From Pseudomonas brassicacearum (GTDB taxonomy: Bacteria > Pseudomonadota > Gammaproteobacteria > Pseudomonadales > Pseudomonadaceae): a DNA stretch of 64,000 nucleotides. The notes under the pieces are model-generated. The model had not been told where the DNA came from, made no database searches, and worked only from the letters and a program-made list of their open reading frames with translations. Positions 1 through 64,000 of this stretch are shown one piece after another. The first letter of the stretch is position 1, and the number at the start of each line of letters is the position of its first letter. The stretch covers positions 5,828,001 through 5,892,000 of the forward strand of contig NZ_CP045701.2 in NCBI RefSeq assembly GCF_009601685.2, written 5' to 3'. The position numbers and the translations under genes were made by a program.

Positions 1-91
1 GAGGCTGCGATCTTTCCATAGCCAATTGAGTATCAAGCGAAAGATCCAGATCAAAAGATCGCAGCCTTCGGCAGCTCCTACCACGGCCCAG
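1..91. repeat. GTAGGAGCTG-family long palindrome, cut by window edge
   Basis: This is the right part of the imperfect palindrome that recurs between genes across the window: GAGGCTGCGATCTTTCC, a spacer, an AAGATCAAAAGATC-like core, then GCAGCCTTCGGCAGCTCCTAC. The left arm (GTAGGAGCTG) lies outside the window. REP-like sequence continues to about position 120. No gene was seen here. The repeat lies downstream of the immunity gene that ends at 161. Confidence 0.8.
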
Positions 92-160
92 CGGGAGCAA
101 GCTCCCTCGCCACAGGGCCAGTGTTTTTTCAGATATCCAAGGAACGATCAAATATCGAGC

Positions 161-562
161 CTATTCTTCCACATCTCTTATAGATTCAAGCCAAAGAAAA
201 AAATGATCTTTTTGCAGCTGAGGATCGCTGACTATATCTTGGTCTTCATAATCAAAAATATTAACAAGATCCGATCTTGAGGCACGCTTACCCAAAACAT
301 GTTCATATGCAGCTATCCCTGACGACATTTGCGAGGACATACTGGAAGGTCTTACACTTCGCTTAGCCCCCTTGCATAAAAATTTTAAATCGGAGTGTTC
401 TTTTATAATATTTCCAAGACACTCATACACGTCAGCCCCGGAGTATTTTTTTGACCAGCCACTTTTGAAGGTAAGTAAAATGGTTGATTTTGCTGAATTA
501 ACATCAAGCAGCACCTCCTCTTTTTGACCGTCTTTAACAATTGAAATAACTTGCTTCGTCAT
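161..562 (-). CDS. Probable Rhs immunity protein
   Basis: This is a 133-residue soluble protein of unrecognised family. It starts 3 bp after the stop of the rhs gene, with an AGGA ribosome site inside the rhs 3' end, so the two are probably translationally coupled. Its codons are much more AT-rich than the rest of the window and match only the toxin-coding tip of rhs. No signal peptide or membrane segment is visible, which fits a cytoplasmic antidote. Known biology: Rhs effectors are followed directly by a specific immunity gene. Inference: this protein neutralises the ADP-ribosyltransferase-like domain next door. The function rests on position and composition, not on a recognised motif. Confidence 0.7.
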   Translation of the reverse strand: MTKQVISIVKDGQKEEVLLDVNSAKSTILLTFKSGWSKKYSGADVYECLGNIIKEHSDLKFLCKGAKRSVRPSSMSSQMSSGIAAYEHVLGKRASRSDLVNIFDYEDQDIVSDPQLQKDHFFLWLESIRDVEE

Positions 563-565
563 TTT

Positions 566-3500
566 TTATTTCCTTTGAGGGTTGGGTAAAGAGTACCCAA
601 CATAGGAACCATCTCTCTTAAGTGGAGTGACCCCGATAATATCTTCCGCCTTTACCCGATCAGGGATTGCAATCTCATACTCATAGCTATAAGGAACATC
701 ACTGCGCGGGAGCTCCTTATTTACATCGCGTCCAGGAATTCGCTTTAGGACATACAGATACCCTTTGCGCGTCCTATACTTTGTTCCAAAATCGATACCG
801 ACATCAACATCCGTGGTTGTACTGACAAAATTACTCGGTGGATCTCTGTTATCCCAAACATGAAGCAGTAAATCGGTGCTTTTCCCCAAGCTCCTAAAAC
901 CTTCTTTAAAAATGATTTCTGGCCCCCTCAAGTCTCCACGATAAAGAAATGTAGGTTTTGGTGGGGAGGCCTCCCCCTCATCCACCCCAACCTTCGCCGC
1001 CGGATCCTGCTCCCCAACCGCCGGCCTACACCCACCCTTCCCCGGACATTCCACCAACCCCAACGGATCCACCCACCCCGTCGGGTTCAGGGTGTACCTA
1101 TACCCATTGAGCCCACCCGCCAGTTTGCTCGGGTCAGGCGTCAAATAGCGGCCGGTCTCGGGATTGTAGTAGCGGTGGCGGTTGTAGTGCAGGCCGCTTT
1201 CGGGGTCGAAGTATTGGCCCTGGAAACGCAAGGGTTGTTCAAGCTGTTCGCCGCCGCCGTGCTGGAGTTCGGTGAGTTTGCCGTAGCCGTTGTAGCGCGC
1301 CGACCAGACGACCTGGCCGCGGTAGCTGGTCAGTTCCTGGGGCGTGCCCAGGTGGTCGAGGTGGTAGTAGAACGGCGTGGCTTTTTCCGGGCCTTCGCCG
1401 TCGAGCATCGCCAACGGGCGGAAGGTGCCCGGTTCGTAGACGTAGCTGCGGTGGTGGCGTGGGCTGTTTTCGGCGACGACCTGGTCGCCCTGCCAGAAAA
1501 ATTCCGTGGTCAGGCCGTCTACGGTCTTGCTGATGCGTCGGCCGAAGGCGTCGTAGCGGTAGGAGGTTTCGCGGCCATCGGCCGTGGTGATGCCGATCAG
1601 GCGGTGCTGGCTATCGTAGCGGTAGGTGCTGACCAGGGCCTGGCCGCGGCGTTCGCGGATGAGGTTGCCGAAGGCGTCGTAGTCGTAGTGGCGGTCGCCC
1701 TCCTTCAGCAGGCGGTTGCCCTTGAGGGTGGTCGGGCCGGGGCGGTCCTGCATCATCAGGTTGCCGGCCGGGTCGTGGCAGAAGTGTTCCGGCGGTTCGC
1801 TGTGGGAAAAGTCGATGCGGGTCAGGCGATCCAGCGGGTCGTACTGGTAGCTGCGGCGGTTTCGGTTGTCGGAAAGGGTCTGAAGATTGCCCTTGGCGCT
1901 GTAGGCATAATCGCGCCAGAACAGTTGCTGCTGTCGGCTCTGCCACACGGTCTGGGCCTTGAGGCGGCCCTGTTCGTCATAGTCGTAGTCACTGAGCAGC
2001 CGGCCCTGCTGGCGTTGCCGTTCGCGACCGCCGACGAACCGGTGTTCGGTCAGGCGCGAGCCGTTGAGGTCGATGGCCGTCAGCGCGCCGCCCGGGGCGT
2101 GGTGGTAGTCGAGCTGGCTGTCGTCCGGCAGGCGCAAGTGGTTGAGGCGCCCGCAGGCGTCGTAGCGATAACGCAGGGTGCCCCAACCCTGGTGTTCGCA
2201 GACCAGCCGGTCCTGGGCGTCGTACTCGAAGGCCAGCGGATGATCGCTGCCGTCGTTGACGTGGACCAATCGGCCCAGCTCGTCGTAGCGGTATTCGATG
2301 GCCTGGCCGTCGGGCAAGGTCTTGACCCGCAGCCGCCCGGCCGCGTCACGCTGGTACTGGGTAACCCGTTGCGAACCGTCCTCGCCGTGCTCGGTTTTTT
2401 CCAACAGGTGGCCGTTGAGGTCGTAGGCGTAGGCGGTGCGTTGGCCGTCGAAGCCGACCTGCTGTCGGATCAAGCCGTTGGGCGTGTAGTCCAGCTGATA
2501 TTTTTCGCCGGATTCGTTTTCGATTTCGGTCAGCAACAGCCGAGCCGAGTCGTAGCGGTACTTCAGTTCGCTGCCGTCGGGGTTCAGGCGGCGGCTGACC
2601 AGGTGCAGGTCGTCGGCGTATTCGTAGCGGGTGACCCGCCCCTGCTCATCGCACTCGGCGGTGACCTTGCCGTAGGCGTTGTAGCGCCAGGTCCGGGTGG
2701 CACCGTTGGGCAAGGTGACTTGCAGCAGCCGGCCGACAGCGTCCCATTGGTAGTGCGTGAGCGCACCGTGTTCGTCCTCACGGCTGAGTAAACGCCCCAG
2801 GGCATCGTAGGAAAAACACCGGCGACTGCCGTCGGGCAGGATCTCTTCGGTCAGTTGGCCCAGGCGACTCCAGGTGAACCGATGTTCGCCACCGTCCGGG
2901 TCATACGTCGCCAGCAGTTGCCCGTGAGCGTCGTAGGCATATTCCGTGCGCTGGCCGTCCGGGCCGATGAGGACGATCACATCGCCGCGGGCATTGCGCC
3001 GGTAGGTCCACACGGCCTTGCCGCGTGAACGGGTGTGCAGGAAACCGTTGCGGTATTCGTAGGACGTCGGCGCCTCGTCCGGTGGAATCAACGCCACCAA
3101 CCGTCCGACCTCGTCGTAGCGGTATTCGGTCACGGCGCCCAGCGGGTCCTGCTCGGCGATCAACCGGCCCTGTTCGTCGTAGGCCTTGAGGTGCTCGCCG
3201 CCATCGGGCTCGACCTGGTGCACCAGCCGCGCCCGCTCGTCGTGGACGTACACTTCCTGGCTGCCATCGATATTCTGGACAGTGACGCTGCCGTCCTCGC
3301 CCCAGGTGTAGCGGCTGTCCATCTGCGCGAACGAAGCCCAGTGCCGCACACAGCGGACCGCCGGGCCGACGCCTTGCCATTCCCAATAAAAACTCGCGCC
3401 ACCGGCCAGTTGTCGCTGGAGGATGACGTGCTGGTCGTCGTAGTCGTAGCGTTCGCTTTCACCGGCGGCGTTGGTCGCTTCGATCAGTCGGAAACGTCCG

Positions 3501-5407
3501 TCGTAGCGGTAGGACACCAGCGTCTGTTCGGTCCGCCAGGCTTCGTCTGGCAGCAGTTCAGGGTGAAAGCTCTGGTAGTCGATGGCGACCAGGTGACGAT
3601 GCTCGTAACGCAGGCGCAGGCTGCGCCGGGCGCCGTTGTCCAGGCGGCTGATATCGCCGTAGATGTTGCGCTGGATGGTCAAGCGGTTGTCATACCGATC
3701 GCTCAGGGCAATCAGATGGCCGTCACGAAAGTGCAGGAATGCTGCGCCGTCACCGGGTTGAGCGACGATCAGTTCGTCCGCCTCGGTCCCCAGGTAGATC
3801 GCCGCGCGGGCCAGGCTGTTGTGGATCGCCGGACGTTGCAGGCTGGGGCGGGGAAAGGTGGTGCGGCGGTTTTCCTGGTCGATCCAGATGACCGCCTCGC
3901 CTTCGATCAAAAGGCGATGGGCCAGGGCATGGCTCCAGCCGCGCCCGAGGCCGATGTCCAGGTCGGCGGCGCTGGTGCGGTACAAACGGGTGAAGACGAA
4001 CGGCAAGCGGCCATCGAGGGTGCCGTCGTCGAGGGTCAGCAGTTCTTCGCCGGTGACCATCGACACCGGGCAGCCGTGGGTGCGGGTCTGGGCCGCGGTG
4101 TCGGCGCTGTCGCCGTTGGGGTTTTTCGATTGGGCGGGGGCGTCGTCGTGGGGTTCGTGTTCACTCAGGCGGGTAGAAGGCTGGGATTTTTCCCGCGCCA
4201 CGGCGGCCGGATTACTGACGGACAACGGTGCAGCGTGTTCAGGAGTGATGTGCAAAGGTCCGACAGGCGTCGGTTTTAAAGCTGCGCGTTGGCTGACCAC
4301 CAACGGTTTGAGCACGTCTGCATGCTGATTGAGCCGGTCGGGGGCGAGTTGGCCCAATCTCAGGCTCGACGCCAGCAACCACGCCCGGGCCCGCTCCGAG
4401 CTGACCCGGCCCAGCACGTTTCCGCTCATGCGCAGCCCCAGGCCCAGCCCCCCGGTCAAACGCACCAGCAGGAAATTGATCAGCACCGAGGCGCGCAGCT
4501 CTCCGACAACTTCGGCCGCGTACTGAGGCGGCAACATTCGTACCCAACTGGTGAACGCGGCCACGTGGACGAAGAGCAACGGCTCGTCACTCAACACCAT
4601 CAGCCCTTTGGCAATCGCCTCGGAGGACGCCTTCAGCAGTTGCTCAAGCTCAGCCTGGGTCAGGTACTCCAACAGCTTTTCGCTGTTGGCCTGCAGATCC
4701 GCCAACAGCCCGAAAACCTGTTTAACGTCGTCCCACAGCTGATGCAGGGCATTTTTGAAGCCGCGCAAATCAGCCTGCTGCAACACGCCGTAGCGTTCGA
4801 GAAACCCGGCGTCGGAAAACTCCTTCCACAGCGGTTGAAACTGCTCCCACTCCGCTTTCAGCCAGCCCTCAAGTTCGTCGATCACGCCTTGGTAAGACGC
4901 GTACAACGCCTTGACGTGATCGGCCGTTACTTGGGGGAAAAAGGTGATCCGATAGCGCTGGCCCCGCCAACACTCACCGACTTCCAAGATACCGCTGGGG
5001 CCGATCACGTGATGGATCGGCTCGCCGAAAGTTTCCTGCCCAGGCTCTCCCCCAATGACCGGCTCCAGCATCACCGGTGTGTCGCCAATCGGCACGAAGC
5101 GCGCCGCCTGGAACATGTGCACCAGCGTCAGCGGCCCCTCCGCCGGACAAGCCACCACCGTGGCGCTGATGGGTTTATCCAGGTTTTTCGGTGCCGCCAA
5201 GGACACCTCGTTGCCGACCTTGAATACTTGCTCAAGATCCAACGCCCAACCGGCCCAGAAGCTTTCAGCCCAGGCGTCGTAGTCATTCAGGCAGGTTCGA
5301 AAGTCCTGGAAAACCGCTTCGACATCCGGCTGTTCGGGGTCCATGGCCGCCACCACCAGCAAGCCGATGGCGTTGTTCAGGGCCAGGAGTTTGTCGAGGG
5401 CATACAT
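566..5407 (-). CDS. Rhs polymorphic toxin with C-terminal ADP-ribosyltransferase-like domain
   Basis: A 1613-residue Rhs/YD-repeat protein. About the first 430 residues are mostly helical with no visible PAAR domain. A DUF6531-like entry segment (CPVSMVTGEE) follows near 445, then dozens of YD repeats (YDxxGRL, YRYD) and the core ending DPLGL near residue 1451. The last 162 residues are the variable toxin. They contain YRGD (R about 1490), FVSTT (about 1527-1531) and YEYEI with an E-x-E pair (about 1576/1578), the R-S-E layout of ADP-ribosyltransferases. P. aeruginosa RhsP2 is a known Rhs ADP-ribosyltransferase, but orthology is not claimed. The DNA becomes AT-rich below about 955, exactly where the toxin begins. 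Known biology: the YD shell encloses the toxin and self-cleaves near DPxGL. The target is unknown. Confidence 0.93.
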   Translation of the reverse strand: MYALDKLLALNNAIGLLVVAAMDPEQPDVEAVFQDFRTCLNDYDAWAESFWAGWALDLEQVFKVGNEVSLAAPKNLDKPISATVVACPAEGPLTLVHMFQAARFVPIGDTPVMLEPVIGGEPGQETFGEPIHHVIGPSGILEVGECWRGQRYRITFFPQVTADHVKALYASYQGVIDELEGWLKAEWEQFQPLWKEFSDAGFLERYGVLQQADLRGFKNALHQLWDDVKQVFGLLADLQANSEKLLEYLTQAELEQLLKASSEAIAKGLMVLSDEPLLFVHVAAFTSWVRMLPPQYAAEVVGELRASVLINFLLVRLTGGLGLGLRMSGNVLGRVSSERARAWLLASSLRLGQLAPDRLNQHADVLKPLVVSQRAALKPTPVGPLHITPEHAAPLSVSNPAAVAREKSQPSTRLSEHEPHDDAPAQSKNPNGDSADTAAQTRTHGCPVSMVTGEELLTLDDGTLDGRLPFVFTRLYRTSAADLDIGLGRGWSHALAHRLLIEGEAVIWIDQENRRTTFPRPSLQRPAIHNSLARAAIYLGTEADELIVAQPGDGAAFLHFRDGHLIALSDRYDNRLTIQRNIYGDISRLDNGARRSLRLRYEHRHLVAIDYQSFHPELLPDEAWRTEQTLVSYRYDGRFRLIEATNAAGESERYDYDDQHVILQRQLAGGASFYWEWQGVGPAVRCVRHWASFAQMDSRYTWGEDGSVTVQNIDGSQEVYVHDERARLVHQVEPDGGEHLKAYDEQGRLIAEQDPLGAVTEYRYDEVGRLVALIPPDEAPTSYEYRNGFLHTRSRGKAVWTYRRNARGDVIVLIGPDGQRTEYAYDAHGQLLATYDPDGGEHRFTWSRLGQLTEEILPDGSRRCFSYDALGRLLSREDEHGALTHYQWDAVGRLLQVTLPNGATRTWRYNAYGKVTAECDEQGRVTRYEYADDLHLVSRRLNPDGSELKYRYDSARLLLTEIENESGEKYQLDYTPNGLIRQQVGFDGQRTAYAYDLNGHLLEKTEHGEDGSQRVTQYQRDAAGRLRVKTLPDGQAIEYRYDELGRLVHVNDGSDHPLAFEYDAQDRLVCEHQGWGTLRYRYDACGRLNHLRLPDDSQLDYHHAPGGALTAIDLNGSRLTEHRFVGGRERQRQQGRLLSDYDYDEQGRLKAQTVWQSRQQQLFWRDYAYSAKGNLQTLSDNRNRRSYQYDPLDRLTRIDFSHSEPPEHFCHDPAGNLMMQDRPGPTTLKGNRLLKEGDRHYDYDAFGNLIRERRGQALVSTYRYDSQHRLIGITTADGRETSYRYDAFGRRISKTVDGLTTEFFWQGDQVVAENSPRHHRSYVYEPGTFRPLAMLDGEGPEKATPFYYHLDHLGTPQELTSYRGQVVWSARYNGYGKLTELQHGGGEQLEQPLRFQGQYFDPESGLHYNRHRYYNPETGRYLTPDPSKLAGGLNGYRYTLNPTGWVDPLGLVECPGKGGCRPAVGEQDPAAKVGVDEGEASPPKPTFLYRGDLRGPEIIFKEGFRSLGKSTDLLLHVWDNRDPPSNFVSTTTDVDVGIDFGTKYRTRKGYLYVLKRIPGRDVNKELPRSDVPYSYEYEIAIPDRVKAEDIIGVTPLKRDGSYVGYSLPNPQRK

Positions 5408-5541
5408 GCAGGAATCTCGGTGCGGGGACGAACGCGAGACTCTGCCGGGGATGACGGGGGAATTAAGTCAGGGGAGGGGGACAAAACATGTAGGGCGATT
5501 CGCTAAATTTTAAACGCTTGGCGTGGGAGCCCCATCGATGA

Positions 5542-6000
5542 CTATAAACACCGCGCCATCAGCCACTGCTCTTCCCCCCAAGCCTCAAAGCGCTCCAGCA
5601 CGTCCCAACCCAACTTGGCGTAATAATCACGCTGGCTGTGGGTGTGCAGGAACAAGGTGATGATTCCAGCCTCCTGCGCATGGCTGCAGATGCCTTCGAT
5701 CAACTGCGCCGCAAGCCCTCTGCGTCGAGCCTCCGGGGTGATGAACACACATGCCAGCCACGGGCCCAGCTCTGGCCGGTCAGGCAGGTCGTGGCTGGCC
5801 AGTGAAGCGCCGCCGAGCAACTGGTCGTGTTCCATGGCGATCAGGCACTTCCAGCGGCCATCATGCTGCCCCGCAGCGAACTCCTGCTGCCAACTGGCGA
5901 GCGATTGCTCGGCAAATTCATAACTGAACTCGCGATGGAGCCACTCGGCCATCTGGTCGCATTTGTCCATGTGGTTAGCGAGCCAATCCATTTGCAGCAT
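5542..6000 (-). CDS. GNAT-family N-acetyltransferase
   Basis: This 152-residue single-domain protein has the acetyl-CoA-binding signature: VFITPEARRRGLAAQLIEG gives the R/Q-x-x-G-x-A loop (RRRGLA). After it comes an AQEAGIITLFLHT beta-strand and the common GNAT ending YYAKLGWDVLERF. The start has a good ribosome site (AAGGAG, about 7 nt upstream). Substrate unknown; members of this family acetylate small amines, antibiotics or protein N-termini. It lies upstream of rhs on the same strand, 134 bp away, with no sign of a functional link. Confidence 0.85.
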   Translation of the reverse strand: MLQMDWLANHMDKCDQMAEWLHREFSYEFAEQSLASWQQEFAAGQHDGRWKCLIAMEHDQLLGGASLASHDLPDRPELGPWLACVFITPEARRRGLAAQLIEGICSHAQEAGIITLFLHTHSQRDYYAKLGWDVLERFEAWGEEQWLMARCL

Positions 6001-6326
6001 TTGAACACTCCTTGTTTATTTCTCTGGGTGGAAAAGCTGAAGATCTATTTGTTTGCCGTATCGCCATCGCGAGCAAGCTCGCACACAGGAGTTTCGTCGT
6101 TTGATCCTTTGATTGAAACCTCATCGACTGCTCTTATGGCATCACGACGTCTATTCGTTGAGACACAAAGCCCGTTCCCACATTGGCCATTTTTTTGCGC
6201 AGGTCATTTCATTTCAGATGCCTACCCGCGCGCATTCTCGAGAAATACCCGCCTGCAACCCTTCAACCTATCGTAATCTCGCACCTGTACAAGCCCAGCC
6301 CCGCAACCGGCCGAGACCTCATCCCG
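6001..6326. other. 326-bp divergent spacer with a single REP
   Basis: This gap separates the GNAT gene from the rightward lipid operon. It should hold the promoter of that operon, but I could not pick a convincing -35/-10 pair. A lone REP half (ATCGCGAGCAAGCTCGCACACAG) lies at about 6066-6088. Open frames that read through this stretch into the next gene have no family-like sequence before 6327. Confidence 0.5.
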
Positions 6327-6950
6327 ATGCCCTCCATCTACCAACTCAAGCCCGCCTTTCAAAACCTGCTGCGCCCCATGGTTCAACGCCTCTACAACAA
6401 CGGCATCACCGCCAACCAGGTCACGGTGCTCGCAGGCCTCGTTTCAGTCTTGGTCGGCGCCATCATCGCCTGGTTCGCCAGCCATCCGTGGGTCTTCGTC
6501 CTGGTGCCGATCTGGATGATCCTGCGCATGGCGTTGAATGCCGTGGATGGCATGTTGGCGCGTGAGTTCGGCCAGCAATCGCATCTGGGTGCCTACCTCA
6601 ATGAGCTATGCGATATCATCGCCGACGTTGCCCTGATCCTGCCTTTTGCCCTGTTTGCCGATACCAGTCTGTTGCTCGTGTTGTTGGTCACGCTGTTGGC
6701 GTTGTTCAGCGAATACGCCGGCGTGCTCGGGGCGATGGTGGGGGCTTCGCGGCGGTATGACGGGCCGATGGGCAAGAGTGATCGCGCCTTTGTGTTGGGC
6801 GTGTTGGCGACCGGCATTGCCCTGGGTTGGCTCGGGGCGCTGTGGGTCGATGGTGTGATGGCGGTGGTTGCCGCCCTGCTGGTTTATACCTTGGTCAATC
6901 GGGTCCGTCATGGCCTGAGCCAAGTGAAGGAAAACGCTCCCTCAGCATAA
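6327..6950 (+). CDS. CDP-alcohol phosphatidyltransferase family protein (YnbA-like)
   Basis: A 207-residue inner-membrane protein with about five hydrophobic segments. Start chosen at MPSIYQLKP, where family-like sequence begins; the frame is open further upstream without similarity. Family enzymes swap CMP on a CDP-lipid or CDP-alcohol for an alcohol. The motif spacing D-x2-DG-x2-AR-x8-G-x3-D-x3-D is kept exactly (residues 71-96), but the first and third Asp are Asn here (N71 and N92); D74, G75, A78, R79, G88 and D96 are present. It heads a six-gene operon whose members match E. coli YnbA, YnbC, YnbD and YnbB, plus an acyltransferase. Substrate unknown; with two acidic metal ligands altered, activity may be specialised or reduced. 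Confidence 0.88.
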   Translation: MPSIYQLKPAFQNLLRPMVQRLYNNGITANQVTVLAGLVSVLVGAIIAWFASHPWVFVLVPIWMILRMALNAVDGMLAREFGQQSHLGAYLNELCDIIADVALILPFALFADTSLLLVLLVTLLALFSEYAGVLGAMVGASRRYDGPMGKSDRAFVLGVLATGIALGWLGALWVDGVMAVVAALLVYTLVNRVRHGLSQVKENAPSA

Positions 6951-6961
6951 AGGAACTTGCA

Positions 6962-8719
6962 ATGCGTGAAGCCCAGGAACTGACGTTCACCACCTTTGAC
7001 GGCGTGGAATTGTTCTACCGGCACTGGCCGGCTGTCGAAGCGGTGGCGGGTGGACCCCGCCAGGCGGTGTTGTTGTTTCATCGTGGTCATGAACACTCCG
7101 GACGCATTGCGCACCTGGTGGATGAACTGGACCTGCCCGGGTTCGACTTCTTTGCCTGGGACGCGCGCGGCCATGGCCAGTCGCCTGGCGAACGGGGCGA
7201 CAGCCCGAGCTTTGCCACCAGTGCGCGGGATGTACAGACCTTCTGCGATCACATCGGCGCGGCGCATCAGATCGATGAGGCGAACATCGCCGTGGTCGCA
7301 CAAAGCGTCGGCGCGGTGATCGCGTCCACCTGGGTCCACGACTACGCGCCGCGCATTCGCTCGCTGGTGCTGGCGTCGCCGGCGTTCAAGGTCAAGCTCT
7401 ACGTGCCGTTCGCCCGCCCGGGCCTGGCACTGATGCGCAAGTTCCGCGGCAATTTCTTCGTCAACAGTTACGTCAAGGCGAAATTCCTCAGCCATGACCG
7501 GGAGCGCGTGGCGTCCTACGACAGCGATCCGTTGATCACCAAGGCCATTTCGGTGAATGTGCTGCTGGGCCTGTACGAAGCCGCCGACCGCGTGGTGGCC
7601 GATGCCCAGGCGATCCAGGTGCCGACGCAGTTGCTGATCTCCGGCTCGGACTTTGTCGTGCATCGCAAACCCCAGGAGCAGTTCTTCGAGCGCCTGGGCA
7701 GCCTGCATAAGGAGAAGCACATCCTGCCGGGGTTCTTCCACGACACCCTCGGCGAGAAGAACCGCGCGCCGGCCATCGCCAGTGCCCGCCGCTTCATCCT
7801 GCAGAACTTTGCCCGACCGCTGGACCGCCCTTGCCTGCTGGACGCCGACCGCCTGGGCGCGACCTGCGCCGAAGCCGAAACCTTGGCCACGCCGCTGCCG
7901 CACAATTCGTTGCGCGACCTCTACTGGCGCATGACCCGCGCCAGCATGCGCTTTGGCAGCAAGTTGTCGGCCGGGGTGAAGCTGGGCTTCGACACCGGGT
8001 TCGACTCCGGCAGTACCCTGGATTACGTCTACCGCAACCGCCCCACCGGCACCTCGGCGCTGGGCAGGATGATCGACCAGAATTACCTGAACTCCATCGG
8101 CTGGCGCGGCATTCGCCAACGCAAGTTGCATGTCGAGGAGTTGCTGCGCCTGGCGATGGCCGAGTTGCGCGCACAGGACCGCGAGGTGCGCATCGTCGAC
8201 ATCGCCGCCGGCCATGGCCGCTACATTCTCGAAGCGCTGCAAGGCGTCAGCCCGTTGCCCGAGTCGATCCTGCTGCGCGACTACAGCGACATCAACGTGC
8301 GCGACGGCAGTGCGCTGATCGCGGAAAAAGGCCTGGGCGATATCGCCCGATTCGTCAAAGGCGATGCCTTCGACCGCCAGGATCTGGCGGCGCTGGAGCC
8401 GAAACCAACCCTCGCCGTGGTGTCGGGCCTGTACGAGCTGTTTGCCGATAACCAACTGGTCGGTGGTTCCCTCGCCGGCCTGGCCGAAGCCGTGGAGCCT
8501 GGCGGTTTCCTGGTCTACACCGGCCAGCCGTGGCACCCGCAACTGGAACTGATCGCCCGCGCCCTCACCAGCCACCGCGCCGGGCAAGCCTGGGTGATGC
8601 GTCGACGCACCCAGGCGGAGATGGATCAATTGGTTGAGGCGGCGGGCTTTCGCAAGATCACCCTGCGGGTCGATGAATGGGGTATTTTCAGCGTTTCGCT
8701 GGCCCAGCGAGTGCAGTAA
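6962..8719 (+). CDS. Fused alpha/beta hydrolase and SAM methyltransferase (YnbC-like)
   Basis: A 585-residue two-domain protein. Residues 1-300 form an alpha/beta hydrolase of the monoglyceride lipase / serine aminopeptidase type. The nucleophile elbow is VVAQSVGAV with S115 (AQSVG instead of GxSxG), followed by LISGSDFVVH and FFHDTLGE for the acid and His. From about residue 400 comes a class I methyltransferase fold with VDIAAGHGRYI as the SAM-binding loop. Start chosen at MREAQELTF, 11 bp after the previous stop, preceded by AAAGGA. Its stop overlaps the next start by one base. E. coli YnbC has the same two-part design. Inference: it trims and methylates a lipid or lipid headgroup made by its neighbours. 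Confidence 0.88.
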   Translation: MREAQELTFTTFDGVELFYRHWPAVEAVAGGPRQAVLLFHRGHEHSGRIAHLVDELDLPGFDFFAWDARGHGQSPGERGDSPSFATSARDVQTFCDHIGAAHQIDEANIAVVAQSVGAVIASTWVHDYAPRIRSLVLASPAFKVKLYVPFARPGLALMRKFRGNFFVNSYVKAKFLSHDRERVASYDSDPLITKAISVNVLLGLYEAADRVVADAQAIQVPTQLLISGSDFVVHRKPQEQFFERLGSLHKEKHILPGFFHDTLGEKNRAPAIASARRFILQNFARPLDRPCLLDADRLGATCAEAETLATPLPHNSLRDLYWRMTRASMRFGSKLSAGVKLGFDTGFDSGSTLDYVYRNRPTGTSALGRMIDQNYLNSIGWRGIRQRKLHVEELLRLAMAELRAQDREVRIVDIAAGHGRYILEALQGVSPLPESILLRDYSDINVRDGSALIAEKGLGDIARFVKGDAFDRQDLAALEPKPTLAVVSGLYELFADNQLVGGSLAGLAEAVEPGGFLVYTGQPWHPQLELIARALTSHRAGQAWVMRRRTQAEMDQLVEAAGFRKITLRVDEWGIFSVSLAQRVQ

Positions 8720-10062
8720 TGAGCGCCGTCATCGCCCCGGCCCGCGAGCCCGCACTGCTGAAACCGGCAGTGCTGTGGCTGCTGTTGCTGGCGCCGCTGT
8801 TCTTCACCACCTATGGTTTTGCCACTTGGGTCACGTCCCAGCGTGACGACGTGGGCACGCTGGTGTTCGCCTGGGAAAGCCACATGCCGTTCATGGCCTG
8901 GACCATCGTGCCTTACTGGTCGATCGATCTGCTGTACGGCCTGTCCTTGCTGTTGCCCACCAGCCGCGAAGAACTCAAGCGCCACGCCTTGCGCCTGCTC
9001 ACGGCCCAGGCAATTGCGGTCAGTTGCTTTTTGCTCTGGCCGTTGCGCTTCACTTTCCCCCGGCCGGAAATGGATGGGGTGTTCGGTTGGTTGTTCGAGG
9101 TGCTGGCGGGGTTCGACAAGCCGTTCAACCAGGCGCCGTCGCTGCACATCGCGTTGCTGGTGGTGCTGTGGGTCTGTTATCAGCGGCATCTGCAGGGCTT
9201 CTGGCGCTGGGTGATGCACGGTTGGTTCGCGTTGATCGGCGTGTCGGTGCTGACCACTTATCAACATCACTTCATTGACCTGCCCACGGGCGCGCTGGCC
9301 GGTTGGCTGTGTGTCTGGTTGTGGCCGCAGGATCGACCGAGTCCGCTGCTGAGTGCGCGGCTGGCGACGGATCCTGCCCGCCGGCGCTTGGCCTTGCGTT
9401 ATGGCTTGGGCGCGGCGGCGCTGTTTATCCCGGCGTTTGCCTTGGGCGGTGCGTGGCTCTGGCTGATCTGGCCGGCGGTCGCGGTGCTCATGGTGGCGTT
9501 GAATTACCTGCTGTTGGGTGCCGACGGTTTCCAGAAGCGTGCCGATGGCCGCTTGAGTCCGGCGGCGCGCTGGTTGCTGGCGCCTTACCTCGCGGCGGCG
9601 TGGATCAATTCGCGCGGCTGGACGCGCAAGCATCCGCAGCCGGACCAGATAGCGGAGAACGTCTGGCTGGGGCGCATTCCCACGCCGATGGAGCTCAAGG
9701 ACAGTGCATTTACCGGAGTGCTCGACCTCTGCGCAGAACTGTCCATGGACAGCACGGGCGTTGCCTATCGCTCATTGCCAGTGCTCGACCTGACCGCTCC
9801 GACCGCCGAGCAATGCCTGAAAGCGGCAGAGGCCATCGAAAGCCTGCGCCAGCATGGGCCGGTGCTGGTCTGCTGCGCCCTGGGTTATTCGCGCAGCGCC
9901 ACGGCGGTGGTTGCCTGGTTGTTGCACAGTGGGCGGGCAGCGAGCGTTGATGCGGCGATCGTGCAAATCCAGCGCGCTCGACCGCGTATCGTCTTGCACG
10001 CGGCGCACCGTCGTGCGTTGGAGCAATTATCCACAGCACAGGGGAATGTCCATGATCACTGA
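8719..10062 (+). CDS. PAP2 lipid phosphatase fused to dual-specificity phosphatase (YnbD-like)
   Basis: A 447-residue membrane protein. The N-terminal half has several transmembrane segments and PAP2-like motifs (NQAPSLHIAL, then TYQHHFIDLPTG). The C-terminal soluble part holds a Cx5R protein-tyrosine/dual-specificity phosphatase loop, CALGYSRSA, with C386 and R392. The usual preceding His is Cys here (CCALGYSR). The start overlaps the previous stop (TAATG). Known relatives include E. coli YnbD. Likely role (inference): dephosphorylating a phospholipid or lipid-linked phosphate in the inner membrane, with the second domain acting on a phosphoinositide-like or glycerophosphate substrate. Confidence 0.87.
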   Translation: MSAVIAPAREPALLKPAVLWLLLLAPLFFTTYGFATWVTSQRDDVGTLVFAWESHMPFMAWTIVPYWSIDLLYGLSLLLPTSREELKRHALRLLTAQAIAVSCFLLWPLRFTFPRPEMDGVFGWLFEVLAGFDKPFNQAPSLHIALLVVLWVCYQRHLQGFWRWVMHGWFALIGVSVLTTYQHHFIDLPTGALAGWLCVWLWPQDRPSPLLSARLATDPARRRLALRYGLGAAALFIPAFALGGAWLWLIWPAVAVLMVALNYLLLGADGFQKRADGRLSPAARWLLAPYLAAAWINSRGWTRKHPQPDQIAENVWLGRIPTPMELKDSAFTGVLDLCAELSMDSTGVAYRSLPVLDLTAPTAEQCLKAAEAIESLRQHGPVLVCCALGYSRSATAVVAWLLHSGRAASVDAAIVQIQRARPRIVLHAAHRRALEQLSTAQGNVHDH

Positions 10063-10507
10063 TATGGAGCTCCACACCGTGGCGAGCCTGTTGCGCCGGG
10101 GGCATTCGCTGGACCAGTTTTCCACCGGGCTGACGCTGCTGGCAGCGCTGGTAGGACTGGGCCAATGGCTGGTGGGCGTCATCGATCCGTGGTTGCTGCT
10201 GTTGAGTGCCGCACTGATCGTCCTCGGCGTGCTGGAAAAATACTGGGCGCTGCGCGTGGCATTCGATGCCGATCTGTTCCAGCGCATGGCTGACAGCACC
10301 CAATCCCTGGCCGAACGCACCTACACCTTGGACCAAGCCCTCACCTCGCTGGGCCTGCAACCGGCCGCACGTGCAGGCCGTCTGTGGACCGAACGCCGGC
10401 ACGGCGCGTTGCTGCTGCTGCGCCGGCAATCGCGGTTGCTGGCCGCACAAGTTGTCTTGACGCTGGGCTTCATCCTGGCCAGTCCCTGGCTAGCTTCAGG
10501 TATGTAG
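10052..10507 (+). CDS. Small membrane protein of the ynb-like operon
   Basis: About 151 residues, no recognised family. The start at 10052 has GGGG seven bases upstream; an in-frame ATG at 10046 is possible. It overlaps the end of the phosphatase gene by 11 bp. Two adjacent hydrophobic segments occupy about residues 23-60 (LTLLAALVGLGQWLVGV, then LLLLSAALIVLGVLEKYWAL), and a C-terminal one follows (AAQVVLTLGFILASPWLA). Between them is a charged region with TERRHGALLLLRRQ. Its placement between phosphatase and acyltransferase suggests an accessory subunit of the same membrane pathway. The TAG stop lies inside the first bases of the repeat at 10504. Confidence 0.72.
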   Translation: MITDMELHTVASLLRRGHSLDQFSTGLTLLAALVGLGQWLVGVIDPWLLLLSAALIVLGVLEKYWALRVAFDADLFQRMADSTQSLAERTYTLDQALTSLGLQPAARAGRLWTERRHGALLLLRRQSRLLAAQVVLTLGFILASPWLASGM

Positions 10508-10602
10508 GAGCTGGCGAAGCCTGCGATCTTTTGATCTTGATCTTTTGCTCTCGACTCAATGGGCTGTGGAAAGATCGCAGCCTCGCTTCGCTCGACAGCT
10601 CA
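10504..10602. repeat. GTAGGAGCTG-family palindrome
   Basis: The left arm GTAGGAGCTGGCGAAGCC, a GATCTTTTGATCTTGATCTTTT core and the right arm GATCGCAGCCTCGCTTCG...CGACAGCTC form an imperfect long hairpin inside the lipid operon. The stop codon of the upstream gene is made by the first bases of the left arm. About 50 bp separate it from the acyltransferase start. Confidence 0.85.
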
Positions 10603-10654
10603 GGGCCCAGTCTCGTCACCGTCATGCTTATGTTTCTCAGGACAAGGAATCCTC

Positions 10655-11275
10655 ATGTTCGAACCCGTGGTCGCCAACCTCATCACCTCCGCCGCCCGCA
10701 TGGTCACGGGCGCTCGCAGCCTGTGGCTCGGCTGCGCGCCGACGCCGGTGCAGCGAATCTACTTCGCCAACCACAGCAGCCACGGTGACTTCGTGTTGCT
10801 CTGGGCCTCGCTGCCGCCGGCACTGCGCAAGCTCACCCGCCCGGTGGCGGGAGCCGATTATTGGCAAACCAGCCCGGTACGGCGCTACATCATCAACCGG
10901 GTGTTCAACGGCGTGCTGGTGGACCGCGAGCGCAAGGACCCTTCCTACAATCCATTGCAGCCGATGCTCGATGCGCTGGAAAACGGCGACTCACTGATCA
11001 TCTTCCCGGAAGGCACACGCAATCCGGAAGAAGGCCTGTTGCCCTTCAAGAGCGGGATCTATCACTTGATGAAAAAACACCCTGAGGTGGAGGTGATCCC
11101 GGTGTGGATCGCCAACCTCAACCGCGTCATGCCCAAGGGCCGGGTCCTGCCGCTGCCACTGTTATGCACCACCAGTTTCGGCGCGCCGCTGTGCATCGAA
11201 GAAGGTGAAAGCAAAGAGCAATTTCTTGAACGCAGCCGCGCCGCACTGCTGGCACTGGCCCCGGAGCACGTCTGA
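10655..11275 (+). CDS. 1-acyl-sn-glycerol-3-phosphate acyltransferase (PlsC-like)
   Basis: A 206-residue acyltransferase of the PlsC/LPLAT family. Block I is NHSSHGDF (the catalytic H-x4-D) and block III is IIFPEGTRNPEEG; between them VFNGVLVDRER fits block II. Such enzymes move an acyl chain onto a lysophospholipid or related acceptor at the inner membrane. The start at MFEPVVAN has AAGGAAT upstream; longer frames read back into the palindromic repeat. It sits between the small membrane protein and the CdsA-like gene (1-bp gap to the latter). Inference: it supplies the phosphatidic-acid-like substrate that the CdsA-like enzyme activates. Confidence 0.9.
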   Translation: MFEPVVANLITSAARMVTGARSLWLGCAPTPVQRIYFANHSSHGDFVLLWASLPPALRKLTRPVAGADYWQTSPVRRYIINRVFNGVLVDRERKDPSYNPLQPMLDALENGDSLIIFPEGTRNPEEGLLPFKSGIYHLMKKHPEVEVIPVWIANLNRVMPKGRVLPLPLLCTTSFGAPLCIEEGESKEQFLERSRAALLALAPEHV

Positions 11276-11276
11276 C

Positions 11277-12209
11277 ATGGATCGATATACCCTGATGTTA
11301 TTTGGCGGGATCGGCGCGATTCTGGTGCTGGCTTCGTTGATTGGTTTCATTCTCAGGCTGCGGACCAAAGGCGCGCCGAACTCCGTCATCGACAACCTCA
11401 ATGCGCGGATCAATGCCTGGTGGATCATGGTGCTGGTGATCGGCATCGCGTTCTGGCTTGGCAACGCGGCGGTGATCCTGTTGTTCTACGCCGTGTCGTT
11501 CTACGCCCTGCGCGAGTTCCTGACCCTGACACCGACCCGGCGCAGTGATTATCCAGCCCTGGTGGCCGCGTTCTACCTGGCGCTGCCACTGCAATACCTG
11601 TTGATCTACTACGACTGGTACGGGCTGTTTTCGATCTTCATCCCGGTGTACGTGTTCCTGCTGCTGCCGATCCTCGCGTCCCTGGGCGGCGACAGCACGC
11701 ACTTCCTGGAGCGCGCCTCCAAGGTTCAGTGGGGCTTGATGATCGCAGTGTTCTGCATCTCCTTCGTCCCGGCGCTGCTGACGCTGGACATCGCCGGTTT
11801 CGAAGGGCGCAACCTGTTGCTGATCGCCTACCTGGTGATCGTGGTGCAGCTGTCGGATGTGTTGCAGTACGTCTGCGGCAAGCTGTTCGGCAAACACAAG
11901 ATCGCGCCGAACCTGTCGCCCTCCAAAACCGTGGAGGGGTTTGCCGGCGGCATTTTCCTGGCCTCGCTGATCGGTGGCGCGCTGTGGTGGATCACCCCGT
12001 TCAATCCCTGGCAGTCATTCCTCATCGCCTTGCTGATCAACCTGCTGGGCTTTGCCGGCGGCATCGTCATGTCAGCGATCAAGCGCGACCGCGGCGTCAA
12101 GGACTGGGGCCACATGATCGAAGGCCATGGCGGCATGCTCGACCGGTTGGATTCGGTGTGCTTCGCCGCGCCGATCTTCTTTCATTTGGTGCGGTACTGG
12201 TGGACCTGA
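11277..12209 (+). CDS. Phosphatidate cytidylyltransferase, CdsA paralogue (YnbB-like)
   Basis: A 310-residue multi-pass membrane protein with the full CDP-diglyceride synthase signature near the C-terminus: SAIKRDRGVKDWG, then EGHGGMLDRLDS. The reaction is phosphatidate + CTP to CDP-diacylglycerol + PPi. Start MDRYTLML, 1 bp after the acyltransferase stop. Location in a dedicated operon with a CDP-alcohol transferase, rather than beside dxr/uppS, marks it as the accessory copy. Known: E. coli YnbB has been reported as a CdsA paralogue serving glycolipid MPIase synthesis. Inference: this enzyme feeds CDP-lipid to the operon's own transferase. Confidence 0.92.
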   Translation: MDRYTLMLFGGIGAILVLASLIGFILRLRTKGAPNSVIDNLNARINAWWIMVLVIGIAFWLGNAAVILLFYAVSFYALREFLTLTPTRRSDYPALVAAFYLALPLQYLLIYYDWYGLFSIFIPVYVFLLLPILASLGGDSTHFLERASKVQWGLMIAVFCISFVPALLTLDIAGFEGRNLLLIAYLVIVVQLSDVLQYVCGKLFGKHKIAPNLSPSKTVEGFAGGIFLASLIGGALWWITPFNPWQSFLIALLINLLGFAGGIVMSAIKRDRGVKDWGHMIEGHGGMLDRLDSVCFAAPIFFHLVRYWWT

Positions 12210-12263
12210 AAAAGCCTGTGACGAACACCTAAACCTGTGGGAGCGAGCTTGCTGCCGCAGGGC

Positions 12264-12374
12264 CGTAGGAGCTGTCGAGTGCAACGAGGCTGCGATCTTT
12301 CCCCAGACACTTGAGTCTCGAGCGAAAGATCAAAAGATCGTCCGAACGCGGCCCGAGCCTTCGGCAGCTCCTAC
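12264..12374. repeat. GTAGGAGCTG-family palindrome within REP arms
   Basis: GTAGGAGCTGTCGAGTGCAACGAGG at the left and CCTTCGGCAGCTCCTAC at the right enclose a GAAAGATCAAAAGATC core, here with an unusual CGTCCGAACGCGGCC insertion in the right half. REP-type sequence flanks it (GTGGGAGCGAGCTTGC near 12238, and GGGAGCAAGCTCCCTCGCCAC up to about 12410). It fills the gap between the convergent lipid and yjf-like operons and could act as a shared transcription end. Confidence 0.85.
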
Positions 12375-12412
12375 AGTCCAGCCCAGCGGGAGCAAGCTCC
12401 CTCGCCACGGTA

Positions 12413-13570
12413 TTAATCGAGGATCAGGTGCGGCAGAAACCGGCTGGAATCCTTGGTGATCAGGCTGTTGTCTTCCCGCACGCCGATACCGGCGGCCTGG
12501 TCGCCGATGACCCAGGAGCCGATCAGCGTGTAGCTGTCGTCGAACTTCGGTAACGGCGCGAATTCCTGGAGGATGAACGGCGCGTCGGTGTACGGGCCGT
12601 CTTCCTTCACGATCAGGCCATCAGCGGTTTGCAGCTCGATGTTGGCACCTTCCCGGGAAAAGAACGGCTTGCGCACCCAGCCCTTGGGCACCGCTTTGCT
12701 CGTGTCGGTATCCAGGTGGGCCGCGAGCAGGTTCGGGTGGCCTTTGTTGAATTCCCACAGCAGCGGCAGGATGCCTTTGTTGGAGATGATCGACTTCCAG
12801 GCCGGCTCGAAAAACTGCGTATCACATTGGGCAATCGCTTCACCAAACGGCTCGTGGAAAATGAACTCCCAGGCATGCAGCTTGAACAGGTGAGGGATCC
12901 AGCGCTCTTCCAGATCAACAAAACGCCCGTCGCTGTTGAGGCCGATGTCTTCGACATCGATGTGCCGCGATTCAATGCCGACTTTTTCCGCGATCAGGCG
13001 CAAGTAGTCCGTGGTGCCCTTGTCTTCCACCGAGCCTTTCATCGAGGCGAAATAAAACGGCTCCTTGAGCTGCAACTGGGCAAAGGCCTGGTGCAGCTTG
13101 GTGTCGATGCTGTTGAACTGGTCGGCATGAGCCGGCAACAAACCACGTTCGATGCATTGCTCCAGCCAGCCCCACTGGAACGCCGCCGCCTCGTAGAGGC
13201 TGGTCGGCGTGTCGTAGTTGAGCTCCAACAGCTTGGCGGGGCCGCTGCCGTTGTAGGAGAAATCCATGCGCCCATACAGGTGCGGGTGGCCTTCGAGCCA
13301 TGAAGTGCGCACCAGGTCGAAGAACGGCGCGGGAATGCTCAGGCGTTCCAGCAACTCTTCGCTCTGGACCACGCGGGCCACGAGGTCCATGCACATTTCA
13401 TGGATCTCGGTGGTCGGGTCTTCCAGGTCGTCCTCGATCTGCTTGAGGGTGAACTGGTAGTACGCGCTTTCGTCCCAATAGGGTGCGTCGTCGATGGTGT
13501 GGAACAAAAAGCCGAGCTGCTCGGCGGTCTGTTTCCAATCATGACGTTCTGCGCAATGGATCTTCTTCAT
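12413..13570 (-). CDS. Glutathionylspermidine synthase-like ATP-grasp ligase (YjfC/YgiC-like)
   Basis: 385 residues, the usual length for the YgiC/YjfC group, which matches the C-terminal ATP-grasp amide-ligase half of glutathionylspermidine synthase without its amidase half. Typical family stretches are visible: GRMDFSYNGSGPAKLLELNYDTP early on, WIPHLFKLHAWEFIF mid-protein, and WVRKPFFSREGANI then GPYTDAPFILQEF late, ending WVIGDQAAGIGVRED. Known: such enzymes join a carboxylate to an amine with ATP; the substrate of the short members is not established. Last gene of the yjf-like operon, 12 bp after the DUF1190 gene. Confidence 0.9.
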   Translation of the reverse strand: MKKIHCAERHDWKQTAEQLGFLFHTIDDAPYWDESAYYQFTLKQIEDDLEDPTTEIHEMCMDLVARVVQSEELLERLSIPAPFFDLVRTSWLEGHPHLYGRMDFSYNGSGPAKLLELNYDTPTSLYEAAAFQWGWLEQCIERGLLPAHADQFNSIDTKLHQAFAQLQLKEPFYFASMKGSVEDKGTTDYLRLIAEKVGIESRHIDVEDIGLNSDGRFVDLEERWIPHLFKLHAWEFIFHEPFGEAIAQCDTQFFEPAWKSIISNKGILPLLWEFNKGHPNLLAAHLDTDTSKAVPKGWVRKPFFSREGANIELQTADGLIVKEDGPYTDAPFILQEFAPLPKFDDSYTLIGSWVIGDQAAGIGVREDNSLITKDSSRFLPHLILD

Positions 13571-13582
13571 GGCCCTCGTTCC

Positions 13583-14284
13583 TCAGCCGCCAAAGCTGCT
13601 CGAACCGCCCCAACCGCTGCGGGCGCTGGACTTGCTGCCGAAGCCACCGCGAGACGTGGAGGATGCGACGGACATCGGCTTGCTGGTCTTGATCGAGTCG
13701 GTATAGCTGCCGTACCGCGCCTGGTTGGACTTGGTGAAGGTCGAGCCTCGGGAAACCCGCTGGCTGAGCGTCGAAGACCCGAAGTTGCCGCGATCATCGC
13801 GGTAACGGTAGACCGGCTCGGAGTAATAGCTGTTGCGGTTGCCGCTCAACATGTTGCCGATCAGCATGCCGGTCAGCAGGTTGCCGAAGCCTGAACCACC
13901 GACGTTCGCTTCCGAAGCCGGCAATTGGGCCCGGGCGGCGTCGACCTGGGATTGCGTGACTTCGCCATCGGCGCTCAGTTCGAAACCACCCAGCTTGGGA
14001 ATGAACTGGCCGGATGAGTCCTGCTGGCACCAGTCGGGGACGAAGTCGGCATCGCAATCGGCCTGGCTGACGTACGTCGGCGCGATGCGACGATGCTCGC
14101 TCATGGCGCTCATGTAGGCGTCGGCGCAAATGTCCACCGGCAGCTTTTCATCGACACATTGCTGCACGGACTGGAAGTTGTACTTCTTCTGCAACTTGTA
14201 GGTTTTTTCCGTTGGCCCGCAGCCGGATATCGCCAGGGCGACCGACGCGGCCAGCGAAAGCTGGACGTACTTGCTTCGTTTCAT
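13583..14284 (-). CDS. DUF1190 lipoprotein (YgiB/YjfM-like)
   Basis: 233 residues. The N-terminus MKRSKYVQLSLAASVALAISGC is a lipoprotein signal with lipobox AISG-C, so the mature protein should be membrane-anchored. Cysteines (QQCVDEKLPVDIC, SQADCDADFVPDWC) precede a low-complexity Ser/Arg/Gly tail ending SSFGG, which is typical of YgiB/DUF1190. DUF1190 genes almost always pair with the YgiC/YjfC-type ATP-grasp gene, as here with 12 bp between them. Function unknown. The paired ligase may modify this protein or a partner, but nothing in the sequence proves it. Confidence 0.88.
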   Translation of the reverse strand: MKRSKYVQLSLAASVALAISGCGPTEKTYKLQKKYNFQSVQQCVDEKLPVDICADAYMSAMSEHRRIAPTYVSQADCDADFVPDWCQQDSSGQFIPKLGGFELSADGEVTQSQVDAARAQLPASEANVGGSGFGNLLTGMLIGNMLSGNRNSYYSEPVYRYRDDRGNFGSSTLSQRVSRGSTFTKSNQARYGSYTDSIKTSKPMSVASSTSRGGFGSKSSARSGWGGSSSFGG

Positions 14285-14303
14285 CAGGTTCTCCGTGGCG
14301 CAA

Positions 14304-14732
14304 TCAGTTCGAGGAAGGCGTCATGCACGCGGCGTTCAACATGCCGACGCTGATGGCCACGGCGGCGATGTAGATACCCGCGGCGATTTCACCGTTCTTG
14401 ATGCGCGCCGAAGCCCCCTTGAGCACCAGGCTGGTGACCAGGAACGCCAGCAACTGAACGACAGCGGCGATCACTGCCCAGACGACGAAGTCCAGCATGT
14501 TGATCGAGTAGGCGATCACGTTGCTGGCCGGAATGGCGAAACCGATGACGGCGCCGCCCAGGGCAATGGCCGCGGCCACGTTGCCGGAGCGGATCAGTTC
14601 GAATTCCTTGTGCGGCGTGACGCGGGTGTAGATGAACTGGAACAGCGCGAACAGCACGGCGGCGCCGAGGATGTACAAGACAAAGCCGAGCACGGCGGCT
14701 TTGTTCAGAGAAATGGAGAGCGCTTCAAGCAT
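14304..14732 (-). CDS. DUF350 membrane protein (YjfL-like)
   Basis: 142 residues, almost all hydrophobic, with four transmembrane segments (KAAVLGFVLYILGAAVLF; IALGGAVIGFAIPAS; FVVWAVIAAVVQLLAFL; EIAAGIYIAAVAISVGML). This is the DUF350/UPF0719 layout. Conserved traits include FELIRSGNVAAAIALGGAVIGFA and IKNGEIAAGIY. Integral inner-membrane protein of unknown activity, third from the end of the yjf-like operon, 19 bp before the DUF1190 gene. Family genes usually occur with PspA- and YjfC-like partners, supporting a membrane-maintenance role. Confidence 0.88.
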   Translation of the reverse strand: MLEALSISLNKAAVLGFVLYILGAAVLFALFQFIYTRVTPHKEFELIRSGNVAAAIALGGAVIGFAIPASNVIAYSINMLDFVVWAVIAAVVQLLAFLVTSLVLKGASARIKNGEIAAGIYIAAVAISVGMLNAACMTPSSN

Positions 14733-14747
14733 GGATTTCTTCCTTAT

Positions 14748-15410
14748 TCAAAGAGTGTTCAGGTCAGTGGTGTACAGCGAAATACCCAGCGAAGTGCTCA
14801 GGGCGACGCAGCCTTCGGCATCCTCTTCGATGGAGAACAGCAGGAATTCCCGGCGATCCGTCAGGCCGATGTCGCGGGAATACAACATCGAATGATGTAC
14901 CCTAATATAGGACTCGTCTGAACCGCCTACGCTCTCGCTAAACGCCACCAGCTCTGTCTGGCCAGCCTCGGTGCCCCATTCGCGGGTGTACTCGACGCCG
15001 TCGTAGGTGTACGTCGGCAGGCCAATCAGGCTTTCGGGGCCGGCGAGGCGGCGCAACTCCTCGTCTGTGTCGATCCCGACGAAGCTGAGGTAATTGAACA
15101 GGATCACCGACTCGACCTGACCGTAGACGTCGCCTCTGGTGTGCACTTGCAGCCAGTAGTCTTGGTCGTTCATGTAATAGCGCAACAGCCAGTTCGACTG
15201 CCAGAGGTCGATGATGCCCAGGACCCATATCTGTTGATTGCCTGGGACGACCACGGTGCTGTTGCCGTCGAACAACAACTTGAGCGTGGCATCGAACATG
15301 ATTTGCTTGCCGGAGGCTAGGCCCAGGGGCCCGGTGGCAGACCAGAGATCGCCGGCTGTCGTGTTCGCGTTCGGGGTCTCAAGCCCCATCAACCGATTAA
15401 ACCAACCCAT
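14748..15410 (-). CDS. DUF2491 protein (YjfK-like)
   Basis: 220 residues counted from MGWFNRLMG; open sequence further upstream lies inside the channel gene and is not used. The start overlaps the end of the channel gene by 14 bp, indicating coupled translation. Soluble, acidic, without signal peptide or membrane segment. Family-like stretches include QIWVLGIIDLW, DQDYWLQVHT and REFLLFSIEEDAEGCV. E. coli YjfK sits in the equivalent place in yjfIJKLMC. The molecular function is unknown. Confidence 0.85.
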   Translation of the reverse strand: MGWFNRLMGLETPNANTTAGDLWSATGPLGLASGKQIMFDATLKLLFDGNSTVVVPGNQQIWVLGIIDLWQSNWLLRYYMNDQDYWLQVHTRGDVYGQVESVILFNYLSFVGIDTDEELRRLAGPESLIGLPTYTYDGVEYTREWGTEAGQTELVAFSESVGGSDESYIRVHHSMLYSRDIGLTDRREFLLFSIEEDAEGCVALSTSLGISLYTTDLNTL

Positions 15411-16431
15411 GGGAAATTTCCTTGAGACGCGCGGAGGCGATGTAGAAGAGTTCTCCACCCACGACGCGGGTGGCGCCGGGCGGATTGATCGACGGCTGGC
15501 GAGCACCCTGGGCGCGGTAGCCGATCAGCGTAGCGTTGTGCTGCTCTTTCAGCCGGGCATAAAGCTCGCCGAACGTCGCTTCAAACGCCTCGGGTAGCTT
15601 CATCAGGTACTGGGTGGCACCCTGGCCGACGCAGAGCAATTCATTGATGACCACGGACGAACCCGGGTCCTGGGAGGCACGCACCAGCATTTCGATGGCC
15701 ATGCTGGAGGTGCATTCCAGACTGGGGGCGTAGGCGCTGGCGAGGGCGGCGATTTCGCTGTCATTGAAGTGCGCGACCACATGCCCGGCAGGCCCCAATT
15801 GATTGACCGCCAGCACGGTGGCCAGGGTCAGGTCGTCGGAATGGGTTCTCACCAGCACGCGTTCGGCGCCAGGCACGCCGGCACGCTGCAACAGCGCGAC
15901 GGAGGACAGGCTGTCGCCCTTGATGAACGACGTCTTGCCGGGCATGGGGTTTTCTTCGAGATCGCAGTCGCAGATGACGATCAGGTTGTCATTGGAGGTT
16001 TCGTCCTGCAGCAGCAATTCGATGACCCGCTCGCTGGAGGCGCCCGCCCAGCCGATAAGAACCGTGTGGCCGACGTTGCCGGTGAAATCGCCTTTGCCCT
16101 TCATGCCTTTTCTCCATACATCGATGACGCTGCTGGTGGTTTTGCCGATGACCGTCGTCAACAGGGCAATGCCCCCGAGCATGATCCAGGTCGCCACGAA
16201 AATTCGCCCGGCGGATGTCTGTGGCAACAGATCGCCATAGCCGACGGTGAGCGTGGTGGTGAGATAGAAGTAGATAAACGTGGCGGCGGCGATGAGGTGT
16301 TGCTCGCCCAGCAGCACCAGGCCGATCCAGGCCGTGGCCAGGTGCACGCCCACCGCAATGGCCAGGCCCGCCCAGCCGAACCGATGAAAGAAGGACGCAG
16401 CGAACGTACGCAACAAAAGAAAAATCGACAT
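15397..16431 (-). CDS. Two-TM potassium channel with RCK/TrkA-N domain
   Basis: 344 residues from MSIFLLLRTF. Two transmembrane helices (about 19-40 and 78-97) flank a pore loop with the selectivity filter TLTVGYGDLLP (T62-D67), the K+ channel signature. From about residue 120 a cytoplasmic RCK-type Rossmann domain begins (GHTVLIGWAGASSERVIELL), where the nucleotide loop reads GWAGAS rather than GxGxxG. It continues through VICDCDLEENP and SFIKGDSLSSVALLQRAGV. Position inside the PspA/YjfI operon suggests K+ flux control when the membrane is damaged. A 410-bp gap separates it from the pspA-like gene upstream. Confidence 0.92.
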   Translation of the reverse strand: MSIFLLLRTFAASFFHRFGWAGLAIAVGVHLATAWIGLVLLGEQHLIAAATFIYFYLTTTLTVGYGDLLPQTSAGRIFVATWIMLGGIALLTTVIGKTTSSVIDVWRKGMKGKGDFTGNVGHTVLIGWAGASSERVIELLLQDETSNDNLIVICDCDLEENPMPGKTSFIKGDSLSSVALLQRAGVPGAERVLVRTHSDDLTLATVLAVNQLGPAGHVVAHFNDSEIAALASAYAPSLECTSSMAIEMLVRASQDPGSSVVINELLCVGQGATQYLMKLPEAFEATFGELYARLKEQHNATLIGYRAQGARQPSINPPGATRVVGGELFYIASARLKEISHGLV

Positions 16432-16606
16432 TTCGTCCCTGACTCCGTGGGGCTTTGTTCCTGGCGAGGTTATCGCACTGACGTCTGACGGCTCGAGCAT
16501 AGTGGCCGGACAGCATTAAACATGCTGCGCGGCTTGGATAAAAGTACCTTCACCACAATTAAATCCGTCGAGTGCCGGACACGACCGTGGCAAGGAAACT
16601 GCGTAA

Positions 16607-16694
16607 GAGCCGTGTAGGACCCGTGCAAGAGCTATATACGAGCTATATGCGAGCTATATGCGAGCTGTGTAGGAGCTGTGTAGGAGCTGTCGAG
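16607..16694. repeat. Eight-unit 11-bp tandem array
   Basis: Eight adjacent 11-bp units run from GAGCCGTGTAG (16607) through GACCCGTGCAA, GAGCTATATAC, two GAGCTATATGC and two GAGCTGTGTAG to GAGCTGTCGAG (16684-16694). The last units form the left arm of the palindromic repeat that follows, so the array seems to have grown outward from that arm. It lies in the 410-bp non-coding gap between the pspA-like and channel genes. Confidence 0.85.
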
Positions 16695-16791
16695 TGCAAC
16701 GAGGCTGCGATCTTTCCCCCAACACTTGAATCTCAAGCGAAAGATCAAAAGATCAAAAGATCAAAAGATCGCAGGCTTCGCCAGCTCCTAC
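16680..16791. repeat. GTAGGAGCTG-family palindrome with expanded core
   Basis: Left arm GTAGGAGCTGTCGAG, then a core with three GATCAAAA units before GATCGCAGG, and right arm CTTCGCCAGCTCCTAC. It interrupts the yjf-like operon between the pspA-like gene and the channel. The rest of the 16432-16841 gap shows no gene. A promoter for the downstream half could lie between 16432 and 16600, but none was identified. Confidence 0.85.
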
Positions 16792-16841
16792 AAAGTCCAG
16801 CGAGCAAGTCCCTCGCTACAGGTTTGCTGTGCGCGAACCGA

Positions 16842-17540
16842 TTACTCAGCCGATTTTTTCTTCAGGCGTTCCAGGATCGCATTGGCGCTGCCTTCGTTCG
16901 GCGTGATGCCGGCATCGCGCAGCTTGCGCTCCAGGTCGGAGCCGGTCGAAGCCTCGGCCAGTTCGTCCTGGGCTTGCAATTCAGCGGCCCGTTGCTGTTG
17001 CTTGGCCTGCAGGCGGTTGAGCGTACCGACGGCGGTTTCCAACTTGCCATTGGCGCCGCCGCTGGCGATCGAGGCACTGACCTGGGCCTTCTGCACGCTT
17101 TCACGGGCCTTGGCCATGTCCACTTGCTGACGCAGGCTTTTGATCCGGCTTTCGGCCTTGGTGATGTCTTTGCGCATGTTGTCCGCATAACCACCGAATT
17201 CGGTCGCGTGCTTTTGCTCGGCGTCCAGTTCGTTGGTCAGGGTCGAAATGGCTTCGGCCACTTCCAGCGCCAGGTCTTCGCGGTTGGCCTGGATCGCGGC
17301 CAGGGCCTTGGCTTCCAGGTCCTTGATCTTGGCCTTGTACTCGCCGACGCGATCAGTCGCCAACTTGTGCTTGGCCATGATGGTGACCAGTTCACGCTTG
17401 GCGTTGGCCAGCGCGCTGTCGGCATCGCGGATTTCCTGGTCAAGGATGCGCAGGGCCTGTTGGTCGACGATCGATTCGCCGACTTCGCTGGCACCGCCAC
17501 GCAGTGCGGTGAACAACTTGCTCCAGATGGACTGAGTCAT
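16842..17540 (-). CDS. PspA/IM30-family protein (YjfJ-like)
   Basis: 232 residues, the normal size for PspA/IM30. The N-terminus MTQSIWSKLFTALRGGASE can form the amphipathic membrane-binding helix. About residues 25-190 are long heptad-rich helices dense in E, K, A and Q (ALRILDQEIRDADSALANAK..., EYKAKIKDLEAKALAAIQ, QAKQQQRAAELQAQDELAE), which is the family's coiled coil. PspA-type proteins assemble on damaged inner membrane and block proton leakage. It is the second gene of the yjf-like operon, 22 bp after the YjfI-like gene. No pspF, pspB or pspC is present in the window, so it belongs to the YjfJ-type context rather than the classical psp system. Confidence 0.92.
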   Translation of the reverse strand: MTQSIWSKLFTALRGGASEVGESIVDQQALRILDQEIRDADSALANAKRELVTIMAKHKLATDRVGEYKAKIKDLEAKALAAIQANREDLALEVAEAISTLTNELDAEQKHATEFGGYADNMRKDITKAESRIKSLRQQVDMAKARESVQKAQVSASIASGGANGKLETAVGTLNRLQAKQQQRAAELQAQDELAEASTGSDLERKLRDAGITPNEGSANAILERLKKKSAE

Positions 17541-17562
17541 TGGATGGTTCCTATTCGGCGAA

Positions 17563-18252
17563 TTAAATGAAAAAGCGTTCGAAGGCTTCGCTGGCGCGCT
17601 GGACGTTGTCGACGAGGGTTTTGACCTCGGTGACGACGTTGGTCAGGCTGGAGTCGGAGCTCAACGCACCGAACATGTTGTAGACGACCTGTCCGTTGGG
17701 CATGGTCTCGATGCCGATGGACGACAGCGGGAACATTTCCCGGCTGCGCAACACGGCATCGTTGAAGGCCGCCACGTCGTTGATCGACTCGACGTCCACC
17801 AGGACGGTATCGACAATGATCTGGTCACCGACCACCGCGATGTAGATCGGCAAGCCACCGAAGTCGTTCATTTCCAGCTTGATGCTGGACTCGGAGCCTT
17901 GAACGAGGGAAAGGGTGATGTCGCTCGCGACCACTTCGTCCAGGGCCTGAAGGGCGCTGTAGAGGCGATCGATGTTCCAGTTGTTACCTGCGCTCATGTA
18001 TTCCTCCAACATGAATGAGCCAGCCAGAATCGGTTGGCGTAGCTTTTTCTCCATTTGCTTGAGCAGGCTTCGGTTTTCGGGAAGCACCCAAGTCTCGTGT
18101 TTCACATACCCGGCGGCACTCAGGCCCGCGCGCATCTGCTTCATGTAGAAGCTCGACGGTTTTTTCGCGGAGGGTTTGGCGCGCTCTCCCGTGCGGCTCG
18201 CTGAATCGGTCACAGACCCGTCAGGCGGATCTGATGGAGAGCTGGTTGACAT
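17563..18252 (-). CDS. YjfI-like (DUF2170) protein with N-terminal extension
   Basis: 229 residues, about 95 longer than E. coli YjfI. Residues about 90-229 match the DUF2170/YjfI style (NWNIDRLYSALQALDEVVASDITLSL..., FGGLPIYIAVVGDQIIVDTVLVDV, EMFPLSSIGIE). The N-terminal part has a low-complexity Ser/Pro/Lys lead (1-33) and then a segment (34-73: SSFYMKQMRAGLSAAGY, then HETWVLPENRSLLKQMEKK) resembling a short ribbon-helix-helix fold like that of MazE-type antitoxins. That reading is inference. First gene of the operon, behind the twin-palindrome promoter. If the segment binds DNA, this protein could regulate its own operon. Confidence 0.85.
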   Translation of the reverse strand: MSTSSPSDPPDGSVTDSASRTGERAKPSAKKPSSFYMKQMRAGLSAAGYVKHETWVLPENRSLLKQMEKKLRQPILAGSFMLEEYMSAGNNWNIDRLYSALQALDEVVASDITLSLVQGSESSIKLEMNDFGGLPIYIAVVGDQIIVDTVLVDVESINDVAAFNDAVLRSREMFPLSSIGIETMPNGQVVYNMFGALSSDSSLTNVVTEVKTLVDNVQRASEAFERFFI

Positions 18253-18275
18253 GGTACTGACCCCACTGTGAAAAA

Positions 18276-18333
18276 CTCACGCGTGAGAAACACTACAGGT
18301 AGTTTTCAAACCTCACAATAGCTCACGCGTGAG
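18276..18333 (-). promoter_or_regulatory. Promoter between twin 12-bp palindromes
   Basis: Two identical perfect palindromes, CTCACGCGTGAG, lie at 18276-18287 and 18322-18333, with centres 46 bp apart. Between them on the minus strand is a plausible sigma-70 promoter: TTGTGA at 18318-18313, a 17-bp spacer, and TAGTGT at 18295-18290. The start point would fall near 18283, inside the proximal palindrome and about 30 nt before the YjfI-like start. The distal palindrome abuts the -35 side. The geometry suits a repressor bridging both sites. The binding protein is unknown. Confidence 0.7.
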
Positions 18334-18376
18334 TTTTTTTGTCACAAATACCCCCACAGAACACACGCCCGAACCC

Positions 18377-18488
18377 GTAGGAGCTGCCGAGCGCAACGAG
18401 GCTGCGATCTTTCCCCAGACACTTGAATCTCAAGCGAAAGATCAAAAGATCAAAAGATCAAAAGATCGCAGCCTTCGGCAGCTCCTAC
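18377..18488. repeat. GTAGGAGCTG-family palindrome
   Basis: GTAGGAGCTGCCGAGCGCAACGAGG ... three GATCAAAA units ... GATCGCAGCCTTCGGCAGCTCCTAC. It lies between the mag operon's 3' end (18515) and the divergent-side promoter of the yjf-like operon. It is nearly the same sequence as the 16680 copy inside that operon. Confidence 0.88.
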
Positions 18489-18514
18489 ACAAGTCCAGCA
18501 GGAACAAGGATTGC

Positions 18515-19339
18515 CTACGGATAGCTGAAGCTTTTGACCAACGTAAGCTCGCCCACCGCCCGCATCGGCACGACGAAGGTTTCCATCTTCTCGTTCGGGG
18601 TACCTTCTTCGGTGATCACGGTGACCTGTGCGGTGGTCAGGGCTTGTTGCGCTTGTTCTCCACCGTCCTCGCTGTCTTCCTGATAGCGATAACCGCCGCC
18701 GTAGTAGTTCACATACACCAGGTACTGGCCTTTGATCGGCGCGGGCATGGCGAAGATTTCCGGGCCGTAGCCGGTGGTGACGTCGACGTCGAGGGCGCCG
18801 CCGTTGGCGACGGCGCGGTCGCCGTACCAGATGTGGCCGCCGTCCGGGGTGACGAGGTGCAGGTCCAGGTCGGTGCCGTCGCTGTCCCAGGTCAACAGTA
18901 CCCGCAGCTTGGCCGGTGTGGCGCCGCCGCTGGTGTTGAGAAATTGCGTGCGGTGGCGCTGCTGCCCATCGGCGCTGCGCACTTCAACGCTGTTGCTGCC
19001 GTTGGGGAACGAGAACGGCCGATCGAAGCGGCCTTCCCCATCGAGCTTGAGCGGCAGGCTGACGCCGTTGACGATCAACTGGCCGGGCGCGTTGCTGTCC
19101 TTGGGCGTGCCTTTGATCTGGCCGCTGATGCGAGCGGTGTCGGCCTGGCCCGGAGGCGTGTTGACCGACGAGGCCGGGTAGTTGACGGTCTGGCTGAAAC
19201 GTTCGCCCTCACCGCCCGGCGCACCGCTGCGCCAGCCGCCGACCGGTGTGTCGAGCTTGATAGAGTCAGCGGCCATCGCCGGTGGCAACGCGGTCAAGGC
19301 GCAGAGCAACAGCAAGACCTGTGGATAACGGAGTGTCAT
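18515..19339 (-). CDS. magF: DUF2135 secreted protein, MagF/YfaP-like
   Basis: 274 residues with a signal peptide (MTLRYPQVLLLLCALTALPPAMAADS; cleavage after AMA). The mature part is beta-rich: PVGGWRSGAP, RPFSFPNGSNSVEVRSADG, then the DUF2135 core LLTWDSDGTDLDLHLVTPDG, HIWYGDRAV, and GQYLVYVNYYGGGYRYQ, ending VVPMRAVGELTLVKSFSYP. Last gene of the six-gene mag operon, 3 bp after magE. It is a clear paralogue of the first gene of the same operon (27913-28701). Known: P. aeruginosa magABCDEF encodes an alpha-2-macroglobulin system. Probable periplasmic partner of MagD (inference). Confidence 0.85.
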   Translation of the reverse strand: MTLRYPQVLLLLCALTALPPAMAADSIKLDTPVGGWRSGAPGGEGERFSQTVNYPASSVNTPPGQADTARISGQIKGTPKDSNAPGQLIVNGVSLPLKLDGEGRFDRPFSFPNGSNSVEVRSADGQQRHRTQFLNTSGGATPAKLRVLLTWDSDGTDLDLHLVTPDGGHIWYGDRAVANGGALDVDVTTGYGPEIFAMPAPIKGQYLVYVNYYGGGYRYQEDSEDGGEQAQQALTTAQVTVITEEGTPNEKMETFVVPMRAVGELTLVKSFSYP

Positions 19340-19342
19340 GGT

Positions 19343-20962
19343 CTATTCCAGCAAGAGGTGACGGGCGAGCCCTTCGATATAGGTTTCGTCCTGGCCGTTG
19401 GGATGAGCTTCGAAGGCCAGGTGCAGATATTCATGCGTCAGGTCGAGACGATCCTGCAGCGACAGCACGCCGCGCACGTAGATGCGCTGGCGCTCGCGGT
19501 CGACATAAGGCCGGCCAAAGGCGACGCGGCAGACGGCGAAAGCGCTGATTTCGTTGTAGCCCACTTCACTTTCCAGCCGCTCACGCCAGCCCCGGCGCTG
19601 CTTCAGCAGCCAGTCCTGGGCGGCCGGCAGCGCTTCGCAGGATGCCACCGGGTTGTCCCAGCGGCTGAGGCTGGCACGCGGGTAGGCATGCAGCAGGATG
19701 GCGTCGTAGCGTTGACCGGCGTTGGCTTGCTCCACCGCATGTGCCCAGGACAGTTTGTCCGGGCCGGGCTGGTCGGAGTGATAGGTGACATCGGTGCCGG
19801 CCAGGACCAGGTCGCTGGTCCAGGCGGCGATGGCGCGGGTTTCGGGCACCGCCGGGCGTGGCGCGACACGCTGGCGATGGCTGCTGTCGTCGATGCTCAG
19901 GCAATCACCATTGCGCTGGGCGTTTTGCAGCAGGTAGGTGCGGGCCGCCACGGCCAAGGCCTTGGCGGCTTCAACTGGCTCGGCCTTGGCTTCGCGTTGC
20001 AAGACCCGGGCGACGTACTCTTCCCGGTCCAGGCGCGCCACCAGCTTGCCAGGCATGAGGAACAGCTCGCCGTCGCTGTGGATATCCAGCTGGTTACCGT
20101 TGGTGAACTCGACGCGATAGTCGCCGCGCAACTGGCCTGGGGTAGCCGGCCGGTCGCCCGCCATTACCCGTTGCCAGGGATAACGGGCGAACAGGCCGAC
20201 TTCCACGCAACGCCCGGTTTCCGCCGGCCAGCGTGACGGCAATGCTGCAGCCAACCCTTGGCCGTAGACCTTCAAGACCTGCTGGCTGGTGCCACGGCCA
20301 CCGGCCCATACCGGGGTGCCATCGGCCAGCCAACCGGCGAAACCGCCCTGTCGCGATGAAGGCCCCTGGTCACCCAGCCAGCTCCAGGTCTTGACCCGCA
20401 GGCGACTGCCCAACTCGCCGACCAATCGCCCATCCGCCGCATTGAGCACTACATCCAGCAACACCCTACGAGCCTGGTCCTGGGCCGGCAACGTGACCAG
20501 GGCTTTGAGCAACTGCGCGACGGGCACTTGCGTCTGGGGTTGCAAGGTCGATAGGTCCAACAACCAGGCCGGCGCCTGACGGGCCTGCCAGTAATCGCGC
20601 CAGGTCGAGGCCGAGAGCCCGAGCCGCTGCGGCTCGAAATACAGGCCGCAGGACTTCACCAGCGCCTGGTCGCGACCGATGCTGCGCCCGGCGTTGCAGC
20701 AATAGACTTCTTCCTTGGACTCGCCGCGGCACTCATAGACCGGCTCGCGAGCGTCGGTGTCCACTAGCCAGGCGTAGACAAACAGCTTCCACAGGCTGCC
20801 CAGTGGCGCCTGCAAAGCGTCAGGCAATGGTTGGCGATCCAGCACCTGGGTCTGGCTCACTTGCAGCAATTGACCGTCGAAGGCCAGGCGCAACGGCTCG
20901 TCCTGCGCTGTTGCCAGCGCAGGAATCAAGCACAACAGCCACCCAACCAACGGCCAACGCAT
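19343..20962 (-). CDS. magE: DUF2300 protein, MagE/YfaQ-like
   Basis: 539 residues from MRWPLVGWLL with signal peptide (IPALATAQ). The start follows the magD stop by one base (TGATATG). Three enzyme-like motifs occur. PLGSLWKLFVYAW (S56-L-W-K59) has the SxxK form of penicillin-binding proteins. EEYVARVLQREAKAEPVEAA with LAVAARTYLL (about 312-345) resembles SpoIID/LytB amidase enhancers. THEYLHLAF (H510-E-x-x-H514) with a downstream acidic IEGLARH has a zinc-protease form. DUF2300 is found with bacterial alpha-2-macroglobulin. The motif readings are inference. A periplasmic peptidoglycan-linked role fits all three. Confidence 0.82.
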   Translation of the reverse strand: MRWPLVGWLLCLIPALATAQDEPLRLAFDGQLLQVSQTQVLDRQPLPDALQAPLGSLWKLFVYAWLVDTDAREPVYECRGESKEEVYCCNAGRSIGRDQALVKSCGLYFEPQRLGLSASTWRDYWQARQAPAWLLDLSTLQPQTQVPVAQLLKALVTLPAQDQARRVLLDVVLNAADGRLVGELGSRLRVKTWSWLGDQGPSSRQGGFAGWLADGTPVWAGGRGTSQQVLKVYGQGLAAALPSRWPAETGRCVEVGLFARYPWQRVMAGDRPATPGQLRGDYRVEFTNGNQLDIHSDGELFLMPGKLVARLDREEYVARVLQREAKAEPVEAAKALAVAARTYLLQNAQRNGDCLSIDDSSHRQRVAPRPAVPETRAIAAWTSDLVLAGTDVTYHSDQPGPDKLSWAHAVEQANAGQRYDAILLHAYPRASLSRWDNPVASCEALPAAQDWLLKQRRGWRERLESEVGYNEISAFAVCRVAFGRPYVDRERQRIYVRGVLSLQDRLDLTHEYLHLAFEAHPNGQDETYIEGLARHLLLE

Positions 20963-20963
20963 A

Positions 20964-23900
20964 TCAGTTGACCGTGACCTGACCGAGCGCCGGTTTCTGT
21001 TCCCGCGCCTGATGTTGCGGCGCGTAGACCTGGGTGAAGCGCACTGGCGGCAAGGTGAACTGGCCTTTCTGTGAGAAGCGCACCAAGTGCCGCAGGCGCA
21101 GCTCGCCACTGAGGGCGTCCACCGGTACTGCGTAGGCCATCTGGCCCGGCTCGAAGCGCGCTTTTTCCAACGACGTCGGCTCGCTGCCGGCCTTGCCCAG
21201 CAACTGGATGCCCCAGGTGGTGCGCTCCACATCGGCGCCCGGCGGCAGCGGCACTTCGAGCATGCCGTAGCGCAGCGGCGTCGGGGCCTTGCTGTTGATG
21301 ATCACTTCGTCCAGGTAAAGGCTGTCGCTGGACAACGGTTTGTTGCCCACCGCTTCGAGCTTGAAGGTGAAGGCCTCGTCGCCCGGCACCAGGCGCGACA
21401 GGCGACGGGTGATGGACACGGCCATCGGTGCTACCGGCGCTTGCTGGCTCTGGAAGCTCAGTGCCGCTTGCAAAGGACGCTCCTGGGCGCCGGTCAGGGT
21501 CAGCATCGTTGGAAGCTGCGCGCCCTGCCACTGCCAGTAGGTTTCACCGGTCGCGCCCTGCCTGGCTGCCCAGCCTTCGCCCGGCGCCAAGGCCACGGCC
21601 GGCGCCGCCTGCTCGATGCTGCCCTGCAACCAGGTCAGGGCCAGGGCCCGTTCCAGGGTGGACTGTTGCGGCAGCACGCGCTCGAGCAAGGCGCTGGCGC
21701 GGGCCTGATCGAAGCTCTGCAACGACAACACCAAGGCCTCGACGAACGGCTGAGAGCTGAGTTCCAGTTGCTGTTGCGCCGCATCGGCTTGACGGCTGAA
21801 GGCCGCCGGCAGCGGCACCTTGGCCTGTTTCGCCAGGAACGCGGTCAGGACACGGGCGCTGGCCAGGCCAAGGGCAGAGTCCGGCGCGTACATGACCAGG
21901 CTGTCTTCGCCGCTGTCCAGCACGCTCTCGGCAGTGTCCTCACTGGCCTTGGACAGGTCGTCCATCAGGCCGCTGAGCAAGGTGTTCACCGGCAGTTGCA
22001 TCTGCTTGGCGAACGACAGGATCAGCGCACGCTGCAGCAGCGGCGTATCACCGGCCTGCTTGGCGTAGACCTCCAGCACCCGCTGCCAGTGCTCCGGCGG
22101 CAGGCTCAGGTCCAGGGCCTTGCTGGCGTGCCAGTCGGCGTAATAGGCATAGGCGGTGAGGAAGGCATCCGGCTCACCGTCCTGACCCCACCAAGTGAAG
22201 CTCGCCGACGGTCCGGCCATCTGCACCAGGCGCAAGCGGCTGTTTTGCATGATCAGCCGCAAGCGGTCGCGAATCTGCGGGTTCGACGCCAGGGTCGGAT
22301 AGGCAATGCTCAACGGCAACAGACGGCTGGCGGTCTGCTCGACGCCGCCGTACGGGTAGCTCAACAGGTCATCCAGGGCGGAACGGAACAACGCTTGCGG
22401 GCTGTCATCCAGGCGCAGGCGAATATCGCTGGCGTCGGCCGGCAGGGTCAGCGGAGTGTCGCCGCTTGTCACATCAAGGCGCTGGCTCTGGGTGACTTGC
22501 CAGCCGTTGCCGCTGGCGTTCAAGCGCATGGCCAGGGCGTCCTGGGTTTCGCCATTGACCTGCAACTGGACGTTCAAGTCACCGCTGCTCAGGTCCATGG
22601 TCGGCAGCGGCACGTAGTTGATGCCGTTTTTCAGGTCCGCCACCACGCGCTGTTCAGCACCGGCGTAACGGATCAGCAGCTCGGCCTTCAGTGGTTTTTC
22701 CGATTGGCTGAACGCGAACAGGCCCAGTTGCGGCTTGTCGCCCATGCGGAAACGGGTCGGCCCGCTCCACTTCAGGTACAGCGGCTTTTGCGAGGCGATG
22801 AACTGCTTTTTCTGCCCCACCTGGCCATCGTCCGCAATCGCCTTGGCCGTGATGCGCCAGCGAGTCAGGGAATCCGGCATCTTGAAGGTGAAACGGGCCT
22901 TGCCGTTGGCGTCGGTGACCAGCTCCGGTTGCCAGGCAGCGGTGTCGACGTCTTCACGACGCGGCCGTTCCAGCACCTTGACCCCGCGTTCGCTGCGGTT
23001 GGCCTTGCCCGGCGCGCCGGGGCTGCCTGGCAGCGCCACGTCGTAGCTGATGAACGACAGGCTGGCACTGGTGCGCACGTTGTTGCGACGCGGGTGATAG
23101 AAGAACTGGTCGATGGTCGGCGCCACTTCCGGTTGCAGGGCGTAGATCATCTCATCCACCACACTGACGCTCAGGTGCGCCGGGATTGCCTTGCCGGCGA
23201 ACTGGGTGCTCAGGTCCACGGTCACCGTGTCGCCCGGGCGGTAGGTGGCTTTGTCGGTGACGACGGCAACGTCGATCTGCGGCGTGACCACCTTGATACC
23301 GGCGTTCTGGAAGCTGTACTGGCCGCCCTTGGTGTACAGCACCGAGAAGGTCAGGTTTGGCGCGAAGTTATCCTTCACGACAATGCGCGCGCGGTATTGC
23401 GTGTCGCTGAGTTTTTCCATCTTCAGCCAGTCGCCGCCCTTGGACAGCAGCGCCGTGGCCTCGACCTTGTCCCGCTCAAGCGACAGCAGCGCATCGCTGA
23501 CCGGTTCCGGGAAGGTGATCAGCGCCAGTGCTTCGTCACCGGTCTTGTATTCGGGCTTGTCGAAGACGATCTCGACAGTGCCCGGCACGGCCTTGATGCC
23601 TTCACCGGTCACTGCATGGGCGGCAGCGCCGATGACTCGGCCGTGGTCGTCCTTGAGCGTCAGGTTGTAAGTGCCCGGGCGCTCGAAGGTCAGGCTGAAG
23701 CCCTTGTCCTTGGCCGCCAGCTTGCCTTCGCCGGTGCTCTGGTCTTCCAGACGCACCCAGGCGTAGCTGCCTGGCGTCACGGCTTTGGCTTGTTCGTTGC
23801 CGCCTTCGTTGGCATAGCTGAACGACACCTTCTGGCCGACGGCGCTGAAACGCTGGGGAGCGCTCAGGCGGAAATTCGCCGCGCCACGGTCGATGAGGAT

Positions 23901-25532
23901 TTCCTTGGTGGTCTTGACCCGATACGCCGCGCCATCGCTGGCGAACACGGTGAGCGTGTAGCGGCTCGGCTTGTCGGCGGCCGGCAGGTCGAGGGTCGCA
24001 TTGCCCTTGGCATCGGTGGTCACTTCGCTGCTGGTCAGCTCGACCGGGAATTGCCCCAGGTATTGCAGTTCGTTATCGACCATCGACAGTTGCTGGGCGC
24101 GCAGGCTCAGGCTGACCTTGGCGTTGGCCACCGGCTTGCCGTCCGGGTACAGCAGCACGAGGCTGCCCTTGACCGGCTCGCCGGTGCGGTAGTCCTGCTT
24201 GGCCAGGTTCAGGGCGATCTCGAAGTGCGGCTTGATGTATTCGGCCACGCGAAAGGCGCTGCTGTAGAGCTGGTCCTTGTAGCGCAAGCGCAGTTCATAG
24301 CCGCCGGCCACGGCGTTTTCCGGCAGTTGGAAACGGCCTTGGGTACCGGCCTTGGAGTCCAGCTTCAGGGCCAGGGTCTGCAGCGCGGTGCCGGTGGCGT
24401 CCAGCACGCTGACACTGACGTCGGCGGCGGTCGGTTGCACCGACTCACGGGCATTCTTGAACTCACGACCGACGATTTTCAGCGACACCCAATCCCCCGG
24501 CCGATACAGCGGCCGGTCGGTGAAGGCATAGAGCTTGGTGTCGTAGATTTCGCTGTCGTAGTAGAAGTTTTCCGAGACGAATACCCCGCCCTCCTCGTCT
24601 TCACCGATGACGAACGAACGCTCCGGGCTGACGTGCTTGAGGCGCAGCAGGCCGTCTTCATCGGTGGCACCGCTGCTCATCACGCCCAAACCGTCGGTCC
24701 ACAGCACGTTGACCTTGGGCACCGAACGCCCTTCATGCTTGCGGGCGGCCCAGACCAGCAATTCATCGCCGGCAATCTTGCTCACCGCCACGGTGTTGGA
24801 GACGAAGACCATGGTGGTTGCGCGGTATTTGCCGATCAACGCTTCCACCAGGTACAGGCCTGGCTTCAACTGGCCCAGAGGGACATAGACGTTGCCTGGG
24901 GCGACGCTGACGAACTGACTGGACGAACCGGCCAGGTTGACGCCCGCGGGCGGCTGGATCGGCTTGGCCTGCCACAGCGGATAGCGGAACTGACTGACCA
25001 CCGGCAAGCCGGGGATCAAGGCGAATTGCGCTGGAGCGTCGTACGGTGTCGGCGCGACCAGGGCGTTGCCAATCTTCAGTTCCGGCACTGCTTCGGTGAC
25101 TTGCTGGCGGGACTCGTAGGAGAACGCCCGCTGCATCACTCGACGAGACTTGCGGTACCAGTTGTCCCACAGGTACGCGAGGGTGTTCGACAGGCCTTCG
25201 CCCTTGAACTGGCCGTCGCTGACCACGCGATGCAGGTTCTTCTGGCGCTTGAGGAAATCCAGCGGCTTGTCGATGCGATAGACACGGATATCGGCGCCGC
25301 CGTAGGGCTCCATGCGGAACCTACGGTAATCGCGGCCGGGCGCTTCGAGGCGGACCATGGCCTGCTCGTCGCTGGCAAAGCTGCTGTCGGCCAGCAGGAA
25401 GAAACTTTCACCGGACACCGGCGTGTAGCCGCTGGGCTCCACCGTGTCTTCGGCGTTCACGACAGGTGCCAGCAACAAGGCAAACAGCAGGGGCAATTTT
25501 GAACACAAGCGCAGCATGCGGGCACCGGTCAT
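20964..25532 (-). CDS. magD: Bacterial alpha-2-macroglobulin without thioester, MagD/YfaS-like
   Basis: 1522 residues from [12 protein letters not shown], whose ATG overlaps the magC stop (ATGA). Signal peptide to about residue 27 (VVNAED). Macroglobulin beta-sandwich domains follow ([34 protein letters not shown], the A2M core W-x-P-E-L-type [19 protein letters not shown]). The helical thioester domain is around 1040-1350. At the place of the CxEQ thioester is [12 protein letters not shown], with Val (about 1064) instead of Cys, as known for MagD and E. coli YfaS. Known: these periplasmic proteins trap or bind proteases and associate with the peptidoglycan machinery. Without the thioester, covalent capture is not expected. 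Confidence 0.93.
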
Positions 25533-26188
25533 TGGGAGAGAAAGTTGAGTCGATAGACGCCGATGAAGTTGGGGTTGGCTGCGTCGGGTATCCATCGGGT
25601 GTCCTTCCAGTTCATGAGTTGTTGCAGGCTTGCGGAACGCATGCCGTTGTCGGTAGGGGTTGTGGTGCCGGTGTGATAGGCGATGTAGCGGCCCATCCAG
25701 ATCATCAGGTGCTGGTCATCGCCCTGGTCGAAGAACATCAGGTCGCCGGGACGGGCCTGGGCCACATCGCGGCCCACCAGGTGACTGTTGAACTGGATCA
25801 ACTTGATCGCGTTGACATAGGGCCCGACCTTGCCGCCGCCTTGCTGCCATTGCTGGGCGAGGCGCCGTTGCGCTTGGCTGAGCGGCAGTTCCGGCGGCAG
25901 GTAGCGATTGGACAGGCCATTGCTGCGCAGCCATTTTTCATCGTGGACCTTCAGCGCTTCGTTGGCGGCAAAGCGCACCAGCCCGGCGCAGTCCTGCTGA
26001 TACCAGCGCGGGCTCGGGCCTTTGGTCAGTTGCTCCTGGGCAATGCGCACGAACCAGGCGCGAAAGACCTGGGATTGCTGCACGTCCAGCGCCGGCGCTT
26101 CGACGGCAAGCGCGGGCCCGCCGAGCAGCAAGGCCAGCAGCAGCGCCAGCGCGGTGTTGCGAACCCGTACTGTCACAGCGCTTTCCAT
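25529..26188 (-). CDS. magC: DUF1175 NlpC/P60-like protein, MagC/YfaT-like
   Basis: 219 residues from [12 protein letters not shown], overlapping the magB end by 16 bp. Signal peptide with [18 protein letters not shown]. The body has papain-fold hallmarks of the NlpC/P60 superfamily: a nucleophile region [11 protein letters not shown], then [22 protein letters not shown], where His after the Gly/Asp-rich loop would be catalytic. DUF1175 is placed in or near that superfamily. Likely a periplasmic cysteine peptidase or amidase acting on peptidoglycan peptides. Its stop overlaps the magD start, so their amounts are probably coupled. Confidence 0.85.
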
Positions 26189-27888
26189 TCCAGCGGCAAC
26201 CACTGCCAATGGCCATCCGGTTCGCTGCCTTCGGGCAAGGTCAGGGCGTACTTGCCGTAGCCGCCAAGGGTGCGCAGTTTCGGGATCAGGTAGGTTTGCG
26301 CGGCGTTGTAGAACACCGGTTCCATGTCCTGGGGCAAGCTGTCGAGGGTTTCACGCTGCATCAGTTGCGCCATGGAGTCCGGGCCGAAGTAGACCGGCAT
26401 CAGCAGGTCCTTGGGCACCACGTCGGCCATGGGTGGGAAACGTTTATCGAGGGTGCCGAGGGCCTTGTCCACCAACTTGTCATCGAGGGAGAACAGCAAG
26501 GTCGAACCGTGGCGTGCCAGGCTGACCCGCAGGAACGCCTTGCCGGTAATCGCATCGGGCTGCTCAGCTTCCTTGGCCAGGTAAGGGCCGAAACTGGAGC
26601 TGACCTGACGCTGCCACTGGTGCGTCGAGCCTGCTTGTTTCTCGACAACCGGGAATGCATGGTTGGCGACGTTGTTTTCATAGGCGCCCACCATCGAACC
26701 GAACAGGTTGCCCAAATCGGCGTCGAGCTTGCCGTCGTCTTCACTCAGGCTCGCCACCAGCAGCGGCGTGTACAGGCGCGAATCGGCGTACCAGCACAGG
26801 CCTGCGGCGCCGGCCACATGGTCGACCATGGCCTGGGCGGCTTTTTCGTCGGCACCCAGTTTTACCAGCAAGGGTTTGTGCTGCTCGGCGGCCAGGGGCA
26901 AGGCGACGCAGGCACTGGCGCCCATGGGCATGGCTTGCCAGATCGGCTTGAAGTCCAAGTCCGGCTGGTTTTCCAGCTCGTCCATCGCCAGGAAGCTGTG
27001 CCAGCCCTTGTCGTCCATGTCGAAACGCACGCCAGCGAAGTTGGGGATGAAACGCTGGTAACCCATGGCGAGCACGCTGGCGTTGACCGAGATACGTTGC
27101 TTGACCTCCGGCGCCTTGGGCGGCAGGCCAAAGGCTTCGGGGAACAGTTTTTCACCGGCCAGCAGCGCTTCGAGAGCCTGGGTCGAGACCATGCCGGGTT
27201 CATCGGTAGGGCCATTGCCTTTGTCGTAGAGCTTGGTCGGGTTGGACAGCACGACCAGCTTGTCGCCGTGGGAGGCGAAGACCAGGGATTTGCTGGCGTT
27301 ATAGCTGAGCTGATATAGCGCGACTTCGTCGCCGCCCACCTTCAGGTCACCCAGCTTGCTCAACTGGGTGTCGTCCATGGCGACTTTCGCCAACGGCTCC
27401 AAGACCTTGGCCAGGCCGCCGCGATCCATCACCAACAGGAAATCCTTGAGACGGCCATCGGCACCGCGCCAGAGCGCGACATCGGCCGGCTGGTCGAAAA
27501 GTGCTTCGATCAAGCTGTCCTGCAGCTTGAGGTCATGCTCGTAGATGATCCGGCGCAGGCTGCCGATCAACCCGAGACGGTCGGCATGGGCCTCGTAATA
27601 GAAGACGAAGTCCTCGGTGAGCGTGGCCTTGAGGAACGGCACCGCCAACAGGTCCTTGGGCAACTGGCTCAGGGAATGGGCCTCGAGCAAGCCGTCGGGA
27701 CGGCTCAAGCCGAGTTTTTCCAACGCCAGCTCCATGGGTGGCGCCTTGGGCTTGTTCATGAACCAGCCCAACCCGGCGGCCACACCGGCTACCAGGCACA
27801 GCCCGATCAGTATCGCCGGCCAGCGGCGCACAGGTTTGGCGACAGGTGTCGGCGTGGTCGGGGAAGCAGTGTTGTCGCTCATATTCAC
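26173..27888 (-). CDS. magB: DUF2138 membrane-anchored protein, MagB/YfaA-like
   Basis: 571 residues. A Thr/Pro-rich cytoplasmic lead, then one transmembrane helix near residues 24-44 ([22 protein letters not shown]), and a large periplasmic part. Family-type sequence includes [42 protein letters not shown] and [23 protein letters not shown]. No catalytic motif recognised. E. coli YfaA (DUF2138) has the same neighbours. Inference: inner-membrane anchor of the alpha-2-macroglobulin complex. The start could also be MSDNT six bases later. Confidence 0.85.
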
Positions 27889-27912
27889 AAGGGCCTGTTC
27901 ATCCGTGGAGCG

Positions 27913-28701
27913 TTAGTAGTTGAAAGTCTTGACCAGCAACAGATCGCCAATGGCGCGCAGGGGCACGACAAAGGTCTCGCGTTTTTCATCGACGGTGTTT
28001 TCGTTGAGCACCAGGTTGATCTGCGAGGTGATCACCTCGTTCTGGTTGCTGGTCTCATCGAAGTTGTAGCCGCCGCTGCCGTAGTTGCCCCAATAGTTCA
28101 CGTAGACCAGGTAGGTACCGTGCATCGGCGCGGTCATGGTGAACATTTCAGGGCCCGGGCCATCGACGCCATCCGGGTCGAGACCACCGCCGTTGCTCAG
28201 CGCCGGCTGGCCGAAGAACGCATGTTGGCCGTCGGGCGTGACGATATGCAGGTCGAGCTCGGCCTTGGGGTCGTCCCAGCCCAGCACCACGCGGATCTGC
28301 GCCGGGGTGCGCAGGTGGTTGGCTTCATAGAATTGCACGCGCTTGAGGGACTGGCCTTCGGAGCTGCGCACCTCGACGCTGTTGGAGCCGGCGCCAAACG
28401 CATATGGCCGGGCGAAACGCCCCTCGTCGTCGGTGTAGAGATTCAGTGGATTGCCGTTGACCGCCAGGCTGTGGGGCTGGCGAGCCGTGCCCATGGCCTT
28501 GAGCCGGCCCTCGATCATCGTGCGGTTGCGCTGCACGCCCCGGTCGATGGGCGGCGTAGGATAGGCGACTTGCGGGTTTTCGGTGCGATCGAGCAAACCG
28601 CTGTAGCGCCAGCCGCCCACCGGCTCCGACATCTCGGCAGAAGGCTGCGCCCACGCCAACGGCGCGCCGAGCAACACAATCAATAAAGAAAGAAAACGCA
28701 C
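27913..28701 (-). CDS. magA: DUF2135 secreted protein, MagA/YfaP-like
   Basis: 262 residues from a GTG start. GGCAGGAGG (28714-28706) precedes that GTG with 4-5 nt spacing, and the resulting N-terminus VRFLSLLIVLLGAPLAWAQPS is a clean signal peptide. A longer TTG-initiated reading lacks a ribosome site. Core features mirror magF: PVGGWRYSGLLD, RPYAFGAGSNSVEVRSSEG, VLGWDDPKAELDLHIVTPDG, TYLVYVNYWGNYGSGGYNF, ending VVPLRAIGDLLLVKTFNY. First gene of the operon. Probable periplasmic or outer-surface partner of MagD. Confidence 0.88.
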   Translation of the reverse strand: MRFLSLLIVLLGAPLAWAQPSAEMSEPVGGWRYSGLLDRTENPQVAYPTPPIDRGVQRNRTMIEGRLKAMGTARQPHSLAVNGNPLNLYTDDEGRFARPYAFGAGSNSVEVRSSEGQSLKRVQFYEANHLRTPAQIRVVLGWDDPKAELDLHIVTPDGQHAFFGQPALSNGGGLDPDGVDGPGPEMFTMTAPMHGTYLVYVNYWGNYGSGGYNFDETSNQNEVITSQINLVLNENTVDEKRETFVVPLRAIGDLLLVKTFNY

Positions 28702-28705
28702 GTAT

Positions 28706-28749
28706 GCCTCCTGCCATGCATGACGCAACCCGGCGCCCTTCCTCGGCGC
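28706..28749 (-). promoter_or_regulatory. Ribosome site and RsmA-like hairpin in the magA leader
   Basis: On the minus strand the Shine-Dalgarno GGCAGGAGG (28714-28706) precedes the GTG. Nineteen nt further upstream a 5-bp stem (GCGCC/GGCGC, 28749-28733) presents the 7-nt loop GAGGAAG, so GGA is exposed in a hairpin loop, the classical RsmA/RsmE target form. A second GGA is in the ribosome site itself. Known: the P. aeruginosa mag operon is under the RetS/LadS/Gac-Rsm network. Direct binding here is inference. Confidence 0.6.
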
Positions 28750-28778
28750 TGTTTGTCATTATTCGGGTTTCGTCTGAA

Positions 28779-28934
28779 GGCCCCGTCGCAAGGGGGCCGT
28801 AGATGGCGCGAAGGTTAGCGATTCGGCGGATTATTAACAATCAGGGAACGCGCGATTCTGTGTGGGAAATCACGTACTGAGGGGGGGCGTGAGCCGAATA
28901 GAGGGTTTATTCGGCTCACCAGATGAGCCGAATA
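28779..28934. other. Two hairpins upstream of mag operon
   Basis: Part of the 600-bp gap between magA and xseB. GGCCCC (28779-28784) pairs with GGGGCC (28793-28798). Further out, GTGAGCCGAATA (28889-28900) pairs perfectly with TATTCGGCTCAC (28908-28919) over a 7-nt loop, and a third copy GAGCCGAATA follows at 28925-28934. These could be mag leader structure, an operator, or a terminator. No T-tract follows the larger stem. No gene was found in the gap. Confidence 0.55.
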
Positions 28935-29002
28935 CGGAAACTGACGTCACTTCTGACGAAACCCCGTGGCGAGGGAGCTTGCTCCCGTTCGACTGCGCCC
29001 TG

Positions 29003-29150
29003 TAGGAGCTGGCGAAGCCTGCGATCTTTTGATCTTTTGATCTTTTGATCTTTCGCTTGAGATTCAAGTGTCTTTGGAAAGATCGCAGCCTCGTTGCACT
29101 CGACAGCTCCTACACAGCTCACACTGCTCCTACACAGCTCCTACACAGCC
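29003..29150. repeat. GTAGGAGCTG-family palindrome with 11-bp tail repeats
   Basis: GTAGGAGCTGGCGAAGCC at the left, three GATCTTTT units, and CGACAGCTCCTAC at the right. The right arm is then repeated as 11-bp units (CAGCTCCTACA at 29104, a 9-nt variant, CTGCTCCTACA at 29124, CAGCTCCTACA at 29135), mirroring the left-arm array at 16607. REP-type sequence flanks both sides (28970-29000 and 29150-29175). Confidence 0.85.
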
Positions 29151-29302
29151 CAGCGGGAGCAAGCTCCCTCGTCACGAAAGCCGATCGAGCGCCGCCTGTA
29201 TCAGCTCACCCGTTGCGCTTCGATCTACCCCGCCCTGATTTGCCCGAACACCCCATGTCTGCTAGTGTCGCGCCGGTTTAACAGTCAACCGGAATAGCCG
29301 CC

Positions 29303-29545
29303 ATGGCCCGCAAAAAAGCTGCACTGGATTTCGAACAATCTCTGGCCGACCTGCAAACGCTGGTCGAGCGCCTGGAGAACGGCGAATTGTCGCTGGAAGA
29401 CTCGCTGACCGCCTTCGAGCAGGGTATCGGCTTGACTCGCGACTGCCAGGCGGCGCTGGCCCAGGCCGAGCAGAAGGTGCAATTGCTGCTCGAACGTGAC
29501 GGTGAGCTGACCGAAGAGCCTTTCGACGCGGAACAGCCTGAATGA
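29303..29545 (+). CDS. xseB: Exodeoxyribonuclease VII small subunit
   Basis: 80 residues, typical for Xse[44 protein letters not shown] is the conserved helical hairpin that binds XseA. With XseA it degrades single-stranded DNA in the cytoplasm. It heads the xseB-ispA-dxs order that is standard in gamma-proteobacteria, and its stop overlaps the ispA start (ATGA). Confidence 0.96.
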
Positions 29546-30429
29546 TCGGCGCTTATCAGGCCAGCAGCCAGGCCCGGGTCAATGCTGCTCTGGATACCTT
29601 GTTCAGCGCCCCGAGCCCGGAACTGGCGCGCCTGTACGAAGCCATGCGCTACAGCGTGATGAACGGCGGCAAGCGTGTGCGGCCGCTGTTGGCCTACGCG
29701 GCGTGCGAAGCCTTGGGCGGCCAGGCCGAGCAGGCCAACGGTGCTGCCTGTGCGGTGGAGTTGATCCACGCGTATTCGCTGGTGCACGACGACTTGCCGG
29801 CCATGGACGACGACGACCTGCGGCGCGGCCAGCCCACCACCCACAAGCAATTCGACGAAGCCTGCGCGATCCTGGCCGGCGACGGCCTGCAGAGCCTGGC
29901 CTTCAGCGCCCTGCTGGATCCGACCCTGAGCGATTGCCCGGCGCAGGTTCGCCTGGACATGGCCCGTGCCCTGGCGCTGGCGGCAGGCCCCGCCGGGATG
30001 GTCGGCGGCCAGGCCATCGACTTGGGTTCAGTGGGCCTGAAGCTGGACCAAGACGCCTTGGAATACATGCACCGGCACAAGACCGGCGCCTTGATCGAAG
30101 CCAGCGTCCAGCTCGGCGCCCTGGCCAGCGGCCGGGCCACGCCCGCCCAGTTGCAAGCCTTGCAGACCTACGCCCGAGCCATAGGCCTGGCGTTTCAGGT
30201 GCAGGACGACATCCTCGACGTCGAAAGCGATACCCAGACCCTGGGCAAACGCCAGGGCGCCGACATCGCGCGGGACAAGCCGACCTACCCGGCCCTGCTC
30301 GGCCTCGACGCCGCCAAGGCCTACGCCCTGGAGTTGCGCGACCAGGCCCTGGCCGCGCTGCGACCCTTTGACGCGGCGGCCGAGCCGTTGCGCGACTTGG
30401 CGCGTTATATCGTCGAACGACGCAGCTGA
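29542..30429 (+). CDS. ispA: Farnesyl diphosphate synthase
   Basis: 295 residues. First Asp-rich motif [17 protein letters not shown] and second [12 protein letters not shown], with GKRVRP near the N-terminus ([13 protein letters not shown]) binding isopentenyl diphosphate. It condenses IPP with DMAPP and GPP to form farnesyl diphosphate, the precursor of undecaprenyl phosphate, quinone tails and haem O. Coupled to xseB by a 4-bp overlap, and dxs follows 115 bp later, so precursor supply and condensation are clustered. Confidence 0.97.
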
Positions 30430-30544
30430 TACAAGGTCAACCCATTCATAAGTGCGTATCGGCCAAGTTCCGGCCAACGCGTGGGCAGCTTGCGATCCAT
30501 AAGGTAAACTGCCGCCTCTTTCTATACCTATAACGATTCGCCTG

Positions 30545-32443
30545 ATGCCCACGACGTTTCAAGAGATTCCCCGCAAGCGCCCGACCACGCCCCTGCTGGA
30601 CCGCGCCAACACGCCGGACGGCCTGCGTCGCCTGGGTGAAGCCGAGCTGGAAACCCTGGCCGATGAGTTGCGCCTGGAACTGCTCTACACGGTCGGCCAG
30701 ACCGGTGGGCACTTCGGTGCAGGCCTGGGCGTCATCGAGCTGACGATCGCGTTGCATTACGTGTTCGACACTCCGGACGACCGGCTGGTGTGGGACGTCG
30801 GGCACCAGGCCTACCCGCACAAGATCCTCACCGGTCGTCGCGAGCGCATGGGCACGCTGCGCCAGAAGGACGGTATCGCCGCCTTCCCGCGCCGCTCCGA
30901 GAGCGAATACGACACCTTTGGCGTCGGCCACTCCAGCACCTCCATCAGCGCCGCCCTGGGCATGGCGATTGCCGCTCGCCTGCAAAACAGCGAGCGCAAG
31001 GCCATTGCCGTGATCGGCGACGGCGCATTGACCGCGGGCATGGCCTTCGAGGCGCTGAACCACGCGCCGGAAGTCAACGCCAACATGCTGGTGATCCTCA
31101 ACGACAACGACATGTCGATCTCGCGCAATGTCGGCGGGTTGTCCAACTATCTGGCAAAGATCCTCTCCAGCCGTACCTACGCCAGCATGCGCGAAGGCAG
31201 CAAGAAAGTGCTGTCGCGCCTGCCCGGCGCCTGGGAAATCGCCCGCCGCACCGAAGAATACGCCAAGGGCATGCTGGTCCCCGGCACGCTGTTCGAAGAA
31301 CTGGGCTGGAACTACATCGGCCCCATCGACGGCCACGACCTGCCCACCCTGATCGCCACCCTGCGCAACATGCGCGACCTCAAGGGCCCCCAGTTCCTGC
31401 ACGTGGTCACCAAGAAGGGCAAAGGCTTCGCCCCGGCGGAACTCGACCCGATCGGCTACCACGCCATCACCAAGCTCGAACCCCTGGACGCTCCGGCGGC
31501 CGCGCCGAAAAAGGCCGGCGGACCGAAGTATTCCGGCGTGTTCGGCCAATGGTTGTGCGACATGGCCGCCGCCGACCCGCGCCTGGTGGGCATCACCCCG
31601 GCGATGAAGGAAGGCTCGGACCTGGTGGCTTTCAGCGAACGCTACCCGCAGCGCTATTTCGACGTGGCGATTGCCGAGCAGCACGCCGTGACCCTCGCCG
31701 CCGGCATGGCCTGTGAAGGCGCAAAACCGGTGGTGGCGATCTATTCGACGTTCCTGCAACGGGCCTACGACCAACTGATTCATGACGTCGCGGTACAGAA
31801 CCTCGACGTGCTGTTCGCCATCGACCGCGCCGGTCTGGTGGGCGAAGACGGCCCGACCCACGCCGGCAGCTTCGACCTGTCGTTCCTGCGCTGCATCCCC
31901 GGCATGCTGGTGATGACCCCGAGCGATGAAAACGAGCTGCGCAAGATGCTCACCACCGGCCACCTGTTCAATGGTCCGGCGGCAGTACGCTACCCGCGTG
32001 GCACCGGCCCGAACGCAACGATCACGACCGACCTCGAGCCGATCGAGATCGGCAAGGGTGTGATCCGCCGCCAGGGCAAGCAAACCGCCCTGCTGGTGTT
32101 CGGCGTGCAACTGGCCCAAGCCCTGAAAGTCGCCGAGATTCTGGACGCCACCGTGGTGGACATGCGCTTCGTCAAACCCCTGGACGAAGCCCTGGTGCGC
32201 GAGATGGCCGGCAGCCATGACCTGCTGGTAACGGTCGAGGAAAACGCCATCATGGGCGGTGCCGGCGCTGCGGTCAGCGAATTCCTGGCGCGGGAAAACA
32301 TCCTCAAGTCCGTGCTGCACCTGGGCCTGCCAGACATCTATGTCGAACACGCCAAGCCGGCGCAGATGCTGGCCGAATGCGGGCTGGACGAGGCGGGGAT
32401 CGAAGCGGCGGTGCGTCAGCGGTTGCAGTTGTTGGGGCTGTAA
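30545..32443 (+). CDS. dxs: 1-deoxy-D-xylulose-5-phosphate synthase
   Basis: 632 residues, full length. Thiamine-diphosphate motif [17 protein letters not shown] (GDG...N), the N-terminal [29 protein letters not shown], and the transketolase pyrimidine region [17 protein letters not shown]. It makes DXP from pyruvate and glyceraldehyde 3-phosphate, the first step of the MEP pathway. The thiamine diphosphate cofactor links it to thiL in the next cluster. A 115-bp gap from ispA could hold its own promoter. Confidence 0.98.
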
Positions 32444-32464
32444 GTTCAGACAACACAAGCCCCT

Positions 32465-32549
32465 GTGGGAGCGAGCTTGCTCGCGATAACGGTAGATCCG
32501 TCAATATTCCATTGGCTGACACACTGCTATCGCGAGCAAGCTCGCCCAC
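32465..32549. repeat. REP pair between dxs and btuB
   Basis: GTGGGAGCGAGCTTGCTCGCGATA and, inverted 40 bp later, TATCGCGAGCAAGCTCGCCCAC form a REPIN-like hairpin. It occupies most of the 144-bp gap. Confidence 0.88.
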
Positions 32550-32587
32550 ACACTGGTTATGTGTGAATCAAGCATGATTGGAACCCC

Positions 32588-34468
32588 ATGAAACTCCGCC
32601 TCGCCCTCACGCTCTCCCTGCTCCCCACCCCCGATTTGCTGGCCGACACCTTCGAGCGCGACCAGGCGCTGAAGCTGCCCGACATCGTGATCAGCGCCAA
32701 CCGCCAGGTCGAGGCCCGCAACGACAGCAGTGCCGCCAATACCGTGTTCACCCGCGACGACATCGATCGCTTGCAGCCGGCCAGCGTCACTGACTTGCTC
32801 AGCCGCGTGCCAGGCGTGCAAGTGGCACCGTTGGGTGGGCGCGGCAGCCTGCCGGGGATTTACATTCGCGGCACCAAATCGGCCCAGAGCCTGGTGCTGG
32901 TGGACGGCCAGCGCGTCGGCAACGCCACCTCCGGTGACAGCAACCTGCAACGCCTGAACATCAACCAGATCGAGCGAGTGGAAGTGCTGCGCGGTTCGCG
33001 TTCGGTGATCTACGGTGCCGATGCGGTGGGTGGGGTGATCCAGATTTTCACCCGCCGCGGCAACGAGCAAGGCCTGCAACCGCGCCTGCATGTGGGCGTC
33101 GGCAGCCACCAGACCTGGGAACGCAGCCTGGGCCTGTCCGGTGGCGACGAGCAGACCCGCTTCGCCCTCGGCGCCAGCCTCGACGAGAGCGCCGGAAGCA
33201 ATCGGACCCACGAGTCCTACGCCAGCGACCGCGACGACGATGCCAACCGCAACCAGTCCTTGAGCTTGAGCCTGAGCCATGCGGCCAGCGATGATCTGGA
33301 AGTCGGCCTGAACCTGCTGGATAACCGCGGCAAAAGCGAATACGACAACCCGTTCGGCCGCTTCGACCCGACCACCTTCCAATCCCTGCCCCAACAACCC
33401 TACAGCGAGTTTGCGGTGAGCAGCTTCAGCACCTATGTGGACGGGCGAATCAACGATGCCTGGAAATCACGCCTGGAACTGGGCCACAGCGAGAACCGTG
33501 AAAAGACCTTCGACAAGCTCAGCGACGTCCGGGAAGTGTTCAACACCTACCGCGACTCCGTAACCTGGCAGAACGACGTGACGCTGGACGCTCGCAACAG
33601 CCTGATCGTCGGCGGCGACTGGTATCAGGACCGGGTCAACAGCAGCACGCCGTTCGACGAAGACAGCCGCTGGAACCGTGCCGCGTTCATCCAGCACCGA
33701 TTCCAGGCCGAAACCTTCTCCACCGAACTGGGCCTGCGTCGCGACCAGAACCAACAGTTCGGCGGCCAGAACAGTTGGAGCGGCACGCTCACCCTGCCGA
33801 TCAACCCGGACAATGACCTGTTGCTGACCTACAGCGAAAGCTTCCGCGCGCCGACCTTCAACGATCTGTACTACCCGAACTACAGCAACCCTGACCTGAA
33901 GCCCGAGACGGCGAAAAGCTACGAGCTGCAATGGCGCAGCCAACTGAGCGACAGCGCCCGCCTGGAGACCTCGCTGTACCGCACGGACCTGGAAGACGCG
34001 ATCATCTTTGGCAGCAACTCACGCCCGCAGAACGTTGCCTCGGCGCGGATCAACGGTTTTGAGATGGCCTACCTGCAGGATGTGTTCGGCTGGCAGGGCA
34101 ACCTGGCCCTGGCCATCATCGACCCGCGCGACCGCGACAGCGGCCACACCCTGGCCCGCCGCGCCCGACGGACCTTGAGCCTGGACCTGGACCGGCAATT
34201 CGACCGCCTGGGCCTGGGCGCCACCTGGCAAGCGGTGAGCAGCAGCTACGACGACGAAAACAACCGCAATGCCCTGGGCGGCTACGCCCTGCTCGGGTTG
34301 CGCGGCAGTTGGGCACTGACCCGGGAAGTGAAGCTGGAGATGAAAGTGGATAACCTGCTGGACAAGGGCTACAGCCGGGCGCTTTATAGCCATGATGGAA
34401 GCCAGTATGGGTATCGTGAAGAAGGTCGGGCCTGGCTGTTTGGGGTGACCTGGACTCCGTCTCTCTGA
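32588..34468 (+). CDS. btuB: TonB-dependent vitamin B12 receptor
   Basis: 626 residues. Short signal peptide (MKLRLALTLSLLPTPDLLAD), TonB box region LKLPDIVISAN, plug domain with LLSRVPGVQVAPLGGRGSLPGIYIRGTKS and VEVLRGSRSVIYGADAVGGVIQIFTR, then a 22-strand barrel ending in aromatic-type SYSRALYSHDGSQYGYREEGRAWLFGVTW. Length and plug match BtuB, the outer-membrane cobalamin transporter. A BtuF-like binding protein is encoded convergently just downstream. No room exists for a cobalamin riboswitch in the short upstream gap, so control is probably elsewhere. Confidence 0.9.
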   Translation: MKLRLALTLSLLPTPDLLADTFERDQALKLPDIVISANRQVEARNDSSAANTVFTRDDIDRLQPASVTDLLSRVPGVQVAPLGGRGSLPGIYIRGTKSAQSLVLVDGQRVGNATSGDSNLQRLNINQIERVEVLRGSRSVIYGADAVGGVIQIFTRRGNEQGLQPRLHVGVGSHQTWERSLGLSGGDEQTRFALGASLDESAGSNRTHESYASDRDDDANRNQSLSLSLSHAASDDLEVGLNLLDNRGKSEYDNPFGRFDPTTFQSLPQQPYSEFAVSSFSTYVDGRINDAWKSRLELGHSENREKTFDKLSDVREVFNTYRDSVTWQNDVTLDARNSLIVGGDWYQDRVNSSTPFDEDSRWNRAAFIQHRFQAETFSTELGLRRDQNQQFGGQNSWSGTLTLPINPDNDLLLTYSESFRAPTFNDLYYPNYSNPDLKPETAKSYELQWRSQLSDSARLETSLYRTDLEDAIIFGSNSRPQNVASARINGFEMAYLQDVFGWQGNLALAIIDPRDRDSGHTLARRARRTLSLDLDRQFDRLGLGATWQAVSSSYDDENNRNALGGYALLGLRGSWALTREVKLEMKVDNLLDKGYSRALYSHDGSQYGYREEGRAWLFGVTWTPSL

Positions 34469-34498
34469 TCCAGAACCTGTAGTGCCCGGACGGGCCTC

Positions 34499-34594
34499 TT
34501 CGCGAGCAAGCTCGCTCCCACAGTTGATCTTCAGTGGCCACAGGTTTTTGTGTTCACAACAGAATCCCATGTGGGAGCGAGCTTGCTCGCGATT
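34499..34594. repeat. REP pair between btuB and btuF-like gene
   Basis: TCGCGAGCAAGCTCGCTCCCAC and GTGGGAGCGAGCTTGCTCGCGA face each other over about 50 bp between the two convergent genes. A possible bidirectional transcript end. Confidence 0.88.
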
Positions 34595-34608
34595 GCAGGC
34601 GCTGCGGT

Positions 34609-35394
34609 CTATCTGTCTGGCGCAATCAATTCGCACAGCCGAGCCGTCGCCTCGATCATCTGCCCACTGGGTCGCTCCAGCCCCTTGTCATTGACCAGCA
34701 ACAACCGCCCCTGGGCCACCGGCCATTTTTTCCAGGCATCGAGCTGCGCCTGCTCCGTGGCCAGGATCATCTGCGGTTGGCGCTGCAACACCGATTCCAC
34801 ACTCACCTGCGGAGCCGGCAGGGCCTGATCGGCAAAGACATTGCGGGCCCCGCACACCGACAGCGCATCACTGATGATCTGCCCGCCTCCGACGGTATAC
34901 AACGGCCGGTCCCAGACTTGATAGAACACCAACAACGACGCGTCCCGTCGATAACGCTGACGTAGCGCTTCAACCTGCAGGCGCAACTCGGCCGCCCGCT
35001 GCACGCCCCGCTCCGGGCGTCCGAGTTGTGCGGCAATATCTTGGATTTGCGTGACGAGTTGGTCGAGGCTGTGGGGCTCGGCAACGTACATCGGGATTTT
35101 CAGCGCCTTGAGCTGCTCGCGCTGGGCCGGGCCGACACTGCCAGGCCAGAGCAGGAGCAGGTCGGGCTTGAGGCTGAGCAAACGCTCCACGTCCAGTTGG
35201 CCGTAACGCCCGACGGAAGGCAGGTCTTTAAGGATAGGCGGACGATCACCGCCATCCAGCACGCCCACCAGCAGGTCGGCGGAGTCCAGTTCAACGACGA
35301 TTTCCGACAGTGATGGCGCGAGGCTGACGACCCGCGAAGCCGCCATCGTCGAGGCGCTGGCGGCCAGCAGCAAGACCGCCAGCCAGCGGTTCAT
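34609..35394 (-). CDS. Cobalamin-binding periplasmic protein (BtuF-like)
   Basis: 261 residues with a signal peptide (LAVLLLAASASTMAAS). Class III cluster-A binding-protein features: RVVSLAPSLSEIVVEL, VGRYGQLDVERLLSLKPDLLLLWPG, LDQLVTQIQDIAAQLGR, and VGGGQIISDALSVCGARNVFAD. This is the BtuF-type domain that delivers B12 to BtuCD. The convergent btuB supports cobalamin as ligand. No btuC or btuD is nearby, so its ABC partner lies outside the window. The start overlaps the upstream membrane-protein stop. Confidence 0.87.
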   Translation of the reverse strand: MNRWLAVLLLAASASTMAASRVVSLAPSLSEIVVELDSADLLVGVLDGGDRPPILKDLPSVGRYGQLDVERLLSLKPDLLLLWPGSVGPAQREQLKALKIPMYVAEPHSLDQLVTQIQDIAAQLGRPERGVQRAAELRLQVEALRQRYRRDASLLVFYQVWDRPLYTVGGGQIISDALSVCGARNVFADQALPAPQVSVESVLQRQPQMILATEQAQLDAWKKWPVAQGRLLLVNDKGLERPSGQMIEATARLCELIAPDR

Positions 35395-35813
35395 CAGCCG
35401 AGTTGGCGCGGGATGCGGTACAGATAGAACAACACGGCAGTGGACAAGGCCAGCAGCATCAACGGCACCGCTTCCAAGCCAACGAACACCGCAAGGGCAC
35501 CGACCCAGGCTGGTAGCCCGGCCACCAGGAAGGCGGCGCGACGACGGGCCGCCAGGTCAATCCAAGCCTGGGGCTCTTCGCGCGTGTCGAGGGCTTTCTG
35601 GGTGGCGATCAGAGCTTCCCTGTACGGCCCGAAGAATCGCAGGCTGACAAACATCGACGCCATGCCGGCAATGAACAACGGCATCTCCAGCACCGGCAGA
35701 ATCGCTTCGCCCTGGCCGAACACCGCGTTGATCATGAACAGTGGCAGCAAGGCCAGGGCCAGGTATTTCCACCAACTGACGGACAGCCGCCGCCGGACTT
35801 GATCGCGCGTCAT
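35394..35813 (-). CDS. Conserved four-TM membrane protein, function unknown
   Basis: 139 residues with four hydrophobic segments ([74 protein letters not shown]), a basic N-terminus ([14 protein letters not shown]) and a charged central loop ([22 protein letters not shown]). No family recognised. It overlaps ribA by 4 bp upstream and the BtuF-like gene by one base downstream, so the three are co-transcribed. Nothing in the sequence ties it to riboflavin or B12. Confidence 0.75.
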
Positions 35814-36427
35814 GCCCGGTCAACCTCGCCTTGGTGCTCGTTACCCATCATGTGGTCGAGCTTGCTGGCCTTGGTCGCCAGGTAGAGTTTGTTGTGGGGG
35901 TTGTGACCGGTGTGCAGCGGCACACGCTCGGCCACCACGATGCCCATGTCGGTCAATGCCTTGACCTTGCGTGGATTGTTGGTCATCAGCCGCAGGGACT
36001 TGATGCCCAGATGTTCGAGCATCGGCAGGCAAATGCTGTAGTCACGCAGGTCGGCCGCAAAGCCCAGGCGTTCATTGGCCTCCACGGTATCGGCGCCGCC
36101 ATCTTGCAGTTCATAGGCACGGATCTTGTTCAACAAGCCGATGCCACGTCCTTCCTGGCGCAGGTACAGCAACACACCACGGCCTTCACGGGCGATGGCC
36201 TGCAATGCGGCCTCGAGTTGCGAACCGCAATCGCAGCGTTGGCTGAACAGGGCGTCGCCGGTCAGGCATTCGGAATGCAGGCGGCCCAACACCGGAGAAC
36301 CGTCGGTAAAATCACCCAGGCTCAGCACGACGTGCTCACGGCCGGTGGCCTCATCGAGAAAACCATGCATGGTGAATTGCGCAAAGGGCGTTGGCAGCTT
36401 GGAAGCGGCAACAAAAACGACAGGCAC
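35810..36427 (-). CDS. ribA: GTP cyclohydrolase II
   Basis: 205 residues. Zinc ligands C54, C65 and C67 in [22 protein letters not shown]; catalytic/GTP-binding [31 protein letters not shown] near the end. It opens GTP to 2,5-diamino-6-ribosylamino-pyrimidinone phosphate plus formate, the entry step to riboflavin. The only intact cyclohydrolase II in the window: the RibBA-like protein at 40010 lacks the zinc cysteines. First gene of a three-gene unit with 35813 and 35394. Confidence 0.97.
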
Positions 36428-36536
36428 CGGTGTGCTCCTGATCTAGTACTGGAGATTCGCAGAGGCAGGCATTGTAACAGCACGTTCCTATAGACGCTTA
36501 GGCTGAATTATCGCTGATGATCATCGATAAATCTGA

Positions 36537-37295
36537 TCACGGCTTCGGTGGCTTGCCGTGCTCGTCGAAAGGATAGGGTTGCTTCCAGCGTTCGAAAATC
36601 GGCTTCAACTCGCCGCTCTTCACCAGCACTTCCATGCGTCGATCGAACAATGCACGTAATGCACGCCCATTTTCGTTGTTGGCGAAGCCCAGGTACAGCG
36701 GCAAATTGGTCAGCGGCGAGAGCTTGAATTGCTGGGGATTGTCGGCCTTGGCGAGCACATCCTGGATTTCCATCAACGCATCGACATAAAAATCGGCGCG
36801 ATCATGGGCCAGCATCGGCAAGATGCCCATGGCGCGGTGAATCTCGTTGAAACGCCGGATGTTGGGCAGGTAGTTGTTGTATTCGTACCCGCGCATCCAC
36901 ACCAATCGATAGTTGCCAATCGTCGCCAGCGTCGGTGACGGCTTGGAGGCCAACCCCAGGGCATAGATGTGATCGACATCGTAGTGCCACTGTGGGTACA
37001 GCAGCCCTTCGGTTTCATCGCGATAGGCGCCGACCTGGGCATCCATTTCCCCACGTTGCACCAACCCGATCGAGCGGGTGTAGGGCACGCTGCGGATCTC
37101 CAGCTTGACGCCTTCCGGCTCGAACACCGCACGCAAGATGTCCCAGCCCATGCCCTGGCCATCGGCCTGGGTATAACCTGCCCACTCCTCGCTGGCCGCA
37201 CGGATCTTGTCAGGCAGCGGGGTCGACTCGGTCGCCCTCGCCCCTACACAAGCTCCTAAACACAGCAACAGCAGTAGTGCGCGGCTTACGCCCAT
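36537..37295 (-). CDS. Periplasmic solute-binding protein, family 3 type
   Basis: 252 residues from MGVSRALLLLL, which gives a neat signal peptide (LCLGACVGARAT) and a 12-bp gap after pgpA; a start 27 bp earlier would overlap pgpA. The body follows the SBP_bac_3 pattern: AGYTQADGQGMGWDILRAVFEPEGVKLEI, PYTRSIGLVQRGEMDAQVGAY, ending ALFDRRMEVLVKSGELKPIFERW. No transporter genes are adjacent. Many such orphan proteins serve as sensors or unpaired binding proteins. Ligand unknown. Confidence 0.83.
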   Translation of the reverse strand: MGVSRALLLLLCLGACVGARATESTPLPDKIRAASEEWAGYTQADGQGMGWDILRAVFEPEGVKLEIRSVPYTRSIGLVQRGEMDAQVGAYRDETEGLLYPQWHYDVDHIYALGLASKPSPTLATIGNYRLVWMRGYEYNNYLPNIRRFNEIHRAMGILPMLAHDRADFYVDALMEIQDVLAKADNPQQFKLSPLTNLPLYLGFANNENGRALRALFDRRMEVLVKSGELKPIFERWKQPYPFDEHGKPPKP

Positions 37296-37306
37296 GCCTG
37301 ACTCCC

Positions 37307-37810
37307 TCAGGTGAAACACCACACCAATCCTTGCATTGCCAGCCAGGCGAAAACCCCGGCCAACACATCATCGAGCATGATACCGACGCCTCCGTGCACA
37401 TGCCGGTCGATCCAGCGGATCGGCCACGGCTTGAGGATATCGAAGAAACGGAACATCAAAAAACCCGCCAGCAACCAATACCAACCTTCCGGTACCAGCC
37501 ACAAGGTGATCCACATGCCGACCATTTCGTCCCAGACGATGCCTTCATGATCGTGCACCCGAAGGTCGTCAGCCACTTTGCCACACAGCCAGAAACCAAA
37601 CAGCATGGTGATGCCCAGCATCAGCCAGTAGCCCCAGTCCGGCAACATCTGCCACAACGGTATGAAGGGTAGCGCAACCAACGAGCCCCAGGTGCCCGGG
37701 GCTTTAGGCAAAGTGCCCGAACCGAAGCCAAATGCCAGGAAATGCCAGGGATTGCGCCAGACCGAAGGCGGAACGAACTCTGCCGGGACCTGGTTGGGAT
37801 GATCTGTCAC
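37307..37810 (-). CDS. pgpA: Phosphatidylglycerophosphatase A
   Basis: 167 residues with several hydrophobic stretches. Conserved family blocks: FGSGTLPKAPGTWGSLVALP, VHDHEGIVWDEMVGMWITL and RWIDRHVHGGVGIMLDDVLAG. It removes phosphate from phosphatidylglycerophosphate to give phosphatidylglycerol at the inner membrane. Overlaps thiL by 4 bp, the usual thiL-pgpA arrangement. Confidence 0.96.
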   Translation of the reverse strand: MTDHPNQVPAEFVPPSVWRNPWHFLAFGFGSGTLPKAPGTWGSLVALPFIPLWQMLPDWGYWLMLGITMLFGFWLCGKVADDLRVHDHEGIVWDEMVGMWITLWLVPEGWYWLLAGFLMFRFFDILKPWPIRWIDRHVHGGVGIMLDDVLAGVFAWLAMQGLVWCFT

Positions 37811-38772
37811 GGTGTCTCCCGAAAATGTTGATAGCCCCGCACTCGCGGGGTGATGTCGTGCCCGACGCTGTCAACCAGCGTGACGCCTTGCCCGGCCAAT
37901 ACGCTGCCGATCACGTGAACCGGCCAAGGTTCAACCTGCAGCGCCGACAATCGGCTCGGTGGCACGGCGAACAACAGCACGTAATCGTCACCGCCGCTCA
38001 GGGCGACCTGCTCGGCATCCGCCCGGCCAAGAAACGCTACCAGAGCGTTGGACAACGGCAGTCGGTCCCGTTCAACCTGTAATGCCACGCCGGACGCCAG
38101 GGCGATATGCCCGCAATCGGCCAGCAGGCCATCGGAGATATCCATCGCCGCACTGGCCTTGCCCCGCAACGCCAGGCCCAGGTCGATCTGCGGACGTGGC
38201 GACCAGTAATGGGCCAGCAACGGCTCGGCAATCACCGGTTCGGCGCTGCGCTGGCCGAGCACCAGCGGCAATGCGCCGGCGGCATTGCCCAGCTCGCCGC
38301 CGACACACAGCAGGTCGCCGGGGCGTGCGCCGCTACGGACCAGGGCCTGGCCGGACGGCACGTGGCCGAACACCGTCATGGTCAGGCTCAGTGGTCCACG
38401 CGTGGTATCGCCGCCCACCAGCGCCACGCCGCAGGCCTGGGCCATCTGGTTCAAACCGCGGGCATAGGCTTGCAGCCAATCGGTGGTCACCGTCGGCAAG
38501 GTCAGGGCAAGGGTAAAGGCGAAAGGCTTGGCGCCCATGGCAGCCAGGTCGCTGACCGCCACGGCCAGCGAGCGCTGGCCGAGCAGGAACGGGTCGCAAG
38601 GGTCTGGAAAATGCACACCGACCACAAGCGTGTCGGTGGACACCGCCAGTTGTTCCCCGGGAGGAACGGCCAGCAAGGCGCAGTCGTCGCCGATCCCCAG
38701 CGCAACGCCCTCGCCGCCCTGCGCGCAAGGCGCGGCGGCGAAGTAGTTACGGATCAGCTCGAACTCACCCAT
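37807..38772 (-). CDS. thiL: Thiamine-monophosphate kinase
   Basis: 321 residues. ATP-binding features of the PurM-like fold: GEFELIRNYF, GIGDDCALLAVPPGEQLAVSTDTLVVGVHF, GGDTTRGPLSLTMTVFG, MDISDGLLADCGH, and LSGGDDYVLLF. It phosphorylates thiamine monophosphate to the diphosphate cofactor. Lies 18 bp after nusB and overlaps pgpA, completing the ribH-nusB-thiL-pgpA series. Confidence 0.97.
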   Translation of the reverse strand: MGEFELIRNYFAAAPCAQGGEGVALGIGDDCALLAVPPGEQLAVSTDTLVVGVHFPDPCDPFLLGQRSLAVAVSDLAAMGAKPFAFTLALTLPTVTTDWLQAYARGLNQMAQACGVALVGGDTTRGPLSLTMTVFGHVPSGQALVRSGARPGDLLCVGGELGNAAGALPLVLGQRSAEPVIAEPLLAHYWSPRPQIDLGLALRGKASAAMDISDGLLADCGHIALASGVALQVERDRLPLSNALVAFLGRADAEQVALSGGDDYVLLFAVPPSRLSALQVEPWPVHVIGSVLAGQGVTLVDSVGHDITPRVRGYQHFRETP

Positions 38773-38790
38773 GCGGATATCAAGCGCTGA

Positions 38791-39291
38791 CTAGCGCTTG
38801 AACGCCTTCACTTCAGCTTCACGCAGGCGCGGGGCGAGCTTGTCGAGCACACCGTTGACGAACTTGTGGCCATCGGTGGAGCCGAAGACTTTCGCCAGCT
38901 CGATCCCTTCGTTGATCACTACCCGGTACGGCACGTCGACACGCTTGAGCAGTTCCCAGGTGGACAGGCGCAGCACCGCCAGTTCAACCGGGTCCAGTTC
39001 TTCGATGGTCAGGTCCAGGCAAGGCGTGAGCGCAGTATCGATTTCGGTCTTGAACTGCGGGACCCCGTGCAGGATCTCGCGGAAGTAAGCACCGTCCACA
39101 TCACTGAAATCGTTGTCGACCCGAAACTGCGCTTCGATCTCGTTCAGCGACTGCTTGGCCATGTGCCATTGATACAGCGCCTGGGTCGCAAGCTGACGGG
39201 CTTCGCGACGCTTGACGCTCTTCGACGGCTTGCCGGCATCCGCAGGCTTTGGATCGCGCGGGTTGAAACGATCGCTTTCGTCGCTAATCAC
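38791..39291 (-). CDS. nusB: Transcription antitermination factor NusB
   Basis: 166 residues. A charged N-terminal lead (about 25 residues) and then the all-helical NusB fold: [89 protein letters not shown]. Binds boxA RNA with S10 in rRNA antitermination. Start overlaps the ribH stop by 4 bp. Confidence 0.97.
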
Positions 39292-39764
39292 TTGGCCTCC
39301 AACTGCGCCAGCAGGCTGACCATTTCCAGGGCGGACAGGGCAGCTTCGGCACCTTTGTTACCGGCCTTGGTGCCGGAACGCTCGATGGCTTGCTCGATGG
39401 AATCAACGGTCAGTACGCCGAAAGCGACCGGCACGCCGAATTCCATGGACACTTGGGCCAGGCCCTTGGTGCATTCGCCGGCCACGTATTCGAAGTGCGG
39501 AGTACCGCCACGAATGACCGCGCCCAGGGCGATGATCGCCGCATATTCGCCCTTTTGAGCGACTTTCTGCGCAACCAGCGGAATTTCGAAGGCGCCAGGG
39601 GCACGGATGATGGTGATGTCGCTTTCGCTCACGCCATGGCGAACCAGGGCATCGACCGCACCGCCAACCAGGCTCTCGACCACGAAACTGTTGAAACGGC
39701 CCACTACCAGAGCGTAGCGGCCTTTGGGGGCGATGAAGGTACCTTCGATGGTCTTCAGGGTCAT
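39288..39764 (-). CDS. ribH: 6,7-dimethyl-8-ribityllumazine synthase
   Basis: 158 residues. Family blocks: [63 protein letters not shown], and [27 protein letters not shown]. It condenses the ribitylamino-pyrimidinedione with dihydroxybutanone phosphate, the penultimate riboflavin step. A 245-bp repeat-bearing gap separates it from ribBA, so it may have its own promoter. Confidence 0.97.
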
Positions 39765-39875
39765 TCGTCAGATCTCTTAAAGAGCCGGAGCGCGTTCTAT
39801 AACGCGCTCCTCAGTGATATTAGCCACGAATACAGGGCCGTGGATCCCGCCATCTCGTTCACTTGCACATCTTTT

Positions 39876-39964
39876 GTGGCGAGGGGATTTATCCCCGTAG
39901 GGCTGCGAAGCAGCCCCTTTTTGGGACTGCTGCGCAGTCCAGCGGGGATAAATCCCCTCGCCAC
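39876..39964. repeat. GTGGCGAGGGG-family palindrome
   Basis: GTGGCGAGGGGATTTATCCCC...GGGCTGCGAAGCAGCCCC, a short centre, and GCGGGGATAAATCCCCTCGCCAC form a long hairpin with nested arms in the ribBA-ribH gap. The same family recurs at 50576, 52768 and 63639. Confidence 0.88.
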
Positions 39965-40009
39965 AATAATCCGACAAGGCTGAACAACAATGCCGAAATC
40001 TCCGGGCCA

Positions 40010-41101
40010 TTATTCGGAGGGCACGTATTCTACAACTTCCAGATCGAAACCGGATATCGCATTAAATTTCATCGGTGCGCTCATCAGGCGCATTTTACGC
40101 ACGCCCAGGTCACGAAGGATCTGCGAACCGGCGCCGACAATGCTGTAGGTGGTCGGTTTTTTCACCGCCGCCTGATCGGCGGTTTCGCGGATGTGCGCCA
40201 GCAGCACGTCGCCATCGAGCGGGTGCCCGAGCAGCAGCACCACGCCGCTGCCGGCCTCGGCCACCGCCGCCATGGCGGCCCGCAGGCTCCAACGGCCGGG
40301 CTGCTTGACCATCAACAGGTCGCGCAGTGGGTCCATGTTGTGCACGCGCACCAGGGTCGGCTCTTCGGCGCACACGGTGCCCAGGGTCAGCGCCATGTGC
40401 ACGTCGCCTTCCACCGAGTCGCGGTAGGTCACCAGGTTGAACTGGCCCAGTTCGCTGTCCAGCGGCTGCTCGGCAATCCGCTGAACGGTACGTTCGTGGA
40501 TCATCCGGTAGTGGATCAGGTCGGCGATGGTGCCGATCTTGATGTTGTGTTCGGCGGCGAAGGTTTCCAGTTCCGCACGACGGGACATGGTGCCGTCGTC
40601 GTTCATCACTTCGCAGATCACGCCGCTGGGTTCGAAGCCTGCCATGCGCGCCAGGTCGCATGCCGCTTCGGTGTGGCCGGCGCGGGCCAGGGTGCCGCCA
40701 GCCTGGGCCATCAGCGGGAAGATGTGGCCGGGGCTGACGATGTCTTCGGCCTTGGCGTCTTTCGCGGCGGCGGCCTGTACGGTGCGCGCACGGTCAGCAG
40801 CGGAGATCCCGGTGGTCACGCCTTCGGCGGCCTCGATGGACACGGTGAACTTGGTGCCGAAGCCCGAGCCGTTGCGCGGCGCCATCAGCGGCAGCTTCAG
40901 CAGCTCGCAGCGCTCGCGGGTCATCGGCATGCAGATCAGGCCGCGGGCATGCTTGGCCATGAAGTTGATGTGTTCGGCCTTGCAGCACTCGGCGGCCATG
41001 ATCAGGTCGCCTTCGTTCTCGCGGTCTTCGTCATCCATGAGGATGACCATCTTGCCTTGGCGGATGTCTTCAACCAGTTCTTCGATGCTATTGAGCGCCA
41101 C
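40010..41101 (-). CDS. ribBA: 3,4-dihydroxy-2-butanone 4-phosphate synthase with degenerate RibA domain
   Basis: 363 residues. N-terminal RibB domain is intact: DDEDRENEGDLIMAAECC, GLICMPMTRERCELL, TKFTVSIEAAEGVTTGISAADR, SPGHIFPLMAQAGGTLARAGHTEAACDLA. It converts ribulose 5-phosphate to dihydroxybutanone phosphate and formate. From about residue 205 the sequence follows the RibA fold (FNLVTYRD..., VRVHNMDPLRDLLMVKQ) but lacks the three zinc cysteines and the RQEGRG catalytic loop, so no cyclohydrolase II activity is expected. RibA at 35810 provides that step. 16 bp after ribE. Confidence 0.95.
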   Translation of the reverse strand: MALNSIEELVEDIRQGKMVILMDDEDRENEGDLIMAAECCKAEHINFMAKHARGLICMPMTRERCELLKLPLMAPRNGSGFGTKFTVSIEAAEGVTTGISAADRARTVQAAAAKDAKAEDIVSPGHIFPLMAQAGGTLARAGHTEAACDLARMAGFEPSGVICEVMNDDGTMSRRAELETFAAEHNIKIGTIADLIHYRMIHERTVQRIAEQPLDSELGQFNLVTYRDSVEGDVHMALTLGTVCAEEPTLVRVHNMDPLRDLLMVKQPGRWSLRAAMAAVAEAGSGVVLLLGHPLDGDVLLAHIRETADQAAVKKPTTYSIVGAGSQILRDLGVRKMRLMSAPMKFNAISGFDLEVVEYVPSE

Positions 41102-41117
41102 GCGGCACCCCCTTGGG

Positions 41118-41795
41118 TCAGGATTTGAGGTAGCCGTTGGCGGCCAGAAAACTTTCAGTGATGTTACCCGCCCGCCGTTGTGAAGAGTCAGACTCTGCGG
41201 CCTTGTCTCCCATAAGCAGGCGCTCCAGGTAACGGGCCAGCAAGTCGACTTCCAGGTTGACCCGGCGCCCAGGCCGGTACGAAGCCATGATGGTTTCGCT
41301 CAACGTGTGGGGAATGATTGTCAGCAGGAATTCGGCGCCATCCACCGCGTTGACCGTCAGGCTGGTGCCGTCGACGGTGATCGAGCCTTTGTGGGCGATG
41401 TACTTGGCCAGTTCCTTCGGCGCACGGATGCGAAACTCCACGGCCCGGGCGTTATCGGTGCGCGAGACCACTTCGCCGACGCCGTCCACGTGACCGCTGA
41501 CCAGGTGCCCGCCCAGGCGAGTGGTGGGGGTCAGGGCTTTTTCCAGGTTGACCGGGCTGCCGCTCTTGAGGTCGTTCATGGCCGTGCAGTCGAGGGTTTC
41601 GCGGCTGACGTCCGCCAGGAAACCGTTGCCCGGCAATTCGACGGCGGTCAGGCAAACGCCGTTGACCGCAATGCTGTCGCCCAACTTGACGTCGCTCAGG
41701 TCGAGCTTGCCGGTTTCGACGTAGACCCGCACATCGCCGCCCTTGGGGGTGAGTGCACGGATGCTGCCGATGGATTCGATGATGCCGGTGAACAT
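41118..41795 (-). CDS. ribE: Riboflavin synthase alpha chain
   Basis: 225 residues from MFTGIIESIG, the canonical N-terminus of the family; open sequence upstream is ignored. Two repeated lumazine-binding halves: the first with VNGVCLTAVEL and DVSRETL, the second with GHLVSGHVDGVG, ITVDGTSLTVNAV and FLLTIIPHTLSETI. It dismutates two ribityllumazines to riboflavin and the pyrimidinedione. Sometimes named ribC. Lies between ribD and ribBA. Confidence 0.96.
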   Translation of the reverse strand: MFTGIIESIGSIRALTPKGGDVRVYVETGKLDLSDVKLGDSIAVNGVCLTAVELPGNGFLADVSRETLDCTAMNDLKSGSPVNLEKALTPTTRLGGHLVSGHVDGVGEVVSRTDNARAVEFRIRAPKELAKYIAHKGSITVDGTSLTVNAVDGAEFLLTIIPHTLSETIMASYRPGRRVNLEVDLLARYLERLLMGDKAAESDSSQRRAGNITESFLAANGYLKS

Positions 41796-41841
41796 GGAGT
41801 CCTCCTCGAGAACGGGCCGCCGCTTGAGCGAAAGCCGGGAA

Positions 41842-42975
41842 TTATACGCTCGCCTGCGCGACGGGAACGGCGATGACTCGCCAGTCATCGCCCACGGCGC
41901 GGATTTCGGTGATTTTCAGCTGCGGGGCGTCTTTCATCTGCGCCAGCGGCCAGTCCAGCAGGGGCCGCGCGGAAGATCCGAGGAACTTGCCGGCGATGAA
42001 AATCTGGAATTCGTCCACCAGCCCTTGCCGGGCAAAAGCCCCCGCCAGGCGCGGACCGGCTTCCACCAGCACCTCGTTGACGCCACGGCCCGCCAGCTCC
42101 ACCAGCAGGCGATGCAGATCGACCTGGCCGTCATCGCCCGCCACGATCATGCACTCGGGACCGTTGGCGTATTGTTCTTCCACCGCCATGCAGGTAGCGA
42201 CCAACGCCGGGCCGGCCTTGAAAAAAGCAGCATCCAGCGGCACTCGCAGGCGCCCGTCCACCAGTACCCGCAGCGGCGGACGGCTCATGACCAACGCGGT
42301 CTGCTCGGCGTCGAGCCCCAGTTCATCGGCGCGCACGGTCAGCCGGGCGTTGTCGGCCAGCACCGTATCGGCACCGGTCAGCACCACACTGGCCTGGGCG
42401 CGCAGGCGTTGCACCGCCGAGCGTGCCGCCGGGCCGGTGATCCACTGGCTTTCGCCGCTTTGCATGGCGGTGCGGCCATCGAGGCTCATGGCGAGTTTGA
42501 CCCGCACGAACGGCAGGCCCTGCTCCATGCGCTTGAGAAAACCTTCATTGAGCTTGCGTGCTTCACCTTCCAGCACGCCGCTTTCGGTGACGATGCCAGC
42601 CTGGGCCAGCCGTTGCAGGCCGCGCCCGGCGACTTCCGGGTTGGGGTCCTGCATGGCCGCGACCACCCGCGCCACGCCGGCGTTGACCAGCGCATCGGCA
42701 CACGGCGGCGTACGCCCGTGATGGCTGCACGGCTCAAGCGTCACGTAGGCCGTGGCACCGCGGGCCTGTTCGCCAGCGGCGCGCAGGGCATGGACTTCGG
42801 CATGGGGCTCGCCGGCGCGAATGTGCCAGCCTTCGCCGACAATCTGCCCGGCACGCACGATCACGCAACCGACCCGGGGATTGGGGTGGGTGGTGTAGTG
42901 ACCGCGCCGCGCCAACTCCAGGGCACGGGCCATGTAGTGGGCGTCGAGGATGGCCTGCTGCGCCGAGGCGGTCAT
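41842..42975 (-). CDS. ribD: Bifunctional riboflavin biosynthesis deaminase/reductase
   Basis: 377 residues. N-terminal deaminase domain with the zinc site PHAEVHAL and [18 protein letters not shown]. The C-terminal NADPH reductase follows from about residue 150 ([39 protein letters not shown], and [14 protein letters not shown]). Performs the second and third steps after GTP cyclohydrolase II. Starts within the 3' end of nrdR (4-bp overlap), the usual nrdR-ribD order. Confidence 0.97.
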
Positions 42976-43436
42976 TTTTTCACCGGTTCGCGGGCCAGCC
43001 GGTCGATTTCTTCGCGGAACTCGTTCAGGTCCTGGAAGCGCCGGTACACCGAGGCGAAACGGATGTAGGCGACTTCATCGAGCTTCTGCAGCTCGGCCAT
43101 CACCAACTCACCGACCACCAGGGACTTGACCTCGCGCTCGCCGGTCGCCCGCAGCTTGTGCTTGATGTGCACCAGCGCCGCTTCCAGGCGCTCGACGCTC
43201 ACCGGGCGTTTTTCCAGGGCGCGCTGCATGCCGGCGCGCAGTTTTTCTTCGTCGAACGGCTGGCGGCTGCCGTCGGTTTTGATCAGGCGCGGCAACACCA
43301 GTTCAGCGGTCTCGAACGTCGTGAAACGTTCGCCGCAAGCCAGGCATTCGCGGCGGCGGCGGACTTGTTCGCCCTCGGCGACCAGTCGCGAGTCGATGAC
43401 CTTGGTGTCGTTGGCACCGCAGAATGGACAGTGCAT
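42972..43436 (-). CDS. nrdR: Transcriptional repressor NrdR
   Basis: 154 residues from [13 protein letters not shown]. Zinc ribbon with C3, C6, C31 and C34 (CPFC ... [12 protein letters not shown]), then the ATP-cone ([30 protein letters not shown]). Known: senses ATP/dATP and represses ribonucleotide reductase genes through NrdR boxes. None of its targets is in this window. A longer upstream open frame is not used because the zinc ribbon always sits at the extreme N-terminus. Confidence 0.97.
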
Positions 43437-43563
43437 GGTGGCAGGCAACAAAAAAAGGGAGGGCCATGGTAGCGCATCCCACTGGCAAGACAAGCCATAG
43501 GGTTTACGGTATACAGACGGGCTTACCGTCAGATCCATGGAATTCACCTTGCTGGAGCCACAC

Positions 43564-44028
43564 ATGCCGCTACGATCACTCGTTTTGCTCAGTCTTTTCA
43601 GCCTGCTGATGGCGTGCAGCAGCGACGCACCCAAGCCTGCCGCGCCCGCACCGGCCCCGGCGCCGAAACAGGCCCAGGAAAAAGCCCGCCAGGCGGCCGA
43701 GCTGGGGCCGCTGCCGGCGTATCAGCGCGAATTGAGCGGCACCTTGCAAGGCGTGCCGGTCGGCGCCGAGGTCGAATTGGCGCTGCTGGTGATCGATGAC
43801 AAGGACCGTCCGCAACAGCTGCTCGCCAGTTCCAGCCTGATCGGCACCAACCAGACCCTGCCCTTCCGCCTGCGTTTCAACCCCGAAGCCTTTCCGGTTG
43901 GTGCGCGTGTGGAACTGCGTGGCCGCGCCAGCCAGTCGGGCCAGTTGATCCTGCATCTGCCGGAGCAACGCATCAGCCAACCGACCACCCAGGCATTAGG
44001 CGCCCTGCAATTCGTCAAAGCGCCATGA
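43564..44028 (+). CDS. YbaY-like lipoprotein
   Basis: 154 residues from [11 protein letters not shown], chosen because GGAG lies six bases upstream and because it gives a compact lipoprotein signal ending LLMAC. A Pro/Ala linker ([13 protein letters not shown]) follows, then one beta-sandwich domain ([47 protein letters not shown]) of the YbaY/META-type lipoprotein fold. Role not established; exposed in the outer membrane or periplasm. Its stop overlaps the next gene's start. Confidence 0.8.
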
Positions 44029-44678
44029 GTGCACCGCAGGACCTGCAACGGGCGTTGAGTGAATTGCTCGGCGACGCGCGCCTGGTGGCCTGCCCGCTAC
44101 CTGGCGCTGACTTGCAGTTGTGGCTGATCGACGGCGACAACATGGACCGCGCCTTCAGCCCGGAAGAAACCCGCCGCATTCTCCACGAGCCGCCCTATTG
44201 GAGCTTCTGCTGGGCCAGCGGCCTGGCGATGGCACGCTACCTGGCCGAACAGCCGCAGTGGGTGGAGGGCAAGCGAGTCCTGGATTTTGGCGCCGGTTCC
44301 GGTGTGGCGGGCATCGCGGCGGCCAAGGCCGGGGCGCTGGAAGTGGTGGCCTGCGACCTGGACTCGTTGGCGATTGCCGCGTGCCGGGCCAATGCCGCGC
44401 TCAATGGCGTGGAGCTGGGTTATTCGACGGATTTTTTCGCCGAGGCTGATCGTTTCGACTTGATCCTGGTCGCCGACGTGCTCTACGACCGGGCCAACCT
44501 GCCGCTGCTCGATCAATTCCTCAGCCGTGGCCGCGAGGCGTTGGTGGCCGACTCCCGGGTGCGGGATTTCCAGCATCCGCTGTACCGACGCATCGAAATG
44601 CTCCAGGCCATGACCTTGCCGGACCTGGCCGAGCCGGAGGAGTTTCGGCATGTGAGCCTGTACCACGCGCGGCGTTAG
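44025..44678 (+). CDS. Class I SAM-dependent methyltransferase (PrmA/ETFB-lysine methyltransferase-like)
   Basis: 217 residues. Motif I VLDFGAGSGVAGIAAAKAG, acidic end of strand 2 VVACDLDSLAI, and motif IV DLILVADVLYD. N-terminal PPYWSFCWASGLAMARYL resembles the region preceding motif I in methyltransferases of the METTL20/ETFB lysine group. Soluble. Probably a protein-lysine methyltransferase, substrate unproven. Coupled to the lipoprotein gene by a 4-bp overlap. Confidence 0.85.
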   Translation: MSAPQDLQRALSELLGDARLVACPLPGADLQLWLIDGDNMDRAFSPEETRRILHEPPYWSFCWASGLAMARYLAEQPQWVEGKRVLDFGAGSGVAGIAAAKAGALEVVACDLDSLAIAACRANAALNGVELGYSTDFFAEADRFDLILVADVLYDRANLPLLDQFLSRGREALVADSRVRDFQHPLYRRIEMLQAMTLPDLAEPEEFRHVSLYHARR

Positions 44679-44688
44679 TCTTAAAAAG

Positions 44689-44763
44689 CATCGCGAGCAA
44701 GCTCGCTCCCACAGGGGTCGCATGAACACTTGAGATCTCTTGTGTGCGAGCTTGCTCGCGATG
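44689..44763. repeat. REP pair
   Basis: CATCGCGAGCAAGCTCGCTCCCAC and GTGCGAGCTTGCTCGCGATGA face each other over about 30 bp downstream of the methyltransferase gene. Confidence 0.87.
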
Positions 44764-44862
44764 AGGTCCTATCAATCAATACGCCTCTCACGGCCTCCCG
44801 GCTTTCAGCCCACCCCCACCAAGCCGTATAGTTGCCCCATTCAAGCGCTCTACGAGATTGCC

Positions 44863-45735
44863 ATGACTCAGGAAACGCCCTACATCTTCGACGCCACCAC
44901 CGCCGATTTCGACCAGTCGGTGATCGCCAACTCTTTCCACAAACCGGTGCTGGTGGATTTCTGGGCCGAGTGGTGCGCGCCGTGCAAGGCGCTGATGCCG
45001 ATGCTGCAAACCATTGCCGAGAGCTATCAAGGCGAACTGCTGCTGGCCAAGGTCAACTGCGACATCGAGCAGGACATTGTCGCCCGCTTCGGCATTCGCA
45101 GCCTGCCTACGGTGGTGCTGTTCAAGGACGGCCAACCCGTCGACGGCTTTGCCGGTGCCCAGCCGGAATCGGCGGTGCGCACGATGCTCGAACCCCATGT
45201 GCAGATGCCGCCTCCGGCCGCGGCCGACCCATTCGAACAGGCCCAGGCGCTGTTCGACGACGGTCGTTTCGCCGACGCCGAAGCCGTGCTCACGGTGTTG
45301 CTGGGAGAAGACAACACCAACGCCAAGGCCCTGATCCTGTATGCCCGCTGCCTGACCGAGCGCGGTGAACTGGACGAAGCGCAGACCGTGCTCGACGCGG
45401 TGAAAAGCGACGAACACAAGGCCGCCCTCGCCGGCGCCAAGGCGCAGATCCAGTTCCTCGGCCTGGCCAAGCACCTGCCGGACGCCGCCGTGCTCAAGGC
45501 GCGCCTGGCAAAAGACCCGCAGGACGATGAAGCGGTGTACCAACTGGCGATCCAGCAACTGGCGCGCCAGCAGTACGAAGCGGCCCTCGATGCACTGCTC
45601 AAATTGTTCGTGCGTAACCGCAGCTACAACGAAGGCCTGCCCCACAAGACCTTGCTGCAAGTGTTCGAACTGCTGGGCAACGACCATCCACTGGTGACGA
45701 CTTATCGTCGCAAGCTGTTCGCAGCGTTGTACTGA
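44863..45735 (+). CDS. Thioredoxin-TPR co-chaperone (YbbN/CnoX-like)
   Basis: 290 residues from MTQETPYIFD. Thioredoxin domain at 1-110 with WAEWCAPCK (C38, C41), the redox-active WCxPC form. E. coli CnoX has SxxC, so this protein may retain redox activity, as known for some alpha- and gamma-proteobacterial YbbN. Residues 125-290 are helical TPR-like repeats (PFEQAQALFDDGRFADAEAVL, NAKALILYARCLTERGELDEAQ). Known role: holdase that hands clients to GroEL and DnaK during oxidative stress. Confidence 0.92.
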   Translation: MTQETPYIFDATTADFDQSVIANSFHKPVLVDFWAEWCAPCKALMPMLQTIAESYQGELLLAKVNCDIEQDIVARFGIRSLPTVVLFKDGQPVDGFAGAQPESAVRTMLEPHVQMPPPAAADPFEQAQALFDDGRFADAEAVLTVLLGEDNTNAKALILYARCLTERGELDEAQTVLDAVKSDEHKAALAGAKAQIQFLGLAKHLPDAAVLKARLAKDPQDDEAVYQLAIQQLARQQYEAALDALLKLFVRNRSYNEGLPHKTLLQVFELLGNDHPLVTTYRRKLFAALY

Positions 45736-45744
45736 CGCCCCCCG

Positions 45745-45848
45745 GTAGGAGCTGTCGAGCGAAGCGAAGCTGCGATCTTTTGATCTTTCGCTTGAGATTC
45801 AAGCGCCAGGGTAAAGATCGCAGCCTCGCTTCGCTCGACAGCTCCTAC
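45745..45848. repeat. GTAGGAGCTG-family palindrome
   Basis: GTAGGAGCTGTCGAGCGAAGCG and GCCTCGCTTCGCTCGACAGCTCCTAC pair over 21 or more bases, the best-preserved arms of this family in the window. The core is short (one GATCTTTT unit). It sits between two convergent genes and may act as a terminator. Confidence 0.9.
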
Positions 45849-45855
45849 ACAGTTC

Positions 45856-46206
45856 CTACGGGGTTGCGTGCCAGCTGTAGAGCGGTGTATCGGCGCCGCT
45901 GATGACTTTTACATCCGGGCTATGGCGCAGGCGCACCAACAGGCGCTTGCCCGCCGAGGCGCTGCCGGTCAGGCCTTCGAGTTGTTCCAGCAGGTCCGGG
46001 CCGCTCAGTTGCCCGGCCTTGCGCAGCAGTTCCTTGGCGATCTGCCACTGGGCATCATCGGGGTTCACCGGCTTGGCCGCCGGTGCCGCCACGCCCTCGG
46101 ACTTGGCCACTTGCAACTGCGCGCCGAGCTGTGCCCAGTCGCCCTCATCCATTTCGATCGACAAGTCCACCGGCCAATCGCCGACGGTTCCGCGTATCCG
46201 CAACAT
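45856..46206 (-). CDS. Hypothetical small protein next to the zinc operon
   Basis: 116 residues from MLRIRGTVGDWPVDLSIEM, with AGGAG seven bases upstream; an ATG three bases earlier is also possible. Soluble, no signal peptide. The N-terminal half (DLSIEMDEGDWAQLGAQLQVA) and the helical C-terminal half (AQWQIAKELLRKAGQLSGPDLLEQLEGLTG) are separated by an Ala/Pro linker. No family recognised beyond a conserved Pseudomonas protein. Transcribed divergently from the DUF2796 gene with 120 bp between starts, so both could share the Zur-like site. Confidence 0.75.
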   Translation of the reverse strand: MLRIRGTVGDWPVDLSIEMDEGDWAQLGAQLQVAKSEGVAAPAAKPVNPDDAQWQIAKELLRKAGQLSGPDLLEQLEGLTGSASAGKRLLVRLRHSPDVKVISGADTPLYSWHATP

Positions 46207-46291
46207 CATCGTGCTCCTGAAAATTTCATGTACGCATGCTCCCATGGCCCTTGCGCGACGCCAAGCAGACGGTCAAACTCTCCGCACTTTC

Positions 46292-46304
46292 GTTATAAGA
46301 TTAC
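46292..46304 (+). promoter_or_regulatory. Zur-box-like site upstream of the zinc operon
   Basis: GTTATAAGATTAC matches the Zur palindrome GTTATAnTATAAC at 10 of 12 fixed positions. It ends 22 bp before the DUF2796 start, where it would overlap the promoter. Known: the homologous P. aeruginosa PA4063-4066 operon is induced by zinc starvation and controlled by Zur. Control here is inferred from that and the motif. Confidence 0.65.
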
Positions 46305-46326
46305 ATAACCTTTTCGGAGACTCGTC

Positions 46327-46923
46327 ATGCGCCGTCTGCTTCTCGCTTTGCCGTTCGCCCTGCTGCCATTGGCTGTCGCTCATGCGGCGGTCGAGCATGA
46401 TCATGATCATGACCACGAGCACGAGCACGGCAGCCTCGGCGCCCATGAACACGGTGTGGCTCGATTGAACGCTGCCCTGGACGGCCAGACCCTGGAGCTG
46501 GAACTGGAAAGCCCGGCGATGAACCTGGTGGGCTTCGAACATGCCGCCACCAGCGATGCCGACAAGGCCAAGGTCGCCGCCGTGCGCGCGCAGTTGGACA
46601 AGCCACTGGCGTTGTTCGACCTGCCGGCCGCCGCCAAATGCACCGTTGCCCAACAGGAACTGGAAAGCCCACTGTTCGGCGATGAACCGGACCACGATGA
46701 CCATGACGAAGACGCCGACAGCGACGAGCACCACGGCGAGCACAGTGAAATCCATGCCCACTACCAATTCACCTGCGCCGCCCCGGGTGCACTGAAGAAC
46801 CTGGACCTGGCGACCCTGTTCAAAACGTTCCCGGCCACCCAGAAAATTCAGGTACAACTGATCAGCCCTAGCGGCCAGCAAGGCGTGGAAGTGACGGCCA
46901 AGGCGCCAGCCCTGAAATTCTGA
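46327..46923 (+). CDS. DUF2796 His-rich periplasmic zinc-binding protein
   Basis: 198 residues with a signal peptide (LLLALPFALLPLAVAHAAV). Mature N-terminus is a metal-binding run of alternating His/Asp/Glu (EHDHDHDHEHEHGS), then GAHEHGVARLNAALDG. A second cluster lies near residues 120-145 (DEPDHDDHDEDADSDEHHGE, then HSEIHAHY). DUF2796 genes stand at the head of the zinc-starvation operon with the ABC and DUF3299 genes that follow. Probable periplasmic zinc collector or chaperone. Confidence 0.9.
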   Translation: MRRLLLALPFALLPLAVAHAAVEHDHDHDHEHEHGSLGAHEHGVARLNAALDGQTLELELESPAMNLVGFEHAATSDADKAKVAAVRAQLDKPLALFDLPAAAKCTVAQQELESPLFGDEPDHDDHDEDADSDEHHGEHSEIHAHYQFTCAAPGALKNLDLATLFKTFPATQKIQVQLISPSGQQGVEVTAKAPALKF

Positions 46924-46956
46924 TTCACTGCAAAACCCAACGTGGGAACAAGCCTG

Positions 46957-47047
46957 GTGGGAGCAAAGCTTGCTCGCGATAGCGGTCCGACAGTCAACAT
47001 ACAAGTTGAATGTGGTGATCTCATCGCGAGCAAGCTCAGCTCCCACA
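46957..47047. repeat. REP pair inside the zinc operon
   Basis: GTGGGAGCAAAGCTTGCTCGCGATAG and CATCGCGAGCAAGCTCAGCTCCCAC, each arm with a 1-2 bp insertion, form a hairpin between the DUF2796 and ABC ATPase genes. It may tune the ratio of the first gene to the rest. Confidence 0.85.
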
Positions 47048-47083
47048 GGTGTTCCACTGGTTCCACTATTTGAAGCGGCAAAC

Positions 47084-47794
47084 ATGACCCAAGCTCTCAT
47101 CGAACTGTCCGACCTGGGCTTCAGTTGGCCCGGACATCCGCCGTTGCTGGATATTCCTGCGTTTCGCCTGGAGGCCGGTGAGACGCTGTTTCTCAAAGGC
47201 CCGAGCGGCAGCGGCAAAACCACCTTGTTAGGGCTGCTGGGCGGTGTGCAGACGCCGGATCGCGGCAGCATCCGCCTGCTCGGCCAGGAACTCACCGAAC
47301 TGGGCGCCGGCAGCCGCGACCGCTTTCGCGTCGACCACACCGGCTATATCTTCCAGCAGTTCAACCTGCTGCCGTTTCTCTCGGTACGCGAGAACGTCGA
47401 ACTGCCCTGTCACTTTTCCAAGCTGCGTGCGCAACGGGCCATCCAGCGCCACGGCAGCGTCGATCAAGCCGCCGCCACGCTGCTGGCCCACTTGGGGCTG
47501 ACCGATCCGAACCTGCTGGAGCGGCGCGCCGACTCGTTGTCCATCGGCCAGCAACAACGGGTCGCCGCCGCCCGTGCACTGATCGGCCAACCGGAACTGG
47601 TGATCGCCGACGAACCGACCTCGGCCTTGGACTACGACGCCCGGGAAAACTTCCTGCGGCTGTTGTTCGCTGAATGCCGCGAGGCCGGGTCGAGCCTGTT
47701 GTTCGTCAGCCACGACCAGAGCCTGGCACCGCTGTTCGACCGCAATCTGTCGCTGGCCGATCTCAATCGCGCCGCCACGCCACTCGAGGTCTGA
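47084..47794 (+). CDS. ABC transporter ATP-binding protein (MacB/LolD type)
   Basis: 236 residues from MTQALIELSDLG. Walker A GPSGSGKTT, Q-loop region YIFQQFNLLPFLSVRENVELP, signature DSLSIGQQQRVAAARAL, Walker B LVIADEPTSALD and switch His in LLFVSHDQ. Works with the FtsX-like permease that starts one base after its stop. Such MacB/LolD-type pairs act on periplasmic or lipoprotein substrates rather than solutes. In this operon the cargo is linked to zinc supply. Confidence 0.93.
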   Translation: MTQALIELSDLGFSWPGHPPLLDIPAFRLEAGETLFLKGPSGSGKTTLLGLLGGVQTPDRGSIRLLGQELTELGAGSRDRFRVDHTGYIFQQFNLLPFLSVRENVELPCHFSKLRAQRAIQRHGSVDQAAATLLAHLGLTDPNLLERRADSLSIGQQQRVAAARALIGQPELVIADEPTSALDYDARENFLRLLFAECREAGSSLLFVSHDQSLAPLFDRNLSLADLNRAATPLEV

Positions 47795-47795
47795 G

Positions 47796-49061
47796 ATGTA
47801 TTTGTTCCGTCTAGCCATGGCCAGCCTGGCGAACCGCCGCTTCACCGCGATCCTCACCGCGTTTGCCATCGCCCTTTCTGTTTGTTTGTTGCTGGCCGTG
47901 GAGCGGGTACGCACCGAGGCGCGAGCCAGTTTCGCCAGCACCATCAGCGGCACCGACCTGATCGTCGGCGCCCGCTCAGGCTCCGTGAACCTGCTGCTGT
48001 ATTCGGTGTTTCGCATCGGCAACGCCACCAACAACATCCGCTGGGACAGCTTCGAACACTTCGCCAGCAACCCGAAAGTGAAGTGGGCGATCCCCATGTC
48101 CCTCGGCGACTCCCACCGTGGTTATCGGGTGATGGGCACCACCGAGGCCTACTTCGAGCACTATCAGTACGGCCGCAAGCAACACCTGGAACTGGCCGAT
48201 GGCCGGGCGTTCGCCACCGATCCGTTCGAAGTGGTGCTCGGTGCCGAAGTGGCCGAGGCGCTGCACTACAAACTCGGCGACAAACTGGTGCTGGCCCACG
48301 GCGTGGCGACGATCAGCCTGGTCAAGCACGACGACAAGCCCTTCACCGTGGTCGGGATTCTCAAGCGCACCGGCACCCCGGTGGACCGCACGCTGCACAT
48401 CAGCCTCGGTGGCATGGAGGCGATCCACATTGACTGGAAAAACGGCGTACCGGCCCAGGGCAATGGCCGCATCAGCGCCGACCAGGCCCGCAACATGGAC
48501 CTTACACCCCAGGCGATCACCGCGTTCATGCTCGGTCTCAACAGCAAGATTTCCACCTTTGCCTTGCAACGCGAGATCAACGAGTTCCGTGGCGAGCCGT
48601 TGCTGGCCATCCTGCCCGGCGTGGCGCTGCAGGAATTGTGGAGCCTGATGGGCACGGCGGAAAAAGCCTTGTTCGTGATTTCGCTGTTCGTGGTGCTCAC
48701 CGGGCTGATCGGCATGCTCACGGCGATCCTCACCAGCCTCAATGAACGCCGCCGGGAAATGGCGATCCTGCGCTCGGTGGGCGCGCGGCCGTGGCACATC
48801 GCGACCTTGCTGGTACTCGAGGCCTTTGCCCTGGCACTGGCCGGGGTGATCGCCGGACTAGCGTTGCTGTACATCGGCATCGCCGCCGCCCAGGGTTATG
48901 TGCAGTCGGCCTACGGCTTGTACCTGCCGCTGAGTTGGCCGAGCGAGTATGAATGGACGCTGCTGGCTGGCATCCTGGTGGCCGCCCTGCTGATGGGCAG
49001 CGTGCCGGCCTGGCGCGCCTATCGCCAATCGTTGGCCGACGGCCTGTCGATCCGTCTATGA
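47796..49061 (+). CDS. FtsX-like permease
   Basis: 421 residues. One N-terminal transmembrane helix (FTAILTAFAIALSVCLLLAV), a large periplasmic domain of about 230 residues (SGTDLIVGARSGSVNLLLYSVFRIG...), then three helices near the C-terminus (ALFVISLFVVLTGLIGML; LVLEAFALALAGVIAGLALLYIGI; LLAGILVAALLMGSVPAWRAY). The ERRREMAILRSVGARP loop is the ATPase coupling helix. This is the MacB/FtsX type-VII ABC layout. Pairs with the ATPase before it. Confidence 0.92.
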   Translation: MYLFRLAMASLANRRFTAILTAFAIALSVCLLLAVERVRTEARASFASTISGTDLIVGARSGSVNLLLYSVFRIGNATNNIRWDSFEHFASNPKVKWAIPMSLGDSHRGYRVMGTTEAYFEHYQYGRKQHLELADGRAFATDPFEVVLGAEVAEALHYKLGDKLVLAHGVATISLVKHDDKPFTVVGILKRTGTPVDRTLHISLGGMEAIHIDWKNGVPAQGNGRISADQARNMDLTPQAITAFMLGLNSKISTFALQREINEFRGEPLLAILPGVALQELWSLMGTAEKALFVISLFVVLTGLIGMLTAILTSLNERRREMAILRSVGARPWHIATLLVLEAFALALAGVIAGLALLYIGIAAAQGYVQSAYGLYLPLSWPSEYEWTLLAGILVAALLMGSVPAWRAYRQSLADGLSIRL

Positions 49062-49072
49062 GGACCTTGAAG

Positions 49073-49591
49073 ATGCCCCGCGCCCTGCTTGCGCTGTTGA
49101 TGCTGGTCGCCCTGCCGCTGTGGGCGGCCGAGCCGAGGGACCTGGCCTGGTCGGAAATGATCCCGCCGGACGCGCCGCCGGAAGTGCCGAACATGACGCC
49201 GCTGCACGACTTGTCGAAAATGAGCGACGCCCTGGCCGCCGAGTCCGCGCCGGCGGCCAAGCAGGATTTGCCCAACGCCCCAGTGGTCAAGGCCCTCGAC
49301 GGCCAGCAGATTCGCTTGCCGGGCTACATCGTGCCGCTGGAAGTCAGCGAGGAAGGTCGCACCACGGACTTTTTGCTGGTGCCGTATTTCGGCGCCTGCA
49401 TCCACGTGCCACCACCGCCGTCCAACCAGATCGTGCATGTGAAAAGTGAAGTCGGGGTCAAGCTCGACGAGTTGTATCAACCGTACTGGGTCGAAGGGCC
49501 GATGCAGGTCAAGCCGTCCACCAGTGAACTGGCCGATGCCGGGTATCAGATGGAGGCCGAGAAGATCTATGTGTATGAGCTGCCGGAGTGA
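49073..49591 (+). CDS. DUF3299 periplasmic protein
   Basis: 172 residues from MPRALLALLM, with AGGA eight bases upstream; an ATG at 49058 overlapping the permease stop is the alternative. Signal peptide LLMLVALPLWAAEP. The core contains PGYIVPLEV and TDFLLVPYFGACIHVPPPPSNQIVHV, where the C-x-H-x-PPP motif is conserved in the family and could bind metal. Last gene of the zinc operon. Likely the periplasmic partner of the FtsX-type transporter. Confidence 0.87.
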   Translation: MPRALLALLMLVALPLWAAEPRDLAWSEMIPPDAPPEVPNMTPLHDLSKMSDALAAESAPAAKQDLPNAPVVKALDGQQIRLPGYIVPLEVSEEGRTTDFLLVPYFGACIHVPPPPSNQIVHVKSEVGVKLDELYQPYWVEGPMQVKPSTSELADAGYQMEAEKIYVYELPE

Positions 49592-49624
49592 ACCCGATAG
49601 TGATGTGTTGTTTGTAGGATAGCT

Positions 49625-49703
49625 ATCGCGAGCAAGCTCCCACAGTTGATCGTGTTTCAGAAGGAATGCGGTCGAATAATGTGGGAGCGGGCTTGCTCGC
49701 GAT
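49625..49703. repeat. REP pair
   Basis: ATCGCGAGCAAGCTCCCAC (a shortened arm) and GTGGGAGCGGGCTTGCTCGCGAT face each other between the zinc operon and oprG. Confidence 0.85.
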
Positions 49704-49735
49704 GGTTCCCTCAAATTTTCCCATCAGCGTTTTTA

Positions 49736-49782
49736 TTGAGCTGAGTCAATTAAACACCCCCTGACTCATTGAGCTGCGTCAA
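49736..49782 (+). promoter_or_regulatory. Two Anr/FNR-like half-consensus sites upstream of oprG
   Basis: TTGAGCTGAGTCAA (49736-49749) and TTGAGCTGCGTCAA (49769-49782) differ at one base and lie 33 bp apart, three helical turns. Each keeps TTGA-N6-TCAA of the Anr/FNR box TTGAT-N4-ATCAA but lacks the inner T and A. P. aeruginosa oprG is known to respond to low oxygen. Whether Anr or another dimer binds here is inference. Confidence 0.55.
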
Positions 49783-49844
49783 AAGACCGGGCCAGACGGC
49801 TTCGTACCATGGGACATCAATTTTCGATGCCCTCTGGAGCCCTC

Positions 49845-50543
49845 ATGAACAAGTCCTTGCTCAGCGCTTCCCTCGTTGCCCTCGCGCTCGCAGCCCCACT
49901 CGCCCAGGCCCACACGGCTGGCGACATCATCGTTCGCGCCGGTGCTATCACCGTCAACCCGGAAGCCGACAGTTCCAGTGTCAAGGTCGACCGTGGCCCA
50001 CTGGCCGGCACCGACCTGGGCGGCAAGGCGACCATGAGCAGCGACACGCAGCTGGGCTTGAACTTCGCCTACATGATCACCAACAACCTGGGGATCGAAC
50101 TGCTGGCGGCCTCGCCGTTCGAGCACGACGTGAAAATCAAAGGCACTGCCCTGGGCGCGGCCAACAACAAGCTTGGCACCCTCAAGCACCTGCCGCCGAC
50201 CTTGAGCCTGGTCTACTACCCGCTCGACGCCAAGTCAGCGTTCCAGCCTTATGTCGGCGCCGGCATCAACTACACCTGGATCTATGACGAACACGTCGGC
50301 AGCGAAGCCAGCGCGAACGGCTTCAGCAACTTCCGGGCGAGCAACAGTTGGGGCATGGCGTGGCAAGTGGGCGCCGACTATATGTTGACCGACAACGTCA
50401 TGATCAACGGTCAGATTCGCTACATCGACATCGACACCACCGCGTATGTGGACAACAACGCCGTGGCCGGTGGCACACGGGCCAAGGTGAATGTCGATGT
50501 GGACCCATGGATCTACATGGTGGGGTTGGGTTACAAGTTCTAA
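49845..50543 (+). CDS. oprG: Outer membrane protein OprG/OmpW
   Basis: 232 residues from MNKSLLSASLVALALAAPLAQAHT with GGAG upstream. The mature part is an eight-stranded barrel: GDIIVRAGAITVNPE, NFAYMITNNLGIELLAASPFEHDV, LPPTLSLVYYPL, YVGAGINYTWIYDE, AWQVGADYMLTDNVMINGQIRYIDI, and the C-terminal WIYMVGLGYKF with terminal Phe for BAM recognition. OmpW-type channels let small hydrophobic molecules cross the outer membrane. Placed next to the zinc operon as in P. aeruginosa. Confidence 0.95.
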   Translation: MNKSLLSASLVALALAAPLAQAHTAGDIIVRAGAITVNPEADSSSVKVDRGPLAGTDLGGKATMSSDTQLGLNFAYMITNNLGIELLAASPFEHDVKIKGTALGAANNKLGTLKHLPPTLSLVYYPLDAKSAFQPYVGAGINYTWIYDEHVGSEASANGFSNFRASNSWGMAWQVGADYMLTDNVMINGQIRYIDIDTTAYVDNNAVAGGTRAKVNVDVDPWIYMVGLGYKF

Positions 50544-50575
50544 GCCTGCGCACCATCGCAAGTTGACAACACCCT

Positions 50576-50745
50576 GTGGCGAGGGGATTTAGCGAAACGT
50601 CGCACCGCCCCGCTGACTGTAGGAGCTGTCGAGTGAAGCGAGGCTGCGATCTTGTCCCAGACAATTGAGTCGCGAGCGAAAGATCAAAAGATCGCAGCCT
50701 TCGGCAGCTCCTACAGAGCCCAACGGGGACAAATCCCCTCGCCAC
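50576..50745. repeat. 170-bp composite repeat, copy 1
   Basis: Outer arms GTGGCGAGGGGATTTA and AAATCCCCTCGCCAC enclose a full GTAGGAGCTGTCGAG...CGGCAGCTCCTAC palindrome with a GAAAGATCAAAAGATC core. Two repeat families are thus nested. The same 170-bp unit recurs at 52768 in the same orientation with about six differences. Confidence 0.9.
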
Positions 50746-50763
50746 GACGTTGTAGGCCGTGAC

Positions 50764-50793
50764 AAAAAAGGCGCCTCGAAAGGCGCCTTTTTT
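50764..50793. terminator. Bidirectional intrinsic terminator
   Basis: AAAAAAGGCGCCT (50764-50776) pairs perfectly with AGGCGCCTTTTTT (50781-50793) over a 4-nt loop (CGAA), giving a GC-rich stem with a T run on either strand. It serves the convergent oprG and epimerase genes. Confidence 0.9.
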
Positions 50794-50804
50794 GTGACTG
50801 AAAC

Positions 50805-51734
50805 TCAGCGCCCCAGCAACCGCGCCAGCCCCACGCTCATCGGTGTTTGCTGTGGAAAACTGAAGCGCTGCAACAGCCGATGGTTGTCGGCCCGCGAATG
50901 GCGGATGTCGCCGGAACGCGCCGGGCCGTAGCTGATCGGCGGCAGGTCGCCCACCACCGCGGCCAGGGCCTGGAGCATTTGCTTGAGGGTCGTGGCCTGG
51001 TTCCAGCCGACATTCACCGCGCCCACTTCCACCTCGGGCTTCTCGATGGCCTGCACCAGCAAATCCACCAAATCTTCGACGTAGACAAAATCCCGGGTCT
51101 GCTCGCCGTCGCCGAACACGGTGATTGGCAGGCCTTTCTGTGCCCGCTCGCTGAAGATGCTGATGACCCCGGAATACGGCGAGGACGGATCCTGGCGCGG
51201 ACCGTAGATGTTGAAGAAACGGAATACCACCGGCTCCAGGTCGTGCTGGCGGCGATAGAAGTCGAGGTAGAACTCGCTGGCCAGCTTGTCCGAGGCATAC
51301 GGCGTGAGCGGGGCCTTGGGGGTGTCTTCGTCGATGGACTGACCTTCGCCGTTGTTGCCGTAGACCGCCGCGCTGGAGGCGAACAGCACCCGTTTCACAC
51401 CACTCTGGCGCATGGCTTCGCAGACATTCAGGGTGCCAATGAAATTGCTCTGGTGGGTGCGCACGGGGTCGTCCACCGAGGCTTGCACCGAGGCCACCGC
51501 CGCCAGGTGCGCCACGGCGCTGCAACCGGCCATGACCCGCGCCACCAGCGCGGCGTCGGCGACGTCGCCTTCGATCAGTTCGACCGCCGGGTTGTCCAGC
51601 GGCAGGTTGCTGCGCTTGCCGGTGGACAGGTCATCGAGGATGCGCACCGAGTGTCCCTTGGCGAGCAAGGCGTCGGTCAGGTGCGAACCAATGAAACCCG
51701 CGCCGCCGGTGATTAAAACAGGGCCTTCAGCCAT
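50805..51734 (-). CDS. NAD-dependent epimerase/dehydratase (UDP-glucose 4-epimerase type)
   Basis: 309 residues from MAEGPVLITGGAGFIGSH. Rossmann loop GGAGFIGS, catalytic Y-x3-K in PYASDKLASE with upstream ASSAAVYGNN, and substrate loop FRFFNIYGPRQDP. Extended SDR of the kind that changes sugar nucleotides. Its start overlaps the neighbouring SDR gene's stop by 8 bp. The pair follows oprG as in P. aeruginosa PA4068-4069. Exact sugar unknown. Confidence 0.92.
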   Translation of the reverse strand: MAEGPVLITGGAGFIGSHLTDALLAKGHSVRILDDLSTGKRSNLPLDNPAVELIEGDVADAALVARVMAGCSAVAHLAAVASVQASVDDPVRTHQSNFIGTLNVCEAMRQSGVKRVLFASSAAVYGNNGEGQSIDEDTPKAPLTPYASDKLASEFYLDFYRRQHDLEPVVFRFFNIYGPRQDPSSPYSGVISIFSERAQKGLPITVFGDGEQTRDFVYVEDLVDLLVQAIEKPEVEVGAVNVGWNQATTLKQMLQALAAVVGDLPPISYGPARSGDIRHSRADNHRLLQRFSFPQQTPMSVGLARLLGR

Positions 51735-52611
51735 GACGATAAAACCTATCCAGTAAGCCTGGGAGTGCCGCACGCCAGGCGCGGGGCTTGATCCCGAAAG
51801 TGTGAAGAATTTTCTTGCAGGCCAGCACCGCGTGCTGCGGTTCTTCCGCGGCGTCCGGTCGTGCGGCGTGGGCCTGGGGGGTGGGCGACTCGATGGCCAG
51901 CGGATGCAGCGCGCGGGCTTCGGTGAGGATCGCCTGGCCCAGCGCCAGCGGCGTAGTCGCCTCGTGCCCGGCGTAATGATAGGTGCCCCACAGCGGCGCC
52001 GCGCAATCGAGTTGCTTGAGCACCGAGATGATCACGCGGGCGGCATCGTCCACAGGCGTCGGATTACCGCGGCGGTCGTCGGCCAGCAACAGCTCTTCGG
52101 GCTGTTCGGCCCGGGCCAGGAAACGCCCGAGGATGCCATCGGTGCTGTCGTCCAGCAGCCAGCCGAACCGCAGCAGCACGTGTTGCGGGCAGGTGGCGCG
52201 CACGCTTTGCTCGATCCGCCACAGCGCCTGCCCCCGCACGCCCAGGGGCACGGGCTCGTCCTTCTCGCTGTAGGCCGTGGCGCGGGAGCCATCGAACACG
52301 CGATAGCTCGACGGTTGCAGCAAGATGATGTTGTGATGCTGGCACAGCTCGGCCAGGCGCTCGACAGCACGCTCCTGGCCGGCCAGGCGCTGCTCGCTGA
52401 CGGCCTCGGCCTGGAACCAGTCGAAGTAATACGCCAGGTTGATCAAGGCGTCCGGGCGGGTGTCGTCGAGCAGTTGCGTCAGGCTCGCGGCATCCCAACC
52501 TTCTTCGGGCGGGCGGGGGGCAAGAAAACCGATGTCTTCTTCTGCACCGAGGCGAATCAGCGCCTGCCCAAGGGCATTTCCGCCGCCCAGTAACATAAGG
52601 CGCATTCGCAT
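51727..52611 (-). CDS. SDR-type sugar-nucleotide reductase (RmlD-like)
   Basis: 294 residues. Nucleotide-binding start MRLMLLGGGNALGQALIRLG, then DALINLAYYFDWFQAEAVSEQ and ILLQPSSYRVFDGSRATAYSEKDEPVPLGVRG, where the order matches RmlD-type dTDP-dehydrorhamnose reductases. The catalytic Y-x3-K is not obvious in the usual place (VRGQALWRIEQ), so activity may differ. Co-transcribed with the epimerase. Probably surface polysaccharide related. The start could be the second Met (52605). Confidence 0.82.
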   Translation of the reverse strand: MRMRLMLLGGGNALGQALIRLGAEEDIGFLAPRPPEEGWDAASLTQLLDDTRPDALINLAYYFDWFQAEAVSEQRLAGQERAVERLAELCQHHNIILLQPSSYRVFDGSRATAYSEKDEPVPLGVRGQALWRIEQSVRATCPQHVLLRFGWLLDDSTDGILGRFLARAEQPEELLLADDRRGNPTPVDDAARVIISVLKQLDCAAPLWGTYHYAGHEATTPLALGQAILTEARALHPLAIESPTPQAHAARPDAAEEPQHAVLACKKILHTFGIKPRAWRAALPGLLDRFYRHG

Positions 52612-52767
52612 AAAGTCAGCAGGCCCAGTCTATTGGCACAAGAATTTGGTCGACAACGCCCGCGGGCGTTACCGGAATCGTTGCATTTTGCGGGTTTAGT
52701 GCGCAACCGTCATCCGTAAAGTGTGGATAGCCAGGTTTGAGCGTCTTACAAGGCTGATAGCGGACCT

Positions 52768-52937
52768 GTGGCGAGGGGATTTAGCGATACGTCGCACCGC
52801 CCCGCTGGCCGTAGGAGCTGTCGAGTGAAGCGAGGCTGCGATCTTGTCCCAGACAATTGAGTCGCGAGCCAAAGATCAAAAGATCGCAGCCTTCGGCAGC
52901 TCCTACAGAGCCCTACGGGGATAAATCCCCTCGCCAC
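52768..52937. repeat. 170-bp composite repeat, copy 2
   Basis: The same nested structure as at 50576, same length and orientation, with about six base differences. It lies in the 405-bp gap (52612-53017) between the divergent epimerase pair and the helicase gene. The rest of that gap shows no gene; promoters for both directions should be here. Confidence 0.9.
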
Positions 52938-53017
52938 AGGGGCAGTATCCAGTTCAGTTTTGCACAGATACCCGACGGTACTTGCATCTTGCCCAACCCA
53001 CCCGCATAAACTGCCCC

Positions 53018-56000
53018 ATGAATCTGCCCCTTGCAGCCAACCACGCCATGGCCGGCTTTCACCCGGCCGTTCGCGCCTGGTTCAGCCAGACATTCCCGGC
53101 GGTCACGGCCGCCCAGGCCCGGGCGTGGCCGTTGATCGGCCAGCGTCGTTCGACCCTGGTGGCGGCGCCTACCGGCTCAGGCAAGACCCTGACGGCTTTT
53201 CTCGCCGTGCTCGATGACCTGGTGCATCGCGGCCTGGAACAGGGCGGCCTGCCGGACCAGACCCTGGTGGTCTACGTCTCGCCGCTCAAGGCCCTGAGCA
53301 ACGATATCCAGATCAACCTGCAGAATCCGCTGGTCGGCATCACCGAACAGCTGCGGCAGATGGACCTGCCGCCCCTGCACATCACCACCGCCGTGCGTAC
53401 CGGCGACACACCGCAGAAAGAACGCTCGGCGATGCGCAAGACCGCGCCGCACATCCTGGTCACCACGCCTGAATCGCTCTACGTGCTGCTCGGCTCCGAC
53501 TCCGGCCGACAGATGCTCGCCAGCACCCGCACGGTCATCGTCGACGAAATCCACGCCATCGCCGCCAGCAAGCGCGGCAGCCACCTGGCCTTGAGCCTGG
53601 AACGCCTGCAAGCCCTGTGCGCCGAACCGCTGATGCGCATCGGCCTGTCCGCCACGCAAAAGCCCATCGAAGCGGTGTCACGTTTTCTCGTCGGCGAAGG
53701 GCGCACCTGTGAAATCGTCGACATCGGCCACGCCCGCCCCCGAGACCTGGACATCGAAGTGCCGCCGGTACCGCTGTCGGCGGTGATGGCCAATGACGTG
53801 TGGGAGTTGGTCTACAACCGCCTCGCCGAGCTGGCCCGGAAACATCGCACCACCCTGGTGTTCGTCAACACGCGGCGCCTGGCCGAACGCCTGAGCCGTC
53901 ATCTGAGCGAGCGCCTGGGCAAGGACGCCGTGGCCGCCCACCATGGCAGCCTGGCAAAAGAGTTTCGCCTCGACGCCGAGCAACGCCTCAAACGCGGCGA
54001 ACTGAAGGTGCTGATCGCCACCGCGTCCCTGGAGCTGGGCATTGATATTGGCGACGTCGACCTGGTCTGCCAGATCGCCTCGCCCCGCTCGATCTCGGCG
54101 TTCCTGCAACGGGTCGGGCGTTCCGGCCACCAGGTCGGTGGCACGCCCAAGGGACGCCTGTTCGCCACCACTCGCGACGACTTGATCGAATGCGCCGCCC
54201 TGCTCGACTGCGTACGCCGTGGCGAACTCGACATCCTGCACATCCCCAAGGCGCCGCTGGATGTACTGGCCCAGCAGATCGTCGCCGAAGTCAGTTGCCA
54301 GGAATGGTCGGAACAAGCGCTGCTGGAAACCTTGCGCCGTGCCTCACCTTACGCGGAGCTGGACGAAGGGCATTACCAGGCGCTGTTGCAGATGCTCGCC
54401 GAAGGCCTGAATGGCCGCCAGGGCGTGCGCAGTGCCTATCTGCATCGCGATGCCGTCACGCGGACCTTGCGCGGGCGGCGGGGCAGCAAGCTCACGGCAG
54501 TAACCAGCGGCGGCACCATTCCGGACAATGCCGACTACAGCGTGCTGCTCGAACCCCAAGGGCTGAACATCGGCAGCGTCAACGAAGACTTCGCGGTGGA
54601 GAGCATCGCCGGCGATGTGTTCCAGTTGGGCAATACCTCGTATCGCATCATTCGCGTCGAGACCGGCCGCGTGCGGGTCGAGGATGCCCAGGGCCAGCCG
54701 CCGACCATCCCGTTCTGGCTCGGCGAAGCGCCGGGGCGCAGCGCCGAATTGTCCCTGGCCGTGGCGCGCCTGCAAGCCCAGCTCGATCAACTGCTCGGCG
54801 CCACGCCGGGCAACCTGCAACCGGCCCTCGATTGGCTCACCGGCACCCTGCAACTGAACCTGGCCAGCGCCGAACAACTGGTGGACTACCTGGCCCCGGC
54901 GCGCCTGGCCTTCGGCGCCCTGCCGTCCCAGGACACGTTGCTGATGGAGCGGTTCTTCGACGAGTCCGGCGGCACGCAACTGATCATCCACACGCCCTTC
55001 GGCAGCCGTATCAACCGCGCCTGGGGCCTGGCCCTGCGCAAGCGCTTCTGCCGCACCTTCAACTTCGAATTGCAGGCCGCCGCCAGTGAAGACGCCATTG
55101 TGCTCTCGCTGTCCACCAGTCACAGCTTCGAACTGGACGAGGTCTGGCGCTACCTCAACAGCCACAGCGCCGAACAGATCCTGATCCAGGCGGTGCTGGA
55201 TGCGCCGCTGTTCGGCGTGCGCTGGCGCTGGAACGCTGGCGTGGCCCTGGCCTTGCCGCGCTATGCCGGCGGGCGCAAAGTCGCCCCGCAGATCCAGCGG
55301 ATGAAAAGCGAAGACCTGATTGCCAGCGTATTCCCGGACCAGATCGCCTGCCTGGAAAACCTGGCCGGCGAGCGTGAGATCCCTGACCACCCGCTGGTGG
55401 AACAGACCCTCGACGATTGCCTGCACGAAGCCATGGACAGTGAAGGTTGGCTGACGCTGTTGCGGCGCATGGAAGCGGGCGAGGTTCGCCTGATCAGCCG
55501 CGACCTGCCGGCGCCCTCGCCGCTGGCGGCAGAAATCCTCAGCGCCCGCCCCTACACCTTTCTCGACGACGCGCCGCTGGAAGAACGGCGCACCCAGGCA
55601 GTGATCAATCGACGCTGGAGCGATCCACAGGCCACCGACGACCTTGGCGCACTGGACGCCGAAGCCATCCAGTCGGTCCGCGATGAGGCCTGGCCGACGC
55701 CGGCCAATCTCGATGAGATGCATGAAGCCCTGATGAGCCTGGGCTGCATCGCCGACAGCGAAGCCGACGCCCACGCGTCGTGGCTGGATTGGTTGCAGGC
55801 CTTGGCCGCCAGCGGCCGCGCCAGTCACCTGCAGATCAGCGCCGAGCGCGGTTTGTGGGTGCCGCTGGAGCGCCTGACCTGCCTGCAAGCCCTTTATCCA
55901 CAGGCCCGCTGGCAACCGGCACTGACGCCCCTGGCCGGCTTCGATGAAACCTGGGACAGCGACGAAGCCGTGGTGGAAGTGCTCCGCGCCCGGCTCAGCG

Positions 56001-57331
56001 CCTTTGGCCCGCTGCCGTCGAGGGCCATCGCCTACCCGCTGGGACTGTCGACCCCGCAGGTCACCCAGGCCCTGGCGCAGCTCGAGCAACAAGGCTATGT
56101 GCTGCGCGGGCGGTTCACGCCGGGCACCGGCCAGGAGGAATGGTGCGAGCGGCATTTGCTGGCGCGGATCCATCGCTATACGGTCAAGCGCCTGCGCCGG
56201 GAAATCGAGCCGGTGATGTTGCAGGATTTCATGCGCTTTTTGTTCGACTGGCAGCATCTGTCGGCGACCAGTCAAGGCCGGGGCAATGCCGTGCTGCCGT
56301 CGATCCTGGGCCAGTTCGAAGGCTTCCCGGCCGCCGCGTCAGCCTGGGACAGCGACCTGTTGCCGGCGCGGATCAAGGACTACTCGCCCAGCTGGCTCGA
56401 TGAGTTGTGCCGCAGTGGCAAGTGGGTATGGACACGCCTGAGCGCGCGCCAGAAGCCTAGCGCCAGTGCCCTGCGCAGCACGCCGGTGGTGCTGCTGCCG
56501 CGCAGTCAGGTGGCGTTGTGGAGCAGCCTGGCTGGGCAAACAGCCTTGGATGAGTTGTCGCCCAAGACGCAAAAAGTCCATCAGGCCCTCAGCGAGCACG
56601 GCGCGCTGTTTTTCGACGAACTGGCCCACGAAGCCCACCTGCTGCGCAGCGAACTGGAAATTGCCTTGCAGGAATTGGTGGGCGCCGGGCTGGTGAATGC
56701 CGACAGCTTTGCCGGCTTGCGCGCGCTGATCACCCCGGCCAGCAAACGCCAGGCCCGCAGCAGCCGACGCGGGCGCGGGGCGTTTGTCGGTGGTATGGAC
56801 GACGCCGGGCGCTGGGCCTTGTTGCGCCGCAGTCAACCGGCGCCCGTGGAAGGCAACCGTCCCGCGCCCACACCGCCCGACACCCTGGAACACATCGCCA
56901 TGACCCTGCTGCGCCGTTACGGCGTGGTGTTCTGGCGCTTGCTGGAGCGCGAGGCCGACTGGCTGCCGAGTTGGCGCGAGCTGCTGCGCACCTTTCATCG
57001 CTTGGAAGCGCGGGGCGAGATTCGTGGCGGGCGTTTTGTCAGCGGGCTGGCGGGCGAACAATTCGCCCTGCCCGAAGCCATCCCGCTGCTGCGCGAAACT
57101 CGCCGCCGCCCCACCGATGGCAGCCTGGTGGCGGTGTGCGGGGTCGACCCGTTGAACCTGGCCGGCACCTTGCTGCCGGGGGCGAAAGTGCCGGCACTGG
57201 CGAGTAATCGGCTGGTGTATCGCGATGGTTTGCCGGTGGCGGCACAGATTGCCGGCAAGCAGCATCTTTGGGTGGAGTTGGATGCTCAAGCGATGACTGA
57301 AGTGCGCAATAAGATCCTCCATAAAATTTGA
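53018..57331 (+). CDS. lhr: Lhr-family large ATP-dependent helicase
   Basis: 1437 residues from MNLPLAANHAMAG. Superfamily 2 motifs: Q-motif region AQARAWPLI, Walker A AAPTGSGKT (P-loop 51-57), VSPLKALSNDI, TTPESLYVLL, DEIH box VIVDEIHAIAASKRG, motif III GLSATQ, and in the second RecA domain VFVNTRR, HHGSLAKEFR, ASLELGIDIGDVDLV and QRVGRSGH. The Lhr-specific winged-helix and beta-barrel parts follow (over 900 further residues). Known: 3'-5' helicase acting in DNA repair. Single gene. Confidence 0.95.
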   Translation: MNLPLAANHAMAGFHPAVRAWFSQTFPAVTAAQARAWPLIGQRRSTLVAAPTGSGKTLTAFLAVLDDLVHRGLEQGGLPDQTLVVYVSPLKALSNDIQINLQNPLVGITEQLRQMDLPPLHITTAVRTGDTPQKERSAMRKTAPHILVTTPESLYVLLGSDSGRQMLASTRTVIVDEIHAIAASKRGSHLALSLERLQALCAEPLMRIGLSATQKPIEAVSRFLVGEGRTCEIVDIGHARPRDLDIEVPPVPLSAVMANDVWELVYNRLAELARKHRTTLVFVNTRRLAERLSRHLSERLGKDAVAAHHGSLAKEFRLDAEQRLKRGELKVLIATASLELGIDIGDVDLVCQIASPRSISAFLQRVGRSGHQVGGTPKGRLFATTRDDLIECAALLDCVRRGELDILHIPKAPLDVLAQQIVAEVSCQEWSEQALLETLRRASPYAELDEGHYQALLQMLAEGLNGRQGVRSAYLHRDAVTRTLRGRRGSKLTAVTSGGTIPDNADYSVLLEPQGLNIGSVNEDFAVESIAGDVFQLGNTSYRIIRVETGRVRVEDAQGQPPTIPFWLGEAPGRSAELSLAVARLQAQLDQLLGATPGNLQPALDWLTGTLQLNLASAEQLVDYLAPARLAFGALPSQDTLLMERFFDESGGTQLIIHTPFGSRINRAWGLALRKRFCRTFNFELQAAASEDAIVLSLSTSHSFELDEVWRYLNSHSAEQILIQAVLDAPLFGVRWRWNAGVALALPRYAGGRKVAPQIQRMKSEDLIASVFPDQIACLENLAGEREIPDHPLVEQTLDDCLHEAMDSEGWLTLLRRMEAGEVRLISRDLPAPSPLAAEILSARPYTFLDDAPLEERRTQAVINRRWSDPQATDDLGALDAEAIQSVRDEAWPTPANLDEMHEALMSLGCIADSEADAHASWLDWLQALAASGRASHLQISAERGLWVPLERLTCLQALYPQARWQPALTPLAGFDETWDSDEAVVEVLRARLSAFGPLPSRAIAYPLGLSTPQVTQALAQLEQQGYVLRGRFTPGTGQEEWCERHLLARIHRYTVKRLRREIEPVMLQDFMRFLFDWQHLSATSQGRGNAVLPSILGQFEGFPAAASAWDSDLLPARIKDYSPSWLDELCRSGKWVWTRLSARQKPSASALRSTPVVLLPRSQVALWSSLAGQTALDELSPKTQKVHQALSEHGALFFDELAHEAHLLRSELEIALQELVGAGLVNADSFAGLRALITPASKRQARSSRRGRGAFVGGMDDAGRWALLRRSQPAPVEGNRPAPTPPDTLEHIAMTLLRRYGVVFWRLLEREADWLPSWRELLRTFHRLEARGEIRGGRFVSGLAGEQFALPEAIPLLRETRRRPTDGSLVAVCGVDPLNLAGTLLPGAKVPALASNRLVYRDGLPVAAQIAGKQHLWVELDAQAMTEVRNKILHKI

Positions 57332-57371
57332 GGCCAGCAGCTCACCGTGGTCTTTCAGACATCGAGGCGCC

Positions 57372-57398
57372 TGTTCGCGGGCAAGCCTTGCTCCCACG
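57372..57398. repeat. Single degenerate REP
   Basis: TTCGCGGGCAAGCCTTGCTCCCACGC lies downstream of the helicase gene. It has one arm only and no partner within 100 bp. Confidence 0.55.
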
Positions 57399-57506
57399 CA
57401 ACGGGCAAGCCCCTCCACCGCTGGGCACTCCATCGAAACTTTCCGGGCCGCGTAACAGTCATCACAAGACACAGGCGGTACGAGGTCATTGGCACGGGAG
57501 GGATAC

Positions 57507-58433
57507 ATGACGGCGATCCACATTGGTATTTCCGGCTGGCGCTACACGCCTTGGCGGGGGGATTTCTACCCCAAGGGGCTGACCCAGAAACGGGAATTGC
57601 AATTCGCCTCGCGAGCGGTCAATAGCATCGAAATCAATGGATCGTTCTACGCCCTGCAACGCCCCGAACGGTATGCCCAGTGGTATGCCGAGACACCGCC
57701 CGGCTTCGTGTTCAGCGTCAAGGCCCCGCGCTTCATCACTCACATCAAGCGTTTGCGGGACATCCGCAAGCCTTTGGCCAATTTCTTCGCCTCCGGCGTG
57801 CTGGAGCTCAAGGAGAAACTGGGCGCGATCCTCTGGCAGTTTCCCCCAAGCTTCAAATTCGACCCCGAATTGTTCGAAGACTTCCTCAAGCAACTGCCCC
57901 ACGACACCGAAGGCGCCGCCGCCCTGGCCCGCGAACACGAGCCACGCCTGGACGGCCACGCCAGCACCACGACTGACAAAAAGCGCCCACTGCGCCATGC
58001 CGTGGAAATCCGCCATGACAGCTTCATCGACCCGCACTTCGTCACGTTGCTCAAGCGCTATGACGTGGCCCTGGTGATTGCCGACACCGCCGGTAAATGG
58101 CCTTATCGCGAAGACGTCACCAGCGATTTCGTCTACCTGCGCCTGCACGGTGCTGAGCAGCTGTATGCCAGCGGCTACACCGACGAGGCGTTGAAGCGCT
58201 GGGGCGAGCGGATCGAGGCCTGGAGCCACGGCAAGCAACCCGCCGACGCCCACCTGATCGACCCCGACAAAAAGCCCCGGGCACGCAAAAGCCGGGAAGT
58301 GTTCTGCTATTTCGACAACGACATCAAAGTCCGCGCGCCCTATGACGCACGTCACTTGCTGGAGCGCTTTCATCTGGACAAGGACCTCGCCACCGCGCCC
58401 GGCGAGCGCCCGGCCGAAGGGGTATTGCCATGA
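57507..58433 (+). CDS. DUF72 (YecE-like) protein
   Basis: 308 residues from MTAIHIGISGWRYTPWRG, with GGGAGGGA upstream. Family traits: IGISGWRY at the start, EINGSFYALQRPERYAQWY, FSVKAPRFITHIKRL, GAILWQFPPSFKF, VEIRHDSFIDP and VYLRLHGAEQLYASGY. DUF72 has a TIM-barrel fold with no proven activity. Stop overlaps the next gene (4 bp), placing it at the head of a ybhP-clsB-ybhN-like operon. Confidence 0.9.
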   Translation: MTAIHIGISGWRYTPWRGDFYPKGLTQKRELQFASRAVNSIEINGSFYALQRPERYAQWYAETPPGFVFSVKAPRFITHIKRLRDIRKPLANFFASGVLELKEKLGAILWQFPPSFKFDPELFEDFLKQLPHDTEGAAALAREHEPRLDGHASTTTDKKRPLRHAVEIRHDSFIDPHFVTLLKRYDVALVIADTAGKWPYREDVTSDFVYLRLHGAEQLYASGYTDEALKRWGERIEAWSHGKQPADAHLIDPDKKPRARKSREVFCYFDNDIKVRAPYDARHLLERFHLDKDLATAPGERPAEGVLP

Positions 58434-59239
58434 ACCGCCCGCAAACCGGCGAAACAACTCGCGAGCCGACCCAGCAACAGCCCCAGGTTCTCGACCGGGT
58501 CAGCCACTTCACCGTGCTGACGGTCAACACCCACAAGGGTTTCACCGCCCTGAACCGGCGCTTCATCCTGCCGGAACTGCGCGAAGCGGTGCGCAGTGTG
58601 TCCGCCGATGTGGTGTTTTTGCAGGAAGTCCACGGCACCCATGAACACCACCCCCAGCGCTACAGCAACTGGCCGAGCATGCCGCAATACGAGTTCCTGG
58701 CCGATAGCCTCTGGCCGCAGTTCGCCTACGGGCGCAACGCGGTGTACCCGGCGGGCGACCACGGCAACGCGCTGTTGTCGAAATTCGAGATCATCCGCCA
58801 CGACAACCTGGACGTGTCCATCAGTGGCCATGAAAACCGCGGCATGCTCCACAGCGTGCTGCGCCTGCCGGGCGATGGACCGCACGTGCATGCCATTTGC
58901 GTGCACTTGGGGCTGCGCGAAGGTCATCGTGTCGAGCAACTCAAGCTGCTTTGCCAGCGCTTGAGCGAACTGCCGCCCGACGCGCCGGTTATCGTTGCCG
59001 GCGACTTCAACGACTGGCGCGGCAAGGCCAGCGAACTGCTCGAACCCTGCGGCCTGCGGGAAGTGTTCGCCGAACAGTGGGGCAAACCGGCCCGCAGCTT
59101 TCCGGCGCGCCTGCCAGTCCTGCGCCTGGACCGCATCTACGTGCGCAACCTCAAGGCCCGTCATCCCAAGGTGTTGAGCGTCCGACCCTGGTCGCACCTC
59201 TCCGACCACGCACCGCTGTCGGTGGAGATCCAATTATGA
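58430..59239 (+). CDS. Endonuclease/exonuclease/phosphatase-family protein (YbhP-like)
   Basis: 269 residues, soluble. EEP-fold motifs: LTVNTHKGF, VVFLQEVHG (metal Glu), AVYPAGDHGNALLSKFEI, CVHLGLREGHR, VIVAGDFNDWR and the C-terminal LSDHAPLSVEI (catalytic SDH). Members include phosphodiesterases acting on lipids and nucleic acids. E. coli ybhP stands directly before clsB exactly as here. Inference: phospholipid headgroup or phosphatidyl turnover. Confidence 0.9.
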   Translation: MNRPQTGETTREPTQQQPQVLDRVSHFTVLTVNTHKGFTALNRRFILPELREAVRSVSADVVFLQEVHGTHEHHPQRYSNWPSMPQYEFLADSLWPQFAYGRNAVYPAGDHGNALLSKFEIIRHDNLDVSISGHENRGMLHSVLRLPGDGPHVHAICVHLGLREGHRVEQLKLLCQRLSELPPDAPVIVAGDFNDWRGKASELLEPCGLREVFAEQWGKPARSFPARLPVLRLDRIYVRNLKARHPKVLSVRPWSHLSDHAPLSVEIQL

Positions 59240-60534
59240 GCGCGACGATGAACAAGGCGACGGTTGAGCAGCTCGATACGCCCCCCACGGAACGCAACCC
59301 GGCGCTGGTCGATATCGAATACGGCTGGCACGGCAACAATCGCGTCAAGCTGCTGGAAAACGGCGAGGAATATTTTCCCAGGGTCTTCGAGGCCATTCGC
59401 CGGGCCGAGACAGAAATCCTTCTTGAGACCTTCATCCTGTTCGAGGACAAGGTCGGCACTGAACTGCGGGATCTGTTGGTCGAAGCCGCCGAGCGTGGCG
59501 TGCGCATCACCGTCAGCCTCGATGGCTTCGGCTGCGGTGAGCTGACCAACACTTTCCTGGCATCGCTGAGCGACGCCGGGGTGCGCTTGCAGATGTTCGA
59601 TCCGGCGCCCCGGCACTTGGGGATCCGCACTAACTGGTTCCGCCGCCTGCACCGCAAGATCGTGGTGGTGGACGGGGTGATTGCGTTTATCGGCGGGATC
59701 AACTTTTCCGCCGACCACCTGGGCGATTTTGGCCCCGAGGCCAAGCAGGACTATTCCGTGGAAGTCAAAGGCCCGGCGGTGGTGGATATCCACCATTTCG
59801 CGCTGTTGCAGAGTGGCCGGCCGGCCCGGGCCAAATACTGGTGGCAACGCCGACGCCGACGCCGCAACGAGCTGGCGTTCAGCGACCATGACGGCCAGGT
59901 ACGCCTGGTCTACCGGGATAACCACGATCACCAGACCGACATCGAAGAGGTCTACCTGCAAGTGCTGCGCAGTGCCCAGCGGCGGGTGGTGATCGCCAAT
60001 GCCTATTTCTTCCCTGGCTACCGGTTGCTGCGCGAGATCCGCAATGCCGCGCGCCGTGGCGTGGAAGTGCGGCTGATCCTGCAGGGCCAGCCGGACATGA
60101 TGATCGCCAAGCTCGCCGCACGCATGCTCTATAGCTACCTGCTCAAGGCCGGCGTGGTGATCTACGAATATTGCGAGCGACCGCTGCACGGCAAGGTGGC
60201 CCTGGTGGATGAGGACTGGAGCACGGTGGGTTCGAGCAACCTCGACCCGCTGAGCCTGTCCCTGAACCTGGAAGCCAATGTGCTGATCCGCGACCGAGGG
60301 TTCAACCGCGAGCTGTTCGAGCGCCTCGACTACCTGAGCCGCAACCATTGCACCGTCATGCCCGAAAGCGACGCCCCCCGGGGCCTGCTGTGGCGCATGA
60401 CCATCGGTTTCATGGTGTTCCACTTTTTGCGCCACTTCCCCGCCTGGGCCGGCTGGCTGCCGGCCCATAAACCCCGTCTGAAACCTTTTACGCCGCCGAC
60501 GGCGGTCCGGAGCGAGCCCCATGAACCACTCTGA
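59236..60534 (+). CDS. clsB: Cardiolipin synthase B
   Basis: 432 residues from MSATMNKATVEQ, ATG overlapping the previous stop. Phospholipase-D superfamily with two HKD sites: RLHRKIVVVDGVIAFIGGIN and LHGKVALVDEDWSTVGSSN, each H-x-K-x4-D. It transfers phosphatidyl groups to form cardiolipin, and family members can also make phosphatidylglycerol or other esters. No long N-terminal membrane segments, unlike ClsA. Overlaps the following gene by 14 bp. Confidence 0.95.
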   Translation: MSATMNKATVEQLDTPPTERNPALVDIEYGWHGNNRVKLLENGEEYFPRVFEAIRRAETEILLETFILFEDKVGTELRDLLVEAAERGVRITVSLDGFGCGELTNTFLASLSDAGVRLQMFDPAPRHLGIRTNWFRRLHRKIVVVDGVIAFIGGINFSADHLGDFGPEAKQDYSVEVKGPAVVDIHHFALLQSGRPARAKYWWQRRRRRRNELAFSDHDGQVRLVYRDNHDHQTDIEEVYLQVLRSAQRRVVIANAYFFPGYRLLREIRNAARRGVEVRLILQGQPDMMIAKLAARMLYSYLLKAGVVIYEYCERPLHGKVALVDEDWSTVGSSNLDPLSLSLNLEANVLIRDRGFNRELFERLDYLSRNHCTVMPESDAPRGLLWRMTIGFMVFHFLRHFPAWAGWLPAHKPRLKPFTPPTAVRSEPHEPL

Positions 60535-61522
60535 AGCGCACACCGCGCCGAGAGATGCCCACGCGCCGGAACAGGCCAAGCCCAAATCGCGCTGGAACCG
60601 CTGGAAAAGACCGCTGACCCTGGCGTTTTTTCTGCTGCTGATCGTACTGTTCACCGCCCTGGCCCGGCGCATCGATTGGTCCGAAGTGTTCGCCACCCTG
60701 GCTGATTTCAAGGTACGCACGCTGATCATCGCAGCCGCACTGACCGCCACCAGCTTCATCACCTATGCCTGCTTCGACCTGATCGGTCGCACCTATATCC
60801 GCCAGAAACTGGGTTGGCGACAGATCTTGCCGGTGGGGGTGATCAGTTACGCGTTCAACCTCAACCTCAGCGCCTGGGTCGGTGGCATCGCCATGCGTTA
60901 TCGGCTGTATTCACGGCTGGGAGTCAGCACCGGCAACATCGCCAAGATCCTCGGCCTGAGCCTGGCCACCAACTGGTTCGGCTACATGACCCTGGCCGGC
61001 GTGGTGTTCAGCAGTGGCTTGGTGACCATGCCACCGGGCTGGAAACTCAGCAGCGATGCGTTGCAAGGCGTCGGCGCGCTGTTGTTGCTGGTGAGCGCAG
61101 GTTATCTCGTGGCCTGCCGGTTTTCCAAGCGCCGGGCGTGGATCGTCCGCGGCATGGAAATCAACCTGCCGTCGCTGCGCATGGCGCTGCTGCAGCTGGC
61201 GTTGGGCGCGTTGAACTGGTCGTTGATGGCGGCGGTGATCTTCACGTTGCTGCCCAGCAAACTGGATTACCCACTGGTGCTCGGGGTGTTGCTGATCAGC
61301 AGCATTGCCGGGGTCATCACTCACATTCCGGCGGGGCTTGGGGTGTTGGAGGCGGTGTTCATTGCCCTGCTGCAACATGAGGCGTCGCGGGGCAGCCTGC
61401 TGGCGGGGCTGATCGCCTACCGGGCGATCTACTTCATCCTGCCGTTGCTGATTACCGCGGTGATGTACCTGGTGATCGAGGCGAAGGCCAAGGCGTTGCG
61501 GGTCAAGCCTGGGCCTAAGTGA
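60521..61522 (+). CDS. UPF0104/YbhN-like flippase-type membrane protein
   Basis: 333 residues with about eight transmembrane segments (RPLTLAFFLLLIVLFTALA; LIIAAALTATSFITYACFDLIG; LPVGVISYAFNLNLSAWVGGIAMRYRLY; VGALLLLVSAGYLVACRF; LDYPLVLGVLLISSIAGVITHIPAGLGVLEAVFIALL; FILPLLITAVMYLVIEA). The GLGVLEAVF motif is typical of the LPG-synthase transmembrane region (UPF0104). E. coli ybhN follows clsB in the same way. A lipid-transport role is suggested by family, not by residues seen here. Confidence 0.9.
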   Translation: MNHSEAHTAPRDAHAPEQAKPKSRWNRWKRPLTLAFFLLLIVLFTALARRIDWSEVFATLADFKVRTLIIAAALTATSFITYACFDLIGRTYIRQKLGWRQILPVGVISYAFNLNLSAWVGGIAMRYRLYSRLGVSTGNIAKILGLSLATNWFGYMTLAGVVFSSGLVTMPPGWKLSSDALQGVGALLLLVSAGYLVACRFSKRRAWIVRGMEINLPSLRMALLQLALGALNWSLMAAVIFTLLPSKLDYPLVLGVLLISSIAGVITHIPAGLGVLEAVFIALLQHEASRGSLLAGLIAYRAIYFILPLLITAVMYLVIEAKAKALRVKPGPK

Positions 61523-61583
61523 TGGGTTGCCTGAATGATGAGTTGCTCGCGAAGAGGCCCGCACAGACGATACAAAATCCTGA

Positions 61584-62342
61584 TCACCGCTCCTGAATAA
61601 TGCTCAACCGCTCTCCCACCACCATTTCCGTGATCCAGTCCACCAGGATCGAGGTGTAGGCCTGTTGTGACACGGGGTCGCTCAGGGCATGGTCGGCACC
61701 GTCGATGATCCGATGGGTCAGCGAGTGGGTCTGCTGGCACGCCGCCCGGTAGCTCATGATGGTGGCATGGGGCACGTAGACATCGGTTTCGGACTCCACC
61801 AGCAACACATCGCCGGTGAACTGCGAACATGCATGCAAGGCGCGGTTGGTGCCGGCGTGCACCAGGGTGCTGCGGTAATCCAGCAGGTCGGTCTTGTCCA
61901 GGTCGCGCTTGGGGGTATGCCATTGCTCGTCGCGGTACAGTGCCGGCACCCGCAAGGCCAGCCAGCGTACCGGGCGCAACGAAGTGAGGATCGAAGCCAG
62001 GTAACCGCCATAGCTGGTACCCACCACGGCAATCGCCGAGGTATCCAAGGCCGGGTGCGCGAGCAGGCGGTCGTATGCCGCCAACAGGTCCCGCAGGTTG
62101 TCCTCGCGGGTGACCCGCGCCAACGGGATCCCCGCCCCGCCGGTGTGCCCGCGCAAGTCGAAGGTCAGGCACACGCAACCGAGGCCGGCGATGCCTTTGG
62201 CCCGTTCCAGGTCCCGCTCCTGGCTACCGCCCCAACCGTGCACGAACAACACGCCAGGGACCTTCGATTTGGGGCTCAGGAACGTCCCGTTCATATGTTC
62301 ATCGTCAATCTCGATCTGAATGGTTTCACTTCTAGCCGTCAT
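61584..62342 (-). CDS. Alpha/beta hydrolase
   Basis: 252 residues. Oxyanion region VLFVHGWGGSQERDL, nucleophile elbow VVGTSYGGYLAS (S of GxSxG), acid in LLVESETDVYVPH and catalytic His in IDGADHALSDP. Family of dienelactone hydrolase/acyl-peptidase-like serine hydrolases; substrate unknown. Its start overlaps the end of the DUF3182 gene by 11 bp, so the two form a unit. Confidence 0.88.
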   Translation of the reverse strand: MTARSETIQIEIDDEHMNGTFLSPKSKVPGVLFVHGWGGSQERDLERAKGIAGLGCVCLTFDLRGHTGGAGIPLARVTREDNLRDLLAAYDRLLAHPALDTSAIAVVGTSYGGYLASILTSLRPVRWLALRVPALYRDEQWHTPKRDLDKTDLLDYRSTLVHAGTNRALHACSQFTGDVLLVESETDVYVPHATIMSYRAACQQTHSLTHRIIDGADHALSDPVSQQAYTSILVDWITEMVVGERLSIIQER

Positions 62343-63441
62343 AGGATTGAACCGTTACGTATTTGAGAAGGAAGTCGCCGTTGTGCGCCGCGCCGCGATA
62401 GACCACCCTGGCGCCGGGCGGCAGCGATTGTTCGGTGTAGGTCTCCACCGAGGACACTCGCACCGCGCTGGTTGCGGGCGCTTCGACGAACACCTGCAAC
62501 GCCGCCAGTTCGGCGCTGCTGGCGCCGCCCATGCGCCATGATTGTTCCAACACGCCGCCACGCGGCTGGCCGGCGGCGTCCAGGCCCTGGGCAATGTCGT
62601 AATTGCGCCGCGACGCAAAAAAGCTCGGGTAGGCCTGGTTGGCGGCGTCATCGAACACTTGCGCCAGCCGCACAGCCTCGCGCACATCGTCGGGCAGTTC
62701 GAGCTTGAGCAACTCGATATAGCCGCCCTGCACCACCAGCAGGTCCGAGCCGCCGTACACCTCCAACCCTTCACTGTCATGGGTCAGGTGTTGCACGCCG
62801 CAATAGCTCAAGGCCTTGCCGCCGATGAGGCTCTGGCCGACGCTCTGGGTCTTGACCTCGTTGAGGTGCTGTTCCAACACCACCCCATCGCGAAACAGCG
62901 CCTGGGCGTCAGGCCCGGCGACAATTTCATCGAACTGCGCCAGGCTCTTGATCAGCCGTTGACCACGCCCGGCACAGGCATGGATCGGCTTGAGGCGGAT
63001 CGGCCCGGTGTACAGCAAATGCTCGGCGGCGGGGCGTGCATCCTTGAGCGAAAAGACCGTCACGCCATCGAGTACCGCGCCTCGCGTGAGCTTGGCAAAC
63101 AGCGGCGACCAGCCTTTGGGCGCCACGGCGTCCTTATTCAACAGACCATGGGTAATTGCCTTGGTGCAGATAAAATCATGCTCGACATACCCGCCCCACA
63201 CATCCTCGGGCCCCTTGACCCCCAGGCGCATCGCGGCTTCGGCGCCGATCAGGGTTTGCGTGGGCAACAGATAAAGATCATGACCGGCATGCCGCTGGGC
63301 GTCATGGCTGTCGCCGTATTCCCATCCCAGGATCTGCGCCAGCCACTGGGCCAGTGCACGATTGGTCTCGACCTCATGGCGCGGCGCTTGTGGATTGACC
63401 GAATAGGCCACTACCCGCTTGTTGCGATTGACGGATGTCAT
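62332..63441 (-). CDS. DUF3182 family protein
   Basis: 369 residues from MTSVNRNKRVVAYSVNP; upstream reading frame lacks family-like sequence. Soluble. Characteristic stretches: HDLYLLPTQTLI, VWGGYVEHDFICTKAITHGL, YTGPIRLKPIHACAGRGQRLI, GVVLEQHLNEVKTQSVGQSLI, and PSFFASRRNYDIAQGLDAAG. The pattern (substrate/ATP loops, then VVLEQ) resembles an ATP-grasp-like fold, but this is inference. Paired with the alpha/beta hydrolase downstream. Confidence 0.85.
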   Translation of the reverse strand: MTSVNRNKRVVAYSVNPQAPRHEVETNRALAQWLAQILGWEYGDSHDAQRHAGHDLYLLPTQTLIGAEAAMRLGVKGPEDVWGGYVEHDFICTKAITHGLLNKDAVAPKGWSPLFAKLTRGAVLDGVTVFSLKDARPAAEHLLYTGPIRLKPIHACAGRGQRLIKSLAQFDEIVAGPDAQALFRDGVVLEQHLNEVKTQSVGQSLIGGKALSYCGVQHLTHDSEGLEVYGGSDLLVVQGGYIELLKLELPDDVREAVRLAQVFDDAANQAYPSFFASRRNYDIAQGLDAAGQPRGGVLEQSWRMGGASSAELAALQVFVEAPATSAVRVSSVETYTEQSLPPGARVVYRGAAHNGDFLLKYVTVQSYDG

Positions 63442-63638
63442 GCGTTGCCCTTTTTCCTGCGCTCGATGGCTTTGGATAAGGAAAGGTGCAGAGATCAGGC
63501 CAACGGTGTCATCGCAAGGATGGGGCAGCCAAGCGGGTGTATCGCGCGCAGTTGATAGCACCGGGCCTGTTTCATTCTGCACGACACACGATCGACGTCC
63601 CGCAAATTGCACGATGCTTGGACCAGGCACTGTTCCCT

Positions 63639-63769
63639 GTGGCGAGGGGATTTATCCCCGCTGGGCTGCGAAGCAGCCCTGAAACCTGACATCGCGGCGT
63701 ATCAGGCGAACTGCATTTGCCTCTTCTGGGGCTGCTTCGCAGCCCAGCGGGGATAAATCCCCTCGCCAC
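63639..63769. repeat. GTGGCGAGGGG-family palindrome
   Basis: GTGGCGAGGGGATTTATCCCCGCTGGGCTGC...GCAGCCCAGCGGGGATAAATCCCCTCGCCAC, with arms of over 30 bases and a spacer of about 50. It fills the 341-bp gap between the DUF3182 gene and the AraC-type gene. The rest of the gap should hold the DUF3182 promoter; nothing else was recognised. Confidence 0.9.
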
Positions 63770-63782
63770 AAAGAGTCCAGGG

Positions 63783-64000
63783 TCAGCCTTTGGGAGTACT
63801 CGGCGGGCTCACCCCAAACCGCGCCCGGTAATCACTCGGCGCCAACCCGGTTATTTTCTTGAACGTCGCGCGAAAGGCGCTCGGGTCCTGGTAACCGACG
63901 GTCCAGGCAATGTGGTCGATGGTGCCATTGGTGAACTCCAGCATTTCCCGAGCCTTGCCGACGCGCAGGTGCTGGCAGTACTCAGTGGGCTTGAGCCCCG
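63783..64000 (-). CDS. AraC/GlxA-type transcriptional regulator, 3' part only
   Basis: The gene continues beyond the window; only its last 72 or so codons are present. They encode the second helix-turn-helix of the AraC family: REMLEFTNGTIDHIAWTVGY, QDPSAFRATFKKITGLAP and SDYRARFG, ending PPSTPKG and a TGA. The AW-x-VGYQDPSAFRATFK spacing is typical of GlxA-type members, whose N-terminal part is a DJ-1/PfpI-like domain, not visible here. Confidence 0.85.
   Translation of the reverse strand, partial: GLKPTEYCQHLRVGKAREMLEFTNGTIDHIAWTVGYQDPSAFRATFKKITGLAPSDYRARFGVSPPSTPKG

Follow-up and report, generated by a model that had tools for sequence, protein, structure and literature searches.

The closest described system is the arc1A-F cluster of Pseudomonas aeruginosa (PA2541-PA2536), in which five of the six products are related to phospholipid metabolism (PMC8926400); PA2537, the fifth of the cluster, is annotated as an acyltransferase (PMC2246019). 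The cluster is controlled by Gac/Rsm, with very low basal expression that is Gac-inducible, and it defends P. aeruginosa against the type VI secretion system (T6SS) of B. thailandensis. The Arc1 defect was explained by no single B. thailandensis effector, and four Arc1 products were termed homologous to enzymes of phosphatidylglycerol (PG) synthesis (PMC8926400). In P. aeruginosa, arc1A adds to resistance against the lipase effectors TseL and Tle1, in a role auxiliary to that of arc3A (PMC12663445). The related genes ynbABCD are found in E. coli K-12. The ynbABCD/arc1 genes thus occur in E. coli K-12 and in Pseudomonas and have a defence phenotype, yet their product was not stated in the papers found.

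The DNA analysed here (the window, 64,000 nucleotides from Pseudomonas brassicacearum) contained a six-gene operon with all open reading frames on the + strand, as read from the ORF listing of the window with starts picked by eye (Table 1). Pfam families were found for five of the six genes, all but gene 4, in keeping with the families named in a first-pass annotation. Spacings from gene 1 to gene 6 were +11, −1, −11, +147 and +1 bp. The packing described there, 1-bp gaps or overlaps except at one repeat, was seen for genes 2/3, 3/4 and 5/6 and did not hold for genes 1/2 (11 bp). Within the window, structured RNAs had no Rfam match at gathering score, and no tRNA or tmRNA was found.

Table 1. 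Features of the six-gene operon, in window positions.
Feature	Position	Strand	Basis
Gene 1, arc1A/ynbA-type, CDP-alcohol phosphotransferase fold, 207 aa	6327..6950	+	PF01066; closest folds CDP-alcohol phosphotransferases, PIP synthases first; conserved N..N
Variant signature in gene 1	6537..6614	+	N71-x2-D74-G-x2-A-R-x8-G-x3-N92-E93-x2-D96
Gene 2, arc1B/ynbC-type fusion, monoglyceride-lipase-like alpha/beta hydrolase and Methyltransf_20	6962..8719	+	Pfam; PDB relatives; invariant motifs
Gene 3, arc1C/ynbD-type, membrane PAP2-like domain and dual-specificity phosphatase (DSP) domain	8719..10062	+	Pfam; motifs; DSP fold
Gene 4, small membrane protein in arc1D position, 151 aa	10052..10507	+	No Pfam or NCBIfam match
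Dispersed repeat of ~100 bp between genes 4 and 5	10503..10605	+	Genome matches
Gene 5, arc1E-type PlsC-like acyltransferase, 206 aa	10655..11275	+	PF01553; HX4D, FPEGTR
Gene 6, arc1F/ynbB-type CdsA paralogue, 310 aa	11277..12209	+	PF01148; CdsA signature

The operon is the counterpart of P. aeruginosa arc1A-F, that is, arc1A-F of a P. brassicacearum/P. kilonensis-type strain, and so already has a name and a published phenotype (PMC8926400, PMC12663445), which the first-pass annotation had missed. The gene 1 proteins of P. aeruginosa (P0278 and P0283; locus tag PA2541 taken from PMC8926400) shared 65% identity with that of the window and had the same two Asn residues described below, while genes 2-6 were matched to PA2540-PA2536 through published order and annotation, not PAO1 sequences. 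As in P. aeruginosa, a gene of the CDP-alcohol transferase family came first and an acyltransferase gene fifth (order from PMC8926400 and PMC2246019). In contrast to P. aeruginosa, the window lacked an RsmA-like motif before gene 1, and a dispersed repeat separated its genes 4 and 5. E. coli ynbABCD comprises homologues of genes 1, 6, 2 and 3, in that order, and YnbA carries the same Asn pair. It was said to lack the acyltransferase and the small membrane protein, which is correct for K-12.

The six genes were confirmed as real, conserved and co-oriented. All six were present in the same order in 78 of 80 Pseudomonas loci, which indicates that the arrangement is not due to chance. The two exceptions were a locus with genes 1-4 that was cut by the end of its own 6-kb contig (L004) and one with genes 2-6 that started 20 bases before gene 2 (L038). 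Genes 5 and 6 lay near gene 1 in 20 of the 25 genomes having gene 1. Since 6 of these 25 kept only genes 1, 5 and 6 nearby, the acyltransferase, the CdsA paralogue and the transferase look like the core of the system, and this trio would be the smallest set for finding the lipid. In five 3.5-kb loci with more distant gene 1 homologues (L145-L149), plsC-type and cdsA-type genes were found in four and a cdsA-type gene only in the fifth.

Gene 1 matched PF01066 (CDP-OH_P_transf) with 30.1 bits (cut-off 22). A fold search with its structure model (pLDDT 91.6) returned 19 PDB chains at E ≤ 0.001, all CDP-alcohol phosphotransferases. The family signature is D-x2-DG-x2-AR-x8-G-x3-D-x3-D; of its eight residues, the first and third Asp (D1 and D3) were Asn in gene 1. 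Both were Asn in 97/97 aligned gene 1 sequences, E. coli YnbA among them, and in 5/5 of the second-tier homologues examined (L145-L149). In the control set, all 88 CDP-OH_P matches from 31 genomes other than Arc1A orthologues, the Asp residues were kept in 88/88. Because D1 and D3 are Asn, we call the gene 1 product a family homologue whose site is variant rather than a canonical CDP-alcohol phosphotransferase. We regard the double Asn change, as seen in the aligned sequences, as a new observation of this analysis; neither it nor the grouping of genes 1, 5 and 6 was found in the open-licence literature consulted, in a search that was not exhaustive.

Alignments showed no loss of catalytic residues in genes 2, 3, 5 and 6. 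Gene 2 matched Hydrolase_4 and Methyltransf_20 in Pfam, and its Ser/Asp/His and AAGHGRY were invariant (98/98). In gene 3, the DSPc domain scored 45.2 bits and PAP2 25.1 bits, the latter under the Pfam cut-off of 27.2; PSxH, QHHxxD and CX5R were invariant in 96/96 sequences and RP was also present. Fold comparison gave DSP-type phosphatase domains, and no PAP2 chain, among the matches listed and barely tested the membrane part. Gene 3 resembles lipid phosphatases of the PgpB and PTPMT1 types in its PAP2-like and DSP domains with intact motifs and differs from them in that the domains are fused. A role on phosphatidylglycerol phosphate (PGP) or C55-PP is unlikely, because E. coli YnbD complemented neither phosphatase defect (PMC7413402). 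Gene 4 had 407 relatives; among the 120 listed, the named organisms were all Pseudomonas, plus one compost metagenome. Gene 5 had HX4D in 92/93 sequences (one row masked) and FPEGTR in 93/93. Gene 6 matched CTP_transf_1 with 248.5 bits and had the C-terminal CdsA signature in 93/94 sequences, the remaining row being gapped there. Permissive patterns for gene 5 or gene 6 came up empty in many distant loci; an alignment, in which two loci occur twice, recovered HX4D in 14/14 rows for gene 5 and, for gene 6, the CdsA signature in 18/18 rows, three of them cut by the locus end.

The best explanation, to which we assign a probability of roughly 60%, is that the operon is arc1A-F and provides a dispensable, inducible side-branch of phospholipid synthesis at the inner membrane that, in P. 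aeruginosa, aids survival of injected lipases. The first-pass annotation had described a complete second lipid-assembly line. A dedicated second phospholipid line is well supported, because the same genome encodes a further CdsA and two more CDP-OH_P proteins outside the operon and because genes 2, 3, 5 and 6 have conserved catalytic residues; "complete" is too strong for one fixed pathway, given the genomes that keep only the trio.

The gene content and its conservation, the intact catalytic residues of genes 2, 3, 5 and 6, the Asn pair and the published phenotype are established, whereas the reactions, their order and the product given next are inferred. Gene 5 would acylate lysophosphatidic acid, gene 6 would convert the phosphatidic acid to CDP-diacylglycerol, and gene 1 would pass the phosphatidyl group to an alcohol through a modified metal site, with an acceptor pocket predicted to lack the basic residue on which users of inositol phosphate depend. 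The hydrolase/methyltransferase of gene 2 and the phosphatases of gene 3 may then trim the product, and gene 4 probably has an accessory role in the membrane. The Gac/Rsm danger response turns the operon on in P. aeruginosa, and lipase survival would follow most simply from altered membrane lipids that are a poorer substrate or do less harm when broken down. Of the five steps proposed earlier (acylation, activation, transfer, dephosphorylation and methylation), transfer should not be assumed, because two metal-binding Asp of gene 1 are Asn.

The operon might instead repair ordinary lipids: gene 2 would clear monoacyl products, gene 5 re-acylate lipase-derived lysophosphatidic acid and gene 6 re-activate it, and genes 1 and 3 would return an ordinary lipid such as PG. 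The closest PDB relatives of gene 2 are monoacylglycerol lipases, and the PlsC-like family of gene 5 (Pfam), the lipase-effector phenotype (PMC12663445) and the likening of four products to PG-synthesis enzymes (PMC8926400) would all fit. We nevertheless consider it unlikely. YnbD did not complement the PGP or C55-PP phosphatase defect (PMC7413402), and overproduced YnbB did not replace CdsA, as mentioned in PMC6362211 with data not shown there. Furthermore, gene 1 lacks the Lys after the fourth Asp (D4) that was present in 48 of 85 pattern-read controls, including PgsA-like ones.

It is rather improbable that gene 1 is catalytically dead and serves as a CDP-diacylglycerol-binding scaffold or as a regulator of the other enzymes. 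According to PMC6506517, D68 and D89 of M. tuberculosis PgsA1 bind the catalytic metals, and D89 bridges both. These are the positions of the two Asn (register counted from the alignment), so the change, fixed in all 97 sequences, could abolish ordinary transfer. The other six signature residues, namely the second Asp (D2), D4, both Gly and Ala-Arg, were kept in 97/97 sequences, as was the nucleotide motif, and the alignment also retained the pair of Arg residues by which PIP synthase holds the acceptor phosphate. The retention of the nucleotide motif, D2, D4 and this Arg pair argues for a working enzyme, and mere decay is unlikely to have left Asn at the two sites in distant homologues as well. 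Loss of Arc1A also has a phenotype (PMC12663445), though a scaffold could give the same.

A synthase of the phosphatidylinositol-phosphate (PIP) type, with gene 3 then releasing phosphatidylinositol (PI), is very doubtful as a description of gene 1. The top-ranked folds were PIP synthases (TMq 0.69-0.78), and gene 1 shares with M. tuberculosis PgsA1 and RsPIPS the six-helix fold, D2, D4 and the acceptor-phosphate Arg pair; cholinephosphotransferase also reached 0.72 (E 0.068). The best NCBIfam match was archaetidylinositol phosphate synthase, but its 74 bits were far under the cut-off of 180, and the top structural match of the gene 3 DSP domain, PTPMT1, stood within 1 Z of many other matches. 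Unlike the PIP synthases, gene 1 has Asn at D1 and D3, a Glu (E93) directly after the third signature position and a hydrophobic residue after D4 (Val, Ile or Met in 97/97). In inositol-phosphate users this last residue is basic and critical (R94; PMC6506517). PI synthesis was set aside on the missing basic residue and on the genome having no match to PF01658, the inositol-1-phosphate synthase family. An MPIase-like glycolipid, an earlier candidate, was set aside as highly implausible on the E. coli data of PMC6362211. There, an excess of YnbB raises MPIase about as an excess of CdsA does, but a ynbB knockout had no significant effect (ynbB loss mattered more under Tam41p expression), and the enzyme required is CdsA. 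In addition, Pfam revealed no glycosyltransferase in the six genes. MPIase, ordinary PG and PI are poorly supported as the product.

Returning to the side-branch reading, the fixed Asn pair in an otherwise intact signature poses a precise biochemical question: does gene 1 transfer, to what, and with which metal? We tentatively propose, at somewhat less than even odds, that YnbA/Arc1A and the more distant group form a large family related to CDP-alcohol phosphotransferases in which Asn replaces two of the four metal-site Asp, with new chemistry or a new acceptor class, and that, acting with an acyltransferase and a CdsA paralogue of their own, they may produce a phospholipid not yet described that makes membranes more resistant to injected lipases.

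Of 79 Pseudomonas loci, 54 had the RsmA-type motif CANGGA, the sole motif sought, no more than 28 nt from gene 1; it was absent at gene 1 from the window and from L001-L018. Because it is missing in the clade of the window, induction there may differ from that in P. aeruginosa. The 147-bp gap between genes 4 and 5 contained the ~100-bp dispersed repeat, which had 60 matches in its own genome, counting itself, and an inverted copy directly downstream of gene 6. Compared by length across 89 loci, this gap was short (9-17 bp) in 79 and long (174-234 bp) in the other ten, all among L001-L017.

The first-pass annotation had described six operon genes packed with 1-bp gaps or overlaps except at one repeat. 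This anatomy was confirmed, except that genes 1 and 2 lie 11 bp apart. From gene 1 to gene 6 the successive spacings were +11, −1, −11, +147 and +1. The 147-bp gap between genes 4 and 5 contained a repeat of approximately 100 bp, for which the genome gave 60 matches, counting this copy; an inverted copy was located downstream of the operon.

Operon genes and flanking features in the window
Feature	Position	Strand	Type	Pfam match
Gene 1	6327-6950	+	ORF	CDP-OH_P_transf
Gene 2	6962-8719	+	ORF	Hydrolase_4 + Methyltransf_20
Gene 3	8719-10062	+	ORF	DSPc; PAP2 just under cut-off
Gene 4	10052-10507	+	ORF	none
Gene 5	10655-11275	+	ORF	Acyltransferase
Gene 6	11277-12209	+	ORF	CTP_transf_1
Rhs protein	566-5407	-		
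Glutathionylspermidine-synthase-like, DUF1190 and DUF350 genes	12413-14732	-		

The operon is the known operon arc1, of which the window copy is a new member. Gene 1 shared 65% identity with the P. aeruginosa proteins P0278 and P0283, while genes 2–6 were matched to PAO1 by published order and annotation. PA2541–PA2536 were identified by transposon sequencing and named arc1A–F; they are reported to be Gac/Rsm-controlled, to have very low basal expression and to be required for surviving the B. thailandensis T6SS, with five of the six products phospholipid-related and the Arc1 defect explained by no single effector among those tested (PMC8926400). PA2537, listed as a probable acyltransferase (PMC2246019), occupies the same place as gene 5. 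Loss of arc1A reportedly led to sensitivity to attackers with the lipase effectors TseL and Tle1, and the authors suggest an auxiliary role for it beside arc3A (PMC12663445). The host genome (a single 6.58-Mb contig) encoded a protein of DUF2339, the family of Arc3A, as well as another CdsA besides gene 6 and two CDP-OH_P proteins besides gene 1, PgsA-like and PssA-like by motif.

The proposal that the operon encodes a second lipid-assembly line, with an MPIase-like glycolipid or an unusual phospholipid as candidate products, was partly supported, the MPIase-like candidate being unlikely. For the E. coli relatives, overproduction of YnbB is reported to increase MPIase, a ynbB knockout to leave it without significant change, and YnbB not to replace CdsA (PMC6362211); YnbD is reported to complement neither a C55-PP nor a PGP phosphatase defect (PMC7413402).

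All six genes occurred in the same order in 78 of 80 Pseudomonas loci, a count that includes L036, with gene 1 split, and L072, with gene 6 cut at a contig end. The other two were L004, which lies at the end of a 6-kb contig and has genes 1–4, and L038, which has genes 2–6 and begins 20 bases before gene 2. In L036, from a P. lactucae contig, gene 1 lay in two overlapping frames (6368-6987), a sequencing error or a real break. E. coli K-12 has only genes 1-6-2-3. Across the phylum, gene 1 was matched at 124 bits or more in 25 of 299 genomes (next-best match below 60 bits) and Methyltransf_20 was present in 17 of 299; a class-wide search of 369 genomes gave 16 with the latter at E 0.001, and 13 of these exceeded the cut-off. 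The neighbourhoods of all 25 genomes with gene 1, the window included, held all six genes in 11 (gene 4 weak, 28–42 bits, in three), no recognisable gene 4 in two, genes 1, 2, 5 and 6 in one, genes 1, 2 and 3 with a divergent gene 1 in two, genes 1 and 2 in one, genes 1, 5 and 6 only in six, fragments of genes 1 and 6 in one, and gene 1 alone in one. Genes 5 and 6 were therefore close to gene 1 in 20 of the 25. This apparent core of genes 1, 5 and 6 is new as far as our literature searches reach. One genome of the window's genus (G190) had only the three core genes at the locus, with genes 1 and 5 less than 100 bp apart, and apparently represents a natural loss of genes 2–4.

Gene 1 carried the CDP-alcohol phosphotransferase signature with Asn for the first and third Asp, N-x2-DG-x2-AR-x8-G-x3-N-E-x2-D, in 97 of 97 sequences. 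Of 13 additional orthologue-bearing loci, 12 also had both Asn; in the exception, L170, the first position is Ala and only the third is Asn, and the Arg of the AR pair is missing. Five second-tier homologues (L145–L149; 29–35% identity in the genome search, 23–27% for four of them over a sequence alignment) also had both Asn, but not this Arg. In four of these five, plsC- and cdsA-type genes adjoin. The control set comprised 91 CDP-OH_P matches from 31 genomes, three of which were Arc1A orthologues with both Asn; the other 88 were all checked. Pattern reading returned Asp at both positions in 49/51 and 36/37, and the three misses were Asp/Asp by eye, hence 88/88. Among the 85 pattern-read controls, 48 had Lys directly after the fourth Asp, and most of the others had Met or Phe there. 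The fixed Asn/Asn change was not met in the literature that we searched and is to that extent new.

In a profile search, gene 1 could be aligned with PgsA1 of M. tuberculosis at an E value of 1.4e-15. By manual residue counting along that alignment, N71, D74, N92 and D96 correspond to PgsA1 D68, D71, D89 and D93, E93 and I97 to A90 and R94, and K150, R153 and R192 to R152, R155 and R195. In PgsA1 the four Asp are reported to bind two metals, D89 bridging them, and R94 to be critical at a position always basic in such enzymes (PMC6506517); PSS likewise has four Asp around its metals (PMC8633023). D93N is reported nearly to abolish activity, and R155/R195 to bind the acceptor phosphate (PMC4634129). 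Taken together, two metal ligands are altered in gene 1, the basic residue after the fourth Asp is lost and a Glu is added beside the third position, whereas the base, the second Asp, the nucleotide motif and two Arg are retained. We hypothesize that the acceptor of gene 1 might not be phosphorylated in the usual way, although the retained Arg pair argues against this.

Catalytic residues of the other enzymes were conserved, counted as sequences and not as independent events, since some loci share one genome (e.g. L030 and L103). Gene 2 had Ser, Asp, His and AAGHGRY in 98/98; gene 3 PSxH, QHHxxD and CX5R in 96/96; gene 5 FPEGTR in 93/93 and HX4D in 92/93 (the remaining one masked); and gene 6 the CdsA signature in 93/94 (the remaining one gapped there).

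PA2541 is among the listed RsmA targets, and its one site is placed around the ribosome-binding site (PMC4066749). Of 79 Pseudomonas loci, 54 had a CANGGA motif no more than 28 nt from gene 1. It was missing from L001–L018, L028 and L030–L035, 24 of these 25 also lacking a Shine-Dalgarno-like match in the pattern search, and none was found before gene 1 of the window (6298-6326). The published RsmA site thus cannot be assumed in the window's clade, judging from these upstream regions. The closest named loci by gene 2 (L001–L007; 97–98% identity) belong to P. kilonensis, P. brassicacearum and relatives. The RsmA-like motif was missing in two groups of Pseudomonas loci, with the Shine-Dalgarno-like sequence nearly always gone too; its clade-specific loss is new as far as our searches reach.

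On the opposite strand, consecutive glutathionylspermidine-synthase-like, DUF1190 and DUF350 genes follow the operon. The Rhs protein adjoining it (1613 aa) looks like an ADP-ribosylating polymorphic toxin, because its C-terminal end gave a Scabin-like match and a weaker Pertussis_S1 match.
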